Origin: Actinokineospora diospyrosa
GTDB lineage: Bacteria; Actinomycetota; Actinomycetes; Mycobacteriales; Pseudonocardiaceae
NCBI RefSeq assembly: GCF_024171925.1
Contig: NZ_JAMTCO010000001.1
Location: forward strand, 310,001 to 374,000
Reading direction: 5' to 3'
DNA: 64,000 nt
In this document: positions 1-64,000 of the stretch, one piece after another
How the letters are laid out: each line of letters opens with the position of its first letter
How positions within the stretch are numbered: position 1 is the first letter of the stretch
Notes under the pieces: model-generated
What the model was told of the DNA's origin: nothing
The model's input: only the letters and a program-made list of their open reading frames with translations
The model's database searches: none
Translations under genes and position numbers: made by a program

Positions 1-2
1 AC

Positions 3-908
3 CGCCTCCTACTCGTAGCCCACCACCTGGTCGTCGACGGCGTGTCGTGGCGAATCCTCCTGGACGACCTCGACACGGCGTACCACCAGGCCCTGCGCGG
101 TGACATCGACCTGGGCGCGAAGACCACCTCCTTCCAGGACTGGTCGAGCAAACTGTCCTCCTTCGTCCACTCCGGTGGCCTGGACGAGGAGCTCCCGTAC
201 TGGGAGTCCATTTCCTGCGACGTATCCCTCCCGGTGGACCGCCCAGCTGGGGCCGCGTCGATGGACGCGATCTCGGTATCGCTGGACGCTTCAGTGACCG
301 ACGCACTATTGCGCGGGGCACCGACCGCCTATCGAACCCGGATCAACGACGTCCTGCTGGCCGCACTGGCCTGGTCGCTGGGTCGGTGGACCGGTCGATC
401 GCGGGTTGGGGTGCACTTGGAGGGACACGGCCGCGAAGACGTCCTGTCCGATGTGGACCTCTCGCGCACGGTCGGCTGGTTCACGACGATGTTCCCGGTG
501 GTGCTGGACGTGCCCGAGGGCAGCTGGCGAACCGTGGTGAAGGACGTCCGCAAGCAACTGCGGAAGCTGCCGGGGAACGGTTTCGGGTACAGCGCACTGC
601 GGTACCTGGGCTCGCTGAACTCCGACGTGTCGCCTTCGGTGTCGTTCAACTACCTGGGACAGTTCGACTCCCGTGCTGCCGCGGCCGACGAGAGCCTGTT
701 CGGGGAGACGTTGGGGGCTATTGGTGCGGATCACGATCCGGCCGATCGGACGGGGCACCTGGTGGACATCGTGGGGGAAACCTCGGACGGACAGATGACG
801 TTCGTGTGGTACTTCGCGGCAGACCAGTTCGAGCGGGCGACAGTGGAGGCGGCGGCGCGCGAGTTCGAGTCGGCGCTGATCGCGATCGCGCAGGACTGCG
901 CCCGATGA
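3..908 (+). CDS. NRPS C-terminal epimerization domain (5'-truncated by window edge)
   Basis: The reading frame is open from the window edge. It begins with HHLVVDG (bases 21-41), the His motif of NRPS condensation/epimerization domains, followed by SWRIL, which is typical of epimerization domains. Farther on come a GHGRE stretch, VGWFT and NYLGQFD, also E-domain signatures. The protein ends about 90 residues after NYLGQF with no carrier protein, condensation or thioesterase domain. An E domain converts the peptidyl-L-aminoacyl thioester to the D form; a subunit ending this way must pass its chain to another NRPS protein. Downstream, after a 1 kb repeat-filled spacer, are an MFS exporter and an MbtH-like protein on the same strand, so this is the 3' edge of an NRPS cluster. 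Adenylation specificity lies outside the window. Confidence 0.93.
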   Translation, partial: RLLLVAHHLVVDGVSWRILLDDLDTAYHQALRGDIDLGAKTTSFQDWSSKLSSFVHSGGLDEELPYWESISCDVSLPVDRPAGAASMDAISVSLDASVTDALLRGAPTAYRTRINDVLLAALAWSLGRWTGRSRVGVHLEGHGREDVLSDVDLSRTVGWFTTMFPVVLDVPEGSWRTVVKDVRKQLRKLPGNGFGYSALRYLGSLNSDVSPSVSFNYLGQFDSRAAAADESLFGETLGAIGADHDPADRTGHLVDIVGETSDGQMTFVWYFAADQFERATVEAAAREFESALIAIAQDCAR

Positions 909-934
909 GAACACTGATCGCCGAGCCGCCGGCT

Positions 935-1000
935 GAACTGGCTGCTGCCGAGTTGGCTGCTGTCGAGTTGGCTGCTACCGGGCTGGCTGCTGTCGAGTTA
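935..1000. repeat. 15-bp tandem repeat, about 4 copies
   Basis: Four consecutive 15-bp units begin at 935, 950, 965 and 980, with consensus GAGTTGGCTGCTGTC and one to three substitutions each. A fifth copy begins and runs into a TTATCCACA 9-mer at 998. It starts 27 bp after the NRPS stop codon and lies in non-coding DNA. Confidence 0.8.
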
Positions 1001-1223
1001 TCCACAAGGGCTTTGGTTGCCCACAGGGAGTTTGTGCTGAGACTGTTTTGTCGGTGTTCCTCGGTAGGCTGTATATCGGGGGCTCTTGGCGCGGATGATC
1101 TTGTGGGCGGTGGGTTGTCCACAACCTCTGCGGCTATCCACAGGGCCTTGCTTGCTGCTGCCGGTTTGTCGGTGCTGCGCGGTAGGCTGTGTATTTGGGG
1201 GCTTTCGATCAGGTTGATCTTGG
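998..1223. repeat. two degenerate copies of the DnaA-box/41-bp-core repeat module
   Basis: Two diverged same-strand copies of the module that forms the arrays at 19.25-20.44 and 23.19-24.50 kb. The cores start at 1064 and 1182 (GTAGGCTGT...GGGGGCT...GATCTTG). Each is preceded at 38-39 bp by a 9-mer related to the actinobacterial DnaA box: TTGCCCACA at 1017-1025 and CTATCCACA at 1134-1142. Extra boxes are TTATCCACA at 998-1006 and TTGTCCACA at 1115-1123. The cores are more diverged than those of the main arrays, suggesting older copies. No partner cores in the opposite orientation are seen here. Confidence 0.7.
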
Positions 1224-1379
1224 CGTCAGCCGTTGCTGGGAGTGCGGGGCAAGGGATTTGGGCCTCCGCCTTCGGCTCCGGGGGTCGGCCTCGTCGCCTG
1301 GCGGCGAGCTCGGCGACCCGGGATCGGACGCCTCGTCGCCTGGCGGCGACATCGGGCCCGATCCGCGACAATGCGGAAA

Positions 1380-1524
1380 GCTCGATGGGGCGAACTTGTT
1401 TTGCGCGGGGCCCTTACGACACCCGTGGCAGAACCGCAAAGCAGGGGCCCAAAAGCAGGCCCTGCCGCGTGAACAACGCTACGGGTGCCGTCCCCCCACA
1501 CAAAACAAGTCCGCCCCATCGAGC
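1380..1524. repeat. imperfect palindromic element, family 2, copy 1 (145 bp)
   Basis: The ends are inverted repeats: GCTCGATGGGGCG at 1380-1392 and CGCCCCATCGAGC at 1512-1524. Pairing continues inward for roughly 45 bp per arm with a few mismatches. A related 116-bp copy lies at 32903-33018 and shares internal blocks as well (CCGTGGCA near the left arm, CGCTACGG near the right). It is non-coding, with no obvious target-site duplication. It may be a MITE-like element or a conserved RNA/DNA hairpin; I do not recognise a named family. Confidence 0.75.
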
Positions 1525-1527
1525 AGG

Positions 1528-1720
1528 CTTGGCACCAGCGAGTCCGACTGTCCAGGTGCTGGGTTGGCAGGGCCAACGAGGGCGGGCTGGGTTGGCACCG
1601 CTGGGTCCGAGTGTCCAGGTGCTGAGTAGGTGGGCTGAGGCCGGACCTGACGGGAGCTGGGCTGGCACCAGCGAGCCCGAGGAGCGCGGGGCTGGGTTGG
1701 CAGGGCTGACTCGGGTGGGC
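1528..1720. repeat. degenerate tandem repeats of about 65-70 bp; rest of the NRPS-MFS spacer
   Basis: Three loose copies of a unit containing TGGCACC-GCGAG/GGG-TCCGA and ending in GTGCTGGG-type sequence begin near 1530, 1595 and 1663 (for example GTCCAGGTGCTG at 1550 and 1615). Just upstream an 18-mer, CTCGTCGCCTGGCGGCGA, occurs twice (1290-1307 and 1332-1349). The whole 909-1908 interval shows no codon-biased frame and seems to be a sink for repeats. Confidence 0.55.
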
Positions 1721-1908
1721 TGGCCCAACGCCGGTGGCGGCCGGTGGTCATCTGGGGGGTCGAGCCGGCGGAACCGGTCTGGCGCTGCGACCTTCGGGAG
1801 GTGCAGGATCGGTACGGCTGAGGCGACGCCGCTGCTTGTCGATTCGGTGGCTCGGACAGTGGTGCGATCGGGCTCGAACCGGGTACTTGGACAGGGTGGG
1901 GGTGCGGC

Positions 1909-3153
1909 ATGACCGTTGAGCGCGAGGTTGACCAGGCGGTAGTGCCGCTCTCCCGCAACCGCAACTACACCCTGCTTTGGGTGGGCCAAGCATGCGCCGA
2001 GGTCGGCTTCAGCGCCTCGATGATTGCTTTCCCCCTCTTGGTCCTAGCCCTCACCGGATCCGCCGCAGCCTCCGGCTTAGTCCTCGCAGCCGACGCGGTT
2101 GCGCAGTTGGCAGTCGGGCTCCCCGCAGGCGCACTCGTAGACCGCTGGGATCGCCGGAAGGTGATGCTGGCCTGCGAAGCCGGGAACGTCCTGGCGTTGG
2201 CTTCCCTAGTGGTTGCCATCATCGCCGGGGTGGCGACTATTCCGCACATGGTCGCTGTGGCCGTAGTACTCGGTGTGTGCCGGGCGTTGTTCGAGCCAGC
2301 CGAAGATGCCAGCCTGCCGTCGCTGGTCCCCGAGGAGCAGTTGGCGACAGCGGTGTCGATGAATGCGGCGCGGTCGTCGATTGGGCAGATGGCGGGCAAT
2401 GCCCTGGGTGGGGTGTTGTTCGCGATCGGGCGGTGGGTGCCGTTCCTGGTGGACCTCGTCACCCACTTCATCTCCCTCGTCGCGATCTCCTTCATCCGGC
2501 TGCCCCGTCGCAAGACGGTGCCCGTTGAGAACACGCACCTCGGTCGGGAGATCCTGGCGGGCATGCGGTGGGTGTTGGCGCACCGCGAGGTCAGGGTGAC
2601 GGCCGTGTGCGCGTTGGCGTTGAACCTGTTCTTCAGCGCGTACTACCTCGTCGTCATCGTGCTCGCTGAGCGGGCGGGGGTTTCCTCGGCCGAGATCGGG
2701 ATCATGGCGGCCATGCTCGGCGTCGGTGGGATCCTCGGGTCCCTCGTCGCGCCTTACCTGCACCGGGTGCTCTCGCCGTACGTCTCCATCGCGGGGGTGT
2801 TCTGGGCGTTGAGCCTTTTGGCCCCGTTGGCCGTGTTCATCGACAGCGGCCTGCTGCTCGGGGCCTTGTTCGCCGGGATGGCGCTGTTCGCGCCGACCGC
2901 GAACACCACCATCACCACCCACCAACTCCTGCTCACCCCCGACGCGTTGCGCGGGCGGATGAGCGGGGTGATGAGCGTTGTCGTCGGCGGGGCGGCGGCG
3001 TTGGGGCCCGCGCTGGGCGGGGTGCTCGTCGAGTTCGTGTCGCCCGACACCGCGGTTCTGGTGGCGGCGGCGGGAATGGTGGTGGTGACCCTGCTCGTGA
3101 CAGTCAACCCGACGCTGCGTCGGTATCCAGGGAACAGAGAGGAAGCACAGTGA
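1909..3153 (+). CDS. MFS transporter, probable exporter of the NRPS product
   Basis: A 414-residue membrane protein with about 12 hydrophobic segments. The start reads RNYTLLWVGQ, followed by the MFS loop 2-3 signature DRWDRRKVM near residues 81-89. This layout is typical of the MFS_3/enterobactin-exporter-like branch often linked to siderophore and peptide clusters. The ATG at 1909 follows GGTGGGGG as a plausible Shine-Dalgarno site. The stop overlaps the GTG of the MbtH gene by 4 bp (GTGA), so the two are translationally coupled. Position after an NRPS suggests export of the peptide or self-resistance; the substrate is an inference. Confidence 0.9.
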   Translation: MTVEREVDQAVVPLSRNRNYTLLWVGQACAEVGFSASMIAFPLLVLALTGSAAASGLVLAADAVAQLAVGLPAGALVDRWDRRKVMLACEAGNVLALASLVVAIIAGVATIPHMVAVAVVLGVCRALFEPAEDASLPSLVPEEQLATAVSMNAARSSIGQMAGNALGGVLFAIGRWVPFLVDLVTHFISLVAISFIRLPRRKTVPVENTHLGREILAGMRWVLAHREVRVTAVCALALNLFFSAYYLVVIVLAERAGVSSAEIGIMAAMLGVGGILGSLVAPYLHRVLSPYVSIAGVFWALSLLAPLAVFIDSGLLLGALFAGMALFAPTANTTITTHQLLLTPDALRGRMSGVMSVVVGGAAALGPALGGVLVEFVSPDTAVLVAAAGMVVVTLLVTVNPTLRRYPGNREEAQ

Positions 3154-3347
3154 GGGACGACATCGCCTACCAGGTCCTGGTGAACGACGAGGACCAGTAC
3201 TCCCTGTGGCCCGCCCACCGCGACATCCCCGCGGGCTGGCGCGCCGAGGGCACCACCGGCACCAAGGACGAGTGCTCGGCCCACGTCGACCGGGTGTGGA
3301 CCGACATGCGGCCGCGCTCCCTGCGCGAGGCCATGGACCAGGTCTGA
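3150..3347 (+). CDS. MbtH-like protein, NRPS adenylation-domain partner
   Basis: 65 residues with the MbtH family pattern: NDEDQYSLWPA, the invariant WPxxxxxPxGW region, and a C-terminal VWTDMRPRSLRE. MbtH-like proteins bind A domains of NRPSs and help their folding and adenylation activity. The GTG start sits inside the stop of the preceding MFS gene, with AGAGGAAG as the ribosome site inside the MFS 3' end. Length is normal for the family. It is the last gene of the NRPS-linked transcription unit in this window; a strong hairpin follows. Confidence 0.95.
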   Translation: MRDDIAYQVLVNDEDQYSLWPAHRDIPAGWRAEGTTGTKDECSAHVDRVWTDMRPRSLREAMDQV

Positions 3348-3355
3348 CCCCGGCA

Positions 3356-3383
3356 CCTGGCGGCGGCACCGGCCGCCGCCAGG
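3356..3383. terminator. bidirectional terminator-like hairpin
   Basis: A perfect 11-bp stem (CCTGGCGGCGG / CCGCCGCCAGG) with a 6-nt loop lies in the 38-bp gap between the converging MbtH-like (+) and LacI-type (-) genes. There is no U-tract, as is common in high-GC actinomycetes. Confidence 0.75.
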
Positions 3384-3385
3384 GG

Positions 3386-4318
3386 TCAGCTCGACCCGCG
3401 CACCACCAGTTCCGTGGGGAGCACGATCGACTGCGGCAGGTCCTGCTCCCCGGCCAGGTGCGCCGCCAACCGCCACGCCGCCGTCGCACCGAGGTCCTCC
3501 GGGGACTGCCGGACGGTCGTGAGCGCCGGGGTGCACACCCGGGCGAGGCCCGAGTCGTCGAAGCCCACCACCGACACCTCCTCGGGTACCGTTGTCCCCA
3601 CCGACCGCAGGTAGCGCAACGCGCCGATCGCGATCGCGTCTGACGCGCAGAACACCCCGTCCACTTCCGGCGCCGACGCCAGCAGCCCCGCCATCGCCGC
3701 GGCGCCCGCCTCGGCCGTCATCGCGCACCGCAGCACCGCCGCGGGGGGCTGACCCAGCGCGCGGCGCACCCCGGCCACCCGGTCCACGCACGCCGCCACG
3801 TCGGCGGGACCGGCCAGCACCCCCACCCGCCGCCGCCCGCGCGCGACCAGGTGCCTGCCCGCCAGCACGCCGCCGCCCAGGTTGTCGGAATCCACATAGG
3901 ACATACCGGTGCCCAGCGGTCTGCCGACGAGCACGACCGGGATCGGCAGCCGACCGGGGAGCGGGTCGTGGCCGTTGAGGCTCAGCACGATCGCACCATC
4001 CACATCGGACACCTCGAACGGGTTCATCGCGACCACCACCCGCCGTCCGGCCAGGCCCGAGGTGATCCCGCGCAGCACCCCGGCCAGGAACTCGCCGTCG
4101 AAGCAGCGGTCGGGGTCCTCCGAGACCACCACCGCCACCGTGTCGGTGCGGGTGCTCGCCAGCGACCGCGCCGCCTGGTTCGGCCGGTACCGCAGCGCGG
4201 CCACCGCCGACAGCACCGCCGCGCGGGTCCGCAGGCTCACCCCGGGGGAGCCGTTGAGCACGCGCGACACCGTCGACCGGGACACACCGGCCAGCCGGGC
4301 GACCTCTTCCAGGTTCAC
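3386..4318 (-). CDS. LacI/GalR-family regulator, CebR-like
   Basis: 310 residues. The N-terminal HTH reads NLEEVARLAGVSRSTVSRVLNG, characteristic of LacI regulators, with RYRPNQAARSL at the hinge. A periplasmic-binding-like effector domain follows and ends with SIVLPTELVVRGSS, as usual in the family. The GTG start at 4318 overlaps the stop of the upstream permease by 4 bp (GTGA), so the regulator is the last gene of the transporter operon and probably autoregulates. The perfect palindrome TGGGAGCGCTCCCA in front of the operon matches the known CebR operator of Streptomyces. It is therefore inferred to repress uptake of cello-oligosaccharides or a related sugar. Confidence 0.9.
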   Translation of the reverse strand: MNLEEVARLAGVSRSTVSRVLNGSPGVSLRTRAAVLSAVAALRYRPNQAARSLASTRTDTVAVVVSEDPDRCFDGEFLAGVLRGITSGLAGRRVVVAMNPFEVSDVDGAIVLSLNGHDPLPGRLPIPVVLVGRPLGTGMSYVDSDNLGGGVLAGRHLVARGRRRVGVLAGPADVAACVDRVAGVRRALGQPPAAVLRCAMTAEAGAAAMAGLLASAPEVDGVFCASDAIAIGALRYLRSVGTTVPEEVSVVGFDDSGLARVCTPALTTVRQSPEDLGATAAWRLAAHLAGEQDLPQSIVLPTELVVRGSS

Positions 4319-5097
4319 CCCAGCGCGACCCCGTCGACCGAGCGCCGACCGAGCACGGCGAACACCACGAGTACCGGCACAGTGGCCAGTGTGGCGCCCG
4401 CGAGCACGAGCGGGTAGTCCACGTAATGCCCTGACTGCAACCGTTCCAGTGCAAGTTGCACGGTAGGGTGGTCGGCGTCGAGCACCACCAGCGGCCACAG
4501 GAAGTCGTTCCAGCTGGCCATGAACGTGAACATCCCCAGCGACGCCAGCGCCGGGCGCACCGCGGGCAGGCAGACGTGCCAGTAGACGCGCGGCAGCGAG
4601 CAGCCGTCCACCCTGGCCGCGTCGACCAGTTCGGCCGGTACCGCCGAGACCGTGTACTGCCGCATCCAGAACACCCCAAGCGCGGTGACCAGGTTCGGCA
4701 CGATCACGGCCTGCGGCCCGCCTGCCCAGCCCAGTTCCGCCATCGCCAGGTACAGCGGGATGACCCCGAGTTGGGTCGGCACCGCCATCGTCGCCACCAC
4801 GAACGTGAAGAGCCAGTCGCGACCGGGGAAGCGCACCCGCGCAAACGCGAACCCGGCGAGGCTGGCGAACACCACCGTCGACACGGTAACGGTGCCCGCC
4901 ACGACCACGCTATTGCCCAGCGCGCGCCAGAAGGGCACCGTGTCGAAAACCCGCCGGACGTTGTCCAGGAAGTGCCCGCCCGGGGTGAACGCCGCGGCCG
5001 ACACCTCGGCCCGGCTGCCGATCAGGAACCCCCAGTAGAACGGGAACAGCGACCCGGCGACGAAGGCGACGAGCAGTCCGTAGACCCACGCCCTCAC
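4315..5097 (-). CDS. carbohydrate ABC transporter permease (MalG/CebG type)
   Basis: 260 residues with six hydrophobic segments. The EAA-loop region reads ELVDAARVDGCSLPRVYWHVCLPAVRP, with LPxxRP matching the CUT1 permease coupling motif. A family-typical SWNDFLWPLVVL block follows. The GTG start at 5097 overlaps the stop of the partner permease (GTGA), and the stop overlaps the regulator start, so the whole operon is coupled. It forms the inner-membrane channel with the preceding permease. No ATPase is encoded here; actinomycete CUT1 importers commonly share a distant MsiK-type ATPase. Confidence 0.92.
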   Translation of the reverse strand: MRAWVYGLLVAFVAGSLFPFYWGFLIGSRAEVSAAAFTPGGHFLDNVRRVFDTVPFWRALGNSVVVAGTVTVSTVVFASLAGFAFARVRFPGRDWLFTFVVATMAVPTQLGVIPLYLAMAELGWAGGPQAVIVPNLVTALGVFWMRQYTVSAVPAELVDAARVDGCSLPRVYWHVCLPAVRPALASLGMFTFMASWNDFLWPLVVLDADHPTVQLALERLQSGHYVDYPLVLAGATLATVPVLVVFAVLGRRSVDGVALG

Positions 5098-5975
5098 CGG
5101 CCGGTGCCCGCCATCCGCCTGGTCAGCCGGTAGTTCACCCAGGCGAGGCAGCCGACGGCGACCAGCAGGACCCAGGCCACCGCCGAGGCGTAGCCCAGGC
5201 GCTGCGTCTCGAACGCCGACTGGTACAGGTAGAGGGTGACCGTCTGGAACTGCCCGGACGCGCCGCCGTTGGCCGAACCGGTTTGCGCGTCGAGCAGCTT
5301 GGGTTCGGTGAACACCTGCAGCCCGCCGATGGTCGAGGTCACCACCACGAACAGCAGTGTCGGGCGCAGCATCGGCAGTGTCACGTGCCAGAACCGGCGC
5401 AGCCGACCCGCACCGTCCACAGTGGCCGCTTCGTGCAGCGACGGCGGGATGGCCCGCATCGCCGCGAGCACCACGAGCGCGTTGTAGCCGGTCCAGCGCC
5501 AGTTCACCATGACCGCGATCGCGACGTGGCTCGCCAGCCGGTTGGCCTGCCAGTCCACGGTGTCCAGCCCCAGCGCGACGAGCAGCTCGTTGACCAACCC
5601 GTAGCGCGGCCCGAAGAGGTTGGCGAACACCACCCCCACCGCGACCGCGCTCATCGCCGTCGGCGCCAGCACCGCCACCCGCCACCCGGTGGCCCCCCGC
5701 GGCGCCGCGTCCAGCAGCGCCGCGAGGACCACCGCCACCACCAGCTGCGGGCCGGTGGTGAGCAGGAAGATGCTGAGGGTGTTGACCGCCGCGGTCCCCA
5801 ACCGCTCGTCACCGAGCAGTTCCGCGTAGTTGGCCAGGCCGACGAAGCTGGGCGCGTCGTCGACCAGGCCCCAGGAGAACAGCGAGACGTACCCGGTGTA
5901 GAGCAGCGGGAACAGCCCGGTGATGACGAACAGCAGGAAGAACGGCGCGATGAACAGGTACGGCGTGAACCTCAC
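5094..5975 (-). CDS. carbohydrate ABC transporter permease (MalF/CebF type)
   Basis: 293 residues beginning RFTPYLFIAPFFLLFVITGLFP, the usual first membrane segment of CUT1 MalF-type permeases, with six predicted transmembrane segments. The EAA loop reads SLHEAATVDGAGRLRRFWHVTLPMLRP, a very good match to the coupling-loop consensus. The GTG at 5975 overlaps the substrate-binding-protein stop by 4 bp; the protein's own stop overlaps the next permease start. It pairs with the MalG-type permease downstream. Confidence 0.92.
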   Translation of the reverse strand: MRFTPYLFIAPFFLLFVITGLFPLLYTGYVSLFSWGLVDDAPSFVGLANYAELLGDERLGTAAVNTLSIFLLTTGPQLVVAVVLAALLDAAPRGATGWRVAVLAPTAMSAVAVGVVFANLFGPRYGLVNELLVALGLDTVDWQANRLASHVAIAVMVNWRWTGYNALVVLAAMRAIPPSLHEAATVDGAGRLRRFWHVTLPMLRPTLLFVVVTSTIGGLQVFTEPKLLDAQTGSANGGASGQFQTVTLYLYQSAFETQRLGYASAVAWVLLVAVGCLAWVNYRLTRRMAGTGR

Positions 5976-7264
5976 CGGGCGATCTTCTTGGCGCCGTCGA
6001 CCAGTTGCCGCCACCCCGCTTCCGGGTCGGTGCCCTGCTCCACCGCCCACAGCGCGGGGGTCGCCACGCTCTCCTGGATGCGCCCGTCGCCGGGCCCCTT
6101 GTACTGCGGGGCCGACACCTTGCGGGCCTGGGCGGCGAACAGCTCACCGGTCCTGGCGCCGCCGAAGTAGTCGTCGACGGTGCCGATCAACCGCGGCGAG
6201 GTGAGCGCGGCGACCTGGCTGGGGAAGTTCCCGGTGCGGGCGAACGCCCTGATCTGCTGCTCCGGGGCGGTCAACCAGGCGGCGAGCGCGGCGGCCTCCC
6301 CGGGGTGGGCGCTCTGCTTGGGCACCGCCAAGTACGACCCGCCCCAGTTGCCGCCACCACCGGGGAACGCGTCGGTGACCGCCCACAGACCCGCGTTGCG
6401 CGGACCGGCCTGGGCCTTGATCACCCCCAACATCCACGACGGGCAGGTCTTGGTGGCGAACCCGCCCGCGCGGAACCCGGCCTCCCACTCGGCGGAGAAC
6501 GCGGTCAGCCCGGCGGACTGCCCGCGCGCGCCCGCGGCGGTCACCGCGTCCCAGTTGCGCTTGATCGCCGGGTTCGACGCCACCACCAGGGTGTCGTCGG
6601 TGTCGAAGTACCCGGTGGCGAGCTGGTTGTGCATGGCGTTGAAGATCTGCCCGGTCGAGTCGAACCACGGCTTGCCGGTGCGCGCGACGTACTCGTCCCC
6701 GGCGGCGAAGTAGGCCTCCCAGGAGGCGAACAGCGGCTTGACCGCCTCGGGCGCGGTCGGCAGCCCCGCCGCGGCGAGCAGGTCCACCCGGTAGCACATG
6801 GCGAGCGGCCCGATGTCGGTTCCATAACCGATGAGCGAGCCGTCCTTGGCCTTGGCGGCGGCGTACTTCCAGTCCAGCCACCGGTCGCCGGTCACCTCCC
6901 GGGGCCCGATCGCGGCCAGGTCGTGGAAGCGGCGGGCGGCGGCGAGCGCGTCGGCGAGGTGGCCCTCCTCGATCGCGACCACGTCGGCCAGCCCCGACCC
7001 TGCCCCCAACCGGGTGAACAACTGCTGGTGGTAGGGGCCTCCTTGACCGGTCCGCTGGTGCCGGACCTTGATCCCGGGGTGGGTCTGCTGGTACTCGATG
7101 AGCAGGTCCTCGTAACCGAACTCGGTGAACGTGGCGATGGTCAGTTCCAGCGGGGCACCCGGATCGTGCGCGACGACCCCGGTGCCGCAGGCGGACGGTG
7201 TGGTGATGAGGGCGGTTGCGGTGGCGATGGCGAGGGCGCGGACCCTCCACGGTTGACGGCGCAC
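5972..7264 (-). CDS. extracellular sugar-binding lipoprotein of the ABC importer
   Basis: 430 residues. The signal peptide has a short Arg-rich start, a hydrophobic stretch and a lipobox-like TPSACG, so Cys26 is the likely lipidation site. The mature part has the SBP_bac_1 fold features (ELTIATFTEFGYEDLLIEYQ near the start, GGGGNWGGSYLAVPK near residues 300-315). First gene of a four-gene coupled operon (binding protein, two permeases, LacI regulator). The 14-bp operator TGGGAGCGCTCCCA lies 29 bp upstream of the GTG start. Cello-oligosaccharide specificity is inferred from the operator alone; no glucosidase is encoded nearby. Confidence 0.9.
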   Translation of the reverse strand: MRRQPWRVRALAIATATALITTPSACGTGVVAHDPGAPLELTIATFTEFGYEDLLIEYQQTHPGIKVRHQRTGQGGPYHQQLFTRLGAGSGLADVVAIEEGHLADALAAARRFHDLAAIGPREVTGDRWLDWKYAAAKAKDGSLIGYGTDIGPLAMCYRVDLLAAAGLPTAPEAVKPLFASWEAYFAAGDEYVARTGKPWFDSTGQIFNAMHNQLATGYFDTDDTLVVASNPAIKRNWDAVTAAGARGQSAGLTAFSAEWEAGFRAGGFATKTCPSWMLGVIKAQAGPRNAGLWAVTDAFPGGGGNWGGSYLAVPKQSAHPGEAAALAAWLTAPEQQIRAFARTGNFPSQVAALTSPRLIGTVDDYFGGARTGELFAAQARKVSAPQYKGPGDGRIQESVATPALWAVEQGTDPEAGWRQLVDGAKKIAR

Positions 7265-7292
7265 GGGACCCCTCAGCAGTCGAGTCGGGGTT

Positions 7293-7306
7293 TGGGAGCG
7301 CTCCCA
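7293..7306. promoter_or_regulatory. CebR-type LacI operator (perfect palindrome)
   Basis: TGGGAGCGCTCCCA, a perfect 14-bp palindrome 29 bp upstream of the binding-protein start codon. It is identical to the operator consensus described for Streptomyces CebR and allied LacI regulators. Probably bound by the LacI protein encoded at the end of the operon. Confidence 0.85.
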
Positions 7307-7389
7307 CTGCGGAGCTGATGATCAGTGTGGCCTGGGTTACACAGCGGTGTCAAGATCCCTGGAAATCCTTCCGCACAAAGGAAAACCGC

Positions 7390-7403
7390 TGGGAACGCTC
7401 CCG
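7390..7403. promoter_or_regulatory. second, imperfect LacI-type operator
   Basis: TGGGAACGCTCCCG differs from the perfect operator at 7293 at two positions. It lies 83 bp farther from the sugar operon and upstream of the divergent ATP-grasp gene. It could be an auxiliary site for looping, or could tie the ATP-grasp cassette to the same signal. Confidence 0.5.
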
Positions 7404-7535
7404 ACTACGCGGGGTTGGTGCTCTAGACCACTCGTTTACAGTTCGCCCGCCGGAGGTTGCTCGCCGGTCGTCGCGGCACCCACCATGGGCGGGCGGCCCA
7501 GGAGCGGGCAGGCCGCGCGGCGAAGGGGGCCGAGG

Positions 7536-9023
7536 GTGGATGACACGTTGGAGCGGACGGCTTTCCGACGGGCCCAGCGGCGGGTCCCCGACCTGTTCGC
7601 CAGGACCGGCCCACCGCGCACCGTGGTGGTGGTACCCAGCCTGAGCATGGACAGCGCGGGGTTGGTGAAGATCCCCGGCATCGAGCACTACGAGGAACGG
7701 CTGCTGTTCACGCTGCAGCTGCTGCACGAACCCGCGACGCGCGTGGTGTACGTGACCAGCGAACCGGTGGCGCCCGAGGTGGTCGACTACGCGCTGGACC
7801 TGGTGCCGTCGCTGCCGCGCGCGCACGCCAGGGCCCGCTTGACGATGCTCGACTGCGGCAGCCGCGACCCGATCCCGCTGACCGCGAAGATCCTGCGCCA
7901 CCCCGGTGTTCTGGCCCGGCTGCGCGCCTTTTCCCGCGACGACGCGGTTTTGGTGACCTTCACCAGCTCCGGCTTGGAGCGCACCCTCGCCGTGCGGCTC
8001 GGCGTGCCGCTCTACGCGCCGGACCCCGACCTGGCCGAACTGGGCACGAAAACCGGTTCCCGCAGGCTGTTCCTGGACGCGGGGGTACCGGTCGCCGATG
8101 GCGTAGAGGGCTTGCGGGACCTTGGTGACGTCGTCGACGCCCTGGTGTCGTTGCGCCGCGCGGACCCGACGATGGCGCGCGCGATCATCAAGCTCAACGA
8201 GAGCTTCGGCGCGGGCGGGAACGTGATCTTCTCCTTCGCCGACGCGCCGGTGTCCGGTCTGGCGGACTGGGTCCGCCGGGAACTGCCGCGCCGCGCGGTG
8301 TTCGCGACCCCACCGGACGAGTGGGACAACTACCTCGCGCAGGTCGAGGTCATGGGCGCGGTCGTGGAACGGTTGGTGGAGGGTGATGAGGTCACCTCAC
8401 CATCGGCGCAGGTGCTGCTGGGCGTCGGTGGTGGCGTCGGCGTCCTGACCACGCACGACCAAGTGCTCGACGGGCAGATCTTCGCGGGCTGCGCTTTCCC
8501 CGCCCGTGCGGAATACCGGCTGGAGATCCAGGACCTCGCGCTGCGCACCGGGCAGGCACTGGCGTCGCGATCGGTCGTGGGGATCGCGAGTGTCGACTTC
8601 GTGTCCGTCCGCTCGGGTTCCCAGTGGCGGCACTACGCGTTGGAGCTCAACCTCCGCATGGGCGGCGGAACCGCGCCGTACTTCCTGCTGCACGGGCTCG
8701 TCGAGGGCGGATACGACCCGGTGACCGGGCGCTATCTCACGCCGGAAGGCGCTCCCCGCGCGTATTTCGCCACCGACCGGCTCTACCGCGGCGAGTACCG
8801 GGCACTGTCCCCTTCGGACGTCGTGGACACCCTCGTGCGCGAGCGGTTGCACTTCCGCACCGGGACGCGGACCGGCGCGGTGGCCTACATGCTGGGTGGG
8901 CTGGAGATCGGCCGCTTCGGTGTGGTCGTGGTCGAACGGGACACCGCGGCCGCCGAGCGGGGGTACCTCGAGATCGTCCGCGCCATGGACGCGCGGGTGA
9001 GCCGGATCGCCCAAACGGGCTGA
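7536..9023 (+). CDS. ATP-grasp peptide-ligase-like protein (PGM1-related)
   Basis: About 495 residues. The N-terminal half carries TVVVVPSLSMDSAGLVKIPG and FTSSGLERTLAVRLGVPLY. An ATP-grasp module follows with LNESFGAGGN (nucleotide-binding loop) and ends in YALELNLRMGGGTAP, whose E and N would bind Mg-ATP. This matches the ATP-grasp family named after the pheganomycin peptide ligase PGM1; members form amide bonds between carboxylates and amines via acyl-phosphates. The GTG at 7536 was chosen because GAAGGGGG sits 6 bp upstream; an in-frame ATG at 7485 would add 17 residues. It is followed on the same strand by a GCS2-type ligase, a haem-oxygenase-like oxidase and a CDGSH protein. Substrates are unknown. 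Confidence 0.82.
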   Translation: MDDTLERTAFRRAQRRVPDLFARTGPPRTVVVVPSLSMDSAGLVKIPGIEHYEERLLFTLQLLHEPATRVVYVTSEPVAPEVVDYALDLVPSLPRAHARARLTMLDCGSRDPIPLTAKILRHPGVLARLRAFSRDDAVLVTFTSSGLERTLAVRLGVPLYAPDPDLAELGTKTGSRRLFLDAGVPVADGVEGLRDLGDVVDALVSLRRADPTMARAIIKLNESFGAGGNVIFSFADAPVSGLADWVRRELPRRAVFATPPDEWDNYLAQVEVMGAVVERLVEGDEVTSPSAQVLLGVGGGVGVLTTHDQVLDGQIFAGCAFPARAEYRLEIQDLALRTGQALASRSVVGIASVDFVSVRSGSQWRHYALELNLRMGGGTAPYFLLHGLVEGGYDPVTGRYLTPEGAPRAYFATDRLYRGEYRALSPSDVVDTLVRERLHFRTGTRTGAVAYMLGGLEIGRFGVVVVERDTAAAERGYLEIVRAMDARVSRIAQTG

Positions 9024-9111
9024 CTCTGCGCCGATCGGCCCGCCGGTGGTTGATCATGTCGAGATCCGGGTAGCCGCGCCGAAGGCACCCGCGACCCCGC
9101 TGGAGGCACCC

Positions 9112-10239
9112 GTGGTGATCACCTTGCCCGCTCCCGGTCCTGGCGCCACCGACGACCTGAGCGGCCTGACCGTCGGCGTGGAGGAGGAGTTCCTGCTCGT
9201 CGACCCGGACACCGGGTACCCGGTGCCCGCCGCGGCCGACGTGCTGGCCGACCTGCGGGTGGGGCCGTGGACCGGGCAGGCGGAGTTCTTCCCGACCCAG
9301 GTGGAGACGGCCACCGGGGTGTGCACCGAACTCGCCTGCCTCGGCGACGAGCTCACCGGGGCGCGCCGCGCCGTGCGCGAGGCGGCGGTGGCCCACGGGG
9401 TGCTGCCGATGGCCTCCGGGGTGCCGGTCGTGGACGGTCCACCGCCGCCGCGCTCGGACAAGGCGCGCTTCGCCGCCATCCACGAGCGGTTCACCGCCGT
9501 GCTGGAGGACTACCAGGCCTGCGGCTGCCACGTGCACGTCGGCGTGCCCGACCCGGACACCGCCGCCGCCGTGGTCAACCACCTCGCGCCGTGGCTGCCC
9601 ACGCTGCTCGCGCTGTCGGTCAACTCGCCGGTCCGCAGTGGTCGCGACCGGCGGCACGAGAGCCTGCGGCTGCTGGACCAGGCCCGCTTCCCGGGCGCCG
9701 GGTTGCCGCCGTACTTCGCCTCGGGCGCCGACCACGACGAGCAGATCGCCCGGTTGGTCGATTGTGGCGTCATCGTGGACAACCGGATGACGTTCTGGCT
9801 GGCCCGCCGCTCCGCGCACCTGCCGACCGTGGAGGTGCGCGTCGCCGACACGGTGCAACACCCGTGGGAGGCGGTGCTGCAGGCCGCGCTGACCAGGGCC
9901 CTGGTGCGGGTCGCGCTCGACGAGCTGGACCGCGGCCGCGAGGGCCCGCGGCTGGACCCGCAGCTGGGTGCCGCCTCGCTCTGGTCGGCCGCCCGGCACG
10001 GCATCGGCGCCGCCATCGACCCGGTCGCTGGCGTGGCCACCACCGCCCGCGCCCGCATCGACGCCCTCCTGCGGCTGACCGCCCCCGCCCTGCGCGAAAC
10101 CGGCGACTGGGCCTTCACCCGAGCAGCGGTCGACCGCCTGCTCACCAAGGGCACCGGCGCCAGCAGGCAACGCGCCGCGCTGCGCAGGGGCACGCTGATC
10201 GCCGAGGTGACGGGTGTGGGGATCACCGGATCGGGGTAA
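9112..10239 (+). CDS. carboxylate-amine ligase, GCS2 / YbdK family
   Basis: About 375 residues with GLTVGVEEEFLLVD near the N-terminus, the family hallmark, then GQAEFFPTQVE, QACGCHVHVGVPD (metal-binding His pair) and PTVEVRVADT. GCS2 proteins ligate glutamate or another acid to an amine in an ATP-dependent way; true glutathione or mycothiol roles cannot be assumed here. The GTG at 9112 follows GGAGG by 5 bp, so it is preferred over the first possible in-frame start at 9046. Gap to the ATP-grasp gene is about 90 bp and to the oxidase gene 29 bp. Two independent amide-forming enzymes side by side point to assembly of a small peptide-like compound. Confidence 0.88.
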   Translation: MVITLPAPGPGATDDLSGLTVGVEEEFLLVDPDTGYPVPAAADVLADLRVGPWTGQAEFFPTQVETATGVCTELACLGDELTGARRAVREAAVAHGVLPMASGVPVVDGPPPPRSDKARFAAIHERFTAVLEDYQACGCHVHVGVPDPDTAAAVVNHLAPWLPTLLALSVNSPVRSGRDRRHESLRLLDQARFPGAGLPPYFASGADHDEQIARLVDCGVIVDNRMTFWLARRSAHLPTVEVRVADTVQHPWEAVLQAALTRALVRVALDELDRGREGPRLDPQLGAASLWSAARHGIGAAIDPVAGVATTARARIDALLRLTAPALRETGDWAFTRAAVDRLLTKGTGASRQRAALRRGTLIAEVTGVGITGSG

Positions 10240-10268
10240 TCGCCGGGCAGCAGCCCGAAAGGACCCCC

Positions 10269-11240
10269 ATGCACCTGCCCGCTCCCCGCGGCGAGCTCTC
10301 CGCCGCCGTCACCGCCGCGCTCGGCGGCCACCGAGGCGCGCTCCCGCCGGTGCGCGGGGTCGACCCGCACGGCGAGGACCTGACGCTGGCGCTGCACGTG
10401 CTCTACGAACTGCACTACCGCGGGTTCGACGGCGTCGACGAGGGGTTGGAGTGGGACCCCGACCTGCTGCGCCTGCGGGCCGCGCTGGAGCGCCCGTTCC
10501 TGGCGGCGGTGCGCGAGGAGGTCGGCACCGCCGAGGTGGCCGCGGTCGTCGAGGACCTGCTGGTGGAGCGGCTGCCGGGCAGCGGGGTCTCGCACTTCCT
10601 GCGCGAGCGCGGTGAGTGGTGGCACTTCCAGGAGGTGTTCACCCACCGGTCCATCTACCACCTGAAGGAGGCCGACCCGCACGCGTGGGTGATCCCCCGG
10701 CTGCGCGGCCGGGCGAAGGCGGCGCTGGTGGCGGTGGAGTTCGACGAGTACGGCGGGGGCCGCGCCGAGCGGATGCACTCCCGGCTGTTCGCCGACCTGC
10801 TGGACGCCGCCGGTCTCTCCAGCGAGTACCTGCACTACCTCGACGTGGTTCCCGCGCCCGCCCTCGCGACGGTGAACCTCATGTCGATGTTCGGGCTGCA
10901 CCGGTCGCTGCGGGGTGCGCTGGTGGGGCACTTCGCCGCCACCGAGATCACCACCGGGCCCAGCGCGCGCAGGATGGTGAGCGCGTTGCGCAAGCTGTCC
11001 GCGCCGCGGGAGTGCGTCCGGTTCTACACCGAGCACATCGAGGCGGACGCGGTGCACGAGCAGGTGTTGCGGCACGAGGTGATCGGCGGGCTGCTCGAAG
11101 ACGAGCCGCACCTGGCAGGCGATGTCGCGTTCGGACTGATGGCGACGGAGTTGCTCGAGGACAGGCTGTCCAACCACGTGCTGGGAGCCTGGCAGGACGG
11201 CGTCTCGTCGCTGCGTGAGGCGGCTGATGTTCTTGTGTGA
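10269..11240 (+). CDS. iron-containing redox enzyme, haem-oxygenase-like fold (HDO type)
   Basis: 323 residues, mostly helical. Conserved metal-ligand candidates are EFDEYGGGRAERMH (E157/E160/H170) and FYTEHIEADAVHE (H256, E258, D260, H263), the pattern of the Haem_oxygenas_2 / 'iron-containing redox enzyme' family. Characterised members of this scaffold carry out N-oxygenation, desaturation or C-C cleavage on amino acids and lipids using a non-haem diiron centre. AAAGGA precedes the ATG. Its last codon and stop overlap the GTG of the CDGSH gene (GTGA), so oxidase and Fe-S protein are made together. That makes the small Fe-S protein a plausible electron donor. Confidence 0.85.
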   Translation: MHLPAPRGELSAAVTAALGGHRGALPPVRGVDPHGEDLTLALHVLYELHYRGFDGVDEGLEWDPDLLRLRAALERPFLAAVREEVGTAEVAAVVEDLLVERLPGSGVSHFLRERGEWWHFQEVFTHRSIYHLKEADPHAWVIPRLRGRAKAALVAVEFDEYGGGRAERMHSRLFADLLDAAGLSSEYLHYLDVVPAPALATVNLMSMFGLHRSLRGALVGHFAATEITTGPSARRMVSALRKLSAPRECVRFYTEHIEADAVHEQVLRHEVIGGLLEDEPHLAGDVAFGLMATELLEDRLSNHVLGAWQDGVSSLREAADVLV

Positions 11241-11461
11241 AAAGGTTTCCCGTGCCGCTTGGTGAGGTAGACGGGGTTGTGGAAGCAACTGTGCGGGTGA
11301 CGAGCGGACCGGTTCTTGTGGATGGTCCTGTGGTGGTGCACGGCGAGGACGGCTCGGTGGTGCGGTCCGAGCGGTTCGTGACCGCGGTGTGCACGTGTCG
11401 GCGGAGCAAGATCTACCCGTTGTGCGACACCAGCCATCGTGAGGTCCGGCGCGAGGGGTGA
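11237..11461 (+). CDS. CDGSH-type iron-sulfur protein
   Basis: 74 residues. The C-terminal half has CTCRRSKIYPLCDTSH, matching C-x-C-x(n)-C-D-x-S-H, the 3Cys-1His cluster motif of CDGSH proteins, with T in place of G in the signature. This motif holds a redox-active [2Fe-2S] cluster. The gene overlaps the oxidase gene by 4 bp and closes the cassette; a strong hairpin starts 3 bp after the stop. A role as redox partner of the adjacent diiron-type oxidase is inferred from coupling. Confidence 0.88.
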   Translation: MKRFPVPLGEVDGVVEATVRVTSGPVLVDGPVVVHGEDGSVVRSERFVTAVCTCRRSKIYPLCDTSHREVRREG

Positions 11462-11463
11462 AT

Positions 11464-11493
11464 CCCCTGTGCCCCGTTGGCGGGACACAGGGG
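11464..11493. terminator. bidirectional terminator-like hairpin
   Basis: A 13-bp stem with one mismatch (CCCCTGTGCCCCG / CGGGACACAGGGG) and a TTGG loop. It lies in the 41-bp gap between the converging CDGSH (+) and peptidase (-) genes. Confidence 0.75.
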
Positions 11494-11502
11494 CAAGGGG
11501 TG

Positions 11503-13029
11503 CTACGGGAAAAGCGGTTTGTCGGCCTTGCAGCCTGTGGTCGGCAGCACGCCGTTGAGGAGGTAGCGCTCGTAGGTCTTGCCCACGCACGAGATCCCGA
11601 TGGCGCCGTGGCCGTAGTTCGAGACGGGGAGCAGGGCCGAGTTCGGCATCAGCCGGTGCAACGCGCGTGCGCCGCTGATCGGGGTGGACGGGTCGTGGGT
11701 GTTGCTGACGATCAACAGGGGTGCTGAGGTCCGGACCCGCCAGGGGCCTTGGAAGGCGCCGGGGGAGTGGGCGGGCCAGTTGCCGCAGATCGCGCCGAGC
11801 CAGGACCACAACGGACCGAAGTCCGGTGCGGTGCGGTTGGTCCACGCCGCCGAGCGGGTGGCGGCGTCGCGGTCGGTCGGGTTGTCGGTCTCACCGCAGG
11901 CGACGCCCTCGAAGAACGGGCTCACCGGTGCCGCCTTGCTCCGCAACGCCGCCAGCGACGGCGCCGCAACTGCCTTGCGGGCGGTGATGCCCTGGTACAG
12001 CTCCTCGATAAGGTTCGTGAGGAGCGGGTAGAAGTCTGCGGCCGTGAGCGCGCTGTGCGCGAGGCTGACCAGGGTCTGGTAGGTCAGCGGCCCCTCGGCG
12101 GTGGTGAGCGGCCCCTGCTTGGCCCGCTCGACGACGGTGGTCCACTTGTGCAGGGCCGAACCCGAAGCGGCGCACCGGCTCGGGCCGACCCGGTCGCACT
12201 CGGCCAGCGCGCTGGTGAGCGCTTCCCAGGCGCCGTCGGCGCTGTTGATCCGGGCGGTGACGAGGTACCGGGAGTCCGCGCCCTTGCCGGTGCTCCACTG
12301 GACCGGGTCGACCACGCTGTCGACGATCATGTTGCGGATCCGGTTCGGGTACAGCGCGGCGTAGGTGGCGCCGACGATCGATCCGTAGGACAGGCCGTAG
12401 AAGCTGAACGCGCTGTCGCCGACGGCCCGCCGCACCAGTTCCAGGTCGCGGACGGTGTCCGCTGTGGACATGTGCCCGATGATCGGGTTGGCGCCGGTGG
12501 CGCACAGGGCGCGCAGGTAGTCCGCGTAAGCGAGGTGCCCGCGCAACTCCTCCGGACTGGCCGGGAACGGCTCCACCGGCTTGGCGACCTCGGTGGGGCC
12601 ACCCGGCGTCGGTGCGCAGGTGATGGGTTCGGAGCCGCACCCGGCGGTGACGCAGTTGCGCGACCCGGCGATGCCGCGCGGGTCCACCCCGACCACGTCG
12701 TAGCGGGCGGTGACCTTCGTGCCGAGCAGCGCGGCGGCGGTGAGGGTGAAGTCGGCCGCGGAACCGCCGGGTCCGCCGTTGTTGATGAACAGGGTGCCGA
12801 TCTTGCGGCTCTGGTCGCTCGCGGGGAGCTTCGTCGCCCGCAGCGTGATGGTGGGGCCCTTCGGTCGCGCGTGGTCGAGCGGGACCACGATGGCGGCGCA
12901 CTGGAGCACTGTGTCATCCGGACACTGCGCCCACCGCACCTGGACCCCGCGCTCCGCGGCGGCGATGCCTGGTAACGCCATCGCGGCGAGCGTGGCTGTC
13001 GCTAAGACCGCCACTGATCTCTTGAGCAT
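11503..13029 (-). CDS. secreted alpha/beta-hydrolase, tripeptidyl aminopeptidase (Tap/Slp) family
   Basis: 508 residues. A clear signal peptide (KRSVAVLATATLAAMALPGIAAAE) is followed by the family start VRWAQCP..LQCAAIVVPLDHARP. The oxyanion/His-Gly region reads INNGGPGGSAADF, the nucleophile elbow GLSYG, and the C-terminal TAP-like domain contains LLIVSNTHDPSTPISGA (acid residue region) and SNYGHGAI (catalytic His). Such S33 peptidases remove N-terminal tripeptides from secreted or cell-wall-linked proteins. The start ATG is inside a normal Lys/Arg-rich n-region. It is monocistronic, with converging neighbours on the left. Confidence 0.93.
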   Translation of the reverse strand: MLKRSVAVLATATLAAMALPGIAAAERGVQVRWAQCPDDTVLQCAAIVVPLDHARPKGPTITLRATKLPASDQSRKIGTLFINNGGPGGSAADFTLTAAALLGTKVTARYDVVGVDPRGIAGSRNCVTAGCGSEPITCAPTPGGPTEVAKPVEPFPASPEELRGHLAYADYLRALCATGANPIIGHMSTADTVRDLELVRRAVGDSAFSFYGLSYGSIVGATYAALYPNRIRNMIVDSVVDPVQWSTGKGADSRYLVTARINSADGAWEALTSALAECDRVGPSRCAASGSALHKWTTVVERAKQGPLTTAEGPLTYQTLVSLAHSALTAADFYPLLTNLIEELYQGITARKAVAAPSLAALRSKAAPVSPFFEGVACGETDNPTDRDAATRSAAWTNRTAPDFGPLWSWLGAICGNWPAHSPGAFQGPWRVRTSAPLLIVSNTHDPSTPISGARALHRLMPNSALLPVSNYGHGAIGISCVGKTYERYLLNGVLPTTGCKADKPLFP

Positions 13030-13146
13030 GTCGATCCCCTCTATTGGGCTTGACCCACTTCTACGGAAGGTGGGTGTTGCCCGGACTCACGCCCCGGGCT
13101 GGTCCTGCCGTCATCCTGTGGTCGTAAGAGGCGCGATACTGGTCGC

Positions 13147-13524
13147 ATGTCTGAGCGCTGCCCTTGCGGAACAGGTCTCCTCTATGACGAGTGCTGCGGT
13201 CGTGCCCACGCGGGCACACCCGCCGCGACGGCGGAGGCGTTGATGCGATCCCGCTACAGCGCGTTCGCCCTGGGTGACGTCGACTACATCAACCTGACCT
13301 GGCACCCCGACACCCGGCCAGCGGACCTGGCGCTGGACGCCGACCAGCGGTGGACGCACCTGGAAATCGTGTCCACGCAGGGTGGTGGGCCGTTCCACGC
13401 GAAGGGCGTGGTCGAGTTCCGCGCGCATTACCGGCAGAACCGCCAACGCGGTGTCCTGCACGAGCGGAGCCAATTCGTCCGCGACGGCGGGCGGTGGCTT
13501 TACCTTGATGGCGTAATTGCCTGA
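13147..13524 (+). CDS. YchJ-family (UPF0225) SEC-C/NTF2-like protein
   Basis: 125 residues. It begins CPCGTGLLYDECCGRAHAG, the CxCG...CC zinc-knuckle SEC-C-type motif of YchJ proteins, then LMRSRYSAFALGD and the C-terminal QFVRDGGRWLYLDG that marks the family's NTF2-like fold. The biochemical function of YchJ is not established. Length is normal. An intrinsic terminator with a T-run follows directly, so it is monocistronic. Confidence 0.9.
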   Translation: MSERCPCGTGLLYDECCGRAHAGTPAATAEALMRSRYSAFALGDVDYINLTWHPDTRPADLALDADQRWTHLEIVSTQGGGPFHAKGVVEFRAHYRQNRQRGVLHERSQFVRDGGRWLYLDGVIA

Positions 13525-13532
13525 GCGGGTGC

Positions 13533-13557
13533 CATGACACTTTACTGTCATGTTTTT
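13533..13557 (+). terminator. intrinsic terminator
   Basis: A 7-bp perfect stem (CATGACA / TGTCATG), 6-nt loop, then TTTTT. It is the only classic U-tract terminator seen in the window and lies 9 bp after the YchJ stop. Confidence 0.85.
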
Positions 13558-13608
13558 GTCGCGACTTCACCGATTCGCTGCGCGTGAAGATCAGGCATCG
13601 TTGTCCGG

Positions 13609-15717
13609 GTGACTACTGCACGGGTGTTCCTGAGCTACGCCCATGGCGACGAGGCGACCGCCGAGCTCATCGAGGCGGCGCTGCTGGCTCGGGGTGTCCC
13701 GGTGTCGAGGGGGCGCGACCTGACCCTCTTCGACGGCGTCACCGACAAGCTGCGGCAGGCGCTCGACGAGGCCGTGGTGTTCGTTGCCGTTTGTTCGCCG
13801 ACCTACCTCGACCACCACGTCTGCCAGTGGGAGTTCACCAGGGCGCTACTGGCCGCCGAACGGCTGGGCGCGCCCCGCGACCGGGTCGTGGCCGTGGGCT
13901 GCACGGATCCCACCGGACTGGCCGACCTGATCGGCATAGAGGCGGTTGGTGACGCTGTGGTCGGGAAGGTCAAGAAGACGCGTGGAGTGCCTCTAGGTGA
14001 AGGAGGCCTGCCAGAGCGCGTGACGCGACCCCGGCGGTTCGTCGGTGGGTACTCGACACTGTGGGACCTCCACCGCGCTGTTAAGCCTGTCGTTGTCACT
14101 GGAGAGGCTGCGACCGGTAAGACAACCTTCGCTGAGCAGTACGGGGTCCTCTTCCGAACCGCTTACCCCGGTGGCGTCGAGTGGACAGGACTTGACCACC
14201 TCGACCCGCTTGCCTGGTACGCGGCAGACCTAAGGCGCGTCGCGGCGGAGCGCTTCGGTGTCGACCTGGGCGGGCTGGAGTTCGAACAAGCCCGTGACAC
14301 GCTTGCCGACTTGATGACCGTGGCCGGCGTCGACGTCTGCTGGATCATTGACGACGTGCCAGCGGACTTCGACGCGGCGCGGTTGGTCCTACCGTCGCCT
14401 CGCGTGCGGACAGTGCTGACAGCTCGTACCGCGAGCCGCCGGTGGGGCTTCAATGAGATCGCTGTGCCGCCGTTCACGCCCGAGGCCCGCCGTGCGGACG
14501 GCGAGCACGCCCGTGCCGTGTTGGCGTTCGCTGCCGTGCTCGACTCGGTTCCGTTCACCGGTGACCTCTTGGTCGAAGGGGTGGCTCCCGCGTTCGGCTG
14601 CTCTGCGCCGATGCTGGTGGCGCGAGTACTCGACGAACTCGATGGGGTCCTGCACGCCGTCGACAACCCGGGTTGCGCGGGCAGGCAAACCTGGCGGTTG
14701 CACCCGCTGATCGCCGCTGAGGTCCGTCGAGGAACAGACGTAACGACGATGGTGCAGCGAGCCGCGCTCGTCCTAGAGCGGGCCGTGGCCGACCCCAAAG
14801 TCGGGCTGGACACTCTCCGGCACGCGGTCCGGGTCGCGCGCGAGCAGACGTTGCCCGCCCGGACCAGGGAGGCACTACTGCGCGCCGTGGCCGACCGTCT
14901 TGAGGAACGTGGAGACGTCGCCGCGGCTTACACGGTCCGGGTGGCTCTTGGAGACAACCTCACCGCGGCGTGGATGGCACTGGCCGCAGGTGACGCCAAC
15001 GCTGTCCTCGCCAATGTCGCGACGCTCACCGGAGACCCAGTCACGGAGTACCGCGCGCGGTTCCTCCGCGCCGCGGCTCATGACCTCCTCGGCGACCACA
15101 ACTCCGCGAACGCCGTACTAGGCGATAGGGGGATCGAGCCTGTCTGGGTGTCCGAGCCCGAACGCGGTCGTATGGCGTTGATTCGGGTAAGAGCTCTACG
15201 ACTGCGCGGCCAGCACTGGCTGGCACGCGATCTCGTAGAGGAACTGCTCCCCAGGATCCAGCGCATGACCCCGGGACTGACACACCGTGGCGAATGGTCA
15301 GTGGCAGCGGTAGAGCACGCTCACCTCTTGCTGCTCACCGGGAGCGTTGACGCTGCCCGGGAGAAGGCAGAGGAGATCGTGAACGCGTTCACCGCCGCAG
15401 GACTATCCCGGCACCGGCTGGCGCTAGAGGCCAACGCGATCGCCATTGAAGCCACAGCAGACGCCCAGGCCGCGTGTCGCGCCGCTGACCAGGTGGAGCG
15501 CTGGTACGGCCGCACCGACCCGCTCACCACCCGCCTACGTGACCTCTGTGGCCGTTTGTCGCCACGACCGGAACCCGAGGAACCCACCCAGCCGCGGTGG
15601 TCGCGCGCATTGCGCGCCTTCCTCGGCCGGGACACCGGCCGCCGTCGGCAGCGGCCGGTGGTGTTCGGTCAGGACTCCGTGCTCGCCCAGGAGGTGGGCG
15701 CCCACCCGATCCCGTAA
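13609..15717 (+). CDS. TIR-domain STAND NTPase (TIR-NB-ARC-TPR-like), candidate antiphage/NLR protein
   Basis: 702 residues. Residues 1-125 form a TIR domain: RVFLSYAHGD at the start and SPTYLDHHVCQWEFTRAL at 63-80, where E75 sits at the catalytic Glu position of NAD-cleaving TIRs. A STAND NTPase follows with Walker A GEAATGKTT (165-173), Walker B WIIDDVP (245-251) and RVRTVLTARTASRRW as the sensor-1-like R motif. The C-terminal half, about 400-650, is alpha-helical and TPR-like (repeated AAA..RAAAHDLLGDH, LRGQHWLARDLVEELL). Architecture is that of NLR-like immune proteins in which sensing oligomerises the STAND domain and activates the TIR NADase. The start GTG is at 13609. The 3' end overlaps the converging gene by 49 bp. 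The defence role is an inference. Confidence 0.85.
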   Translation: MTTARVFLSYAHGDEATAELIEAALLARGVPVSRGRDLTLFDGVTDKLRQALDEAVVFVAVCSPTYLDHHVCQWEFTRALLAAERLGAPRDRVVAVGCTDPTGLADLIGIEAVGDAVVGKVKKTRGVPLGEGGLPERVTRPRRFVGGYSTLWDLHRAVKPVVVTGEAATGKTTFAEQYGVLFRTAYPGGVEWTGLDHLDPLAWYAADLRRVAAERFGVDLGGLEFEQARDTLADLMTVAGVDVCWIIDDVPADFDAARLVLPSPRVRTVLTARTASRRWGFNEIAVPPFTPEARRADGEHARAVLAFAAVLDSVPFTGDLLVEGVAPAFGCSAPMLVARVLDELDGVLHAVDNPGCAGRQTWRLHPLIAAEVRRGTDVTTMVQRAALVLERAVADPKVGLDTLRHAVRVAREQTLPARTREALLRAVADRLEERGDVAAAYTVRVALGDNLTAAWMALAAGDANAVLANVATLTGDPVTEYRARFLRAAAHDLLGDHNSANAVLGDRGIEPVWVSEPERGRMALIRVRALRLRGQHWLARDLVEELLPRIQRMTPGLTHRGEWSVAAVEHAHLLLLTGSVDAAREKAEEIVNAFTAAGLSRHRLALEANAIAIEATADAQAACRAADQVERWYGRTDPLTTRLRDLCGRLSPRPEPEEPTQPRWSRALRAFLGRDTGRRRQRPVVFGQDSVLAQEVGAHPIP

Positions 15718-16661
15718 GACCGCGCGGGCCGCAGGTTGGTGAAGTCCGCGCGCACCTCACCGGTGTCGTCGATGCGCAGCGGCTGGCGCACCGGCGTCGG
15801 GTCGGCGACCTCTTTGGAGAACTCGCCGTCGATCCGCCACACCCCGCTCGGGCGCCGCTTGGGCTCGAAGCGGATGTTGAGGGTGAACCGCTCGCAATCG
15901 AACTCCGGGGTGCAGCAGTAGAACGGCGCGATCTCACCGGTGCGCACCCGGAAGAAGAAGTCGTGCTCGTCGCCGGGCTCCAGCGGGTGCGGCGGCCGCA
16001 GCGTGAACGCCACCCGGTCGGCCGACACCATGGCCGGGGACCGCACCTCGCCGCCGGAGATCTCGTCGATGCCCAGCGCGGCCAGGTCGACCGACCCGCC
16101 CGCCAGCCCGAGCCGCCCGACCGAGATGGCGTGCCGCACGTCGGTCAGGCCGCGCTGGTGGCTGACGATCCGGCGCGTCTCGAAGACCTCCACCTCCGCG
16201 CCGCGCAGCACCAGCCGGACCTGCAACCGCTTGGTGTGCCAGGGAACGCCCGGGTCCCCGCCCTCGCGCGCCGCCGCCGCGCAGGCCAGCTCCGCGACCA
16301 GGTAGACGACCTCGTCGGCGCGCCGCTGGATGGTCCGCACGTCCCGGTCCGCCGCGCGCCCGAACTCGGCCAGGCGGGTCGTGTAGCCGGCGTTGGTGGG
16401 GTTGTCCAACCCGAACACCACCCGCGCCAACGCCCGCCGCCCCTGCGGCAGCCGCTCCACGAGCCCGCGCACCGCGGCGACCAGCTTGTCGCGCACCGCG
16501 CCCGGCGCGTCGTCCGCGCGCACCCCGGCCAGTTCGCGCAGCACCGGGCCCGCCGAGGCCGGTAGCCCGACCTGGTGCACCCCGAGGCCCTTGCGCACGT
16601 GCTTGAGTTCCTGGTTGAGGATCTCGAGCCGACGATCGGTGTCCACACCCCTCACCCCCAT
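15669..16661 (-). CDS. conserved actinobacterial hypothetical protein, paralog of the gene at 22301
   Basis: About 330 residues, soluble, with no recognised domain. The N-terminal part is helical; the centre carries DVRTIQRRADEVVYLVAELA, WHTKRLQVRLVL and EVFETRRIVS; the end is DDTGEVRADFTNLRPARSYGIGW. The same pattern recurs in the protein at 22301 (RTIRRRVDESILTVTQLA, WHTEELRTVVTL, EVFEFRRLVA, LSYGLRW), so the two are paralogs. The ATG at 16661 was chosen; the nearby alternative is GTG (DTDRRLEIL). The 3' end lies inside the tail of the TIR-STAND gene in antisense. It is divergent from the HTH-NB-ARC gene across a region with a perfect 10-bp inverted repeat. Function unknown. Confidence 0.75.
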   Translation of the reverse strand: MGVRGVDTDRRLEILNQELKHVRKGLGVHQVGLPASAGPVLRELAGVRADDAPGAVRDKLVAAVRGLVERLPQGRRALARVVFGLDNPTNAGYTTRLAEFGRAADRDVRTIQRRADEVVYLVAELACAAAAREGGDPGVPWHTKRLQVRLVLRGAEVEVFETRRIVSHQRGLTDVRHAISVGRLGLAGGSVDLAALGIDEISGGEVRSPAMVSADRVAFTLRPPHPLEPGDEHDFFFRVRTGEIAPFYCCTPEFDCERFTLNIRFEPKRRPSGVWRIDGEFSKEVADPTPVRQPLRIDDTGEVRADFTNLRPARSYGIGWAPTSWASTES

Positions 16662-16751
16662 CTCCCCGGCGGGCACCCGAGTGTACCCAGCGCGCCACCG
16701 CGCGCGAATTCCGCACCCTATTTCACGTTCGGCTCCGGAAACGGCTCCAGG

Positions 16752-16782
16752 TGTTTCCTGGTACAGGAAAAACCAGGAAACA
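16752..16782. promoter_or_regulatory. perfect inverted repeat, probable operator
   Basis: TGTTTCCTGG and CCAGGAAACA, 10-bp perfect arms with an 11-bp spacer that itself contains another CAGGAAA; a further CAGGAAACC follows. It lies between the divergent genes at 16661 (-) and 16882/17007 (+). A related GGGTTTCC/GGAAACCC palindrome precedes the paralogous gene at 22301, so both may be read by one regulator. Confidence 0.6.
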
Positions 16783-16881
16783 GGAAACCCCTGTCGCCAC
16801 CGGCCCACCCCGGAAGACCATTGGTGTGTCGGATTTACCGGCACCAGGCGAGAACTTCACGACAATGGAGGGGGGAGACCG

Positions 16882-16935
16882 GTGCACACCCACTACGTCA
16901 CCATTGTGCTGCTGGCCGTCGGTCTGCTCGGATGA
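16882..16935 (+). CDS. 17-residue hydrophobic leader micro-ORF
   Basis: GTG-initiated frame encoding (M)HTHYVTIVLLAVGLLG and then TGA. A very strong purine-rich ribosome site (GGAGGGGGGAG, 16867-16877) lies 4-5 bp upstream. The stop is ATGA-overlapped at 16932 by an in-frame upstream start of the NB-ARC gene, so translation of the micro-ORF could feed directly into that gene. It may be a regulatory leader peptide or a small membrane peptide. The strong SD and the overlap are seen; the function is inferred. Confidence 0.5.
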   Translation: MHTHYVTIVLLAVGLLG

Positions 16936-17006
16936 CCGCGACCACCCGGGGGCGGCCGGAACCCGCCCCCGGGTGCGCCCAGCCGCCGGATCGAGAACCA
17001 GGAGCC

Positions 17007-19178
17007 ATGACCGAGTTCGGAACCGCGTTGCGCCAGCGCAGGCACGCCAGGGGCATGTCACTGACGGCGCTGGCCGAGGCCGCCTACATCAGCCGCGGCT
17101 ACCTCAGCAAGATCGAGACCGGGAAGGCAAGGGCGAGCCGCGAGGTCGCGGCCGCCTGCGACGCCGCCCTGCAGGCGCAGGGCGGCCTGCTCGCCCTGCT
17201 CGACGAGCCGGGGCAGCAGCCCCGGCGCGCCGGGGGCGGCCTGCGCGGCCTGCCCGAGGCCACCGGCCACCTGGTGGGCCGCGCCGAGGTCCTCGACCAG
17301 CTGTCCTCGGTGCTGCACGGCGACTTCGTGCGGATGTGCGTCGTGCACGGGCTCGCCGGGGTCGGCAAGACCACCGTGGCGGTCAGCGCGGCCCGCGACG
17401 CCGAGGACGCCTTCCCGGACGGGTCGGTGTTCCTCGACCTGCGCGGCCACACCCCCGGCGCCACCCCGGTGCACCCGCTGGAGGCGCTGCACGCGCTGCT
17501 CAGCCTGCTCGGCGTCGCCCGCGAGCGCGTCCCGCCCGATGTGGACGGCCGGTCGAACCTGCTGCGCGACCTGCTGCGCGGGCGGCGGATGCTGCTGGTG
17601 TTCGACAACGTCGCCAGCGCCGCCCAGGTCCGCCCGCTGCTGCCCGCCGAGGACGGCTGCCGGGTGCTGATCACCAGCCGGGGCAGGCTGCCCGCGCTGG
17701 ACGAGGCCTGGCCGATCCCGCTGGGCATGCTCGACCCCGCCGACGCGGTCACCCTGCTGCGCTCGGTCGCCGGTGACCGGGCCCCCACCGCCGCGGAGGC
17801 CGCGGAGATCGTGGCCCTCTGCGGGTACCTGCCGCTGGCGATCCGCATCGCCGCCGCCCGCCTGGTCTCCGGCACCGGCGCGCGCCTGCGCGACCGCCTC
17901 GTCGACGAGCGCACCCGCCTGCTCGCCCTCGACGACGGCGAGCGCGCCGTCGCCGCCGCCTTCGCCCTGTCGCACGCGGCGCTGACCGACGCCGAACGCG
18001 CCCTGTTCGGGCTGCTGGCCGTGCACCCCGGCCCGGTCCTGGAGATCCCGGCCGTCGAGGCGATGGCCGCGCTGCCCGTCGGCGAGGCCGAGGTCCTGCT
18101 CGACCGCCTGCACGACGCCAACCTGATCACCGTCGAGGCCTCCGGGCACATCGGCGTGCACGACCTGGTGCGCGCCTTCGCCGCCCGCCACGCCACGCCC
18201 GCCGAGGACGTCCGGGCCACCGCCGTGGTCCGGCTGGTCGAGTACGCCCTGGCCAAGGTCCTGGCCGCCGACCAGACCCTCGAACCCTCCCGCTACCGCC
18301 CGGCGATCGAGCACACCCCGCTGCCGCCCTTCGCCGACCCCGAGGGCGCGCTGGGCTGGCTGCGCGCGCAGTGGCCCACCCTGGAGCGCGTGGTGGACCT
18401 GGCCGCGAGCCACGCCCTGCACAGCGCGTGCTGGCAGCTCGCGTTCGTGCTGCGGGCGTTCTTCTTCCGCGACAAGCTGTACGAGCCGTGGCTGGCGACC
18501 CACACCAGGGCCCTGCACGCCACCGAGGCGCTGGGCGACCTCTCCGCCACCGGGATGATCCTCAACAACCTCGGCATGGCCTACATCGACGCGGGCCGCA
18601 TCACCGACGCGATCTCCTCCCACGAGCGCGCCCTGGCCGCGTTCACCGCCGCGGGCAACGAGTGGGGCCGCACCGACGCGCTCTCCAGCCTCGCCTGGGC
18701 CCGCCTCTACCACGACGAACCGGAGGTGACCGCGCGCGACCTGGGCGTGGCCCTGGCGGCGTACCGCAGCGCCGGGCGGATGCGGAATGTGGCCATCGCC
18801 TCCCGCGGCATCGCCCTGGCCCTGACCATGCTCGAGCGCTACGACGAGGCGCTCGAGTTCGCGGAGAGGGCCCGCGCCCAACCGGAACAACAACCGGTCG
18901 ACGTCCTGATGGCCATCAACTGCCTCGCCTGGATCCACTACAGCGCGGGCCGCCTCGACGAGTCCGTCCGGCTGTACACCGAAGCGTGCGGTTTGGCTGA
19001 ACTGGCGGGCAGCGCGTACGAGCGAGCGCGCGCTTTGACGGGCTTGGGGAATGTGGCCGCTTCGCGAGGGGACGTGGCGGCTTCGCGGGCGCATTGGGGG
19101 GAGGCGGACCGGCAGGAGACGCGGTTGTTGCCGGAGGTGTTGCAGGAGGAGAGGGTTCGGCGCGAGTTAGGGGGATGA
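17007..19178 (+). CDS. HTH (XRE)-NB-ARC-TPR STAND regulator
   Basis: 723 residues. An XRE-type HTH (residues 5-60: LRQRRHARGMSLTALAEAAYISRGYLSKIE), then NB-ARC with Walker A GLAGVGKTT (115-123), Walker B LLVFDN (196-201), RVLITSRG sensor motif and GYLPLAIRIAA (GLPL motif). A winged-helix part follows and then TPRs from about 490 to the end (LNNLGMAYIDAGRITDAISSHERAL and further units). Family members act as ATP-dependent transcriptional switches, often of antibiotic or development genes. The ATG at 17007 follows GGAG; an in-frame ATG at 16932 overlaps the micro-ORF stop and would add 25 residues rich in Pro/Arg. No adjacent target gene is evident except the divergent hypothetical. Confidence 0.9.
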   Translation: MTEFGTALRQRRHARGMSLTALAEAAYISRGYLSKIETGKARASREVAAACDAALQAQGGLLALLDEPGQQPRRAGGGLRGLPEATGHLVGRAEVLDQLSSVLHGDFVRMCVVHGLAGVGKTTVAVSAARDAEDAFPDGSVFLDLRGHTPGATPVHPLEALHALLSLLGVARERVPPDVDGRSNLLRDLLRGRRMLLVFDNVASAAQVRPLLPAEDGCRVLITSRGRLPALDEAWPIPLGMLDPADAVTLLRSVAGDRAPTAAEAAEIVALCGYLPLAIRIAAARLVSGTGARLRDRLVDERTRLLALDDGERAVAAAFALSHAALTDAERALFGLLAVHPGPVLEIPAVEAMAALPVGEAEVLLDRLHDANLITVEASGHIGVHDLVRAFAARHATPAEDVRATAVVRLVEYALAKVLAADQTLEPSRYRPAIEHTPLPPFADPEGALGWLRAQWPTLERVVDLAASHALHSACWQLAFVLRAFFFRDKLYEPWLATHTRALHATEALGDLSATGMILNNLGMAYIDAGRITDAISSHERALAAFTAAGNEWGRTDALSSLAWARLYHDEPEVTARDLGVALAAYRSAGRMRNVAIASRGIALALTMLERYDEALEFAERARAQPEQQPVDVLMAINCLAWIHYSAGRLDESVRLYTEACGLAELAGSAYERARALTGLGNVAASRGDVAASRAHWGEADRQETRLLPEVLQEERVRRELGG

Positions 19179-19251
19179 AGGTGCGGGATTCAGCGATGCC
19201 CTTTTGCGGCGGCTGCCTGTGGGGCAGCCACCTCTGGCGGGTGCGCCGGAG

Positions 19252-20439
19252 TTGTCCACAGGCCCTCGCTTGGCCCACCCGCGTTGTGGGTGGGACTCGG
19301 TAGGCTCGATTCGGGGGCTGCTGCGCACGGTTTGATCTTGAGGGGCCTGGGTCCTGTGCACCCACCAAGATCAACTGTCCTGAGCAGCCCCCGAATCCAA
19401 GTCTACTCAGGGGGACTGACAATTCGGGCGGAGCGAGCGGGGTGCCTGTGGACAACTTGGTGCCCGCCAAGCGATCCAGCCGCTGGCAAGCTTGCTGCGT
19501 CGAGTTGTCCACAGGTCCGCGTTCGCTCGGCTCGGTCGCTGCTTTCTTCGCGTAGACTTGATTCGGGGGCTGCTCAGGACGGCGTGATCTTGGACTGTCG
19601 CTTGCCAGGAGCCCCGGAATGGTTGCTGCTGCAGGGATCGGAAGGCCGGATTCAGGTCGCCTCGGATGCTCGCCCAAGATCGAACCACGCTGAGCAGCCC
19701 CCGAATCCAGTCTACCCGAGGGGGCCGACAATCTGGGTCGAGCGAGCGGGGTGCCTGTGGATAACTTGTTGCCCGCCAAGCGATCCGACCGCTGGCGGGC
19801 CCGCTATAGCGAGTTGTCCACAGGCCTGCGTTCGCTCGGCTCGGTCGCCGTTTTCTTCGCGTAGAATTGATTCGGAGGCTGCTAAGGACGGTGTGATCTT
19901 GGGCTGCTTGTCAGGAGCCCTGGAATCGTTGCCGCTGCAGGGATCGGAAGGCCGGATCTAGGTCGCCTCGGACGCTCGCCAAGATCGAAACGCGCTGAGC
20001 AGCCCCCGAATCCAGTCTACCCAAGTGGATCGGCGGCCGGGCAGGTCAAGCGGCAGGCTTGTGGACAACTCGATATCCGCGTCTCGTGTCGGGACCTTCG
20101 GGTGCTCGCCAAGATCAAAGCGGGCAGAGTCGCCCCCGAATCCAGCCTACCCCAAGGGGATCGGCGGCCGGGCAAGTCGAGCGGGACGCCTGTGGACAAC
20201 TCGGCGCCCAGGGCGCGTACCGGGCTCGGGTGTGTCTCTCAAGATCAAACCGCGCGGAGCAGCCCCCGAATCCAGTCTACGCAAGGGGGACTGACAATCG
20301 GGCAAGTCAAGCGGGAGGCCTGTGGACAACTCGCTGGCCAGTGCCCGCAGGGGCCACGAGTTGTCCACAGCCCCACGCTCACCCGGCCCGCTCATCGACT
20401 CTCCTTGGGTAGACTGGATTCGGGGGCTGTTGAACGCGA
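19252..20439. repeat. array B of DnaA-box/41-bp-core modules (9 modules)
   Basis: Non-coding. Each module is a TTGTCCACA 9-mer, about 40 bp of variable DNA, then a 41-bp core containing GATTCGGGGGCTGCT and ending GATCTTG. Forward cores start at 19299, 19552, 19861 and 20409 (the last cut off by the GMC stop); inverted cores end at 19406, 19715, 20020, 20150 and 20280. Forward/inverted pairs form huge hairpins with loops of 25-82 bp. Boxes: 19252, 19447(-), 19505, 19756(- TTATCCACA), 19814, 20060(-), 20191(-), 20321(-), 20361. Box-to-core spacing is 38-41 bp throughout. The stretch around 19500-19800 is an inverted copy of 23880-24170, loops included. No gene is supported in 19179-20439. Confidence 0.9.
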
Positions 20440-21888
20440 TTAGCGGGACAGCAACTCCGCCGCGCGTTCGCCGATCATGACGGCCGGGGCGTTGGTGTTG
20501 CCGGTCGGGACGGTGGGGATGATCGAGGCGTCGGCGACCGCCAGGCCGGTCAGGCCGTGCACGGCGAGGTCCGGGCCGACGACCGCGAGCGGGTCGGTGC
20601 CCATCTTGCAGGTGCCGACCTGGTGGTGGTACGTGATCGCGGTGCGGCGCACGTAGTCCTCGACGTCGGTGCCCGCCGACGGGTAGAGCTCGCGGGCGCC
20701 CCACTGCTCGGCGAGGGCGGGCGCGGCACCCAGGCGGCGGCACTGCTCGACCGAGGCGACCAGGCTGGCGAGGTCGTCGGGGTGCTCGAGGGCGGCCAGG
20801 TCGATCAGCGGCTCGTCACCGGCGCCCGGCCCCGACAGGCGCAGGCTGCCCCGGCTGCGCGGCGTCACCATGCCCGCCATCAGGGAGAACCCGGTCGGCG
20901 GTCCGGACATCCACGGCTCGTACATCGGCACGCTGAAGTGGATCGGCTGCGTGTCGGGCAGCGCCAGCCCGGGCCTGCTGCGCCAGAACAGGTGCGTCTG
21001 GGTGACCGAGCGGCCGCTGACCGGGGGCTCGACCTCGCGCCGGTCGGTCGCGAAGATCACCGGGGCCAGCAGGTGGTCGTGCAGGTTCTCGCCGACCCCG
21101 GCCAGGTCGGCGACCACGTCGATGCCCAGCGCGCGCAGCTGCGCGGCCGGGCCGACACCGCTGCGGAGCAAGATCGTGGGGGACGCCAGGGCGCCCGCGG
21201 ACAGGACCACCCGGTCCGCGCGCAACTCCCGGAGCTCACCGTCGACCTCGGCGAGCACGCCGACCGCCCGGGTCCCCTCGAACAGCACCCGGTGCACCAA
21301 GGATCCTGTGTGGACAGTAAATTTGGGATCGCCAAGAATTGGCTCCCCGTAAGCGATCCACGTGTTGATGCGGCGGCCGTCGCGGGCGGTGATCTGCTCG
21401 ACGGACACGCCGTCGAGGTCGCCGTCGTTGTAGTCCGGGTTGAACTCGATGCCGATCTGCCCAGCCGCGTCCAAAATAGACTGCTGGACCGGGTGCAGCG
21501 GCTGGTTGGCGGTGATCGGGAGCAGGTCGTTCTCGATCCGCTCGTACACCGCCCGCACGTCCGCCCACGCCCAGCCCGGCTGCCCCCAGCCGTCGTAGTC
21601 GGCGGCCGCGCCGCGGACCCAGATCATCGCGTTGAGCGAGTGCGACCCGCCGAGCACCTTGCCCCGCGGCAGGTGCAGGCGCCGGTTGGCCGCGTGCGGC
21701 TGGGGCACGGTGTGGTGGTCCCAGTCCTGCGGCCCGTGCCACAGCTCCCCCGCCCGCGCCGGGTCGTGGATCGCCGGGTTGGTGTCCGGGCCGCCCGCCT
21801 CGAGCAGGGTGACCCGCGCCCCCGCGTCGACCAGCCGACGCGCCACGACCGAGCCGGCCGAGCCCGCTCCGACCACGATGACGTCCAT
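20440..21888 (-). CDS. GMC-family FAD oxidoreductase (choline/alcohol dehydrogenase-like)
   Basis: 482 residues. The FAD-binding start is DVIVVGAGSAGSVVARRL (GxGxxG) and E at LLEAGG. GMC signature 1 covers LPRGKVLGGSHSLNAMIWVRG and signature 2 GALASPTILLRSGVGP. The C-terminal catalytic pair is the His of YHHQVGTCKMG and the Asn of NTNAPAVMIGE. These enzymes oxidise primary alcohols such as choline, aryl alcohols or polyethylene glycol; substrate unknown. The ATG at 21888 has AGGGAAGG upstream. The gene is isolated between the two repeat arrays, and its stop abuts the last core of array B, which may serve as its terminator. Slightly shorter than the usual 520-550 residues. Confidence 0.92.
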   Translation of the reverse strand: MDVIVVGAGSAGSVVARRLVDAGARVTLLEAGGPDTNPAIHDPARAGELWHGPQDWDHHTVPQPHAANRRLHLPRGKVLGGSHSLNAMIWVRGAAADYDGWGQPGWAWADVRAVYERIENDLLPITANQPLHPVQQSILDAAGQIGIEFNPDYNDGDLDGVSVEQITARDGRRINTWIAYGEPILGDPKFTVHTGSLVHRVLFEGTRAVGVLAEVDGELRELRADRVVLSAGALASPTILLRSGVGPAAQLRALGIDVVADLAGVGENLHDHLLAPVIFATDRREVEPPVSGRSVTQTHLFWRSRPGLALPDTQPIHFSVPMYEPWMSGPPTGFSLMAGMVTPRSRGSLRLSGPGAGDEPLIDLAALEHPDDLASLVASVEQCRRLGAAPALAEQWGARELYPSAGTDVEDYVRRTAITYHHQVGTCKMGTDPLAVVGPDLAVHGLTGLAVADASIIPTVPTGNTNAPAVMIGERAAELLSR

Positions 21889-22020
21889 GCGCCCCGCCTT
21901 CCCTGTGTGCCTGGCCACAGCTTGGCAACGGCACGCCCGCCCCGGCTGCCCCCGGCGGCGATCGATTCGCCCGCAGTCAACGACAGTGCGGCGCCGGACA
22001 AACCAGCCGGTCACGCTGGG

Positions 22021-22119
22021 TCACGACAGGATGCCGAGCACCCACCCCGTGATGAACCCGATGACCAGCAGCCACAGCCCGAACCGGGCGGCCTGCCCCG
22101 GTGAGAACAACATCGCCAT
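22021..22119 (-). CDS. 32-residue single-pass membrane microprotein
   Basis: MAMLFSPGQAARFGLWLLV followed by IGFITGWVLGILS. One hydrophobic segment (residues 13-31) after a short polar head. A strong ribosome site GAGGAGGGGCGAG lies directly upstream of the ATG at 22119. It sits 132 bp upstream of the GMC gene on the same strand, so co-transcription is possible. Function unknown; small proteins of this layout are common but rarely annotated in actinomycetes. Confidence 0.65.
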   Translation of the reverse strand: MAMLFSPGQAARFGLWLLVIGFITGWVLGILS

Positions 22120-22186
22120 CTCGCCCCTCCTCGATCCGCGGATCCCGACCCCTCCCATGGTGCGGCCGCCCGGCGGGGGTGACGAG

Positions 22187-22226
22187 GGGTTTCCTGTCGC
22201 CTGCGCGGTGCCTGCCCGGGAAACCC
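22187..22226. promoter_or_regulatory. GGGTTTCC / GGAAACCC palindrome upstream of the paralog
   Basis: 8-bp perfect arms with a 24-bp spacer, 75 bp upstream of the 22301 gene. The half-site (G)TTTCC and a nearby TGTCGCC also occur at the palindrome in front of the paralogous gene near 16752-16797, suggesting shared control. Confidence 0.45.
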
Positions 22227-22300
22227 GCCCGGCATGACAAGTACCGGACAACTCCTGGTCAACAGGACACGCGCGGGCCCGCGCCCGGTTCAATCGGACC

Positions 22301-23182
22301 GTGCACCCACTCGCCGCCGACCTCAAGGCCCTGCGCCGCGGCCGGGCCGTGCACACGACGCCGCTCCCGCCGCGCATCGGCCCGGCCCTGCGCACCCTCT
22401 GCGCGATCACCCCCACCGACGACGACGTCGCCGCCCGCACCAAGGTGGTCGACACGCTCACCGAGCTGGCCGAGAAGCTGCCCGAGGACCTGCGGCTCTG
22501 CTTCACCGCCGCGTTCGCGCTGACCGAGGAGACCCGCCACCCCTTCTACGTCGACCGCCTCGCCTGGGCCGGTGCGCAGCTCAGCCGCGAGAGCCGCACC
22601 ATCCGCCGCCGCGTCGACGAGAGCATCCTGACCGTCACCCAGCTCGCGCACTCCCGCCCCCGCGCGACGTGGCACACCGAGGAGTTGCGCACGGTGGTGA
22701 CGCTGACGGCCGAGCCGGAGGTGTTCGAGTTCCGCAGGCTGGTCGCTGACACCGAGATCACCGACGTCGACCTGGGGTGGTCGACGAAGGCGGGGGTGGA
22801 GGACCTGGCGATCGACCTGATCCACGGTGGCGTGCTGACCGAGCGGGTGCGCAAAGCCCGCAATCGAGTCGCAACAACTGTCCGGCTGCCGGTGCCGTTG
22901 CGGACGGGACAGGTCCACGACCTCGCGGTGCGATTGCGCCCGCAGCCGATGCACCGGCACTACGTGTGCACACCCCACACCCGGTGCCAGTTCTTCACAT
23001 TGCGCGTCGCGTTCTCCTTGGCGGACCTGCCGGAGCGGGTGCTGCTGGTGGACGGGGTGCCGCCCAGCGAGGTGGAGGACGACCTGGCCGACCACCACCG
23101 GCTGGCGCTGGACGGAACGGGCCAGATCACGGTGACGTTCACGGACCTGACGCCGCACCTGTCGTATGGGCTTCGCTGGTAG
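22301..23182 (+). CDS. conserved actinobacterial hypothetical protein, paralog of the gene at 15669-16661
   Basis: 293 residues, GTG start at 22301. The helical N-terminal half has PRIGPALRTLCAITP and RTIRRRVDESILTVTQLA; a second half is probably beta-rich (WHTEELRTVVTL, EVFEFRRLVADTEI, VRLPVPLRTGQVHDLAVRL, CTPHTRCQFFTLRV) and ends in SYGLRW. Pattern and order match the protein at 15669, including a Cys near CTP and the terminal (T/P)..LSYG. No catalytic motif is recognised. It is flanked on the left by the GMC gene and microprotein and on the right by repeat array C. Function unknown. Confidence 0.75.
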   Translation: MHPLAADLKALRRGRAVHTTPLPPRIGPALRTLCAITPTDDDVAARTKVVDTLTELAEKLPEDLRLCFTAAFALTEETRHPFYVDRLAWAGAQLSRESRTIRRRVDESILTVTQLAHSRPRATWHTEELRTVVTLTAEPEVFEFRRLVADTEITDVDLGWSTKAGVEDLAIDLIHGGVLTERVRKARNRVATTVRLPVPLRTGQVHDLAVRLRPQPMHRHYVCTPHTRCQFFTLRVAFSLADLPERVLLVDGVPPSEVEDDLADHHRLALDGTGQITVTFTDLTPHLSYGLRW

Positions 23183-23190
23183 TTTCCCTT

Positions 23191-24497
23191 TTGTCCACAA
23201 CGGGTTGCGCTGTCCACAGTGCGAACTTGGTTCTGGGCCTTGCTGTTGCCGGCCCGGTAGGCTGGATTCGGGGGCTGCTGAGCGCTTGTGGATCTTGCGG
23301 CTCGCGGTGGGACACCTCGGGGCGGGCACCGGTTCGCAAGATCAAACCGCGCTGAGCAGCCCCCGAATCCAGTCTACGCAAGGGACGGCCACTCGCGGGC
23401 AGGTTGAGCGGGGGACTGTGGACAACTGTGGCGAGTGCCTGGGCAGCTCCACTCCGCGGCAAGATCGAATCGCGCTCGGCAGCCCCCGAATCCAGTCTAC
23501 TCGGGGGAGGTCGCGAGTGGGGCGGGCGAGCGAGGGGTCTGTGGACAACTCGGCGCGGCCGGGCACTTCGCGCGGTCTGGGTCGTGGTCGGCGGAGTTGT
23601 CCACAGGCCGCCCGCTTGACTTGCTCGATTGGCAGTCCCCCTCGCCTAGACTTGATTCGGGGGCTGCTCAGCGCGATTTGATCTTGGCGAGCATGCGCGG
23701 CGTCGCGTGCCTCTTCCCGTCGATCCTTTGCGCAGTCTTGATTTCGCGGCTTTCTGTTGGGTGGGCGGCGGTCCGGTAAGATCAAACCGCGTCGAGCAGC
23801 CCCCGAATCAGTCTACGTGGGGGAGGTCGCGAACGGGACCGGCCAGAGGGGGCCTGTGGACAACTCGCTGTGGCGGGCCCGCCAGCGGTCGGATCGATTG
23901 GCGGGCACCCAGTTGTCCACAGGCACCCCGCTCGCTCGCCCCAGATTGTCGGCCCCCTTGGGTAGGCTTGATCCGGGGGCTGCTCAGCGCGGTTTGATCT
24001 TGGCGAGCATCCGAGGCGACCTGGATCCGGCCTTCCAATCCCTGAAGCGGCAACGATTCCAGGGCTCCTGGCAAGCAGCCCAAGATCGAACCATCCTGAG
24101 CAGCCCCCGAATCCAGTCTACGCGAAGAAAGCAGCGACCAAGCCGGGCGAACGCGGACCTGTGGACAACTCGCAGTGGCGGGCTCGGCGGCGGTCGAATC
24201 GTTTGAGGGCACCAAGTTGGCCACAGGGGCCCGACTCGCTCGGCCCGGATTGTCGGTCCCCTCTGAGTAGGCTTGATTCGGGGGCTGCCGAGCGCGGTTT
24301 GATCTTGACCGGGCATCCAAGGCTGGCGGGCTGCTGCACCGTCCTCGACTGGCCGATCCCGTCGATCCCCTGCGTGGTCAGGGCTTCCCGAGCCGCCCGG
24401 GTGCGAGGCAAGATCAAACCGCGCTGAGCAGCCCCCGAATCCAGTCTACGCAAGGGAAGCGCGGGAAGGTATCGAGCGAGCACGGGCCTGTGGACAA
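23191..24497. repeat. array C of DnaA-box/41-bp-core modules (9 modules)
   Basis: Same module as array B. Forward cores start at 23257, 23646, 23962 and 24267; inverted cores end at 23377, 23500, 23816, 24121 and 24449. Boxes: 23210 (CTGTCCACA), 23417(-), 23540(-), 23597, 23855(-), 23913, 24160(-), 24217 (TTGGCCACA), 24489(-), plus an extra TTGTCCACA at 23191. Spacing box-core is 38-41 bp. Order is fwd-inv-inv-fwd-inv-fwd-inv-fwd-inv, giving four full hairpins. Nothing in 23183-24554 looks coding; several open frames run through it but only because the GC-rich repeat lacks stops. Confidence 0.9.
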
Positions 24498-24554
24498 CTC
24501 GCCGGGGCAGCGGAACCAGGTCAAGGAACCAGGCCAAGGGGCTAGGCCAGAGGG

Positions 24555-27500
24555 CTAGTTCGGGCAGGGGGGTTCGTAGGGCAGTCCCGGCAGGTAGCGC
24601 TCCCACTCGGTGCGGGAGATCGCCGGTTCGGCGAGTGCGCACACGCGGCGAGCGGCTTCTTCCGGGTCGGTGTCCCAGATGCGGGCCGTGAAGTCGTGGC
24701 TGGCGGTGACCACGTTGCCGTTCATCGGGTTGAACGCGGCCATCAGGACGCTGTGCGGGTGGCCGGTGAGGGTGGCCAGTTCCTGCGGGGTGCCGCTGAC
24801 GTCCCAGAGGCGGGCGGTGTGGTCGGCGCTGGTGGTGACCAGCATGCGGCCGTCGGGGGTGTAGGCGGCCGAGTAGACGGCGTCGGCGTGGTCGGTGAGG
24901 ATGGGGCCCGCCCGGGGGTCGGCGGGGTTGGTCACGTCCCACAGCCGGACGGTGCGGTCGACGCTGGTGGTGACCATGCCGCGCCGGTCGGGGCTGAAGC
25001 GCACGGAGGTGACCGCGTCCGGGTGGACCCGCTCGGCGAGCCGGGTGGGGGCCTGGTGCGGGTCGCCGAGGTCCCAGGTGACGACCAGGCGGTCGGCGCG
25101 GCCCGCGGTGGCCAGGTGGCGGCCGTCGGGGCTGAAGTCGGCGGAGGTGACCGGGCCGCGGTGCGCGATCGTCCAGACCCGCCTGGGGTGGCGCGGGTCG
25201 GCGACCGACCACAGGTGGACCGTGCCGTCGTCGCTGGTGGTCGCCGCGGTGCGGCCGTCCGGGCTGAACGCGACCGAGGTGACCGGGCCGGTGTGGCCGG
25301 TGAGCGCGGCGATCTCGTGGATGCTCGTCGGCTCGGTGATGTCCCACAGGCGGGCCGTGCCGTCGTCGCCCGCGGTGGCCAGCGTGCGCCCGTCCGGGCT
25401 GAACGCGACCCACCGCACGACCGCGTGGTGGCTGCTCAGCACCGCGATCTCCGCGCCCCGGCTCGGGTCGGCCAGCAGCCACACCCGCGCCGTCCCGTCG
25501 CGGCCCGCGGTGGCCGCGACCCGCCCGCTGGGGTGCACGGCCACCCCGTACACCGAGTCGGTGTGCCCGGCCAGCACCGACCCGGGCACGTCCCACAGCC
25601 GCGCCGTGTGGTCCTCGCTCGCGGTGGCCAGCGTCCGCCCGTCGTGGCTGAACTGCACCGACACCACGGGCGCGGTGTGCCCGGTGAGCGTCATCAGCCC
25701 GGACACCGGGTCGCCCTTGCCGGTGTAGCGCCACAGCCGCACCCCGCGGTCGCTGCTGGCGCTGGCCAGCGTCCGCCCGTCCGGGCTGAACGCCACCGCC
25801 CGCACCGCGTCGTCGTGCCCCGCCACCACCGCGAACGCCCGCTGCGGCGCGGCGAGCTCCCACAGCCGGATCGCGCGGTCGTCGCCCCCGGTGGCCAGGG
25901 TCCGCCCGTCCGGGGTGAACGCCACCGCGTGCACCGTCCCGGTGTGCCCGACCAGCACCCCCGCCGCGCGCCCCGCCGCGACGTCCCACAGCCGGGCCGT
26001 CCCGTCCAGGCCCGCGGTCGCCAGGGTCCGCCCGTCGGGGCTGAACGCCACCGAGGTCACCCAGTCGGTGTGCCCGACCAGCTCGTGCCCGCGCACCGCC
26101 ACCCGCCCGCCGATGTCCCACAGCCACACCGACCGGTGGTTGCCGACCGTGGCCAGGGTCCGCCCGTCGGGGGAGAACGCGACCGCGCGCACCGTCCCCG
26201 GCAGGTCGTCGATGGACAGCCGCAGGGTCGGCCTGCCCGGGTCGGTGATGTCCCACACCCGCACCGAGTGGTCCGGGAAGCGCCCGCCGGTGGCCAGCAG
26301 CCGGTTGTCCGCGCTGATCGCCACGAACCCGTACTCCACCGCGGTCGTGCGCAGCGACGACAGCAGCACCGGGCGCCGCCGGTCGCCGATCAGCCAGAGC
26401 TTGGTGTACCCGTCGACCCCGGCGGTGGCCAGCACGTGCCCGTTGGGGGTCAGCGCCGAGACCGCGGTCGTGGTGTGCCCGTTGACCGACGTGGCGAACG
26501 GCGTCGCGAACAGGCTCAGCAGCCCGCCCCTGGCCGCCGCGGTCGGCGACACCCGGTACGCGGCGAGGCTGAGCTGCGCGGCCAGCGCCGGGTTCGCCGC
26601 GTGCAGCGCCGCGGCCTGCCCGGACACCTTCTCCGACAGCGCGTCGTTGCGCTGGCGGGTCACCATCTGCTGGGCGTTGACCGCGAACACCGTCGCCGCG
26701 GCCGCCAGCACCAGCAGCACCGTGAGCAGCACGACCAGTTGGCGCAGCCAGCGGGTGCGCCGCCGGTCGGTCGCCACCGCGTCCGCCGCCGCGGCCGCGG
26801 AGGTCTCCAGGAACACCCGCTCGCGGCCGCTGAGCACCGTGTAGTCGCTGCTCACCAGGTCTTTCGCCACCACGAGCCGGGCGCCCCGGTACAGCGCGCC
26901 CGGGTCCTTGCCCAGCGCCTCCCACGCCTCGGTCGCCTCGGTGAGCGCCCGGTGCGCGCGCAGCGCCTCGCGGTCCTCGGCGAGCCAGTCGCGCAGCCGG
27001 GGCCAGGACCGGATCAGCGCCTCGTGGGTGATCTCCACCGTGTCGCGGCCGCGCGCGATCAACCGCGCCGAGGTCAGCTTCTCCAGCACCACGGCCAGGT
27101 TCGGGTCGTCGAAGTCCAATTCGGACTGGCTGATCCGGCGCTTGGTGTCTTCGGTCCCCTCGCCGAGCGCGACCAACCGCAGCAGCAGCGTCCGCATCAG
27201 AACCCGTTGCCGCGAGCCGAGTCCGGAGTGGATGGATTCGGCCGTCTGCGCCAACGCCCCGTCGATCCCGCCCGCCGCTTGGAAACCCTGCAGCGTGAGC
27301 ACTTTCCCGCGCCTGCGCCGCCAGGTCTCCAGCAGCGCGTGCGACAGCAGCGGCAGCACCGCCACCTCGCCGTCCGCGTGCGCGAGCAGCGTCGCCAGCA
27401 GACCGCTCTCCAGCACCAGCTCCGCGCGCGTCGCGGGCAGTGTGATCGCCCGGCGCAGCTCGTCCATGCTCATCGGACCCACGGTGACCTGGGCGTCGGC

Positions 27501-28346
27501 CAGCGCCTCGACCAGCGCCGCCGAGCGGGCGCAGTGCGCGTAGAAGTCCGCCCGGACGCCGAGCACGACCCGGCAGCGGCTGGTCTTGGTCGCGGTGGCG
27601 GTGATCAGCGCCTCGATGAACCAGGCCTGCTCGGCCGGGTCCGCGCACAGCGTGAACACCTCCTCGAACTGGTCGACGACCAGCACCACCTCGGTGTCGG
27701 CCGGTTGGTCGACCAGCGCCAACCGCACCGCGAGGTGCAGGTTCGCCGGGTCCTCGGCCAGCCCGAGCGCGCCTGCCGCGGTACCGGTGTGCTTGGCCAG
27801 CTGGACCGCGCACTCCTCCAGCGGGTGCGGGCCGGGGGTGAACAGCACGACGACCTTGCCCGCCGCGCTCAACCGGGTCAGCAGCCCGGCCCGCAGCAGC
27901 GAGGACTTGCCCGCCCCGGACGTGCCGAACACGCCGACGAACCGCTGCCCGGTGAGCCGCTGCACCAGGGCGTCGACCAGGTGCTCGCGGCCGAAGAAGC
28001 GGTGCGCGTCCTCGGGTTGCAGCGCGGCGAGACCCGCGTACGGGGGCGCGCCGGTCGGCTCCGCGGGCTCGGTGCGCGTGGCGAGCTCGGCGGCGAGGCG
28101 GTGCCAGCGCAGCTCCCACTCGGCCGCGTCGCCGCGGCAGGCCCGCACGTAGGCGAGGGTCACCGCCAGGCTCGGCAGCCTGCGCCCCGCCGCCGCCTCG
28201 GACAGGCTCGCGGCCGAGTAGTGCGCCTCCGCGGCCAGCTGCCGGTAGGTCGGGCTCCCCGCCTCTTCCCGCAGCCGCCGCAGGCCGCCCGCGAACCCCA
28301 ACAACGGACTGTCGCCCGCCTCCAGCGGTCGTTCGGCCCGTGGCAT
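24555..28346 (-). CDS. HTH-STAND (nSTAND1-type)-WD40 membrane-linked signalling protein
   Basis: 1263 residues. The N-terminus has an HTH-like helical region (LRRLREEAGSPTYRQLAAEAHYSAASLSEAAAGRRLPSL, about 20-62). Then the STAND NTPase: FFGRE at 117, Walker A GTSGAGKSS (141-149), Walker B VVLVVDQFEEVF near 220. A hydrophobic segment near 530-555 (LVVLLTVLLVLAAAATVFAV) may cross the membrane. The C-terminal half holds 14 WD40 blades (FSPDGRTLATAG-D-RLWD type), consistent with two seven-blade propellers. Such proteins sense ligands through the propellers and switch the NTPase. The DNA of the blades is strikingly repetitive. Array C follows the stop; the ABC-F gene is divergent. Targets unknown. 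Confidence 0.9.
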   Translation of the reverse strand: MPRAERPLEAGDSPLLGFAGGLRRLREEAGSPTYRQLAAEAHYSAASLSEAAAGRRLPSLAVTLAYVRACRGDAAEWELRWHRLAAELATRTEPAEPTGAPPYAGLAALQPEDAHRFFGREHLVDALVQRLTGQRFVGVFGTSGAGKSSLLRAGLLTRLSAAGKVVVLFTPGPHPLEECAVQLAKHTGTAAGALGLAEDPANLHLAVRLALVDQPADTEVVLVVDQFEEVFTLCADPAEQAWFIEALITATATKTSRCRVVLGVRADFYAHCARSAALVEALADAQVTVGPMSMDELRRAITLPATRAELVLESGLLATLLAHADGEVAVLPLLSHALLETWRRRRGKVLTLQGFQAAGGIDGALAQTAESIHSGLGSRQRVLMRTLLLRLVALGEGTEDTKRRISQSELDFDDPNLAVVLEKLTSARLIARGRDTVEITHEALIRSWPRLRDWLAEDREALRAHRALTEATEAWEALGKDPGALYRGARLVVAKDLVSSDYTVLSGRERVFLETSAAAAADAVATDRRRTRWLRQLVVLLTVLLVLAAAATVFAVNAQQMVTRQRNDALSEKVSGQAAALHAANPALAAQLSLAAYRVSPTAAARGGLLSLFATPFATSVNGHTTTAVSALTPNGHVLATAGVDGYTKLWLIGDRRRPVLLSSLRTTAVEYGFVAISADNRLLATGGRFPDHSVRVWDITDPGRPTLRLSIDDLPGTVRAVAFSPDGRTLATVGNHRSVWLWDIGGRVAVRGHELVGHTDWVTSVAFSPDGRTLATAGLDGTARLWDVAAGRAAGVLVGHTGTVHAVAFTPDGRTLATGGDDRAIRLWELAAPQRAFAVVAGHDDAVRAVAFSPDGRTLASASSDRGVRLWRYTGKGDPVSGLMTLTGHTAPVVSVQFSHDGRTLATASEDHTARLWDVPGSVLAGHTDSVYGVAVHPSGRVAATAGRDGTARVWLLADPSRGAEIAVLSSHHAVVRWVAFSPDGRTLATAGDDGTARLWDITEPTSIHEIAALTGHTGPVTSVAFSPDGRTAATTSDDGTVHLWSVADPRHPRRVWTIAHRGPVTSADFSPDGRHLATAGRADRLVVTWDLGDPHQAPTRLAERVHPDAVTSVRFSPDRRGMVTTSVDRTVRLWDVTNPADPRAGPILTDHADAVYSAAYTPDGRMLVTTSADHTARLWDVSGTPQELATLTGHPHSVLMAAFNPMNGNVVTASHDFTARIWDTDPEEAARRVCALAEPAISRTEWERYLPGLPYEPPCPN

Positions 28347-28496
28347 GCGCCCACCCCCCGGTCAGCCGCGTCCATTGTTCAGGTTCGGTTGTCCAGCACC
28401 GGGCGCACGCGGGTGAACAACCCGTTCGGCGTAGGCGGACCGCGCGCCGGATAACCGGTTGGTGGCGGGCCGGGTCCGCGCTTACGGTGGTCGGCG

Positions 28497-30056
28497 ATGG
28501 CTATCACCTGCACCGATCTCGTGTTCACCTGGCCGGACGACACCCCCGTGTTCGACGGGGTGTCGTTCACCGCGGGCACCGGGGCCACCGGGCTCGTCGG
28601 TGCCAACGGGGCCGGGAAGTCGACCTTGCTGAAGCTGCTCGCCGGGCAGTACCGGCCCAGTTCCGGGTCCGTCGTCGTCGACGGGGTCGTGGGGTACCTG
28701 CCGCAGACGCTGCCGCTGGGCGACGACCTCAGCGCGGGGCAGGTCCTCGGCGTCGACCGGGTGCTCGCCGCGCTGCGCGCCGTGGAGTCCGGCGACGTCC
28801 GCGACGAGCACTTCACCACCATCGGCGTCGACTGGGACCTCGAGGAGCGCACCCGCGCCGAACTCGCCCGGCTCGGCCTGGCCGACGTCGAGTTCGACCG
28901 GCGGATCGGCACCCTCAGCGGCGGCCAGGTCGTGTCGCTGGGGCTGGCCGCGCAGCTGCTCAAGCGCCCGGACGTGCTGCTGCTGGACGAACCGACGAAC
29001 AACCTCGACGCGGGCGCCCGCGCCCGGCTGCACTCGGTGCTCGCCGACTGGCGCGGCTGCCTGGTGGTGGTCAGCCACGACCGGGAGCTGCTGGACCTGG
29101 TCGACCGGATCGCCGAGGTCGACCACGGCGAGATCCGCGTGTTCGGCGGCAACTACACCGAGTGGGACGCCGCCGCGCGGGCCGCCCGCGAGGCGGCCGA
29201 GCGGACCCTGCGCGACGCGGAGCAGGAGGTCAAGCGCGAGAAGCGGGAGCTGCAGCAGGCCCGTGAACGCGCCGCCCGACGCGCGGGCAACGCGGCGCGC
29301 ACCCTCGACAGCGCCGGCCTGCCGCGGATCTTCGCGGGAAACATGAAGCGCCGCGCCCAGGAGTCCGCGGGCAAGGCGGACGGCACCCACGCGTCCCGGG
29401 TCAGCGGCGCCCGCGCCAGGCTCGACGCGGCGAGCCGTGCGGTGCGCGAGGACGACAAGATCGTCCTGGAGCTGCCGGACACCACCGTCCCAGCAGGACG
29501 GACCCTGTTCCACGGCGAAGGACTGCGGGCGCGCGACCTCTTCGCGGGCGCCGGGCTGACCCTGGACATCCGCGGACCGGAGCGCATCGCGCTCACCGGC
29601 CCCAACGGCTCGGGCAAGTCGACGCTGCTGCGGATGATCCGCGACGCCGTCCCCTCCGCCTACCTGTCCCAGCGCCTCGACGTCCTCGACCCGGACCTGA
29701 CCGTCGCCGAGAGCCTTGCCGCTGCTGCCCCGAGCATGGCGCGTGCCGACCTGATGAACCTGTTGGCCCGCTTCCTCTTCCGCGGCGACCGGGCGCACCA
29801 GAAGGTGTCCACCCTGTCCGGTGGTGAGCTGCTGCGGGCCACCTTGGCGTGCGTGCTGTTCGCCGAACCCGCGCCGCACCTGCTGCTGCTCGACGAGCCG
29901 ACCAACAACCTGGACCTGGTCAGCGTCGGCCAGCTGGAGAACGCGCTGAACGCCTACCGGGGCGCGTTCGTCGTGGTCAGCCACGACGAGCGGTTCCTCG
30001 ACGAGATCGGCACCACCCGGCGGTTGGAGCTGGCGGGCGGGACCCTGCTCGGCTGA
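28497..30056 (+). CDS. ABC-F family ATPase (ribosome-associated / antibiotic-resistance type)
   Basis: 519 residues with two ABC domains in one chain and no membrane segments. Domain 1: Walker A GANGAGKST, signature LSGGQ, Walker B DVLLLDEPTNNLD. A charged alpha-helical linker (about 215-320, many E/K/R) follows. Domain 2: GPNGSGKST, LSGGE, LLLLDEPTNNLD. ABC-F proteins act on the ribosome, either as translation factors or protecting against macrolides, lincosamides and similar drugs. The linker length will decide the class. The ATG at 28497 has only a weak SD. The stop lies 1 bp from the stop of the converging LysR gene. Confidence 0.93.
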   Translation: MAITCTDLVFTWPDDTPVFDGVSFTAGTGATGLVGANGAGKSTLLKLLAGQYRPSSGSVVVDGVVGYLPQTLPLGDDLSAGQVLGVDRVLAALRAVESGDVRDEHFTTIGVDWDLEERTRAELARLGLADVEFDRRIGTLSGGQVVSLGLAAQLLKRPDVLLLDEPTNNLDAGARARLHSVLADWRGCLVVVSHDRELLDLVDRIAEVDHGEIRVFGGNYTEWDAAARAAREAAERTLRDAEQEVKREKRELQQARERAARRAGNAARTLDSAGLPRIFAGNMKRRAQESAGKADGTHASRVSGARARLDAASRAVREDDKIVLELPDTTVPAGRTLFHGEGLRARDLFAGAGLTLDIRGPERIALTGPNGSGKSTLLRMIRDAVPSAYLSQRLDVLDPDLTVAESLAAAAPSMARADLMNLLARFLFRGDRAHQKVSTLSGGELLRATLACVLFAEPAPHLLLLDEPTNNLDLVSVGQLENALNAYRGAFVVVSHDERFLDEIGTTRRLELAGGTLLG

Positions 30057-30057
30057 C

Positions 30058-30963
30058 TCAGGAGTCGGCGGGGCGGTCCCTGGCGAAGCGCTGGCCGAGC
30101 ACGTCGGGCTCCGGTGTGGACAGTGCGGCGCGCAGGAACCGGCGCATCACCGGGGAGTGCTCGTCCGGCCGCCAGCACACCGCGGACTCGACGATCTCGG
30201 TGTGCTGGCGCAGCGGCCGGGCGAGCAGGCCGGGCCAGACCTGCGGCACGTGCTCGGTGGTCAACAACACCACCCCCATCCCCGCCTGCACCAACGCCAA
30301 CGCGTGCGAGACCGACTCCGCCCGGTGCCGGGTGCCGCCGGTCGGGGTGAACTCGGTCGGGGTGAACTCGGCGATGTCGGGCACCACCACCCGGTCGTCG
30401 GGCAACTCCGCCAGGTCCACCCGCTCGGCGTCGGCGCACGGGTGCGCCTGCGGCAGCACCACCACCAGCGGCGCCCGGCTCACCACCGCGACCTCCAGAC
30501 CAGCCGCCCGCCGCGGCGACGACCGGGACTGGCTGAGCAGACCGGCGTGCGCCTCGCGGTGGTGCACCCGGTCGAGCACCTCGGCGTCGGACACCTCGAC
30601 CAGCGCCAGGTCCACATCGGAGCCCACCGAGCGCAGCAGCCTGCTGAGCAGCCGCGGCGCGACCGAGTGCCCGATCGCCAGCGCCAACCGGCCCCGGGTG
30701 CCCAGGCCGACCGCGCGCACCGTCTCGGTGGTCGCGGTGAGGTCCGCCAGCAGCCGCCGGGCGTGGTCGGCCAGCAACCGGCCCGCCGCGGTCACCGTCA
30801 CCCCGCGCCCGTGCCGGACCAGCAGCTCCACCCCCAGCTCCCGCTCCAGGGCGCGCACCCGCACGGTCAGCGGCGGCTGGGTCATGTGCAGGCGCTCGGC
30901 GGCCCGGCTGATCGTGCCCTCCTCCGCCACCGCGAGGAAGCACTCCAGATCCCGCACATCCAT
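30058..30963 (-). CDS. LysR-family regulator of the aromatic locus
   Basis: 301 residues. The N-terminal winged HTH reads DLECFLAVAEEGTISRAAERLHMTQPPLTVRVRALERELG, fully typical of LysR proteins; the rest is a two-lobe effector domain. It is divergently placed to the flavin monooxygenase, the classical LysR layout, with about 140 bp between the starts. An in-frame direct repeat EFTPTEFTPT (near 30345-30374) looks like a recent 15-bp duplication. Probable inducer: an aromatic pathway intermediate, by analogy with catabolic LysR proteins. Confidence 0.92.
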   Translation of the reverse strand: MDVRDLECFLAVAEEGTISRAAERLHMTQPPLTVRVRALERELGVELLVRHGRGVTVTAAGRLLADHARRLLADLTATTETVRAVGLGTRGRLALAIGHSVAPRLLSRLLRSVGSDVDLALVEVSDAEVLDRVHHREAHAGLLSQSRSSPRRAAGLEVAVVSRAPLVVVLPQAHPCADAERVDLAELPDDRVVVPDIAEFTPTEFTPTGGTRHRAESVSHALALVQAGMGVVLLTTEHVPQVWPGLLARPLRQHTEIVESAVCWRPDEHSPVMRRFLRAALSTPEPDVLGQRFARDRPADS

Positions 30964-31104
30964 ACCCGCAGGCTATAGCAGGCGTCTGCAAGACGTATTG
31001 GACGAATGGCCCCCGGGTTCGCATCATCAGACCCACCGTTCAGCAGACCCACCGTGCGCCGCACCACCGCGCACCGACCCGGTCCCCACCGAAGGCGAGG
31101 CGGC

Positions 31105-32886
31105 GTGAGCACCCTGACCACCGATGTCCTGGTGATCGGCAGCGGTCCCGCCGGGGCCTCCGCCGCACTGGCCCTGGCCACCCATGGCGTCGACCACATC
31201 GTCATCACGAAGTACCGCTGGACGGCGAACACCCCCCGCGCGCACATCACCAACCAGCGCACCGTGGAGATCCTGCGCGACCTGGGCATCGAGGACGACG
31301 TGCGCGCCCAGGGCACCCCGCAGGACCTCATGGGCGACACCGTCTTCTGCACCAGCCTCACCGGCGACGAGATCGGCCGGGTCCGCACCTGGGGCACCCA
31401 CCCGGCGCGCCGCGCCGACTACACGCTGGCGTCGCCGTCGAGCAACTGCGACCTCCCGCAGACCCTGCTCGAGCCGATCCTGGTCGGGCACGCCGCCGAG
31501 CGCGGCAGCCGCGTCCGCTTCGACACCGAGTACCTGGGCCTGGAGCAGGACGACGAGGGCGTCACGGTCACCGTGCGCGACCGGCTCAGCGGGCACACCT
31601 ACCCGATCCGGGCCAAGTACGTAATCGGCGCCGACGGCGGCCGCAGCCAGGTCGCCAAGGACGTCGGGCTGCCGTTCGAGGGGCAGATGGACCTCGCGGG
31701 CAGCATGAACATCGTCTTCCACGCCGACCTGTCCCGGCTGGTCGAGCACCGGCCCAGCGTCCTGTACTGGGTGCTGCAGCCCGGCTCCGACATCGGCGGC
31801 ATCGGCATGGGCCTGGTGCGCATGGTGCGGCCGTGGGACGAGTGGCTCATCGTCTGGGGCTACGACATCTCCGGTCCGCCGCCCGCGGTGGACGACGCGA
31901 TGGCCACCAAGATCGTGCACGACCTCATCGGCGACGACACGATCCCGGTCACCATCCGCTCCACCTCGTTGTGGGGCAACAACAAGATGTACGCGACCCG
32001 CTACCGCGCGGGCCGGGTCTTCTGCGCGGGCGACGCCGTGCACCGGCACCCGCCGTCAAACGGGTTGGGCTCCAACACCTCCATCCAGGACTCCTACAAC
32101 CTGGCCTGGAAGCTGGCGATGGTGCTCTCCGGCGCGGCGGGTCCCGGGCTGCTCGACAGCTACGACGCCGAGCGCGCGCCGGTCGGCAAGCAGATCGTGT
32201 TGCGCGCCAACAAGTCCATCGAGGAGTTCGGCCCGATCTTCGAGGCGCTGGGCTTCACCGAGTCCGACGACCCCGCCGAGAAGGTCGCCAACATGCGGGC
32301 CCGGACCGAGAACACCGCCAAGGCCGCCGACCAGCGGGTCGCGCTGCGCAAAGCGCTGGAGCTCAAGGACTACGAGTTCAACGCGCACGGCGTCGAGCTC
32401 GGACAGCGCTACCGCTCGGGAGCGGTCATCGGCGACGGCACGCCCGAACCGGAGTACACCCGCGACCCGGAGCTGTACTACCACCCCACCACCTGGCCGG
32501 GCGCGCGCCTGCCGCACTGCTGGCTGGGCCACGGCGGCCAGAAGGTCAGCACCCACGACCTGGCGGGCAAGGGCCGCTTCGCGCTGTTCACCGGCATCTC
32601 CGGTGAGGAGTGGGTCGCGGCGGCGGAGATCGCGGCCAAGCAGCTCGACATCGAGATCGCGGCCTTCGTCATCGGCGCGGGCCGCGACCACATCGACCTC
32701 TACGACGACTGGGCGCGGCTGCGCGAGGTCGAGGAGTCCGGCTGCGTGCTGGTCCGCCCGGACGCGCACGTCGGCTGGCGGGCGTTGACGCTGCCCAACG
32801 ACCCCGCGGGCGACCTCACCGCCGCGCTCGCCGCCCTCCTCGACCGGCCCGACCAAGGCGCCGGGGAACGGACAGGCGCAGAGTAG
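31105..32886 (+). CDS. FAD-dependent phenol hydroxylase (2,4-dichlorophenol 6-monooxygenase/TfdB-like)
   Basis: 593 residues. FAD site: VLVIGSGPAGASAALAL near the start; YVIGADGGRSQVAK is the DG motif; GDAVHRHPPSNGLGSNTSIQDSYNLAWKL is the second FAD motif, with SNGLGSNTSIQD strongly reminiscent of TfdB/resorcinol-type hydroxylases. A C-terminal thioredoxin-like dimerisation part follows. The reaction is NAD(P)H- and O2-dependent ortho-hydroxylation of a phenol. With a hydroxyquinol dioxygenase next door, a likely product is hydroxyquinol from resorcinol or a resorcylate. GTG at 31105 follows GAAGGCGAGG. First gene of the catabolic unit, divergent from the LysR gene. Confidence 0.88.
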   Translation: MSTLTTDVLVIGSGPAGASAALALATHGVDHIVITKYRWTANTPRAHITNQRTVEILRDLGIEDDVRAQGTPQDLMGDTVFCTSLTGDEIGRVRTWGTHPARRADYTLASPSSNCDLPQTLLEPILVGHAAERGSRVRFDTEYLGLEQDDEGVTVTVRDRLSGHTYPIRAKYVIGADGGRSQVAKDVGLPFEGQMDLAGSMNIVFHADLSRLVEHRPSVLYWVLQPGSDIGGIGMGLVRMVRPWDEWLIVWGYDISGPPPAVDDAMATKIVHDLIGDDTIPVTIRSTSLWGNNKMYATRYRAGRVFCAGDAVHRHPPSNGLGSNTSIQDSYNLAWKLAMVLSGAAGPGLLDSYDAERAPVGKQIVLRANKSIEEFGPIFEALGFTESDDPAEKVANMRARTENTAKAADQRVALRKALELKDYEFNAHGVELGQRYRSGAVIGDGTPEPEYTRDPELYYHPTTWPGARLPHCWLGHGGQKVSTHDLAGKGRFALFTGISGEEWVAAAEIAAKQLDIEIAAFVIGAGRDHIDLYDDWARLREVEESGCVLVRPDAHVGWRALTLPNDPAGDLTAALAALLDRPDQGAGERTGAE

Positions 32887-32902
32887 AGCCCTAATGCGTG
32901 CG

Positions 32903-33018
32903 GCTCGATGGGGCGAACGTGTCTGCGTGGAGCCTTGACGGCAGCCGTGGCAAGACCGCGAAGCACGCCCTGCGGCGACGCTACGGCCGCCGTCTCACAC
33001 AAGTCCGCCCCATCGAGC
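32903..33018. repeat. imperfect palindromic element, family 2, copy 2 (116 bp)
   Basis: Ends GCTCGATGGGGCG (32903-32915) and CGCCCCATCGAGC (33006-33018) are identical to the ends of the 145-bp copy at 1380-1524; internal CCGTGGCA and CGCTACGG blocks are shared. It sits inside the catabolic operon, between the monooxygenase stop and the GTG of the dioxygenase fusion, so it would be transcribed as a long hairpin. Confidence 0.75.
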
Positions 33019-33050
33019 AGTTGGCCCGAACCGCAGGACCTGGAGCCGTT

Positions 33051-34964
33051 GTGTCTGATTTCCGCTACACCGTCCACCCGGCCCGCGTCGTGTTCGGGTC
33101 GCACACCCTCGCCGACGTGCGGCCGGAGGTGGAGCGACTCGGTCGTGAGCGGGTCCTGGTCCTGGCCGACCCCGGGCTGCCCGAGTTGGGCGACCGGATC
33201 CGGGAGGCGTTGGGGCACCTCGCCGTCGGGCGGTTCGACGGCGCCGCCATGCACACGCCGGTCGCGGTGACCGAGAAGGCGCTCGCCCTGCTGCGCGAGG
33301 TGGCCGCGGACTGCGTGGTGGCCATCGGCGGTGGCTCCACGACCGGGCTGGCCAAGGCGCTGGCCGTGCGGACCGGCGTCGACCAGGTCATCCTGCCCAC
33401 CACCTACGCGGGCTCCGAGGTCACGCCGGTGCTGGGCGAGACCGACGGCGGCGTCAAGACGACCCGCTCCTCGCCCGACATCCTGCCCGAGACGGTCATC
33501 TACGACGTCGAGCTCACCCGCGGCCTGCCGCTGGACATCACCGTCACCAGCGCGGTCAACGCCCTGGCGCACGCCGTCGAGGCGCTCTACGCCCCCGACG
33601 CCAACCCGGTCACCGACCGGCTCGCGCTGGAGGCCATCGAGCGCATCGCCCGCGCGCTGCGCCGGATCAAGGCCGACCCCGGCGCCGAGGACACCCGCGC
33701 CGACCTGCTGACCGGCGCCTGGCTCGCCGGGACCTGCCTGGGCGCTGTCGGCATGGGCCTGCACCACAAGCTCTGCCACACCCTGGGCGGCGCCTTCGGC
33801 CTCCCGCACTCACCCACGCACGCCGTCGTGCTCCCGCACGCCCTCGCCTACAACGCACCGCACGCCCCAGATGCCGTCCGCCGAATCGGCGAGGCCCTGG
33901 GCAGCCCCGACGCCCCGGCCGCGCTGTTCGACCTGCTGGTCGAGACCGGCGCGCCCACGTCACTGCGCGAACTCGGCCTGTCCGAGACCGACCTGCCCCG
34001 CGCGGTCGAGCTCGCGGTGGCCAAGCCCTACCCGAACCCCGCGCCGTTGACCGAGGACGGCCTGACGGGCCTGCTGCGCGCGGCGTGGGCGGGGGAGCGG
34101 CCCACCTCCGGCGGCGTGCCCCGGCTGGACTGGCTGACCGAGCAGGTCGTGAGCACCCTCGGCGGCGAGCCCCGGCTGCGGCAACTGGTGGGCGACCTCG
34201 TTCGGCGCCTGCACGGGTTCGCTGTGGACAACGACCTCACCCAGGCCGAATGGCAGGCGGGCATCGACTTCCTGACCCGCACCGGGCAGCTGTGCGACGA
34301 CAAGCGGCAGGAGTTCGTGCTGCTGTCGGACAGCCTGGGCGTGTCCAGCGTGGTCGATGCGCTGACCAACTCGCGCACCCCGGATACCACGCCCTCGGCG
34401 GTGCTGGGCCCGTTCTACGTCGAGGGCCCGCCCGAGCTCGAGCACGGCACCGACGTCGCCGACGGTCTCCCCGGTGTCCCGCTGCACGTCGAGGTCACCA
34501 TCACCTCGGTGGACGGGACACCGCTGCCGGGCGCGGTGGTCGACATCTGGCAGTCCAACGAGGACGGCTTCTACGACGTGCAGCTGCCCGAGTTGGAGGG
34601 CCCGGTGCTGCGCGGCCGCTTCCGCGCCGACGCGCACGGGATGGTCCGGTTCTGGTCGATCCTGCCCTCGGCGTACCCGATCCCGGCCGACGGCACGGTC
34701 GGTGAGTTGCTCGCCGCGACCGGCCGCCACCCGTACCGGGCGCCGCACCTGCACTTCATGATCGCCGCCCCCGGCTACCAGCGGCTCATCACCCAGCTGT
34801 TCGTGGCGGGCGGCGACTACCTGGACTCCGACGCCGTCTTCGGCGTGAAGTCCGACCTCGTCGTGGACTTCCCGGCGGGGGTCGGCACACCCCCACCGGG
34901 TCGCCACGTCACCGGCGACTGGCGCGACCTGGCGTTCACGTTCCGGATCGCGCCCGCGCGGTGA
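33051..34964 (+). CDS. maleylacetate reductase-hydroxyquinol 1,2-dioxygenase fusion
   Basis: 637 residues. Residues 1-355 are an iron-type alcohol dehydrogenase of the maleylacetate reductase branch: VAIGGGSTTGLAKALA for NAD(P), LPTTYAGSE, and the His-rich GLHHKLCHTLGGAFGLPHSPTHA. Residues 360-637 are an intradiol dioxygenase: GPFYVEGPP (first Tyr ligand), VVDIWQSNEDGFYD, and HPYRAPHLHFMI (Tyr and His-x-His ligands). Intradiol cleavage of hydroxyquinol gives maleylacetate, which the other half reduces to 3-oxoadipate, so consecutive steps are fused in reverse order. GTG at 33051 with GGAG upstream. Placed after the phenol hydroxylase, beyond a family-2 palindrome. Confidence 0.93.
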   Translation: MSDFRYTVHPARVVFGSHTLADVRPEVERLGRERVLVLADPGLPELGDRIREALGHLAVGRFDGAAMHTPVAVTEKALALLREVAADCVVAIGGGSTTGLAKALAVRTGVDQVILPTTYAGSEVTPVLGETDGGVKTTRSSPDILPETVIYDVELTRGLPLDITVTSAVNALAHAVEALYAPDANPVTDRLALEAIERIARALRRIKADPGAEDTRADLLTGAWLAGTCLGAVGMGLHHKLCHTLGGAFGLPHSPTHAVVLPHALAYNAPHAPDAVRRIGEALGSPDAPAALFDLLVETGAPTSLRELGLSETDLPRAVELAVAKPYPNPAPLTEDGLTGLLRAAWAGERPTSGGVPRLDWLTEQVVSTLGGEPRLRQLVGDLVRRLHGFAVDNDLTQAEWQAGIDFLTRTGQLCDDKRQEFVLLSDSLGVSSVVDALTNSRTPDTTPSAVLGPFYVEGPPELEHGTDVADGLPGVPLHVEVTITSVDGTPLPGAVVDIWQSNEDGFYDVQLPELEGPVLRGRFRADAHGMVRFWSILPSAYPIPADGTVGELLAATGRHPYRAPHLHFMIAAPGYQRLITQLFVAGGDYLDSDAVFGVKSDLVVDFPAGVGTPPPGRHVTGDWRDLAFTFRIAPAR

Positions 34965-34968
34965 GCGC

Positions 34969-35745
34969 TCAGCCCAGCGCCGGGTCGTACTCCTCGGGGT
35001 GCACGGTGTTGCTCAGCAGCCGCCCGTGCGCCCCGAAGGTGAAGTGCGTCTGGCCGTCGCCGCTCTCGTTGAGCCCGAACAGGACCCCGTGCGAGCGCAG
35101 CCGGTGCACGTCGCGGTGGTCGGCGACGGTCACCGAGGCGCAGTGGATGACCTTCTCCCGCCAGGTGAACACGTAGATGCCCGGCCGCAGCTGGTACACG
35201 GAGTTCTCGTCGGTGTCGGCCAGGCCCTTCTCGGGGCCTGCCAGGCACTGCCAGGTGTACCAGTGCGGGCTCAGGTAGACGTGCTCGTAGGCGTGCTCCT
35301 GGCTGTAGACCCACATCGCGCGGCGCCCGATGAGCGCGCGTGAGGGGGCGGGGGCCTCACCGGTGACGTCGGCGCCCTCGATGGTGGCCGGGGTGAAGAC
35401 CTGGGTCACCCGGGGCGTCCCGCCGCCGTTGATGGTCGTGGTGATCAGCAGCGCCCGCCCGGCCCGCAGGTCCAGGAACAGCGAAATGGCCTCGTCCGGC
35501 CGCTCGTTGGGGTGGAACTGGGTGTAGTAGAGGTCCTCGTCCACCAGGAACGTCTCGCAGTCGTCGACCCCGTGGTCCCACACCACCCGCGCCCCGGTGA
35601 ACGACGCCGTCAGCACCGGCCCCTGGGCCCCGAGCAGCGTCACCGTCCGCCCGTGCAGGTCCCCCACGGTCGGCGCCTTGTTCTCGTCGAACCCGGGCGC
35701 CAACCCGTCGAGCGGCAACCACGTCGAGGTATCGGACAACGTCAT
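34969..35745 (-). CDS. MoaF-like calycin-fold protein (copy 1)
   Basis: 258 residues. Two beta-rich halves: DLHGRTVTLLGAQGPVLTASFTGARVVWD, and YEHVYLSPHWYTWQCLAGPEKGLADTDENSVYQLRPGIYVFTWREK. The HVYLS..WYTWQCL..P..GLADTD block is shared with the protein at 46172 (HVYVSSQRYTWQCLEGIQRGHGDTD), so the two are paralogs. The fold and block match proteins annotated MoaF; in catabolic loci their job is not established (small-molecule binding or an auxiliary to the hydroxylase). ATG at 35745 with AAAGGA upstream. It converges with the dioxygenase fusion, 4 bp between the stops. Confidence 0.8.
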   Translation of the reverse strand: MTLSDTSTWLPLDGLAPGFDENKAPTVGDLHGRTVTLLGAQGPVLTASFTGARVVWDHGVDDCETFLVDEDLYYTQFHPNERPDEAISLFLDLRAGRALLITTTINGGGTPRVTQVFTPATIEGADVTGEAPAPSRALIGRRAMWVYSQEHAYEHVYLSPHWYTWQCLAGPEKGLADTDENSVYQLRPGIYVFTWREKVIHCASVTVADHRDVHRLRSHGVLFGLNESGDGQTHFTFGAHGRLLSNTVHPEEYDPALG

Positions 35746-35889
35746 CGGCGTTCCTTTCTCCGGGTAGACGGCAGTCTTGGCCCTGGGAGCCCCCCGGTGG
35801 AACCATGTCACCCCGCCCCGTGCGGCACCGGACAAGGATGGTGCGCCGGAGACCAACCGCCCGTGCCCGGCTGACCGCAGGATGTGGAC

Positions 35890-36588
35890 ATGGACCTCGC
35901 TCTGGCAGGCAAGAAAGCCCTGGTCACCGGTGGCGCATCGGGGATCGGCCAGGCCTGCGCGCGCGCCCTGCAAGCCGAGGGCGCCGCGGTCGCGATCCTG
36001 GACCGAGCCCCCACCGCCCCCTTCGTCGCCGACGTCACCGACTCGGACTCCCTCTCCGCCGCGGTCAGCTCGGCCGTCGAATGGCTCGGCGGTCTCGATG
36101 TCGTGGTCGGGTGCGCGGGCATCTCAGGCCCAGTGGGCGACCTGCTCGTCGACACGTCCCCCGCTGATATCGCCTCGGTGCTGGCGGTGAACGTGCTTGG
36201 CCAATTGCTGCTCGCGAAACACGTGTACCCACACATGGGCTACGACGGCTCGATCGTGCTGCTGGGGAGCGACTCGGCCTTCGTGTCAGTACCGGGGATG
36301 GTGCCTTATAGCGCGTCCAAGGGGGCTGTCGTTTCCATGACGCGGGCGTTGGCGGTGGAGTTCTCGCCGGTGCGGGTCAATTGTGTGTGTCCGTCCATTG
36401 TGGATACGCCGATGGCTCGGGGGGATCTTGGGGATCGGGCAATTGATGAGGCTGAGTTTCCGGTGCAGGAAGCTGGGGATGTGGCCAACCAGGTGCTGTT
36501 CTTGGCCTCTGAGCGGTCTCGGACTGTGAATGGGCAGGCGATCCTGACCGATTTCGGCTACTCCGCGCGGTCGGGATTCCCCGCCTGA
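35890..36588 (+). CDS. short-chain dehydrogenase/reductase
   Basis: About 232 residues. NAD(P) motif VTGGASGIGQA near residue 10-20, DVTDSDSL, NAG-type CAGISGPVG, and catalytic S(124)...YSASKGA (Tyr/Lys). FDTPM-type loop reads VDTPMARGDLG. Classical SDR with a short C-terminus. ATG at 35890 has AGGA 7 bp upstream; GTG at 35884 is an alternative. Divergent from the MoaF-like gene. Probably oxidises or reduces a pathway intermediate; the substrate cannot be told. Confidence 0.88.
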   Translation: MDLALAGKKALVTGGASGIGQACARALQAEGAAVAILDRAPTAPFVADVTDSDSLSAAVSSAVEWLGGLDVVVGCAGISGPVGDLLVDTSPADIASVLAVNVLGQLLLAKHVYPHMGYDGSIVLLGSDSAFVSVPGMVPYSASKGAVVSMTRALAVEFSPVRVNCVCPSIVDTPMARGDLGDRAIDEAEFPVQEAGDVANQVLFLASERSRTVNGQAILTDFGYSARSGFPA

Positions 36589-36677
36589 ACCCTCTAATGG
36601 GGGACCTAAGCCCCGGGTGCGCGCAAGGTCGTACGTGATACGCTGAATTCCCTTGCTGTGTGCGAGAGGGAGTCACC

Positions 36678-36974
36678 ATGTCGGCACAGGTGTGGACGCC
36701 GGATCCGGGCGCGACCTTCCACCGGCGACTGGGGATCGCCCCCACCGACCCGGGCAGCGGGCGCGACCCGGACACCACCGGCAGCGGGGGTGAGGGCGGA
36801 TGTCCTGATATCTGGGAGCTCGACAACGGTGATGTCGCGGTGATCGGGCGCGACCTCACGGCGCACTACGCGAGTCAGCTTCCCGCGGGTGTCTCCGTTG
36901 GTCCGGGCGAGAGTCTCGTCATCATTCCCAGAGGGATGGCGCGCGCGGCGAAGAGGGATATACCTGATGCGTGA
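36678..36974 (+). CDS. small hypothetical protein, first gene of the DUF6879/NB-ARC operon
   Basis: 98 residues: SAQVWTPDPGATFHRRLG, a Gly/Asp/Pro-rich linker, then CPDIWELDNGDVAVIGRDLTAHYASQLP and VGPGESLVIIPRGMARAAK. Not recognised beyond resembling small partners found next to DUF6879 genes in actinomycetes. ATG at 36678 with GAGGGAG upstream. Overlaps the DUF6879 gene by 8 bp (ATGCGTGA), so the two are coupled. Confidence 0.75.
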   Translation: MSAQVWTPDPGATFHRRLGIAPTDPGSGRDPDTTGSGGEGGCPDIWELDNGDVAVIGRDLTAHYASQLPAGVSVGPGESLVIIPRGMARAAKRDIPDA

Positions 36975-37596
36975 CTCTTCAGTGATTTCCACGCTGGCGG
37001 CTGCCGAGGGAACGCGATTGCTCGGGGATGCCTATCTCGATGACTTCAACGAACGTTTCTGGCGAACCGGACCATCGGGGTTCTGGAAGTTGGAGCGGCT
37101 CCAAGTCTTCCGTGAGCCCACTGATGACAGTTGGGTGGCGTTCGACCAGGGCCGGTGGCAGGACGCGGTGGACGCCTTGCGTGAGCGCAGGGGAGCGCTG
37201 ACCGAGCACTACCGCAAGATCTCCGAACACGGGTTCGAGACGTGGCGGATCAGGGTTGTCGAGTGGCCGCTCACCGACTACCTGCGGTGGGAGTCGGAGT
37301 TGCTGGCACTGCGCGATGAACTGGGTGGGCACACCAGGTTCCTGGACGCGAGCAGGGTCGAACACCTGGAGACGTCGGGTGTGCTGCCTGAACTGATCAC
37401 TCTCGGCGACGAGACCCTGTATCGCCTGCTCTATGACGAGACCGGACTGCAGCAGGGTGGTGTCCGCTACGACGATGAAGGCCTCACGGTCGCCGTGCGC
37501 GAGTTCATCCAAGGGCTGTACAGCGTTGGTACCACTACTGAGGGGTTCGTGGAACGCGCGGCCGCTGACCAGCGGTCACCCCTCCCGCATGGGTGA
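36967..37596 (+). CDS. DUF6879 family protein
   Basis: 209 residues. Conserved features of the family: FWRLE-like FWKLERLQVFREP, SWVAFDQGRWQDAVDALRERR, RIRVVEWPLTDYLRWE, LYDETGLQQGGVRYDD. DUF6879 proteins are common in actinomycetes beside HTH regulators and small DUF397-like proteins; no activity is established. Starts within the end of the small gene and ends 8 bp inside the NB-ARC gene (ATGGGTGA), the same overlap geometry twice in a row. Confidence 0.85.
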   Translation: MRDSSVISTLAAAEGTRLLGDAYLDDFNERFWRTGPSGFWKLERLQVFREPTDDSWVAFDQGRWQDAVDALRERRGALTEHYRKISEHGFETWRIRVVEWPLTDYLRWESELLALRDELGGHTRFLDASRVEHLETSGVLPELITLGDETLYRLLYDETGLQQGGVRYDDEGLTVAVREFIQGLYSVGTTTEGFVERAAADQRSPLPHG

Positions 37597-39967
37597 CCGT
37601 GATCGGCGTGAGGATCAGGTAGCCAACACCTCGTCCGAGGTGTCTGGTTCCGCTCATGATGTCGTGCAGGCCAATGCGGTACACGGAGATATCCATTTCC
37701 ACGGCGGGCATACCCGCAATCCCGTGCCCAGTCAGTTGCCGGGAGATGTCAGTGGATTCGTCAACCGTGGGCACGAACGCCGGGTGCTCGACGCCGTCCT
37801 CGACGGCGGAGCGGCCGCGGGTGGGCTGTATGTGATCACCGGGACCGCGGGTGTCGGGAAGACCTCGCTGGCCCTGCATTGGGCGCACAGTGTGCGGAGG
37901 CATTTCCCGGATGGTCAACTCTATGTCAACCTGCGCGGCTACGACCCCGGGGTGCCGGTTAGCGCGGCGCAAGCCCTGGACCGATTCCTCCGCGCATTGG
38001 GGTTGCCGCGAGAGGGAATCCCGAGTGCGACGGACGACCGTTCGGCGTTGTTGCGGTCACTGCTGGCGGATCGGCGTGTGCTGTTGGTGCTCGACAATGC
38101 CGCCACAGTGAGCCAGGTGCGGCCGTTGCTCCCGGCCACGGAGCGCTGCCTCGTGCTCATCACCAGTCGCAGCAGGCTCTCGGGGCTGGTGGCCAGGGAC
38201 GGTGCGCATCGTCTCCTGCTGGACATGTTGTCCGAGCGCGACGCGGTGGACTTGCTGCGCGCGGTGACATCCGGGTACCGCAGTCCGGACAAGGACGAGG
38301 ACCTCGTCGAACTGGCTCGGTTGTGCGCCCGACTCCCCCTCGCATTGCGCATCGCGGCTGAGCGGGCCTCGAGCAGGCCGTTGATGCCGTTGCGCGAACT
38401 GATCGAAGACCTCAGGGATGAGTCGGCGCTCTGGGACGCGTTGACCGTGGAGGACGATGACGAGTCCGACGCGGTGCGAACTGTGTTCGCTTGGTCCTAC
38501 AGAGCGCTCCCCGAACAGGCCGCCCGGCTGTTCCGGCTGCTCGGACTGCACCCGGGCCCGGAGTTCGGGACCGGTGCGGCCTCAGTTCTCGCTGGGACGA
38601 GCACGGCCAAGACCCGGCGGCTGCTCGACTTCCTCGTGGGCGCTCACGTGCTGGAACAGCACGCGCAGGGACGCTTCCAGTTCCACGACCTGCTCCGGAT
38701 ATACGCGGCGCAACAGGCGGTACAGCAGGAGACCGAGCAGGATCGCGCCGCGGCCCTCGGCAGGGCACTGGACCACTACCTGCACACGCTGGCAGGAGCC
38801 ATCGCGCTCATCGCCCCGTTGGACCGGCCCGTCCCGCTGGAGTCCGTCCCGCCTGACGCGATTCCCGAGGAGTTCGCTGATCGCGACGGTGCCTTCGCCT
38901 GGTACGAGCGTGAACAGGCCAACCTCGTCTCCGCCGTGCGGTCTGCCGCCGCCGGGGAGAGACATGACGTGGCCTGGCGGATAGCCGCGTTGTTGCGGAG
39001 CGTGTACGTCTCCCACAACCCTTTCGACGAGTGGTTCGAAACGGCTCGGATAGGGCTTTCCTCTGCTCGGACGCTCGGCGACCAGCGGGGAGAGGCTGAA
39101 CTGCTGGACAGTCTTGGTAAGGCGTACCTGCAGTCCCAGCAACTCGACGACGCGGCCGCCGCGCACACTGCGGCATTGCGAGTGCGGCGCGAGATCGGAG
39201 ACCGCTATGGCGAAGGCGTCGCCACCAACGCACTGGGGTTGATCGCGTGGCGCCGCCGCGCGCTTGTCGACGCCCAACAGCGGTTCACCGAGACCCTGGC
39301 CGTGTTCGACGAGCTCGCCGACACCCGTTGGCAGGCACTCGTCCGCACGAACATCGGCATGGTCAACTACGACCTGCTCGACCTCGAAGCCTCGGTGGAC
39401 GTGCTGCGCGAGGCCGTACAGCTCTGCGAGCAGCGGGGCGACCGGGCGTACACCGGCAACGCACTCTTCTACCTCGCGATGCCCTTGCGGGAACTGGGCG
39501 AGTTCGACGCCGCACAAGCGGCGATCGATCGCGCCCTGGTGATCGCCGAGGAAGACGCGCTGGTGGCATGGGGCGCGTTCTGGCTGCTGGAACTCGCCAG
39601 GATCCGACGTGCCAAAGGCGACCCCGGACAAGCCCTGACCGCCTGCCAGCGTTCAGCGGTGGCGCAGCGCCAGATCGGGGACCGCAACCGCGAGGCGGGT
39701 GCTTTGGACGGTGCCGGTGAGGCCTACCGGGACCTGGGGCGGTTCGAGGACGCGGCCAAGTTCCACCGTCGAGCCATCGCGATCTACCGGGATACCGGGG
39801 ATCGCTGGCTCCTCGCCAACGCACTGGCCAACTTGGCCGACGCGGTGCGTGCTGTGGACGCGACGCACGACACCTCTGCGCTGGTCGACGAGGCGACCCT
39901 CGCCCTGCGGGGCTTCGCGGACACCAGGGCAAGTCGGCTCCGGCTCCGCATACTCGGAGAGCGCTAG
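37589..39967 (+). CDS. NB-ARC-TPR STAND ATPase with N-terminal VVQANAVHGD motif
   Basis: 792 residues. A short N-terminal tag, VVQANAVHGDIHFHG (25-39), recurs in actinobacterial NLR-like proteins as a putative homotypic interaction motif. NB-ARC follows: Walker A GTAGVGKTS (85-93), Walker B RRVLLVLDNA, CLVLITSRSRL sensor, LPLALRIAAE (GLPL). A winged-helix region follows, then about eight TPRs from about 490 onward (GEAELLDSLGKAYLQSQQLDDAAAAHTAAL etc.). No HTH, unlike the protein at 17007. Coupled with the DUF6879 gene in front and the GNAT gene behind (TAGTG overlap). Possibly a signalling or defence switch whose effector is encoded by neighbours. Confidence 0.88.
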   Translation: MGDRDRREDQVANTSSEVSGSAHDVVQANAVHGDIHFHGGHTRNPVPSQLPGDVSGFVNRGHERRVLDAVLDGGAAAGGLYVITGTAGVGKTSLALHWAHSVRRHFPDGQLYVNLRGYDPGVPVSAAQALDRFLRALGLPREGIPSATDDRSALLRSLLADRRVLLVLDNAATVSQVRPLLPATERCLVLITSRSRLSGLVARDGAHRLLLDMLSERDAVDLLRAVTSGYRSPDKDEDLVELARLCARLPLALRIAAERASSRPLMPLRELIEDLRDESALWDALTVEDDDESDAVRTVFAWSYRALPEQAARLFRLLGLHPGPEFGTGAASVLAGTSTAKTRRLLDFLVGAHVLEQHAQGRFQFHDLLRIYAAQQAVQQETEQDRAAALGRALDHYLHTLAGAIALIAPLDRPVPLESVPPDAIPEEFADRDGAFAWYEREQANLVSAVRSAAAGERHDVAWRIAALLRSVYVSHNPFDEWFETARIGLSSARTLGDQRGEAELLDSLGKAYLQSQQLDDAAAAHTAALRVRREIGDRYGEGVATNALGLIAWRRRALVDAQQRFTETLAVFDELADTRWQALVRTNIGMVNYDLLDLEASVDVLREAVQLCEQRGDRAYTGNALFYLAMPLRELGEFDAAQAAIDRALVIAEEDALVAWGAFWLLELARIRRAKGDPGQALTACQRSAVAQRQIGDRNREAGALDGAGEAYRDLGRFEDAAKFHRRAIAIYRDTGDRWLLANALANLADAVRAVDATHDTSALVDEATLALRGFADTRASRLRLRILGER

Positions 39968-40911
39968 TGGCAGCCGGCGTCCAGCAGGAGGTGGCCGCCC
40001 TGGTACATGCGCATGTCCGGCGGATGGGGCAGATCGACCCGGCTGCTGCCGCCTCTCCGACGCTGGCTGATCCGCAGGTGCGCATAGGTGATCGGGATCT
40101 GCTCGCGGCCTGCGCCATCCGCGACCTCGTCTTCACTGAAGACAGCTACGAGGCGATGTGGGGAGCGTTGCACCGGCACGTCCTCACCGTCGCCCTGGCA
40201 GGTCCCGAAGCCGACGGCGCGTTCGAGCAAGCCCTCACCAGAGCAGTCGACCTCGTTGTCCGACGGCGGGTTGCCTCATCCGATCGCAGCATCAGCCTGA
40301 CCTGGCCCAGCATGGATCCGGCAGGCGCGGGTCCACTCGTCCGGCACGGGTTCGCCCCGCTGACCGTGCTGGGCACCGTGGACCTCACCTCTGCCGAGGC
40401 AGGCTCCTGTCCGGTGGCACCCCCCGAGCGGATCTCCCAAGCCGGGGACGAGCACGTGGACCAGGTTCTGCTGCTGGCGGAGCACTTGCATCAACACGAG
40501 TCTCGACTGGGCGCCCTTCCACATCGACCTGGGACACGCACGAGGTTGCGGAACGAGATGGCGGCCGCCATCGAAAGCTCCACGCAGTCCGTGCTCATCG
40601 CCATGAATGGCGCCGATGTCGTGGGCTTCGTCCAGGCCCAGCCACCACAGGGTGCGTGGATCGAGAAACAGGTGGCGGCGAACCACGCGGGCTACGTGTC
40701 GCGGCTTCTTGTCGAACCTGGTGCGCGACGGCGTGGCGTAGCCAGGGCTTTGGTCGACGCCGCGCATGGTCTGCTCCGAGAACAGGGTGCTGAAGTCGCC
40801 TTGGTGCACTATTCGGCGCACAACCACCCTGCTGCTTCGATGTGGGTGAGGTTCGGGTACCGGCCTGTTCTGACCACGTGGACCCGGCGGCTGTCGCCAA
40901 GCCAGGCCTGA
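39967..40911 (+). CDS. GNAT-family acetyltransferase with an extra N-terminal domain
   Basis: 314 residues. The C-terminal 160 carry the GNAT core: VLIAMNGADVVGFVQ, GYVSRLLVEPGARRRGVARALVDAAH (acetyl-CoA loop of the Q/RxxGxG/A type, here RRRGVA), and YSAHNHPAASMWVRFGYRPV. The N-terminal about 150 residues look like a degenerate second GNAT-like half (LVRHGFAPLTVLGTVDL), as in tandem-GNAT proteins. The GTG overlaps the NB-ARC stop by 1 bp. Last gene of a four-gene operon, followed by a strong terminator. The substrate is unknown. Confidence 0.82.
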   Translation: MAAGVQQEVAALVHAHVRRMGQIDPAAAASPTLADPQVRIGDRDLLAACAIRDLVFTEDSYEAMWGALHRHVLTVALAGPEADGAFEQALTRAVDLVVRRRVASSDRSISLTWPSMDPAGAGPLVRHGFAPLTVLGTVDLTSAEAGSCPVAPPERISQAGDEHVDQVLLLAEHLHQHESRLGALPHRPGTRTRLRNEMAAAIESSTQSVLIAMNGADVVGFVQAQPPQGAWIEKQVAANHAGYVSRLLVEPGARRRGVARALVDAAHGLLREQGAEVALVHYSAHNHPAASMWVRFGYRPVLTTWTRRLSPSQA

Positions 40912-40915
40912 AAGT

Positions 40916-40946
40916 GGCTGGTGACGCCCCCAGGGCGTCACCAGCC
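40916..40946. terminator. strong bidirectional terminator hairpin
   Basis: A perfect 13-bp stem (GGCTGGTGACGCC / GGCGTCACCAGCC) with a 5-nt loop, then CGGTCTTATT on the + side. It sits in the 39-bp gap between the converging GNAT (+) and LivF-type (-) genes. Confidence 0.85.
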
Positions 40947-40950
40947 GGTC

Positions 40951-41643
40951 TTATTCCCCCAGGTAGGCGGAGTGGAGGGTTTCTGGGGCGGCCAGCAGGT
41001 CCTGGGCCGATCCCTGGTAGGTGACGCGGCCGGAGGAGACCACGATCGCGTCCTGGGAGACGCCCAGGGCTAGGTGGGTGAACTGTTCCACCAGCAGGAT
41101 CGCGGCTCCCTCGGACGCGAAGCGGGTCACCATCGGCAGGAGGCGGGTGAACACCACCGGGGCGAGGCCGAGGGACATCTCGTCGATCAGGAGGAACTTG
41201 GGGCGGGCGGCGAAGGCGCGGGCCAGGACGACCATCTGCTGTTCGCCGCCGCTGAGGAGGGCGGTGGGGGAGTTGCGGCGCTTGTCGAGTTCGGGGAACA
41301 GGGCGAGCACCTCCTCCACCCTCGGCCACGTGCGCGCGGTCAGCTTGAGGTTCTCCAGCACGGTCAGGCCGGGGAAGACCGCTCGGCCCTGTTCGATGTG
41401 CGCGAGGCCCAGCTTCGCCCGCGCCACCCGGGAGTGCTTGGTGATCTCCGTGGACCCGATCCGCACCGACCCGCGGGCGGCCGGGACGACGCCGGAGATC
41501 GCCTCCAGCAGGGACGTCTTGCCCGCGCCGTTCGGGCCGACCAGGGCGGTGATGCGGCCGGGCTCCAGGGTGAAGCCGACGTCGCGGATCACCGGGCCCG
41601 CGCCGCGGGTGACGGTGATGCCTTGTACCTGCAGCGCGTTCAC
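40951..41643 (-). CDS. branched-chain-amino-acid-type ABC transporter ATPase (LivF family)
   Basis: 230 residues. Walker A GPNGAGKTS, AHIEQGRAVFPGLTVLENL (LivF-specific region), signature LLSGGEQQMVVLARAFA, Walker B FLLIDEMSLGLAP, H-loop VEQFTHLAL. The GTG overlaps the stop of the LivM-LivG fusion (GTGA). It works with the fused LivG as the second ATPase. The neighbourhood suggests an aromatic acid or related compound rather than branched-chain amino acids as cargo; this is inference. Confidence 0.92.
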   Translation of the reverse strand: MNALQVQGITVTRGAGPVIRDVGFTLEPGRITALVGPNGAGKTSLLEAISGVVPAARGSVRIGSTEITKHSRVARAKLGLAHIEQGRAVFPGLTVLENLKLTARTWPRVEEVLALFPELDKRRNSPTALLSGGEQQMVVLARAFAARPKFLLIDEMSLGLAPVVFTRLLPMVTRFASEGAAILLVEQFTHLALGVSQDAIVVSSGRVTYQGSAQDLLAAPETLHSAYLGE

Positions 41644-43361
41644 AGGAGCTCCGTTTCGCCCATGTAGGCCTTGAGGACCTCGGGGTTGGCGAGGACCTCG
41701 GCTTGCGGACCGCTGGCCAGCACCTGCCCGAAGTCGAGCACGGTGATCGTGTCGCACACCGAGCGGACCAGGTCCAGGTCGTGCTCGATGAGCAGGACCG
41801 ACACGCCGAAGCGAGCGGGGACCTGGCGCAGGCGCAGGCCCAGGGCGACGTGCTCCTCGTGCGGCAGGCCCGCGGCCGGTTCGTCCAGCAGCAGGACCTT
41901 CGGCTTGGCCAGCAGGTGGCCGACGACCTCCACCAGGCGGCGGGCGCCGACGTCGACGCGGCGCAGCGGGGTCCTGGCCGGGGGGCAGCCGAAGAACTCC
42001 AGGGCGTCGGTGATCTCGGCGGTGGACAGCCTGCGGCGGGCCACGAAGCGGACGTAGGAGCCGACGGTCAGGCCCGCGGGGACGCGGTCCTGCTGGAAGG
42101 TCCGGCGCAGGCCAGCGCGGGCCCGGCGGGTGGGGGAGAGCCCGTTGAGCTTGAGGCCGTCCAACTCGACGGATCCCGTTGCCTGGGGCAGGAAGCCGCT
42201 GAGGATGTCGACCAAAGTGGACTTACCGGCGCCGTTGGGGCCGATGACGCCGAGGACGCCGTTGGACGGCACCGATATGTCCACATGGGACAACGCCTTG
42301 ACCTCGCCGAAGCTCACGCTCAGGTCGCGGACCACCAGCACGGGCTCGCCGGGGGTCGGTAGCTCCACATCGGACGGTGGCGCGCTCAGCTCGATGCTCG
42401 CCGCGCCCTTGGACCGCCGCCGCCAGAGCTCGCGCACGGCGGTGCCCAGGTTGCCGCCGGTGGCGAGGGCGTGCGTGCCGAGCAGGCCGAAGACCACGAA
42501 GCCCCAGTCCTGCGGCACGCCCCAGCGCTTGAGCAGCTCGGGGACCGCGACCCACAGCACGGCGCCGAAGATGGCCATGTCGATCAGGTGCGCGCCGGAC
42601 ATGATGGCCAGCACGTAGAGCGCCAGCGACTGCATCGCGGTGAAGCTCGCCGGGAACGCCAGGCCGACCTGACCGGTCAGCAGGCCACCCGCGACGCCGC
42701 CGAGTGCCGCGCTCACCGCGAAAGCGCTCAGCTTCGACGTGCGCACGGACGCGCCAGCCGCCGCGGTGCCGCGCTCGGAGAAGGCCACCGCCTGCCAGCC
42801 GCTGCCCCAGCGGGTGCGGCGCAGGAAGTGCACCAGCAGGCAGCACGCGGTCAGCACCATGGTGCCCAACCAGAAGTAGCCGCGGTCGTCGGAGAACGCC
42901 TCCGGGCGCTCCACCGACACCCCGTCGACGGTCCCGGGGAACTGGATCTGCACCAGCGTCAGGTCCGCCGCGGCCGCCAGGCCCAGGGTCACCACGGCCA
43001 GGTTGATCCCCCGCAACCGCAACGCCGGGAGGCCGACCAGCACCCCGACCAGGCCCGCGGCGATGCCGCCGCACAGCAGCCAGACCAGGAACCCGCCCGG
43101 CGCGCCTGCGCGGTTGAGGTAGGAGACCACCCACGCCCCGACCGCGGCGAAAGTGAGCTGGCACAACGAGACCATGCCCGCGCTGCCGGTCACCACGCCA
43201 AGGCCGAGCAGGGCGATGCCCGCCACGATCGCGCTCATGCCCAGGTACACGAAGTACCCGTCGAGCCCGACGCTGAACAGGTAGCCGACCACGATGGCCG
43301 CCCCGGCCACCACCAACGGGACCCCGAAGCGGGTCAGCGGGCCGGTTTCAGCGCGCGACAT
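41640..43361 (-). CDS. LivM-LivG fusion: ABC permease with C-terminal ATPase
   Basis: 573 residues. Residues 1-315 are a LivM-type permease with about 9-10 membrane segments, including GSAGMVSLCQLTFAAVGAW and ALRLRGINLAVVTLGLAAAADL. Residues 340-573 are the LivG-type ATPase: VIGPNGAGKST, LRRTFQQDRV, GARRLVEVVGHLLAKPKVLLLDEPAAGL, and VLLIEHDLDLV. The signature loop is degenerate (VDVGARRLVEV in place of LSxGxQ). Overlaps the LivH gene by 14 bp upstream and LivF by 4 bp downstream. Fusions of this kind occur in actinobacteria. Confidence 0.92.
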   Translation of the reverse strand: MSRAETGPLTRFGVPLVVAGAAIVVGYLFSVGLDGYFVYLGMSAIVAGIALLGLGVVTGSAGMVSLCQLTFAAVGAWVVSYLNRAGAPGGFLVWLLCGGIAAGLVGVLVGLPALRLRGINLAVVTLGLAAAADLTLVQIQFPGTVDGVSVERPEAFSDDRGYFWLGTMVLTACCLLVHFLRRTRWGSGWQAVAFSERGTAAAGASVRTSKLSAFAVSAALGGVAGGLLTGQVGLAFPASFTAMQSLALYVLAIMSGAHLIDMAIFGAVLWVAVPELLKRWGVPQDWGFVVFGLLGTHALATGGNLGTAVRELWRRRSKGAASIELSAPPSDVELPTPGEPVLVVRDLSVSFGEVKALSHVDISVPSNGVLGVIGPNGAGKSTLVDILSGFLPQATGSVELDGLKLNGLSPTRRARAGLRRTFQQDRVPAGLTVGSYVRFVARRRLSTAEITDALEFFGCPPARTPLRRVDVGARRLVEVVGHLLAKPKVLLLDEPAAGLPHEEHVALGLRLRQVPARFGVSVLLIEHDLDLVRSVCDTITVLDFGQVLASGPQAEVLANPEVLKAYMGETELL

Positions 43362-44208
43362 CCCACACCTCCTTGCGCTGCGACCACAGCAGAAGACCGA
43401 CGATGACCAGGAACGGCAGGAAGTAGCGGACCACCGAGAGGCTGTCGACCTGCGCGACCGCGCCCTGGGCCATGCCGAGCACGAGCCCGCCGACCACGGC
43501 GAGGTCGAGCCTGCGGAACCCGCCCAGCAGCGCGGCCGCCGAGGCGGGCACCACCAGCATCGACAGCGACGTCGCGTCGTTGGACTGCGACGGGGCGACG
43601 ATCGAGATCACCAGGGTGCTCAGCAACCCGGTCGCCGCCCACACCGCGACCGCCAGCGGCTTGGCCGGGATGCCCATCAGCTCCGCGGTCGTCGGCCGCT
43701 CGGACAGCGCCCGCAGCTCCAACCCGAACGAGGTCTTGGTGAGCAGTGCTCGGCAACCCAGCGCGATCACCACGGACAGCACCACCGTCACCACCGTCAC
43801 CTGGCTGACCACCACGCCGTTCACCGAGAACGCGGGGCCGTCCAGGATCGGGTGGAACGGCTGCGGCTTGTTGCCGAACAGGATGAACGACAGCGAGATC
43901 AGCAGCAGGAGCACGGCGACGGTGACCGCCGAGCGGGTGCCGATGTCGGCCTCCGCCAGCCAGGTGGAGATGATCCACCCGAGCAGCGCGCTCAGCCCAC
44001 CGCCGAGCACGATGCCCACCACCGTCGCCGCCCACGTCGGGAGTCCCACGTGGACCGACAGCCAGACCGCGACGTAGCAGCCGAACATCCCGGTCGCCGA
44101 CTGGGCGAAGTTGACCACCCGCACCAGCCGCGACATGAGTGTCAGGCACACGGCGAGCACCGCGTACAGCCCGCCCGCGGCAAGACCTGCCAGCGCTCCT
44201 TGCAGCAT
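43348..44208 (-). CDS. branched-chain-type ABC permease (LivH family)
   Basis: 286 residues with 8 hydrophobic segments. Family signatures: GLAAGGLYAVLAVCLTLMSRLVRVVNFAQSATGMFG at the start (GxxxGxxYALxAxGLxLxxxxxxVxNFAxG pattern) and LRALSERPTTAELMGIP, the EAA-like coupling region. The ATG at 44208 lies 29 bp after the binding-protein stop. It forms the heterodimeric channel with the LivM half of the fusion. Confidence 0.92.
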   Translation of the reverse strand: MLQGALAGLAAGGLYAVLAVCLTLMSRLVRVVNFAQSATGMFGCYVAVWLSVHVGLPTWAATVVGIVLGGGLSALLGWIISTWLAEADIGTRSAVTVAVLLLLISLSFILFGNKPQPFHPILDGPAFSVNGVVVSQVTVVTVVLSVVIALGCRALLTKTSFGLELRALSERPTTAELMGIPAKPLAVAVWAATGLLSTLVISIVAPSQSNDATSLSMLVVPASAAALLGGFRRLDLAVVGGLVLGMAQGAVAQVDSLSVVRYFLPFLVIVGLLLWSQRKEVWDVAR

Positions 44209-44237
44209 CTAGGAAACTCCCTTTAGCCGGTACTGCA

Positions 44238-45428
44238 CTAGTTCTTCGGGATCCGCAGCCAGTCCTCGGCGGCCAGCTCCCACTTGTTGGTGCCCGACAT
44301 CAGCTTGATCGGCCAGCCCGCGGTGTTGTCGTGGTGGGTCTGGCCCTTGCCGAACACGTACGGGGTGCCGACCATCGGGTCGGAGATGGGCTGCATCTCC
44401 TGCAGCGCCTTGGTGACCGATTCCCGCGTGATGTCACCCTTGATGCCCTTGATGACCTGCAGGAAGTACTTCGCCGCCAGGTAACCGCCCTGGCTGAACG
44501 AGGTCAGCGGGATGTTGTTCTTGGTCATCAGCTCCCGCCACTCCTTGTTCTGGGCGCTGCCCGCGTCGGTGAACGGGTAGAACTCGGCCGGGACGTAGAC
44601 GCCCGCACCGGCGTTGCTCACGGCCTTGGCGTAGTTCTCGCTGTACACGCTGGTCAGCAGCAGCCAGGTGACGTCGTTCCAGCCCTGCGCCGCGGCGGCC
44701 TTGAGCTGGCCGATGGAGTCCGGCTCGACCGGGTTCACCGTGATCGCCTTGCAGCCCGCCGAGCGCGCCTTGACGATGTAGGAGGTGTAGTCCGAGCCGC
44801 CGTAGGGCACGGTGGCGTCCATGTAGGTCAGCTTCTTGCCGGTGATCTTGGTCCACTCGTCGATCGCGGCCTGGTAGGAGGGCAGCGTGTTGCCCGCGAT
44901 CTCCAGCAGCGCGCAGATGTTGTCGAGCTTGAGCACCTCGGACCCGTAGAGCAGGGTCAGCGTCATGTCGTGGTACGGGCCGACGTTGGCAGGCGAGATG
45001 TTGGGGCTGTTGAAGCACGCCGGGTCCACGCCGATGCCGGAGATGGACAGCACCTTCTGCTGCTCGTAGTACTTGCTGTTGATCTCGCACTCCAGCAGGC
45101 TCGACGAGCCGACCAGGGCGACCGCGTTGTCCGCGCCGACGATCTCGCGGGCCGCCGCCGCGGCTGCCGCCGGGTCGCCCTTGTCGTCGAGCGCCTTGTA
45201 CTGGATCTGCCGCCCGTTCACCCCGCCGGAGGCGTTGGCCGCGTCGAAGACGGCCTTGGCCGCCGCCGAGGACTCCGGGAAGGTCGCCGCGCCGCTGAGC
45301 GCGTTGACCGAGCCGACCACGATCGGCCCGCTGCCACCGCCACTGCCGCTGCTGCCGCTGTCGGCACACCCGGCTGCGACGAGTGTGACCGCGGCGGCCA
45401 CCGCCACGCTGCGCATGATCTTTCTCAT
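44238..45428 (-). CDS. ABC transporter substrate-binding lipoprotein (LivK-like)
   Basis: 396 residues. Signal peptide with lipobox VAAGC (Cys21), then a Gly/Ser linker and the receptor-family ligand-binding fold (IVVGSVNALSGAATFPESSAAAKAVFDAANASGGVNGRQI), as in Leu/Ile/Val-type periplasmic-binding proteins. Aromatic-compound-binding members exist in the same family. ATG at 45428 was chosen because it starts MRKIMRSVAVA, a proper n-region, with AGGGACC upstream. First gene of the four-gene Liv transporter operon. A 332-bp upstream region carries a terminator-like hairpin and must hold the promoter. Confidence 0.92.
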   Translation of the reverse strand: MRKIMRSVAVAAAVTLVAAGCADSGSSGSGGGSGPIVVGSVNALSGAATFPESSAAAKAVFDAANASGGVNGRQIQYKALDDKGDPAAAAAAAREIVGADNAVALVGSSSLLECEINSKYYEQQKVLSISGIGVDPACFNSPNISPANVGPYHDMTLTLLYGSEVLKLDNICALLEIAGNTLPSYQAAIDEWTKITGKKLTYMDATVPYGGSDYTSYIVKARSAGCKAITVNPVEPDSIGQLKAAAAQGWNDVTWLLLTSVYSENYAKAVSNAGAGVYVPAEFYPFTDAGSAQNKEWRELMTKNNIPLTSFSQGGYLAAKYFLQVIKGIKGDITRESVTKALQEMQPISDPMVGTPYVFGKGQTHHDNTAGWPIKLMSGTNKWELAAEDWLRIPKN

Positions 45429-45617
45429 AGCGGTCCCTGTCTTTCTCGGCTGCGGTCGCTTGCGCGCGCAGGGCATGGGATTCACTCAATTCTTCGAAGG
45501 TGGAACGGACCCTATGAGTGGTCTGGCCCACGCTCCTTGACTTTGCGGGCACGCGTGTTGTCGTGCGCAGCACGGGGTGCGATCCAGGTCACTCGCCGAC
45601 CTTGCCCGCACACGGCG

Positions 45618-45663
45618 CAGGCCGCCTCCCGGAGCGCACGAACGTGCGCGGGGAGACGGCCTG
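45618..45663. terminator. long imperfect hairpin, probable terminator
   Basis: CAGGCCG-CTCCC-GCGCAC pairs with GTGCGC-GGGAG-CGGCCTG around a GAAC loop, with small bulges. It lies between the SnoaL-like gene and the Liv operon on the minus strand, so it probably separates two transcripts. The remaining 45429-45760 interval shows no convincing gene. Confidence 0.6.
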
Positions 45664-45760
45664 CTACCGCGGAGGTGACAACTGCTCACCCCGTCGGTGG
45701 TGGGGACCTCGTGGTGCTGCTGGCGCTACTGCTGGCCAGTGCGGCCAGACGGTGGCGCGC

Positions 45761-46147
45761 CTAGTCGATGGCGGCGGCCACCGGCACGGAGTCGACGATC
45801 TGCTCGAAGCTGGCGACGGTGTCGCCCTCGAACTTCCACACGTGCGCGACCCGGGCGGTGAACTCGCGGCCGGACTGGCGGTTCTTGGCGCGGTAGTGAC
45901 CCAAACCGATGACGGTCTGGCCGCCGTCGACGAGCTCGGCGAGGGTGAAGGTGTAGCCGTCCCAGTCCCGCCCGATGGCGATGAACACGTTCTCGCGCAC
46001 CTCGTCGGGCCCGGTGTAGGTGCCCGCGTAGGGGAACCCGGCGGCCTCGGTCCAGGTGGTGGTCGCGGTGATCGGGGCGAGCATGCCGTCGAGGTCACCG
46101 CGGTCGCTCGCCGCGTAGTGGGCGGCGACGACGTCCACAGTAGACAA
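45761..46147 (-). CDS. SnoaL-like / NTF2-fold protein
   Basis: 128 residues. VVAAHYAASDRGDLDGMLAPITATTTWTEAAGFPYAGTYTGPDEVRENVF and the C-terminal AHVWKFEGDTVASFEQIVDS fit the SnoaL/ketosteroid-isomerase-like NTF2 fold (cone-shaped pocket, small-molecule isomerase, cyclase or hydratase). No specific catalytic pair can be assigned. It is 24 bp downstream of the second MoaF-like gene, so they probably form one transcript. In this setting it may act on an aromatic or ring-cleavage compound. Confidence 0.85.
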   Translation of the reverse strand: MSTVDVVAAHYAASDRGDLDGMLAPITATTTWTEAAGFPYAGTYTGPDEVRENVFIAIGRDWDGYTFTLAELVDGGQTVIGLGHYRAKNRQSGREFTARVAHVWKFEGDTVASFEQIVDSVPVAAAID

Positions 46148-46171
46148 TGGGTTCTCCTCTGCTGGTACGGG

Positions 46172-46939
46172 TCAGACGGGCTGGACGTCGGGGTAGACCA
46201 CGGCGCCGAGCGGGTAGATGTGGCCACCGCCGGTGGAGTGCTCGGAGGTGCCCTCGCCGTTGAGGCCGAGGAACACCCCGGTGGTGCGCAGCGCGATGCT
46301 CAGGTCGTGCAGCCACACGCTGGCCACGGCGATGCGGAACTCGCGGAAGCAGAACAGGTACAGCCCGTCGGCGAACTTCCAGACCGTGGACAGGTCGGTG
46401 TCGCCGTGCCCGCGCTGGATGCCCTCCAGGCACTGCCAGGTGTAGCGCTGCGAGGACACGTAGACGTGCTCGTAGAGGTGGTTCGGGCTGTAGCGGTAGA
46501 GGTTGCGCTTGCCGATCAGGTCGCGCGAGGGGCCGGGCGCGTCACCGGTCGGTTCGCCACCGTTGGTGGTCCCCGCCCAGAACGACTGCCGGACCCGGGG
46601 CTGGCCCTCGACGTCCTCGGTGCCGATCACCGACAGCACGCCGAGCGCGCGGTGGGTGGTGGTCGAGAAGACCAGGGTCAGCGATTCGCCCTCGACGCTG
46701 GTCAGCGGCAGGTTCACGAAGAAGACGTCCTCGCGCACCGCCACCGCGTCGTACGGGTCGCGCACGCCGTTGCACGTGACGTGCGTGGCGTCCTCGAACC
46801 GCAGGTCGAGGACCGGGCCGTCCTCGAGCGCGATCACGATCTCGCGCCCGGTCAGGTCGGCGTTGGGCAGGCGGTAGGTGGCGATACCGTCGGCGAACTC
46901 GTCGTAGGTGCGCCACTCGTCCTCGGCAGGAGTCGACAT
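46172..46939 (-). CDS. MoaF-like calycin-fold protein (copy 2)
   Basis: 255 residues. ADLTGREIVIALEDGPVLDLRFEDATHVTCNG and a second beta half with YEHVYVSSQRYTWQCLEGIQRGHGDTDLSTVWKFADGLYLFCFREF match the MoaF-like protein at 34969 in both position and sequence. Start ATG at 46939. Co-directional with the SnoaL-like gene. The two copies flank the catabolic/transport locus on its outer sides, and each is beside a small enzyme. Biochemical role not established. Confidence 0.8.
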   Translation of the reverse strand: MSTPAEDEWRTYDEFADGIATYRLPNADLTGREIVIALEDGPVLDLRFEDATHVTCNGVRDPYDAVAVREDVFFVNLPLTSVEGESLTLVFSTTTHRALGVLSVIGTEDVEGQPRVRQSFWAGTTNGGEPTGDAPGPSRDLIGKRNLYRYSPNHLYEHVYVSSQRYTWQCLEGIQRGHGDTDLSTVWKFADGLYLFCFREFRIAVASVWLHDLSIALRTTGVFLGLNGEGTSEHSTGGGHIYPLGAVVYPDVQPV

Positions 46940-47041
46940 GCGCCCATCGTGCGAGCCCACCGCCGGGTCGGCCAGCGGACGCGCCCCGGCCGAGCGCTGG
47001 GGGGCAAAAGCTGGTCGCTCCCGGTCAATAGACTGGGCGGC

Positions 47042-47365
47042 ATGCGACGAGTGGGGGCTTGGAGCGCGGCGGTGCTGCTCAACCTGGGGCTGGGGTACTG
47101 CGCGGTGTTCCCGATGGCCCTGGTGGCGGTCGCGGTGGTGGCGCCGGAGGAGGCCGACGAGATGGGCGGCCTGGCGCCCTACCTGATCTTCGTCAGCCTG
47201 CTCCTGCTGCTGTTCGCGGCGGTGTTCTGGGTGGTGAACCACCTGGTCGCGGCCGTGGGGCGGATAGGAGGGCGAGCCTTCTGGTGGACGGCGGTGGCCG
47301 TGCTGCTCGTGCCCACCCTGTTCGCGATGCTGCGGTGGGACCTCTGGCGGGAGATCGCCCTGTAG
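47042..47365 (+). CDS. small membrane protein (tandem copy 1)
   Basis: 107 residues with three hydrophobic segments (VLLNLGLGYCAVFPMALVAVAVV, YLIFVSLLLLLFAAVFWVV, FWWTAVAVLLVPTLFAM). The start MRRVGAWSAAVLLNLGLGY is paralogous to MRQLGAWTGAALLNAAIGY of the next gene, 67 bp downstream. No family recognised. Divergent from the MoaF-like gene. Confidence 0.7.
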   Translation: MRRVGAWSAAVLLNLGLGYCAVFPMALVAVAVVAPEEADEMGGLAPYLIFVSLLLLLFAAVFWVVNHLVAAVGRIGGRAFWWTAVAVLLVPTLFAMLRWDLWREIAL

Positions 47366-47432
47366 AGACCTGGATCGCATTCGGCGTCCGTGCGTCCCGG
47401 GCGGGAGTTCTCGGCCAACTAGCGTCCGGGGC

Positions 47433-47765
47433 ATGCGTCAACTGGGGGCTTGGACCGGAGCCGCGCTGCTCAATGCGGCGATCGGCTACTTCGCGCTGTA
47501 CGCGCTGGACTTGACCTTGGTCCCGGGGGAGGCGGAGTCCGCCGAGGGGGCCGTGAACCTGTACGTCGGGGTGTACTACGCCCTGGTCCTGTTCTACTGG
47601 CTGGCGGTCGCTGTGGTGTCCGGGGCGCTGACCTACCTCATCGGGGTGGCCGGTCGGGTGCTCGGCTGGTGGTACTGGCTGGTGGCCGCGGCGTTGGTGT
47701 CAGCGCCGAGCGTGGTGGCGGTGGTGTTCTCGGTGGACCTGCGGCAGGTGTTCGGCTGGCCTTAA
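47433..47765 (+). CDS. small membrane protein (tandem copy 2)
   Basis: 110 residues, three hydrophobic segments (LLNAAIGYFALYALDLTLV, YVGVYYALVLFYWLAVAVV, YWLVAAALVSAPSVVAVVF). It shares length, topology and an N-terminal MR..GAW..A.LLN...GY pattern with the previous gene, so it arose by tandem duplication. Function unknown; monocistronic or paired with copy 1. A hairpin terminator lies 120 bp downstream. Confidence 0.7.
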   Translation: MRQLGAWTGAALLNAAIGYFALYALDLTLVPGEAESAEGAVNLYVGVYYALVLFYWLAVAVVSGALTYLIGVAGRVLGWWYWLVAAALVSAPSVVAVVFSVDLRQVFGWP

Positions 47766-47885
47766 GGCAATCATTGCCGGCGTTCACCCGGGTCACTGCG
47801 GATATCGGCGAGCCGATGCCCAAACGGCCGCATTGGGTCTGGGCGTTGTGTCGCTTTCATTCCCGGTCGGCTAGGGATATAGAGC

Positions 47886-47915
47886 GGGCGGGCACCCGGA
47901 ATCGGATGCCCGCCC
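47886..47915. terminator. terminator-like hairpin between converging genes
   Basis: A perfect 9-bp stem, GGGCGGGCA / TGCCCGCCC, with a 12-nt loop, 16 bp after the end of the M4 protease gene (-) and downstream of the small membrane proteins (+). Confidence 0.7.
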
Positions 47916-47931
47916 AGTTGGCTCTACCTGG

Positions 47932-50013
47932 TCAGCCCAGGGTGAGGGCCAGGTCGTCGAGGACAAAGGACGTCTGCAGTGACGCATCCTCGGTGCCGGT
48001 GAATTTCAGGGTGAACGTCTGTCCGGCGAGGCTGGACAGGTCAACCGTCCGCTGGGTGTAACCGGCGGCCTTGTTGGCGTTCGAGTAAGAGGCGACAGTG
48101 GACGAACCGGCCGTCACGGTGAGCTTGTCGTAGACCGTCGAGCCGGTCTCCGCGGTGTCGATGTGCAGGTAGTAGGTCAGCGTGGCCTTGCAGCCCGCCG
48201 GGATGGTCACCGACTGGGCCACGCTGTCGGTGTGCGCCGAGCCGTACCCGTTCAGCCATGCCGAGTAGGTGCCACCGTGCGCGGGCTGGTTCTGGCTGGC
48301 GAACTGGCCGATCACGCCGGAGGTCTGGGTCCAGCCGGTCGCGCCGGACTCGAAGCCCGCGTTGGTCAGCTTCTGGCCCGAGCAGCCGCCGGTGGGCGGG
48401 GTCGTGGTCGTGGTGGGCGGGGTGGTCGTGGTGCTGCTCGGCGGGGTGGTGCCACCGGTGCAGGTCGGGTCCGCGGACTGGGCGGGCACGCTCACCGCGT
48501 CCCAGGCGGCCTTGACGGTGTTGAACTCGGAGCAGCTGCCCGGGTACAGGTTCTTGGCCGCCTGCAGCGTCCAGGTCCGGTACTTCAGGTAGGAGCTGGC
48601 CGAGGTCTTCATCAGCATCGCGTTGTACATGATCTTGATGGCGGACTGGATGCCCAGGCCGGTCACCGAGCTGTTGTTGCAGGTCGGGCTGGTCGGCTTG
48701 CCGCCGCCGGGGTTGTTGCCCTCGGCGAGCAGGTAGAACCAGTGGTTGCCGGGGCCAGCCGCGGCGTGCACCTCGCCGCCGGGGACGCTGCTGGAGTAGC
48801 AGTTGGCGTTGTTGTTGACCAGCGACGGGTTGTACATGTTGCGGATCGGGCCGCTGCCGACCAGGTTGATCTCCTCGCCGACCAGGTAGTCCGGCGGGTC
48901 GTACTGCGAGGGCTCGTTGGCGAAGGCCTCGGTGGCCGCGCCGAAGGTGTCGGCGACGAACTCCTGGGTGCCCGCCTGCGAGATGCCGCCGGGGGTGTGG
49001 TCGTCGATGCCGTGGCCCATCTCGTGGCCGACGACGTCGATCGAGCTGATCCAGCCGTTGGCCTGGTTGTGCCCGATCTGGACCTGGCTGCCGTCGTAGA
49101 AGGCGTTCAGGTCGTTGAGGCCGACCTTGATCGGCCACGCGCCGCCGTTGCCGTCCATGCCGTTGCGGCCCAGCCACTGGGTGAGCATCTTGCGCTCGGT
49201 CTCGGCGGCGAACAGCGCGTCGACGCAGCCGGTCTCCCGGCTGGTGGCCTGGCCGTTGCCCCAGGTGTCGGAGGTCTTGCTGAACGGGGTGGAGGCGCTG
49301 ATGTCCTGGCAGGACAGGTTGGTGGTGTTCGGGTCGCGCATGACGTAGTTGCTGCCCGAGTGGGTGGTGTCGATGGTGACCGGGCCGCTGTAGGCGGAGC
49401 TGCCGCTACCGCGCGCCACGTGCTCCTGGGTCCGCAGCACCTTGCCGTCGGCGGCGTCGACGTAGACGCTGAGCCTGCTCGGCTCGCCCTCGGCGGTCTT
49501 GCCGTCGACAGTGGACTCCCACGCCAGCCGCGCGGTGCCGAGGGACACGATGACGAGCCTGCTCGCCTCGGTCTTCTCGACGGTCTTGAGCTGCCCGCGG
49601 GCGGTGGTCTCCGCCTGCTCCTTGGTCACCTTGGCCGAGGTGGCCACGCCCTGGATGGTCTGCTCCTGGGCGACGGAGGTGTACTTCACGGTGCCCGCGT
49701 TGTCGGTGACCACGACGAAGTCGCCGCCGACGACCGGCAGGCCCTTGTAGGTGCGGTCGTAGGACACGTACTGGGTCGAACCCGCCGCGTAGACCTTGCG
49801 CTGGACGAACGCGTCGTCGGCCGAGGCGTGCAGTGCCGCGGGACGGGAGTCGACCAGGGCCGCCGCGGCGTGCGCGGCGTTGTCTTGCGCCACCTGGGCG
49901 GATTGCGCGGTCGCGTCCTGCTGGTTCGACGTCGCCGCGACGGCGCTGCCGATCACCACCAGGCCGGACACCAGCGCGCCACCCACGGCGAGCAGGCGAT
50001 GACTGGGCTTCAT
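47932..50013 (-). CDS. secreted M4 (thermolysin-like) metalloprotease with C-terminal beta-sandwich domain
   Basis: 693 residues. Signal peptide (residues 1-26), then an FTP/PepSY-type propeptide (DDAFVQRKVYAAGSTQYVSYDRTYKGLPVVGGDFVVV), the M4 catalytic domain with zinc motif HEMGH (330-334) and downstream E351 in SQAGTQEFVADTFGA, and the His region GGEVHAAAGPGNHWFYLLAEG. A Pro/Thr linker (TTPPSSTTTTPPTTTTTPPTGG) joins a roughly 120-residue C-terminal module (NAGFESGATGWTQTSG), probably a carbohydrate- or protein-binding jelly roll. AAAGGAG precedes the ATG. Autocatalytic propeptide removal is expected from the family. Confidence 0.95.
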   Translation of the reverse strand: MKPSHRLLAVGGALVSGLVVIGSAVAATSNQQDATAQSAQVAQDNAAHAAAALVDSRPAALHASADDAFVQRKVYAAGSTQYVSYDRTYKGLPVVGGDFVVVTDNAGTVKYTSVAQEQTIQGVATSAKVTKEQAETTARGQLKTVEKTEASRLVIVSLGTARLAWESTVDGKTAEGEPSRLSVYVDAADGKVLRTQEHVARGSGSSAYSGPVTIDTTHSGSNYVMRDPNTTNLSCQDISASTPFSKTSDTWGNGQATSRETGCVDALFAAETERKMLTQWLGRNGMDGNGGAWPIKVGLNDLNAFYDGSQVQIGHNQANGWISSIDVVGHEMGHGIDDHTPGGISQAGTQEFVADTFGAATEAFANEPSQYDPPDYLVGEEINLVGSGPIRNMYNPSLVNNNANCYSSSVPGGEVHAAAGPGNHWFYLLAEGNNPGGGKPTSPTCNNSSVTGLGIQSAIKIMYNAMLMKTSASSYLKYRTWTLQAAKNLYPGSCSEFNTVKAAWDAVSVPAQSADPTCTGGTTPPSSTTTTPPTTTTTPPTGGCSGQKLTNAGFESGATGWTQTSGVIGQFASQNQPAHGGTYSAWLNGYGSAHTDSVAQSVTIPAGCKATLTYYLHIDTAETGSTVYDKLTVTAGSSTVASYSNANKAAGYTQRTVDLSSLAGQTFTLKFTGTEDASLQTSFVLDDLALTLG

Positions 50014-50447
50014 GGGGAAATGGCTCCTTTCCCGGCCGTGTTCGAACGCACGGACCGGAAAATGCAGGGAAATGCGCTCGTGGCGCATCAGGAATCCGCC
50101 CACCGTCGCGTCGGTCGAGTGAGGTCCCTCGCCGCTCGCCCGCCGCCGGTGCCGGACGAATAGACGTTAACTCCGGTGAACTTCACGCGGAACGTCCAGA
50201 TATTCACATAGGGCAAGTGTTAACGCGTCAATTCGGGCGACAGTGCGCAGAAAGGGCGGCGGTGCGTCCGATTCCTCCGAAAGACCCGGGAAAAGGTATT
50301 CACCGGAAATGGGCGGAGAAATGCCGAAGGCCGGTCGGCGGCCGCGCGCGGGCACCCGGGGTAGGGTCTGCGTCGAAGTGGACACCCCCGCGTGCCTGGT
50401 CCGACCCGGTCGAGCGGGTGGGCCGGTGGCGGGGAGGCGTGAGCGCG
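50014..50447. promoter_or_regulatory. 434-bp divergent intergenic region
   Basis: It separates the M4 protease (-) and the phosphatase gene (+). The centre (50150-50300) is clearly lower in GC than its surroundings and carries two GTTAAC hexamers (50166-50171 and 50219-50224), 53 bp apart, about five helical turns. It probably holds both promoters. No gene is supported. Confidence 0.4.
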
Positions 50448-53087
50448 ATGGGGAGCACCGCACCGGGCTGGTCGGACGCCGCCGGGCTGCTCGGCGGGCT
50501 CCCCGTGGTCGTGTGGACCGCCGACGCGGGCACCGGGCGGCTGAGCTTCGTGTCCGCGCGGGTCGAGGCCCTGCTGGGGTACCCGCGCGAGGCCTGGCTG
50601 GCCGACCCGGGGTTCTGGGCGAGCGTGGTGCACCCGGAGGACCGCGCCGCCGCCGTCGCGGCCAGGGCCGCGCTCACCGACCACGAACTGGACCTGCGGG
50701 TGGTCGCCGCCGACGGCTCGGTGCTGTGGCTGCACGACGTCGTGCACGTGGAGCGCGCCGCCGACGGCACCCCGGTCGGCCTGCGCGGGGTCTCCCTCGA
50801 CATCACCGCGCGCCGGGCCGCGCACGAGCGGGAGCGCTTCCTCGGTGCCGTGGAGCGCGAACTGCAGCCGCTCGACGACGCCGAGGAGGTCATCCAGACC
50901 GCGGCCCGCAGGCTGGGCGCGCACCTGGGCGCCGACCGCTGCGCGTACGCCAGGGTCGAGCCGGACGAGGACCACTTCGTGATGAGCGGCGACCACGCGA
51001 CGGGCCTGCCGCCGCTGCCCGGCCGGTTCGCCATGTCCGCGTTCGGCGCGGGCGCGCTCACCGCCATGCGCGCGGGGCTGCCGTGGGTGGTCGTCGACGC
51101 CGAGGACGACCCGCGGCTGGTGGCCGCCGACCTCGACGCCTACCGGGTCACCGGGATCCGCGCGGTGACCTGCGTGCCGCTGCGCAAGGCGGGCCGGTTC
51201 GTCGCCGCGATGGCCGTGCACCAGGCGACACCGCGGGCTTGGACCGCCGAGGAGGTCGACACCGTAGGCGTGGTGGTCGCGCGCTGCTGGGAGACCCTGC
51301 AGCGGGTGCACGCCGGTCGTGCGCTGCGCGAGAGCGAGCAGCGGTACCGGATGCTGTTCGAGCGGGCCACCGACGGCGTGTGGGTCGTGGACGAGCAGCT
51401 GCGCTACGTCGAGGTCAACCCGGCCGGGTGCGCGTTGTTCGGCGCGACCCGCGTGGAGATCCTCGGTCGCACGATCCAGGACTTCGTCGCCGTCGAGGAG
51501 GCCGGGCGGCTGCAGGAGCTGTGGCGCAGGCTCACCGCCGGTGACGTCGCGACCGAGGTGTGGGAGGTCCGCCGCGGCGACGGCGGCGTGGTGGCGCTGG
51601 AGCTGAGCATCCAGGCGACCCCGGCCGGGGTGCAGGCCATCGGGCGCGACGTGACCGCGCGCAGGCGGGCCGAGGAGGAGCGCGAGCTGCTGCTGCGCCG
51701 CGAGCACGAGATCGCCGAGGCGCTGCAGCACAGCCTGCTGCCGCGCGAGCTCCCCGGTCTGGCCCGCTTGGCGACCGCGGCCCGCTACCTGCCCGCCGCC
51801 CGGCACGCCCAGGCGGGCGGCGACTGGTACGAGGTGCTGCCGCTGACCCACACCGTGGTGGCCCTCTCGGTCGGTGACGTCGTCGGCAAGGGACCGACCG
51901 CGGCGGCGGTCATGGGTCAGCTGCGCAGCGCGCTCGCCGGGTACCTGCTCGACGGCCACTCACCCGCCGCCGCCCTGGAGCGGCTGGACGCCTTCGTGGC
52001 CCGCACCCCGGGTGCCATGGGCTCGACCTGCGCGTGCCTGACCTTCGACTGGGCGAGCGGGCTGCTGCGCTGGTCGCTGGCCGGGCACCCGCCGCCGCTG
52101 CTGGTCGACGGGCAGGTGGGCTACCTCGCCGGGGCCGCCGGACCGGTGCTCGGCGTGGCCGGGCGGGGGCCGTACCGGGAGGGGGAGGCGACCCTGCGAC
52201 CCGGCGCCTCGGTGCTGCTCTACACCGACGGCCTGGTCGAACGCCCCGGCACGGTGATCGACACCGGCCTGGCCCGGTTGGCCGAGGAGGCCGCCGCGGG
52301 GGCCGGGCTGGACCCGGAGAGCCTCGCCACCCGCGTCACGACCGCCCTGCTCGACGGCGGCCAAGGCGACGACGTGGCGCTGGTCGTCGCCCGGTTCATC
52401 CCGCCGCCGCTGCTGGCGCGTGACCTGCCCGCAGTGGTCGCCGAGCTCGGGCCGCTGCGCGCCGCCGTAGACCACTGGGCCGACGCGGCAGGTCTACCGC
52501 GAGCTGTTCGCAATGACCTTCACCTGGCCCTCGGCGAGGCTGCCGCCAACGCGGTGGAACACGCCTACCCCGGAGACGCGGGCACCTTCGACGTCGAAGT
52601 GTCCCGCGCCCCCGACGGCGCCATCGTCGCCGAAGTCCGCGACCGGGGCCGCTGGCGCCCCGAACCCCCCGACAACACCCACCGCGGCCGCGGCGTCGAC
52701 ATGATCCACGAACTCGCCGAAGCCGTGTCCTACAAACGAGGTCCCACCGGCACCACCGTCGGCTTCCGCGTCACGGGCGCGGGCACGCACCCGATGCTGC
52801 CCGTGGTCGACCCGCACGCGGCGGCGACCGCGATCGAACTCACCGGCTCGCTCGACTTGCCGGGCGTGTCCACCTGGCGATCGGCGTTGCTGGCCAAGGC
52901 ATCGGCTGGGCCGGTCGTGCTGGATCTCTCCACTGTGGACTACATGAGCAGCGCGGGAGTGGCGTTGTTGCTGGAGGTGGCGGCTGTCGCCCCGGTGACT
53001 GTCGTGGTGGCGGAGGGGAGTGGTCCCGCCCGAATCCTTGCGGTGTCGGGGTTGGTTGAGCTCCTGGCTGTGCGGTACGCGCGTTAG
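50448..53087 (+). CDS. PAS-GAF-PAS-PP2C (SpoIIE)-HATPase-STAS multidomain phosphatase
   Basis: About 879 residues. PAS 1 (15-125), GAF (about 140-285), PAS 2 (about 295-415), PP2C/SpoIIE phosphatase (about 430-650: AGGDWYEVLPL, SVGDVVGKGPTAAAVMGQLRSAL, LLYTDGLVERPG, GDDVALVVARF), an anti-sigma-factor-type HATPase (DLHLALGEAAANAVEHAYPG), and a C-terminal STAS domain (LDLSTVDYMSSAGVALLLE) with a Ser at the phosphorylation site. One protein thus carries phosphatase, switch kinase and antagonist modules of a partner-switching system for an alternative sigma factor. ATG at 50448 preferred (GGAGG 10 bp upstream); GTG at 50439 is too close to it. The 3' end overlaps the MFS gene by 4 bp, tail to tail. 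Confidence 0.93.
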   Translation: MGSTAPGWSDAAGLLGGLPVVVWTADAGTGRLSFVSARVEALLGYPREAWLADPGFWASVVHPEDRAAAVAARAALTDHELDLRVVAADGSVLWLHDVVHVERAADGTPVGLRGVSLDITARRAAHERERFLGAVERELQPLDDAEEVIQTAARRLGAHLGADRCAYARVEPDEDHFVMSGDHATGLPPLPGRFAMSAFGAGALTAMRAGLPWVVVDAEDDPRLVAADLDAYRVTGIRAVTCVPLRKAGRFVAAMAVHQATPRAWTAEEVDTVGVVVARCWETLQRVHAGRALRESEQRYRMLFERATDGVWVVDEQLRYVEVNPAGCALFGATRVEILGRTIQDFVAVEEAGRLQELWRRLTAGDVATEVWEVRRGDGGVVALELSIQATPAGVQAIGRDVTARRRAEEERELLLRREHEIAEALQHSLLPRELPGLARLATAARYLPAARHAQAGGDWYEVLPLTHTVVALSVGDVVGKGPTAAAVMGQLRSALAGYLLDGHSPAAALERLDAFVARTPGAMGSTCACLTFDWASGLLRWSLAGHPPPLLVDGQVGYLAGAAGPVLGVAGRGPYREGEATLRPGASVLLYTDGLVERPGTVIDTGLARLAEEAAAGAGLDPESLATRVTTALLDGGQGDDVALVVARFIPPPLLARDLPAVVAELGPLRAAVDHWADAAGLPRAVRNDLHLALGEAAANAVEHAYPGDAGTFDVEVSRAPDGAIVAEVRDRGRWRPEPPDNTHRGRGVDMIHELAEAVSYKRGPTGTTVGFRVTGAGTHPMLPVVDPHAAATAIELTGSLDLPGVSTWRSALLAKASAGPVVLDLSTVDYMSSAGVALLLEVAAVAPVTVVVAEGSGPARILAVSGLVELLAVRYAR

Positions 53088-54196
53088 GGCTGTGTTGTGC
53101 CGGCCAGGTGAGGGGTGCGGTGCCGGGCGGTCCAGAGGGCGGCTAGGAGACCGAGGACGGCGTAGGTGGTGAGGGCTAAGGGGATCGTCGTCGGGTGTTG
53201 GGGGCTGGCAACTAGGCCGACCAAGAGCGGGTGCAGCGCGCTGCCGAGCATGCTGCAAGTCAGCAGGGCCGAGCCCGCTAAGTGCGCGTGCGGGGTGAGG
53301 TGCGCCAGCCAGGCCAGGGCGGTGGGGATGATCGGGGCCAGGCCGAGGCCCGCGATGGCGTAGCCGACGACCGCCAGCGGCGGGTGGGTCGCCAGGAGGA
53401 GTCCGGCGGTGGTGACGGCGAAGGCGGTGGGGACGATCACCGCGGGCCGGGTGGCCACGAGCGGCACCAGCAGCCGACCGACCGCCAAGCCCGCCCAGAA
53501 CAGGGCCGTCAGCCGCGCGGCCGTGTCCGGCGCGGTGCCGGTCCAGGTCAGGTGGGTGCCCGCCCACGCGCCCGCCGAGGTCTCCACCCCCGCGTACAGG
53601 AACCCGATCAGGGCGAACGGCGCGAGCAGCACGACCGTCGCGCGCCCCACCGGCGGTGTCGGGGGGCGTTCGCGGACCGCCCCGGACACCAGCGGCACCG
53701 ACAGCGCGACCACGGCCGCGATCGACATCAGGGCGGTCGACGCGCTGAGGCCCGCCACCAGCAGCGGCGCCGCGATCGCGCCGACGCCGAACATGGCGTT
53801 GACCAGGTTCGCCAGCAGCACCCCGCGCGGTCCGGCGGCGTAGGTGGTGTTCAGGTGCAGCGCCACCCCGCCGAACCCCACCCCGGCGACCAGGGCGCTG
53901 ACCAGCAGGAACCCCCAGTTCGGCGCCTGCGCCGCGCCCACCAGGCCGCAGCCGAACGCGGCCAGCAGCCCGGCCAGGGTCGGCCTCGGCGGTAAGTACC
54001 GGGCGGCGAGACCGCAGCCGAGGACCGCCACCAGCGCGCCGAGGTTGAACGCGCTGATGACCTCCTCGCCGCCGGTCGGCCCCAGGTCGTAGCGCTGCCG
54101 CAACTGCGGCAGCGCCGCACCCCACGCCGCCGCCGAGGCGCCGAGCGCCAGGAACACCGCGAACGCGGACGGCAGCGTCCACAGTGGTCGGCGCAC
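53084..54196 (-). CDS. MFS transporter
   Basis: 370 residues from GTG 54196 (AGGGAAG 7 bp upstream); an in-frame ATG at 54241 would add 15 polar residues that seem non-native. About 12 hydrophobic segments. Starts LPSAFAVFLALGASAAAWGAALPQLRQRYDL, typical of the YbjJ/fucose-permease-like branch. Divergent from a ROK-family regulator with 72 bp between the starts, so probable control by ROK and a sugar or sugar-derived cargo; substrate is inferred only. Confidence 0.85.
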   Translation of the reverse strand: MRRPLWTLPSAFAVFLALGASAAAWGAALPQLRQRYDLGPTGGEEVISAFNLGALVAVLGCGLAARYLPPRPTLAGLLAAFGCGLVGAAQAPNWGFLLVSALVAGVGFGGVALHLNTTYAAGPRGVLLANLVNAMFGVGAIAAPLLVAGLSASTALMSIAAVVALSVPLVSGAVRERPPTPPVGRATVVLLAPFALIGFLYAGVETSAGAWAGTHLTWTGTAPDTAARLTALFWAGLAVGRLLVPLVATRPAVIVPTAFAVTTAGLLLATHPPLAVVGYAIAGLGLAPIIPTALAWLAHLTPHAHLAGSALLTCSMLGSALHPLLVGLVASPQHPTTIPLALTTYAVLGLLAALWTARHRTPHLAGTTQP

Positions 54197-54268
54197 CGGC
54201 TCACTTCCCTTTTTGTCCCAGGACTGGATAAAATCAGACATCGCCAACGGTAGGCGAAGGAGACGCCC
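54197..54268. promoter_or_regulatory. divergent MFS/ROK promoter region
   Basis: 72 bp between divergent starts. AT-rich TGGATAAAATC (54225-54235) stands out in otherwise high-GC DNA and may be the promoter or ROK operator. GGCGAAGGAGACG before 54269 is the ROK gene's SD. Confidence 0.45.
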
Positions 54269-55393
54269 GTGCAAAGCCCCGCTAGACCCACCGCGGTGAC
54301 CCGGCTGCTGCGGCTGCTGCACGACGAGGGACCCATGAGCCGCGCCACCGCGACCGCCCGGCTCGGTCTCACCAGGACGGCGACCGGTGACGCGGCGAGC
54401 TGGCTCGCCGACGCCGGGGTGCTCGCCGCCACCGTCGCCGAGCCCGCGGGCCGCGGTCGCCCGTCGCCGACGCTGGGGTTCGCCGAGCACGGGCCGGTGG
54501 TGCTCGCGGTGCACCTGCGGCCGCGCCGGGCGGAGGTGGCGGTCGTCGGGCTCGGCTCGGGCCTGCTGGAGCAGTGCGGGTTCGCCCTACCCGCGCAGGG
54601 GCCGCGCGCCGTGCTCAAAGCCCTGGCCGGTCGGCTCGCGGCGCTGGCACGACAACACGCGCGACCGCTGGTCGGGGTCGGGATCGGCCTGGCCGGGATG
54701 ACCCGCCCGGGCGGGGTGGTGCGCAACGCGGTGCACTTCGGCTGGACCGACGTCCCCGCGCAGGACCTGCTCCAGTCGATGCTGCCCGACGGCCCGGCGG
54801 TGCGGGTCGCCACCGACTCCGGCCTGACCGCCCTCGCCGAACAGCGCCGCGGCGCGGGCCGGGGCGAGGGCCCGGTCCTGGTTCTGGTCGGCGGGCACAC
54901 GGGCATCGGCGGCGCACTGGTGGGCGCGCGCTCGCACGTCCTGGAACCCGGGCACCTGTCCATCGACCGCAAGGGCCTCCCGTGCCCGTGCGGTCAACGC
55001 GGCTGCCTGGAGCTCTACGCCGACGGCCGCGCGGTGGCCAGGAACGCGGGGGTCCCGGTGGACCACCTGCCGCACGTGCTGGCCCGCGCCGAGGCGGGTG
55101 CCGCCCGCGAGACCAGGGCGGTGCTGACCGCCGCCGACCACCTCGGCACCGGCCTGGTCAACCTGCTCAACGTCCTGTCCCCGACGAAGGTCGTCCTCAC
55201 CGGCTTCCTGGCCGACCTGCACCGCCTCGGCGGCGACCGCATCCGCGAACAACTGGGCCGATCGGTGGTCGCCCGCGCGGACGCCACCCCGGTCGTGGTC
55301 GGCGAGGTGGCGGGCCCGGTTCTGGTCGGCGCGGCCGAACTGGCCTTCGAGGACTTCCTGACCCGGCCCGCTGACCACTGTGGACTCACCTGA
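54269..55393 (+). CDS. ROK-family transcriptional regulator
   Basis: 374 residues. N-terminal winged HTH (LLRLLHDEGPMSRATATARLGLTRTATGDAASWL) then a sugar-kinase-like ROK domain with LVGGHTGIGGALV and zinc motif PCPCGQRGCLELYADG. The catalytic Asp/ATP loop DGPAVRVATDSGL is seen. GTG at 54269 with AAGGAGA upstream. Faces the MFS gene, a usual layout for ROK repressor-transporter pairs. Confidence 0.92.
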   Translation: MQSPARPTAVTRLLRLLHDEGPMSRATATARLGLTRTATGDAASWLADAGVLAATVAEPAGRGRPSPTLGFAEHGPVVLAVHLRPRRAEVAVVGLGSGLLEQCGFALPAQGPRAVLKALAGRLAALARQHARPLVGVGIGLAGMTRPGGVVRNAVHFGWTDVPAQDLLQSMLPDGPAVRVATDSGLTALAEQRRGAGRGEGPVLVLVGGHTGIGGALVGARSHVLEPGHLSIDRKGLPCPCGQRGCLELYADGRAVARNAGVPVDHLPHVLARAEAGAARETRAVLTAADHLGTGLVNLLNVLSPTKVVLTGFLADLHRLGGDRIREQLGRSVVARADATPVVVGEVAGPVLVGAAELAFEDFLTRPADHCGLT

Positions 55394-55466
55394 TCGTGGT
55401 TGAACCCGCGCCACCGGTGGTACGTGTCCCACATCTCGCCCTGTCGCCAACTCCCCGGAGTGCGCC

Positions 55467-55598
55467 ATGCCGACCACCGCACCGACCACCCCCCACCCCA
55501 CCACCCCCATGGACGACGCCGAATACGACGACCTCTGCGCCTGCCGCTGCGGTCGCCTACCAGGCACCCACTCCGCGGGCCAGTGCACCCAACGCTGA
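55467..55598 (+). CDS. 43-residue Cys-containing microprotein
   Basis: A Pro/Thr-rich head (MPTTAPTTPHPTTP) then DDAEYDDLCACRCGRLPGTHSAGQCTQR, with four Cys in a CxCxC...C pattern plus a His, which could bind zinc or an Fe-S cluster. ATG at 55467 with CCGGAG 6 bp upstream; 73 bp after the ROK gene. Too short to assign; it could be spurious, but the SD and Cys clustering favour a real gene. Confidence 0.4.
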   Translation: MPTTAPTTPHPTTPMDDAEYDDLCACRCGRLPGTHSAGQCTQR

Positions 55599-55669
55599 CC
55601 TTCGATCGCGCGCTCGTCACGGGTCTGCAGCTCGCGGCTGAGGAACCCTAGCTACTGCGGGCGAGCGGG

Positions 55670-55692
55670 CCTGACGCCATGGCGCCGTCAGG
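55670..55692. terminator. hairpin after the TauE-type gene
   Basis: CCTGACG / CGTCAGG stem with a 9-nt GC-rich loop that may pair partly (CCATGG), 9 bp downstream of the TauE-type stop on the minus strand. Confidence 0.55.
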
Positions 55693-55700
55693 GGACTCTG

Positions 55701-56465
55701 CTAGCGAACCGCTGACAGGGTCAGGTCGGCGAGCATGGCTACTGCGACCAGTACCAGCACGACGCCGAAGGCGCGGCGTAGTAGGACTGGGGATAGTGAG
55801 ATCGACAGTCGTCGGCCGTCCCAGGCGGCTAGGACGGCGGCTGCGGTGAAGGGGGCGATCACCGACCACTGGGGGCCGGTGGGGCCGGTGGCCAGGCGGG
55901 CGCCGAGGGCGACTGCCGAATTGACCGCGATGACCAGCAGGCTGGTGCCGATCGCCACGCGCATCCGCAGTGAGAGTGCGCCCACCAGGGCGGGCACCGC
56001 GAGGAACCCGCCGCCGACGCCCAGTAAGCCGGTTACCGCGCCGAGTCCGGCGCCCGCCCCCACCGCCCGCGCCGCGCGCACCGGCCGTGGACCATCCACA
56101 GTGGACTCGGTTGGCGCGCCCCCGATCATCGCCACCGCCGCGGCGATGGCCAGCAGGGCGAAAGCCGCCGTCAGCGACCACGCGGGCAGGTGGGTCGACA
56201 GCACGGCGGCGCCCGCGGAGACCGGGACACCCGCGCCCGCGAACAGCAATCCCGTCCGCCAGCAGACGTCCCCGCCGCGGGCGTGCCGGGATAGCGCCGT
56301 CACCGAGGTCGCCGTCACGATCAACAAGCTCGCCGTGGCCGCCATCGAGGGCGTCATGCCGAGCAGGTACACCAACGCGGGTACGGCCAGCACACCTCCA
56401 CCGCCACCGAGCGTGCCCATCGCGAACCCGACCACCCCGCCCGCCGCCAGCGCCGTGAGGATCAT
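55701..56465 (-). CDS. TauE/SafE-type sulfite/sulfonate exporter
   Basis: 254 residues with 7-8 membrane segments. The two-fold TauE signatures are VVGFAMGTLGGGGGVLAVPALVYLLG near the start and GLGAVTGLLGVGGGFLAVPALVGAL near the middle. ATG at 56465 with GGGGGGCGAGG upstream. It belongs to the sulfur operon SQR-like / persulfide dioxygenase-rhodanese / TauE and would export sulfite or thiosulfate produced by the enzymes. The leader region is a scar of a duplication (next entry). Confidence 0.9.
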   Translation of the reverse strand: MILTALAAGGVVGFAMGTLGGGGGVLAVPALVYLLGMTPSMAATASLLIVTATSVTALSRHARGGDVCWRTGLLFAGAGVPVSAGAAVLSTHLPAWSLTAAFALLAIAAAVAMIGGAPTESTVDGPRPVRAARAVGAGAGLGAVTGLLGVGGGFLAVPALVGALSLRMRVAIGTSLLVIAVNSAVALGARLATGPTGPQWSVIAPFTAAAVLAAWDGRRLSISLSPVLLRRAFGVVLVLVAVAMLADLTLSAVR

Positions 56466-56613
56466 CCTCGCCCCCCGGAGGCCACTCTCAGCCGCTGGCC
56501 GGTAGGACTCGGGCCGAGTAGCCGTCCGCGCAGAACGCCACGGTGGGCTTGTCCTCCGCGTGTGTCGATGGTGAGTCCGACCACCCTGCCTGCCGCTAGC
56601 GTCGTGGGGGTCA
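56466..56613 (-). pseudogene. remnants of a second TauE 5' end and a second rhodanese 3' end
   Basis: Read on the minus strand, the ATGA junction at the end of the dioxygenase-rhodanese gene opens a frame MTPTTLAAGRVVGLTIDTRGG, clearly homologous to the TauE start MILTALAAGGVVGFAMGTLGG. After about 20 codons it breaks off. A second block, EDKPTVAFCADGYSARVLPASG and stop, matches the rhodanese active-site segment DRPTVVFCAGGYRSS. Then the intact TauE begins. The order rhodanese - TauE' - 'rhodanese - TauE shows a tandem duplication of the gene pair followed by internal deletion. Confidence 0.75.
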
Positions 56614-57963
56614 TCCGCGCTCCCCGGCAACTGTCGGTAAGTCGCTGTCTGTCCAGGCCGAGAAGCCGCCCGCCAGGTCTGCGACATCGGCGAAACCGTT
56701 GGCGCGCAATGTCGAAGCAGCGACCGAGGATCGGTAGCCGCCTGCGCAGAACACCACTGTTGGCCGGTCGCGGTCCAGTTCGTCCAGTCGCGCCAGCAAC
56801 TCCGGTAGTGGGATCAGCACTGCCCCGGTGATGGTGCCCGATGACTCGACTTCACCCGGACCGCGCACATCCACCAACTGCCGCTCACTCGCCACCAGTG
56901 CCAACTCCAGCGCGCTCAACCGCGTGGCGCGGCGCACCGCTTGTGGGCGGGTGTATCCGCGGACTCGGTCGAATCCAATGCGTGCCAACCGGTTGCGGGA
57001 CTCCATCGCTTGTTCCGGCTCGCACACCAGCACGATCTCGTCCTCGGCCCCCAACACCGTCCCCGCGATCTCCGCGTACCGCCCGCCGAGCCCAACGTTC
57101 ACCGACTCTGGTAGGTGCCCGGCGGCGAACTCCTCTGGGTCTCGCGTGTCCAAAAACACCGAACCCTCCACAGCGGACACTTCAGGTACAGGATCGTGCT
57201 CATCGAAGATCGGCCGAGAAGCGCGGTTTCGGCCTGCCGCGTAAGCGAAGTAGCGCGGTGCCGTCGGCTGTCCCGCGCACACCGCGCGCACGAACTCCCG
57301 CTCCGTGGTTGACGCCAACGCGTAGTTGGTGCGCCGCTGCTCGCCGATGGTGCCGATCGTCGCCGTCGACAGGTTCTTCCCGCATGCCGACCCGGCCCCG
57401 TGACCGGGAAAGACCCGCGTCTCATCGGGCAGCTCCAACAACCGCCGCGTGGAACGGTAGAGCGCCGAGGCGAGTTCCCGTGCGCTCCACCCGTTGCTGG
57501 ACAGCAGATCCGGCCGCCCGACGTCGCCCAGGAACAGGGTGTCGCCGGTCAGCACGCCGTAGGGCACTTCGTCGTCGGCGTGCTCGCGCAGGACCAGGCA
57601 GATCGACTCCGGTGTGTGCCCGGGTGTGTGCAGGACCTCCAGGTCCACCTCGCCCAACGAGATCCGCCGCCGGTCGACCAGGCGGTGCACCGGGAAGTCC
57701 AGCTCCGCCGCGCTCCCGTACCCGATCACCGCCCCGGTCGCCTCGGCCAGTTCGAGGTGGCCGGACAGGAAGTCCGCGTGCACGTGCGTCTCCAGCACCC
57801 ACTCGATCCGCAGCCCCAGGGCCTTGGCGTCGGCGAGGTAGGTCCCGATGTCGCGGCGCGGGTCGATCACCGCGGCCCGCCTGCCGCGCCGGTCGCCGAC
57901 CAGGTAGGACGCCTGGGAGAGGCACTCGGTGTAGTACTGGGCGAAGACCAGGTTCGAGGTCAT
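56611..57963 (-). CDS. persulfide dioxygenase-like metallo-beta-lactamase with two rhodanese domains
   Basis: 450 residues. Residues 1-240: MBL fold with THVHADFLSGH (H60, H62, D64, H69), HTPGHTPES and FPGHGAGSACG, the ETHE1/sulfur-dioxygenase pattern, in which a mononuclear Fe oxidises glutathione- or mycothiol-type persulfide to sulfite. Then two rhodanese modules, each with a candidate active-site Cys: VFLDTRDPEEFAAGHLPESVNVG with VLVCEPEQA, and LVDVRGPGEVESSGTITGA with VVFCAGGYRSS. The ATG is overlapped by the SQR-like stop (ATGA), so the two are coupled. Produces or shuttles sulfane sulfur; TauE would export sulfite. Confidence 0.9.
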   Translation of the reverse strand: MTSNLVFAQYYTECLSQASYLVGDRRGRRAAVIDPRRDIGTYLADAKALGLRIEWVLETHVHADFLSGHLELAEATGAVIGYGSAAELDFPVHRLVDRRRISLGEVDLEVLHTPGHTPESICLVLREHADDEVPYGVLTGDTLFLGDVGRPDLLSSNGWSARELASALYRSTRRLLELPDETRVFPGHGAGSACGKNLSTATIGTIGEQRRTNYALASTTEREFVRAVCAGQPTAPRYFAYAAGRNRASRPIFDEHDPVPEVSAVEGSVFLDTRDPEEFAAGHLPESVNVGLGGRYAEIAGTVLGAEDEIVLVCEPEQAMESRNRLARIGFDRVRGYTRPQAVRRATRLSALELALVASERQLVDVRGPGEVESSGTITGAVLIPLPELLARLDELDRDRPTVVFCAGGYRSSVAASTLRANGFADVADLAGGFSAWTDSDLPTVAGERG

Positions 57964-59108
57964 GCGCGCCCGCGCAGCATCAGGTTCCAGTACAGGAACG
58001 GCAGTCCGTAGCGCTTGAGGTACCACATGTCCGTGCGCTCCCGCACCGTGTTGATCACCGGTATCGACGGCGTCGGGCGCATCGTGTAGTCGAACTCGGC
58101 CAGCAGCATCCGGCGGCGCGCGGTCGTCAGCGGGCAGGACGCGTACCCGCCGTAGCTCGCGGTGGGTTCCTGCCCGCGCCGGACCGCCAGCAGGTTCGCC
58201 ACCACGACCGGGGCCTGCTTGCGGATCGCCGCCCCGGTCTTGGAGTTCGGCGTGGACCCGGCGTCGCCGAGGGCGAAGACCTCGGGGTACCGGACGTGGC
58301 GCAGGGTGTGCTTGTCCACCTCGACGTAGCCGTTCGCGCCTGCCAGCGGACCGCTCTTGATCCAGTCCGGCGCGCTCTGCGGCGGCACCAGGTGGGCCAT
58401 CGCGTACGGCAGCGCCGTCCCGTCGCTGAGCACCACCGAACCGTCGCGGACCTCGGTCACCTCGGTGGACAGGTGCGTGGTGATCCCGTAGCGGCGCACC
58501 ACGCCCGCCAGCACCTCGGCGAACTCCGGCACCCCGAACAGCGCGGGCGTCGGCAGCACCAGGTGGATGTCGATGTCGCGCAGCACGCCCTGCTCGCGCC
58601 AGTAGTCGGCGGCGAGGTACGCGATCTTCTGCGGCGCCCCCGCGCACTTGATCGGCCCCGACGGCATCGCGAAGACGGCGGACCCGCGCCGGGTGCGCCG
58701 GATCAGGTCCCACGTCCGGGGCGCCAGTTCGGCGCTGTAGTTGCTCGACGCCGAGCCGGTGAGCGAGTCGGTGAGACCGGGCACCTCGTCCCAGTCGAGC
58801 TGGATGCCCGGGCAGACGACGAGCTGGTCGTAGCCGAGGTCCGTGCCGTCGTCCAAGCGCACCCGCCGGGCGTCCGGGTCGATCCCCACCGCGGCGCGGC
58901 GCACCCAGGTGACCCCCTTGGGCACCACCGACGCCTGCGGCCGCGCGCTCTCCCGCAGCGGCGCCCGGCCACCGCCGACCAGCGTCCACAGCGGCTGGTA
59001 GTGGTGCGTGTCGGCCGGATCGATCAGGGTGATGTCGCGCAGCCCGGCCCGCCGCAGCCGCGCCGCCACGGTGATCCCGGCTGTGCCGCCGCCCACGATC
59101 ACGACCAT
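57960..59108 (-). CDS. sulfide:quinone reductase-like FAD oxidoreductase
   Basis: 382 residues. FAD motif VVIVGGGTAGITVAARLRRAG at the start, NAD/FAD second half with VFALGDAGSTPNSKTGAAIRKQAP. KCAGAPQK near residue 160 supplies one of the redox Cys expected in the SQR type, and Y-ASCPLTT near 330 a second. The C-terminus ...MWYLKRYGLPFLYWNLMLRGRA is amphipathic, as in membrane-attached SQRs. Oxidises sulfide and passes electrons to quinone, making persulfide for the downstream dioxygenase. Start ATG at 59108 with GAGGGAGG upstream. First gene of the operon, divergent from the GntR regulator. Confidence 0.9.
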   Translation of the reverse strand: MVVIVGGGTAGITVAARLRRAGLRDITLIDPADTHHYQPLWTLVGGGRAPLRESARPQASVVPKGVTWVRRAAVGIDPDARRVRLDDGTDLGYDQLVVCPGIQLDWDEVPGLTDSLTGSASSNYSAELAPRTWDLIRRTRRGSAVFAMPSGPIKCAGAPQKIAYLAADYWREQGVLRDIDIHLVLPTPALFGVPEFAEVLAGVVRRYGITTHLSTEVTEVRDGSVVLSDGTALPYAMAHLVPPQSAPDWIKSGPLAGANGYVEVDKHTLRHVRYPEVFALGDAGSTPNSKTGAAIRKQAPVVVANLLAVRRGQEPTASYGGYASCPLTTARRRMLLAEFDYTMRPTPSIPVINTVRERTDMWYLKRYGLPFLYWNLMLRGRA

Positions 59109-59120
59109 CGTGCCTCCCTC

Positions 59121-59134
59121 AATGTTCGGACATT
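59121..59134. promoter_or_regulatory. palindrome in the SQR/GntR divergent promoter
   Basis: AATGTTCGGACATT has perfect AATGT/ACATT arms around TCGG. The nearby GGTACATTTAGCGG (59175-59188) shares ACATTTA. Candidate operator of the divergent GntR protein, placed to control the sulfur operon and itself. Confidence 0.5.
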
Positions 59135-59188
59135 TACGGTACGACCGGGCGGGTTCATCTCGGGACCAAAAGTAGGTACATTTAGCGG

Positions 59189-59881
59189 ATGGATCACGGA
59201 ATCCGGTGGCGGCGCGTGCAGGACGACCTCCTGCGCAGGCTCCGCGACGGCGAGTTCGACGGCTTCTTCCCCAGCGAGGCGGAGCTGGTCGCGCACTACG
59301 GGGTCAGCCGGACCACCGTCCGGCGGGCGCTGAGCAAGCTGCGGGCCGACGGGGTGGTGACCGCCGAACGCGGCAGGCGCCCCCGGGTCCGCGCCGAGCA
59401 GGGCGTCGAACAGCCGCTGGGCACCCTCTACAGCCTCAACGCCTCGGTCCGCACCGCCGGGCTCACCCAGTGCAGCGTCGTGCGCAAGCTGGAGGTGCAC
59501 GCCGACGGCGTCGTCGCCGACCACCTCGGCCTCGACGGCTCCGCCCCGCTGGTGCACCTGGAGCGGCTGCGCCTGGCGGGCGACGAGCCGCTGGCCATCG
59601 ACCGGGTGTGGCTCCCGGCCGAGCACGGCCGCTGCCTGCTCAGCGCCGACCTGACCGACGTCGGCGTCTACGCCGTGCTCGCCCGCACCGGTCTGCGCCT
59701 GGACCGCGCCCGCGAGAGCATCCGCGCCGTCGCGCTGTCCCCGGTGGAGCGGGCGGTCCTGGGCTGCGGCGTCGGGTTCTCCATCCACCGGCTCAGCCGC
59801 GCCCAGGGCCAGCCCATGGAGTGGCGGCACACCCTGGTCCGCGGCGACCGGTTCACCCTGACCGCGGCCTTCGGCGGTTGA
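59189..59881 (+). CDS. GntR-family regulator with UTRA domain
   Basis: 230 residues. wHTH RRVQDDLLRRLRDGEFDGFFPSEAELVAHYGVSRTTVRRALSKLRADGVV (8-60), then a UTRA (HutC-type) effector domain ending TLVRGDRFTLTAAF. The ATG is preceded by TTTAGCGG with no SD, so it may be leaderless. Divergent from the SQR-like gene (80 bp) and likely to regulate the sulfur operon. Confidence 0.92.
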   Translation: MDHGIRWRRVQDDLLRRLRDGEFDGFFPSEAELVAHYGVSRTTVRRALSKLRADGVVTAERGRRPRVRAEQGVEQPLGTLYSLNASVRTAGLTQCSVVRKLEVHADGVVADHLGLDGSAPLVHLERLRLAGDEPLAIDRVWLPAEHGRCLLSADLTDVGVYAVLARTGLRLDRARESIRAVALSPVERAVLGCGVGFSIHRLSRAQGQPMEWRHTLVRGDRFTLTAAFGG

Positions 59882-60120
59882 CCAGCCGCGGCCGGGCGTT
59901 GTTCGGAGGTTGTTGTTCAGCGTCGCGGGGACGACGCCGAACACCGCCGGTCGGGTAGGTGTTGTCCTGCATCCCGACACCGGGGCCGATCGGGGGCGGC
60001 CCAGCACCGACCGGGGGGCCGGTGCGCCGGTGTCGAACCGAGGGGGGAACGAGCGGTGACTGGGGGTCCGCGATGGCTCGGGGCGAGCCGTCGCGGTGAC
60101 CGCGACCACCAAGGGGGGTG

Positions 60121-60158
60121 TTGGTGGTGGCGTCGCCGGGGGTCGGCGCCACCACCAA
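60121..60158. other. long perfect hairpin in the 59882-60260 spacer
   Basis: TTGGTGGTGGCG (60121-60132) and CGCCACCACCAA (60147-60158) form a 12-bp perfect stem. The 379-bp spacer between the GntR gene and the winged-helix/TPR gene is GC-rich, with several G-runs, and shows no gene. The hairpin could terminate the GntR transcript or act in the leader of the next gene. Confidence 0.5.
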
Positions 60159-60260
60159 GTGGGGTTCACCCCGGCGCGGTGATCGCGCATCATGGACCGC
60201 GGCGGATCAGCACACGGGAGGGCGTGCACGGGGTAGCCGAGCCGAACGGAGCCGGGTGCG

Positions 60261-61211
60261 GTGGGGCGAGACGAGGCCGCGGAACGGGTGGCAGCCACCT
60301 TCGCCGCCCTCGCCGTACCCGAGTTGTCGCTCCCGCTGCTCGCCGACACCCTCGGCTGGCCGCTGGACACCACCCGCCACGTGGTCGCAGAGCTGACCGC
60401 CGCCGGTGGCCTGGTCCGCACCCGCCCCGGCTGGTTCGCCCCGGCCGGGCATGCGCAGTCCAGCGCGGACCCGGCGCTGCGGGCGCGGTTCGTGACCGTC
60501 CTGACGACGGCCGCCACCTCGGCCGACTGGGTCGCCGAGCACCGACCACACCTGTCCTCGGCCTTCCGCGCCGTTGCGCAGGCAGGTGTCTCGGCGGCGC
60601 AGTGCGAACTGGCGCTGGCCCTCTGGGACCTCACCGCCGAACCCCCGTTGCTGCACGACGCGGCGTGGCGCGGCGAGCTGGGCCAGTGGGGGGAGGGCGC
60701 CGCCCGGCAGTGGGGGAATCGAGCGGCCCTCGCGGTGCTGCACGAGCGGTCCGGCAGGGTCGCCGCGGCGGCGGGTGACGTGGCGGTGGCGGAGTCGCAG
60801 CTGGTACGGGCCTTGCTGCTGTGGCACGAGACCGCCGAACCCGCGGCTACGGGCGTCTTGACGGCCCTGCTGGATCTCTTCCGCCGGACCGGGCAGTGGC
60901 ACCGTGCCCTGGACGCGGCCTTCGAACTACACGGCGAACAGCGACGGCGCGGTGAGCCCGTGGGGGAGACCTTGCTGGCGATCGGCGAGGTCATGCTGAG
61001 CGCGGATCGGCCCGGGGCGGCGGCCCGGTACCTCCAGCGGGCCGAACTCGCCCTGGGCCCGGCGGTGGACCTGCTGGTCTCCCGCGCGGCAGCCGAACGC
61101 GGCACGGGCGCCGACGCGGCCTCCCGGCGTCACCTGCACCGAGCCCTCGCCTTGGCGGTGGACGTGGACGACGTCGCCGCCGCCCGCATCCGCGCGCTGC
61201 TGCGAGCGTGA
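60261..61211 (+). CDS. winged-helix/TPR-like hypothetical protein
   Basis: 316 residues. The N-terminal 65 look like a winged helix (LSLPLLADTLGWPLDTTRHVVAELTAAGGLVRTRPGWFAP). The rest is all-helical, TPR-like, with repeated A-x-L blocks (AAAGDVAVAESQLVRALLLWHET, TGQWHRALDAAFELHGEQ, SRAAAERGTGADAASRRHLHRALALA). Such proteins are found as accessory modules of SARP/BTAD-type or STAND regulators; here the NTPase is absent. GTG at 60261, SD weak. No partner evident. Confidence 0.65.
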   Translation: MGRDEAAERVAATFAALAVPELSLPLLADTLGWPLDTTRHVVAELTAAGGLVRTRPGWFAPAGHAQSSADPALRARFVTVLTTAATSADWVAEHRPHLSSAFRAVAQAGVSAAQCELALALWDLTAEPPLLHDAAWRGELGQWGEGAARQWGNRAALAVLHERSGRVAAAAGDVAVAESQLVRALLLWHETAEPAATGVLTALLDLFRRTGQWHRALDAAFELHGEQRRRGEPVGETLLAIGEVMLSADRPGAAARYLQRAELALGPAVDLLVSRAAAERGTGADAASRRHLHRALALAVDVDDVAAARIRALLRA

Positions 61212-61423
61212 ACCTGTCGCTGGTGTCCACATAAGTCCGCGCGCACAGGCGAACCGGGCTGCCCGACCACCCGGCGGACTAGGCGGGATCACGCGGTCTC
61301 CGCGTTCGGTGCCCACCTCGGCTGAACTCAGCCTGCCGCGTGCCTGCTCTGCCCGGGGCGCTTGGTCGCGGTCGAACTGGACTGCGCAAGAGGCTGCGCA
61401 GCCCGGTCGCCGAGCCCGGCTTG

Positions 61424-61499
61424 CTGAGGGTCTACAGCGCCGCTTCCGGCAAGGGCGGGGTGGGCAAGCGCGGTCACCCTCGCGGTTGCCGTGGTGCAG
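61424..61499 (+). pseudogene. decayed ParA/Mrp-type Walker A fragment
   Basis: The frame from 61430 reads VYSAASGKGGVGK, the deviant Walker A of ParA/MinD/Mrp ATPases. A one-base shift at 61469 then gives AVTLAVAVVQ, the helix that normally follows (compare TxxVNLAxALA). The rest of the gene is not found. A short relic in an otherwise featureless spacer (61212-61627). Confidence 0.4.
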
Positions 61500-61594
61500 T
61501 CGGTGCCGAGGCAGCCCACCTCCGCAACCTGCTAAGACACGCACACGAGGCGATCTGGGTTCTTGCGGAACAGGACCTCCCGGCACGCGGCACC

Positions 61595-61623
61595 GGTGGG
61601 GTGCGGACCTCGCACCCCACCGA
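61595..61623. terminator. hairpin after the secreted hydrolase gene
   Basis: A 12-bp perfect stem (CGGTGGGGTGCG / CGCACCCCACCG) with a 5-nt loop, 4 bp downstream of the hydrolase stop on the minus strand. Confidence 0.75.
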
Positions 61624-61627
61624 CTGG

Positions 61628-62815
61628 CTAAGGGATCAGCCGCGTGTCCGGGTGGCAGGGGGAGGACCCGGCGAACAGGTGCCGGTCCCAGCCCTTGAGG
61701 TGCAGGTCGAAGAAGCCCGCCAGGTAGTCGCGCTGCGCCGCCACCGACCGGGTCGGGTTGACCGTGCCGATCACCCGCTCCTGGGCGCCCGCGGGTAGGT
61801 GCGCCCGCACCTGCGGGACGATGAACTGCAGGTCGGTGAACGAGAAGTGCGTGCTGCGGTCCAGGTGCAGGTCGCGCTTCCAGCCGCGCTGGGTGGCCCA
61901 GAAGTCGGCCCAGCTCGGGTCCAGGTCGCGGTCCACGTGCGAGTGCTCCAGCTCCCGGCCGGTCACCGGGTCCACGTCGTCCCCGCCGAACAGCAGGAAC
62001 GGGCGGTCGAGGCCCTCGGTGACCACCCGCCCGGGCAGGTACTGGCCGACCCCGTGGCCCAGGGCGCCGTCGATGTTCACGCCCGCCTTGACTCTGCGGT
62101 CGACGACCATGGTCTCGCCTGTGGTGTAGCCGCCGTAGGAGTGGCCCGCCATGCCGATCCGGCTGGTGTCGGCGAACGACAGGTCCGCGAGGCGGTCGAG
62201 GACGAACCGGGTGTCGGCGACGCGGGTGTCGATCGCCTTCTTCTTGTCCGCGCCGTTGCCCACGTCGGCCCGCCCGTACTCGACCCGGCCGTCCGGGAAC
62301 TGCACCGCGGCGGACTCGAACGTGTGCGACATGGACACCACGACGTACCCCCGGCTGGCCAGGTCGTCGACCTTGTCGGCGTAGAACTCGCGCGGGCCCG
62401 CGAAGCCCGGCGAGAACAGCACCACCGGCCAGCGGCCGCGCGCGGGTGCCGCGTCCAGCACGGCCCGGCGGCGCACCGAGGTCCAGTCGACGGTCCCCGC
62501 GGGCAACCCCAGGAACTCCGGGCTCGCGGCGAGCTGGGTGAACGCGGCGGCCACCCCGCTGGGCAGCCAAGGCGCCCGCGGACCACCCGCCCGCGCCGCC
62601 GGGTAGCTCACGGTGAGCATCAGCTCGCGGCGCCGCTGCGGCACCCACGGGTCGGCCCGGCCCGGGTCGACCGCGTGCACCTCCCGGGTCCCCACCGGGT
62701 ACCGGCCGCTGAGGCCCGGCGTGCTCACCCCCTGGCTCGCCGTCGCGGGCACGGCCATGAGCACCGTCGCGGTCATCGCGGTGACGAGCACCGCGCCGAG
62801 CGTTCGCCGGTTCAT
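61628..62815 (-). CDS. secreted alpha/beta-hydrolase (PAF-acetylhydrolase/lipase-like)
   Basis: 395 residues with a signal peptide (RRTLGAVLVTAMTATVLMAVPATAS). LTVSYPA, VVLFSPGFAGPREFYADKVDDLASRGYVVVSMSH (oxyanion region), nucleophile elbow GMAGHSYGGYTT, GALGH, and STHFSFTDLQF near the C-terminal His fit the platelet-activating-factor acetylhydrolase/polyester-hydrolase-like family. ATG at 62815 with GGGGGGAG upstream. A single TGTGGACAA 9-mer lies in the leader (62816-62824). Substrate may be lipid or ester polymers. Confidence 0.9.
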   Translation of the reverse strand: MNRRTLGAVLVTAMTATVLMAVPATASQGVSTPGLSGRYPVGTREVHAVDPGRADPWVPQRRRELMLTVSYPAARAGGPRAPWLPSGVAAAFTQLAASPEFLGLPAGTVDWTSVRRRAVLDAAPARGRWPVVLFSPGFAGPREFYADKVDDLASRGYVVVSMSHTFESAAVQFPDGRVEYGRADVGNGADKKKAIDTRVADTRFVLDRLADLSFADTSRIGMAGHSYGGYTTGETMVVDRRVKAGVNIDGALGHGVGQYLPGRVVTEGLDRPFLLFGGDDVDPVTGRELEHSHVDRDLDPSWADFWATQRGWKRDLHLDRSTHFSFTDLQFIVPQVRAHLPAGAQERVIGTVNPTRSVAAQRDYLAGFFDLHLKGWDRHLFAGSSPCHPDTRLIP

Positions 62816-63010
62816 TGTGGACAAACTCCCCCCTGTTGTGGACCTGACCATCGTCTCGGCGGGTCCCCGCGGCGGGCGTCCTCCCGATGTCTGACGACGG
62901 CCTCCTCCGTCCGGGGGAGGGCCGGTCATCCGGGATCGAGTTGTCTCAACTTCAACAATGCAGCAGGCTCACCCTGACCGGTGTGCTCGCCGCAGACGGA
63001 GGACGACGCG

Positions 63011-64000
63011 ATGGCACTGCTCGAGGACGGCGCGTGGCGGGGAAAGGTCTGGACCGGGGCCTGGACCGAGGGCGGTGGCGGGACGTACACCGCCGTGGAG
63101 CCCGCCACCGGGGAGCCGCTCGGTGAGGTCGGCAAGGCCACCCCGGCCGACGTGCACGCCGCAGCCGAGCGGGCGGTCACCGCACAGCAGGCGTGGGCGG
63201 CGGCACCGCACGAGCTGCGGGCCGCGGTGCTGCGCGGCGCGGGTGACCTGCTGACCCTGCACGCCGAGGAGATCAAGGACTGGCTGGCCCGCGAGTCCGG
63301 CGCGATCCGCCCGTTCGGCGAGTTCCAGGTCCACACCAGCGCCCAGGAGTGCTACGAGGCCGCCGCGCTGCCCTCGCACCCCTACGGCGAACTGCTGCGC
63401 ACCGGGGCGCCCCGGTTGTCCTTCGCGCGCAGGCTCCCGGTGGGCGTGGTCGGCGTGATCGCGCCGTTCAACGTCCCCACCATCCTGGCCATCCGCGCGG
63501 TCGCCCCGGCGCTGGCCCTGGGCAACGCGGTCATCCTCAAGCCCGACCCGCGCACCGCGATCTCCGGTGGCGCCATCTTCGCCCGGATCTTCGCCGAGGC
63601 CGGGCTGCCCGACGGTCTGCTCCAGGTGCTGCCCGGCGGGGCGGACGTCGGTGAGGCGCTGGTGACCGAGCCCGCCGTGCGGGTCATCGCGTTCACCGGG
63701 TCGACCAGGGCTGGGCGCGCGGTCGGCGCGCTGGCCGGTCAGCACCTGAAGCGGGCGCACCTGGAACTGGGCGGCAACTCGGCGCTGATCGTGTTGCCGG
63801 ATGTCGACGTCACCGCGGCCGCGTCGGTCGGCGCGTGGGGCACGTTCACCCACTCCGGGCAGATCTGCATGGCGACCAGCAGGCACCTGGTGCACGAGTC
63901 GATCGCCGAGGAGTACACGGCTGTTCTGGCGGAGAAGGTGTCCGCGCTGCCGGTCGGCGACCCGTACCGCGAGCAGGTTGCGCTGGGCCCGCTGATCGAC
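63011..64000 (+). CDS. aldehyde dehydrogenase (benzaldehyde dehydrogenase-like), 3'-truncated by window edge
   Basis: 330 codons to the edge. YTAVEPATGEPLGEVGKATPADVHAA start, GVVGVIAPFNVPTILAIRAVAPALALGNAVILKPDPRT (NAD binding), FTGSTRAGRAVG, LELGGNSALIVLPD (catalytic Glu) and FTHSGQICMATSR (catalytic Cys). The APFNVP..L and HSGQICMA patterns resemble benzaldehyde-type dehydrogenases. ATG at 63011 with GGAGGAC upstream. Divergent from the secreted hydrolase. Confidence 0.92.
   Translation, partial: MALLEDGAWRGKVWTGAWTEGGGGTYTAVEPATGEPLGEVGKATPADVHAAAERAVTAQQAWAAAPHELRAAVLRGAGDLLTLHAEEIKDWLARESGAIRPFGEFQVHTSAQECYEAAALPSHPYGELLRTGAPRLSFARRLPVGVVGVIAPFNVPTILAIRAVAPALALGNAVILKPDPRTAISGGAIFARIFAEAGLPDGLLQVLPGGADVGEALVTEPAVRVIAFTGSTRAGRAVGALAGQHLKRAHLELGGNSALIVLPDVDVTAAASVGAWGTFTHSGQICMATSRHLVHESIAEEYTAVLAEKVSALPVGDPYREQVALGPLID

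Follow-up and report, generated by a model that had tools for sequence, protein, structure and literature searches.

Why does a 9-bp sequence resembling a DnaA box recur at a nearly fixed distance from a palindromic core in the gene gaps of Actinokineospora diospyrosa (Mycobacteriales, Pseudonocardiaceae)? We addressed this question in a 64,000-nucleotide stretch of the genome, referred to here as the window, and in copies of the module elsewhere. With a probability of roughly 0.6, we read the module as a recA-type damage-promoter repeat that was copied many times in Actinokineospora.

Composition of the two arrays

Motif counts confirmed the two arrays of nine modules each that had been described in an initial annotation of the window. 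The core GATTCGGGGGCTGCT occurs 18 times with up to two mismatches (0.11 expected) and the exact 9-mer TTGTCCACA 19 times, compared to 0.23 expected from shuffles, with 16 of these inside the arrays. All 18 cores are accompanied by a 9-mer (hereafter box), which is exactly TTGTCCACA in 15 modules and TTATCCACA, CTGTCCACA, or TTGGCCACA in the others. As Table 1 of PMC4285127 gives TTGTCCACA as the DnaA box with high affinity in M. tuberculosis and S. coelicolor, the 15 exact proximal boxes are candidate DnaA boxes.

The proposal that 9-mer and core are conserved jointly at fixed spacing was upheld: across the 18 modules, the box is 98% conserved, TAGRCT 94%, GATTCGGGGGCTGCT 97%, and GATCTTG 97%, over 40 filler columns conserved at 69%. 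GATTCGG starts 54 to 58 bp from the box start in all 18 array modules, and TAGRCT starts 48 to 51 bp from it in the 17 that have this hexamer, leaving 39 to 42 bp between the two; the gap of 38 to 41 bp originally given is recovered when the core is taken to start one base before. The filler, which had been called variable, contains a PafBC-type −26 motif (TGTCRG at −15 to −17) in 5 of 17 array modules. Similarly, two modules near 1.0 to 1.2 kb are present as annotated, yet they are not degenerate and belong to a fuller type with two boxes each. The features of the window are as follows (−26, PafBC-type motif; −10, TANNNT hexamer).

998–1103, + strand: full-type module A; boxes at 998 (TTATCCACA) and 1017 (TTGCCCACA), TTGTCGGTG at 1048, TAGGCT at 1065, then TCGGGGGCTCTTG..GATGATCTTG
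1115–1222, + strand: full-type module B; boxes at 1115 (TTGTCCACA) and 1134 (CTATCCACA), TTGTCGGTG at 1166, TAGGCT at 1183
1380–1524, + strand: long imperfect hairpin 3′ of module B (1380–1535 as RNA, −90.5 kcal/mol, z = −8.1)
19252–20431, no strand: array 1, nine modules, mostly convergent pairs, in the 3′-3′ gap between an NB-ARC/TPR gene (16575–19178, +) and a GMC oxidoreductase gene (20440–22014, −)
19252–19322, + strand: module; box, TTGTGGGTG-N8-TAGGCT (−26 with one change), core
19383–19455, − strand: module; box, TTGTCAGTC-N8-TAGACT, core
19505–19574, + strand: module; box, −10, core, no −26
19693–19764, − strand: module; box TTATCCACA, TTGTCGGCC-N8-TAGACT, core
19814–19883, + strand: module; box, TAGAAT, core (one change), no −26
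19998–20068, − strand: module; box, −10, core, no −26
20128–20199, − strand: module; box, −10, core (two changes), no −26
20258–20329, − strand: module; box, TTGTCAGTC-N9-TAGACT, core
20361–20431, + strand: module; box, −10, core (one change, GATCTTG missing), no −26
20440–23182, no strand: inter-array segment (GMC oxidoreductase and 293-aa genes), inverted relative to congeners G005, G006, and G012
23191–24497, no strand: array 2, nine modules, inverted relative to array 1, in the 3′-3′ gap between a 293-aa gene (22301–23182, +) and an nSTAND/WD40 gene (24555–28346, −)
23191–23279, + strand: module; distal box at 23191, proximal box CTGTCCACA at 23210, −10, core, no −26
23355–23425, − strand: module; box, −10, core, no −26
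23478–23548, − strand: module; box, −10, core, no −26
23597–23668, + strand: module; box, TTGGCAGTC (−26 with one change), −10, core
23795–23863, − strand: module; box, −10, core, no −26
23913–23984, + strand: module; box, TTGTCGGCC-N8-TAGGCT, core
24099–24168, − strand: module; box, −10, core, no −26; resembles the 19505 module (130-nt arms, 84% complementary)
24217–24289, + strand: module; box TTGGCCACA, TTGTCGGTC-N9-TAGGCT, core
24427–24497, − strand: module; box, −10, core, no −26

The longest inverted arms shared by the two arrays measure 252 nt and are 87% complementary, and the arrays appear to have been amplified locally as inverted and tandem copies. A long hairpin follows A/B-type modules, in unchanged order, at the other C1 loci inspected. 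The window gave no Rfam match at the gathering score and has no tRNA gene, which disposes of a known RNA family and of a tRNA-derived element. Carriage on plasmids or phages was likewise rejected, as positions 950–1560 were unmatched in plasmids and phages and 19220–20440 in plasmids.

A promoter layout shared with recA

The PafBC-type damage motif has been published as tTGTCRgtg-8nt-TannnT (PMC5656591) and also as TGTCGG-10N-TA-3N-T (PMC8151990). Mycobacterial PafBC-dependent promoters (RecA-NDp, recA P1) carry TGTCRG-N10-TANNNT at recA and repair genes, as here (PMC5656591, PMC8151990); the accessible text of these sources does not mention boxes, and the word DnaA is absent from the main text of PMC8151990, whereas the copies described here are mostly intergenic repeats that have a DnaA box, or two, at constant offsets. 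A full form of the module occurs elsewhere in the genome, with two DnaA-type boxes 19 bp apart, followed at a fixed distance by the PafBC/RecA-NDp motif. As we read it, this form would run from two TTGTCCACA-like boxes to a −26 motif NTGTCRG about 31 bp from the proximal box start, then to a −10 TANNNT and a putatively transcribed hairpin arm (CGGGGGC ... GATCTTG).

The recA gene of this genome shows the same promoter layout, DnaA-type box included, with TCGTCGGTC-N8-TAGCGT upstream (C1:41126), in which CGTCGG is one letter off TGTCRG. Upstream regions of 50 out of the 61 recA genes found in the order were then compared. A PafBC-type site ([T/C]GTCRG) was present in 45 of them and was not found by the search pattern in the remaining five. 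In 36 of these 45, a box (≤2 mismatches) lies at −29 to −33 or −48 to −52, against a mean of 0.37 and a maximum of 3 in 200 shuffling rounds, and a single match in total in 16 control windows. The nine regions in which no box was found are all from outside Actinokineospora and include G031 and G079, both of family f8, and G050, the 29 repeats of which still carry boxes. That the box, its spacing, and TAGACT are together arranged as in a PafBC damage promoter of the recA type had been overlooked in the initial annotation.

The 9-mer could belong to a regulator other than DnaA, namely an unknown activator of damage promoters. The direct 19-bp spacing and the fixed offset would suit any activator, and the accessible open-access literature yielded no paper linking DnaA to PafBC promoters, nor anything on DnaA boxes at them. 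However, the 9-mer exactly matches the actinobacterial DnaA box, and its variation points the same way: the recA boxes, preselected at ≤3 mismatches, read (T/C)(T/C)(G/A)TCCACA, with positions 4, 5, 6, 8, and 9 identical in 66/66 and position 7 in 63/66, so that TCCACA is almost fixed. We therefore regard an unknown activator as rather unlikely. In E. coli and B. subtilis, DnaA acts at the promoters of repair genes or takes part in a stress response that does not depend on RecA, but the accessible text of PMC8203912 describes no fixed-spacing PafBC promoter of the kind seen here.

Copies across the genome and the order

The box together with the damage-promoter motif occurs at 233 places in the 8.1-Mb genome and at none in the reversed control. 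With the spacing enlarged by 7 bp, the combination was found 0 times in this genome and three times across 100 genomes; at the correct spacing, it was found in 70 of the 100, compared to one match in 100 for the reversed control. The motif NTGTCRG-N10-TANNCT has 316 occurrences genome-wide against 6 in the reversed control, which marks the family as candidate PafBC/RecA-NDp promoters, and a box-like 8-mer precedes 30 of the 31 places on C1. The exact 9-mer followed by N28-58 and GATTCGGGG is largely confined to the window (13 of 15 occurrences). Of the nine exact-core copies outside C1, only one has an exact proximal 9-mer; under a lax limit of ≤3 mismatches, every copy has box-like 9-mers in the proximal as well as the distal position. 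Element regions on C1 are intergenic, and most of them occupy gaps where the 3′ ends of two genes face each other (14/19, compared to 64/324 of all gaps). Since recA and the genome-wide copies have this layout in common, the most fitting reading of the module is a damage promoter of the recA type that has been copied into repeats.

The genes downstream of the joint pattern were surveyed at 20 places in other genomes, among the matches listed. Eleven lead into recA (3), DEAD-type helicases (4, one with an RQC domain), NAD DNA ligase (1), a PD-(D/E)XK nuclease (1), or DUF222 genes (2), and in 7 of the 20 the start codon stands exactly 7 nt past the −10. The other nine have no obvious repair gene downstream: an ion channel, HEPN, an ISL3 transposase, radical SAM, a molybdopterin oxidoreductase, YgjP, GNAT, and two ORFs with no Pfam match; some of the ORFs in this group may not be the true gene at their place. 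In G090, which has 16 places with the layout, of which four were read, the copies continue into members of a gene family, with DUF222 in 3/3 scanned. The layout is thus shared with DUF222 (13E12-type) repeat genes in that genome, but the Actinokineospora genome has no DUF222 match, and we rejected these genes as the parent of the repeats.

On sequence grounds, the convergent palindromes of the window arrays form a derived subfamily that retains the proximal box, −10, and core, while most of its modules no longer have a distal box or a −26 motif. Outside the arrays, 27 of the 34 modules on contig C1 and in the initial 355 kb of C2 have the −26 motif. Because the arrays keep the distal box in 1/17 modules and the −26 motif in 5/17, their promoter activity is doubtful, and the majority of these modules may not function as PafBC promoters.

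Possible titration, selfish spread, and inversion

datA is a locus of DnaA titration and inactivation that consists of a cluster of DnaA boxes. The initial annotation had proposed a datA-like structure, in which box clusters absorb DnaA and delay initiation. The boxes are of the exact high-affinity sequence, 16 of them in the two arrays, they are better preserved there than the −26 motif, and the genome holds 573 exact copies against 31 in the reversed control. A datA-type locus would, however, form a single conserved cluster, or a small number of them, at a specific chromosomal position, whereas these boxes are scattered over the whole genome, many at a fixed distance from a promoter; in G006, the 28 box-plus-promoter places are compatible with an even spread along the single contig (KS p = 0.14, a weak test). 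Titration centered on oriC was judged unlikely on the same dispersal. No module was found adjoining the orthologous block in G005, G012, or G003, and box counts vary from 66 to 393 among 15 congeners, which makes it doubtful that titration by arrays is a conserved requirement. The proposal thus went unsupported, and we consider titration improbable.

REP/BIME elements and MITEs are short, palindromic, intergenic, and multi-copy, and occur paired in inverted orientation. The window repeats share this form, being short intergenic palindromes in inverted pairs, and add to it a promoter layout with DnaA boxes; the suggestion of a mobile palindromic element carrying a DnaA box came close in placing the box on a repeated palindromic element. 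Searches of the accessible open-access literature on Actinokineospora palindromic repeats, actinobacterial MITEs, 13E12/DUF222, and PafBC ChIP-seq did not find such elements. A selfish or neutral repeat that once captured a recA-type promoter and has no present host role would fit the placement in convergent gaps, the decayed −26 motif of the arrays, the range of core matches among the 15 congeners (0 to 47, with 0 in 11), and a near-empty gap of 76 bp at one site in G005. Against it stand the conservation of box and −10 over diverged filler, the −26 motif kept outside the arrays, the identical layout of dissimilar repeats in G010, G006, and the other-genus G050, and the absence of a target-site duplication at the single near-empty site read. 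We regard it as possible, though clearly behind the damage-promoter repeat.

Building on the damage-promoter repeat, a wider mechanism can be proposed, which we hold tentatively. A composite promoter, with a DnaA box pair fixed upstream of a PafBC site, would run recA and repair genes in the order and would have been amplified independently in several lineages, here into hundreds of damage-inducible hairpin loci that are also inversion sites. DNA damage would generate single-stranded DNA, upon which PafBC would direct RNA polymerase to full-type copies; DnaA on the boxes would tune the output, short hairpin RNAs, to the replication state. Because the box pair stands at a fixed distance from the PafBC site, replication state and the single-stranded DNA signal would be read jointly. 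If so, DnaA as the initiator of replication would act directly within the LexA-independent damage response across a large group of actinobacteria, at recA itself, and the family would be an example of a stress promoter turned interspersed repeat.

The dispersed inverted repeats may double as inversion sites and are a candidate cause of local chromosome inversions. In a 398-kb sample of C1, inversion breakpoints fell in 6 of 12 element-bearing convergent gaps and in 1 of 29 element-free ones (small numbers, post hoc). Of the eight breakpoint gaps, two lack an element under the definition applied (C1:279519-280177 and C1:60749-61262, the latter with one lone box). The presence of copies in gene gaps and at chromosome flips suggests a testable tie between replication, the damage response, and genome rearrangement. 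In G005, we also observed two gaps of 15 and 17 bp.

Modules of the two arrays and the promoter-type motif in their filler

The window corresponds to positions 310001-374000 of C1, one of the contigs of the studied genome (8.11 Mb, 29 contigs). Nineteen copies of the box-like 9-mer TTGTCCACA lie in the window, where 0.23 would be expected, and the 41-bp module core has 18 matches against 0.11 expected. The features concerned are as follows.

Window 19252-20431: array 1, nine modules
Window 20440-23182: segment between the arrays, with GMC oxidoreductase and 293-aa genes
Window 23191-24497: array 2, nine modules
Window 24555-28346: nSTAND/WD40 gene, adjoining array 2

Alignment and measurement of the 18 array modules bore out the initial annotation, which had described two nine-module arrays with a fixed box-core spacing, and a conserved box and core set against diverged filler. 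The arrays are built largely of convergent pairs, and the cores and the GATCTTG/CAAGATC arms of such a pair are able to form long hairpins (z = -7.8 for one pair); the tandem units within the arrays measure about 305-309 bp.

Scanning of C1 revealed a fuller layout, in which a TAGRCT-like hexamer is preceded by TGTCRG, 16 bp before it, and by two boxes 19 bp apart, located mostly at -67 and -48. At the level of sequence, this layout matches the published PafBC/RecA-NDp damage promoter, given as tTGTCRgtg-8 nt-TannnT (PMC5656591) and, for the same promoter class, as TGTCGG-10N-TA-3N-T (PMC8151990). NTGTCRG-N10-TANNCT has 316 matches in the genome against 6 for the reversed pattern. The joint pattern, which adds a box at the set distance, has 233 against 0 reversed, and enlarging the box distance by 7 bp left no match in the studied genome.

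To compare the arrays with other copies, modules were selected by TA(G/A)NCT and GGGGGC alone, the box and the -26 motif being unused; this leaves out one of the 18 array modules, which reads TAGAAT, so that 17 are counted. Array modules carry the proximal box (at most one mismatch) in 17/17 cases, the distal box in 1/17 and TGTCRG in 5/17, versus 31/34, 26/34 and 27/34, respectively, for modules elsewhere on C1 and in the initial 355 kb of contig C2. All nine copies with the exact core on other contigs carry a box-like 9-mer in the proximal as well as the distal position (at most three mismatches), and in one of the nine the proximal 9-mer is exact. Judged from these comparisons, the window arrays are a derived subfamily of the fuller modules. 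Since the distal box and TGTCRG are mostly lost in them, most array copies may be spent as promoters; the proximal box, still intact, would be the strongest point left in favour of the arrays having a DnaA role of their own.

The same layout upstream of recA and other genes

The recA promoter is the C1 copy at 41095, which the strict joint pattern leaves uncounted because its -26 motif, CGTCGG, is one letter off TGTCRG. We therefore surveyed the upstream regions of 50 recA genes, taking [T/C]GTCRG as the site and allowing a box up to two mismatches at -29 to -33 or -48 to -52 from it. A PafBC-type site was present in 45/50 regions, and 36 of these 45 had a box at the set offset, while shuffled upstream regions gave a mean of 0.37 (maximum 3) and 16 other windows one match in total. 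Inside the genus, at least one box was found in 16/16 regions; outside it, at least one in 20/29 and both in 15/29. The nine site-bearing regions without a box, among the 45, include two genomes of one family (f8) and G050, a genome of another genus whose recA lacks a box, yet whose own 29 repeats carry them.

The strict joint pattern has 0-3 matches in 87/100 genomes, and one match is recA in at least 11 genomes (eight by position, three by Pfam). Among the joint-pattern places listed, 20 were examined: 11 run into recA (3), a DEAD-type helicase (4), DNA ligase (1), a PD-(D/E)XK nuclease (1) or DUF222 (2), and nine do not run into those gene classes. The start codon lies exactly 7 nt after the -10 in 7/20. 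A helicase-like gene at C1:32020-36693 (minus strand), Lhr-like as judged from the first part of its protein, has a box upstream at 36735; two box-like 9-mers and CTGTCGGTC-N8-TAACCA, with TAACCA an imperfect TANNNT, adjoin its start codon.

Single-stranded DNA activates PafBC, which allows promoters of this kind to be used by sigma-A polymerase (PMC11804915). TTGTCCACA is tabulated among the high-affinity DnaA boxes of actinobacteria (PMC4285127), and in other bacteria DnaA is known to act on repair genes (PMC8203912). On these grounds, we propose that DnaA, bound at the boxes, would modulate PafBC promoters, that of recA first of all, and that the repeats would be copies of the recA-type promoter. 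In this scheme the roles of DnaA and of PafBC, transcription and the way in which copies spread are inferred. The components taken singly are already known; in the open-access literature searched, we found neither an order-wide pairing of DnaA boxes with a PafBC site at set spacing before recA nor an expansion of that layout into interspersed repeats.

Repeat families in other genomes

The joint pattern is expanded in the comparison genomes G010 (58), G050 (29; another genus), G006 (28), G012 (27) and G090 (16; another family). The copies of G010, G006, G050 and G090 have sequence flavours unlike one another. No gene start was evident directly after the promoter in the printed copies of G010 (5 loci), G006 (6) and G050 (12), for which ORF calls were crude or absent; at least two printed copies fall within a called ORF (loci L197 and L201). 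On C1 of the studied genome, 0/46 modules lie inside called genes. In G090, each of the four copies that were read leads into a member of a gene family; 3/3 of those scanned are DUF222, of which the studied genome has none. Among these loci (L189-L192), L191 is open from ATG, and the frame from ATG appears interrupted in L189, L190 and L192.

A second type of this box/PafBC promoter carries a sequence resembling TCCACATGTGGATCTT, and its -10 is followed immediately by a hairpin of the GGGGTCGCCCCC...GGCGGGGG type; it was seen in G000 at C1:170267, 193676 and 627975 and in G050 (29 places, 12 printed), that is, in two genera of the family.

Convergent gaps and inversion breakpoints

With genes called by our own simple caller (492 genes, 81% of C1) and recA left out, 14/19 element-bearing intergenic regions on C1 lie between convergent genes versus 64/324 of all gaps of at least 50 bp. 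The GMC-oxidoreductase/293-aa block is also present in the congener G006, where it has a few modules at its two borders (five core matches; four by a second pattern), and in the congeners G012 and G005 and in G003, where the stretches read have none. Relative to the neighbouring NB-ARC/TPR gene, the block has the opposite orientation here to that in G006, G005 and G012. In the stretches from G005, G006 and G012, the surroundings of the orthologous block gave no nucleotide match to the nSTAND/WD40 gene.

An 11.4-kb segment, C1:13299-24664, has a full-type element at either end, the two being oppositely oriented, and is inverted against its right flank relative to both G005 and G006, the latter with a further inversion to its left. 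In G005 both junctions are element-free gaps, one of 15 bp and the other of 17 bp. Across C1:1-398 kb, breakpoints fall in 6/12 element-bearing versus 1/29 element-free convergent gaps (Fisher p = 0.0012; small, post hoc sample). Given such a sample, and since a 3'-3' gap can tolerate an insertion as well as a breakpoint, the elements would be a candidate cause of the inversions at most.

Finally, a long imperfect hairpin lies 3' of module B, a full-type module, at window 1380-1524; it spans about 145 nt (z = -8.1), and its arms resemble GCTCGATGGGGCGAACTTGTTTTGCG. As read from the printed sequence, it likewise follows module B on C1 at about 12.7, 25.1, 31.5, 135.7, 276.2 and 411.2 kb, and beyond it lies a GC-rich degenerate tandem repeat of TGGCACC...TCCGA...GTCCAGG units.
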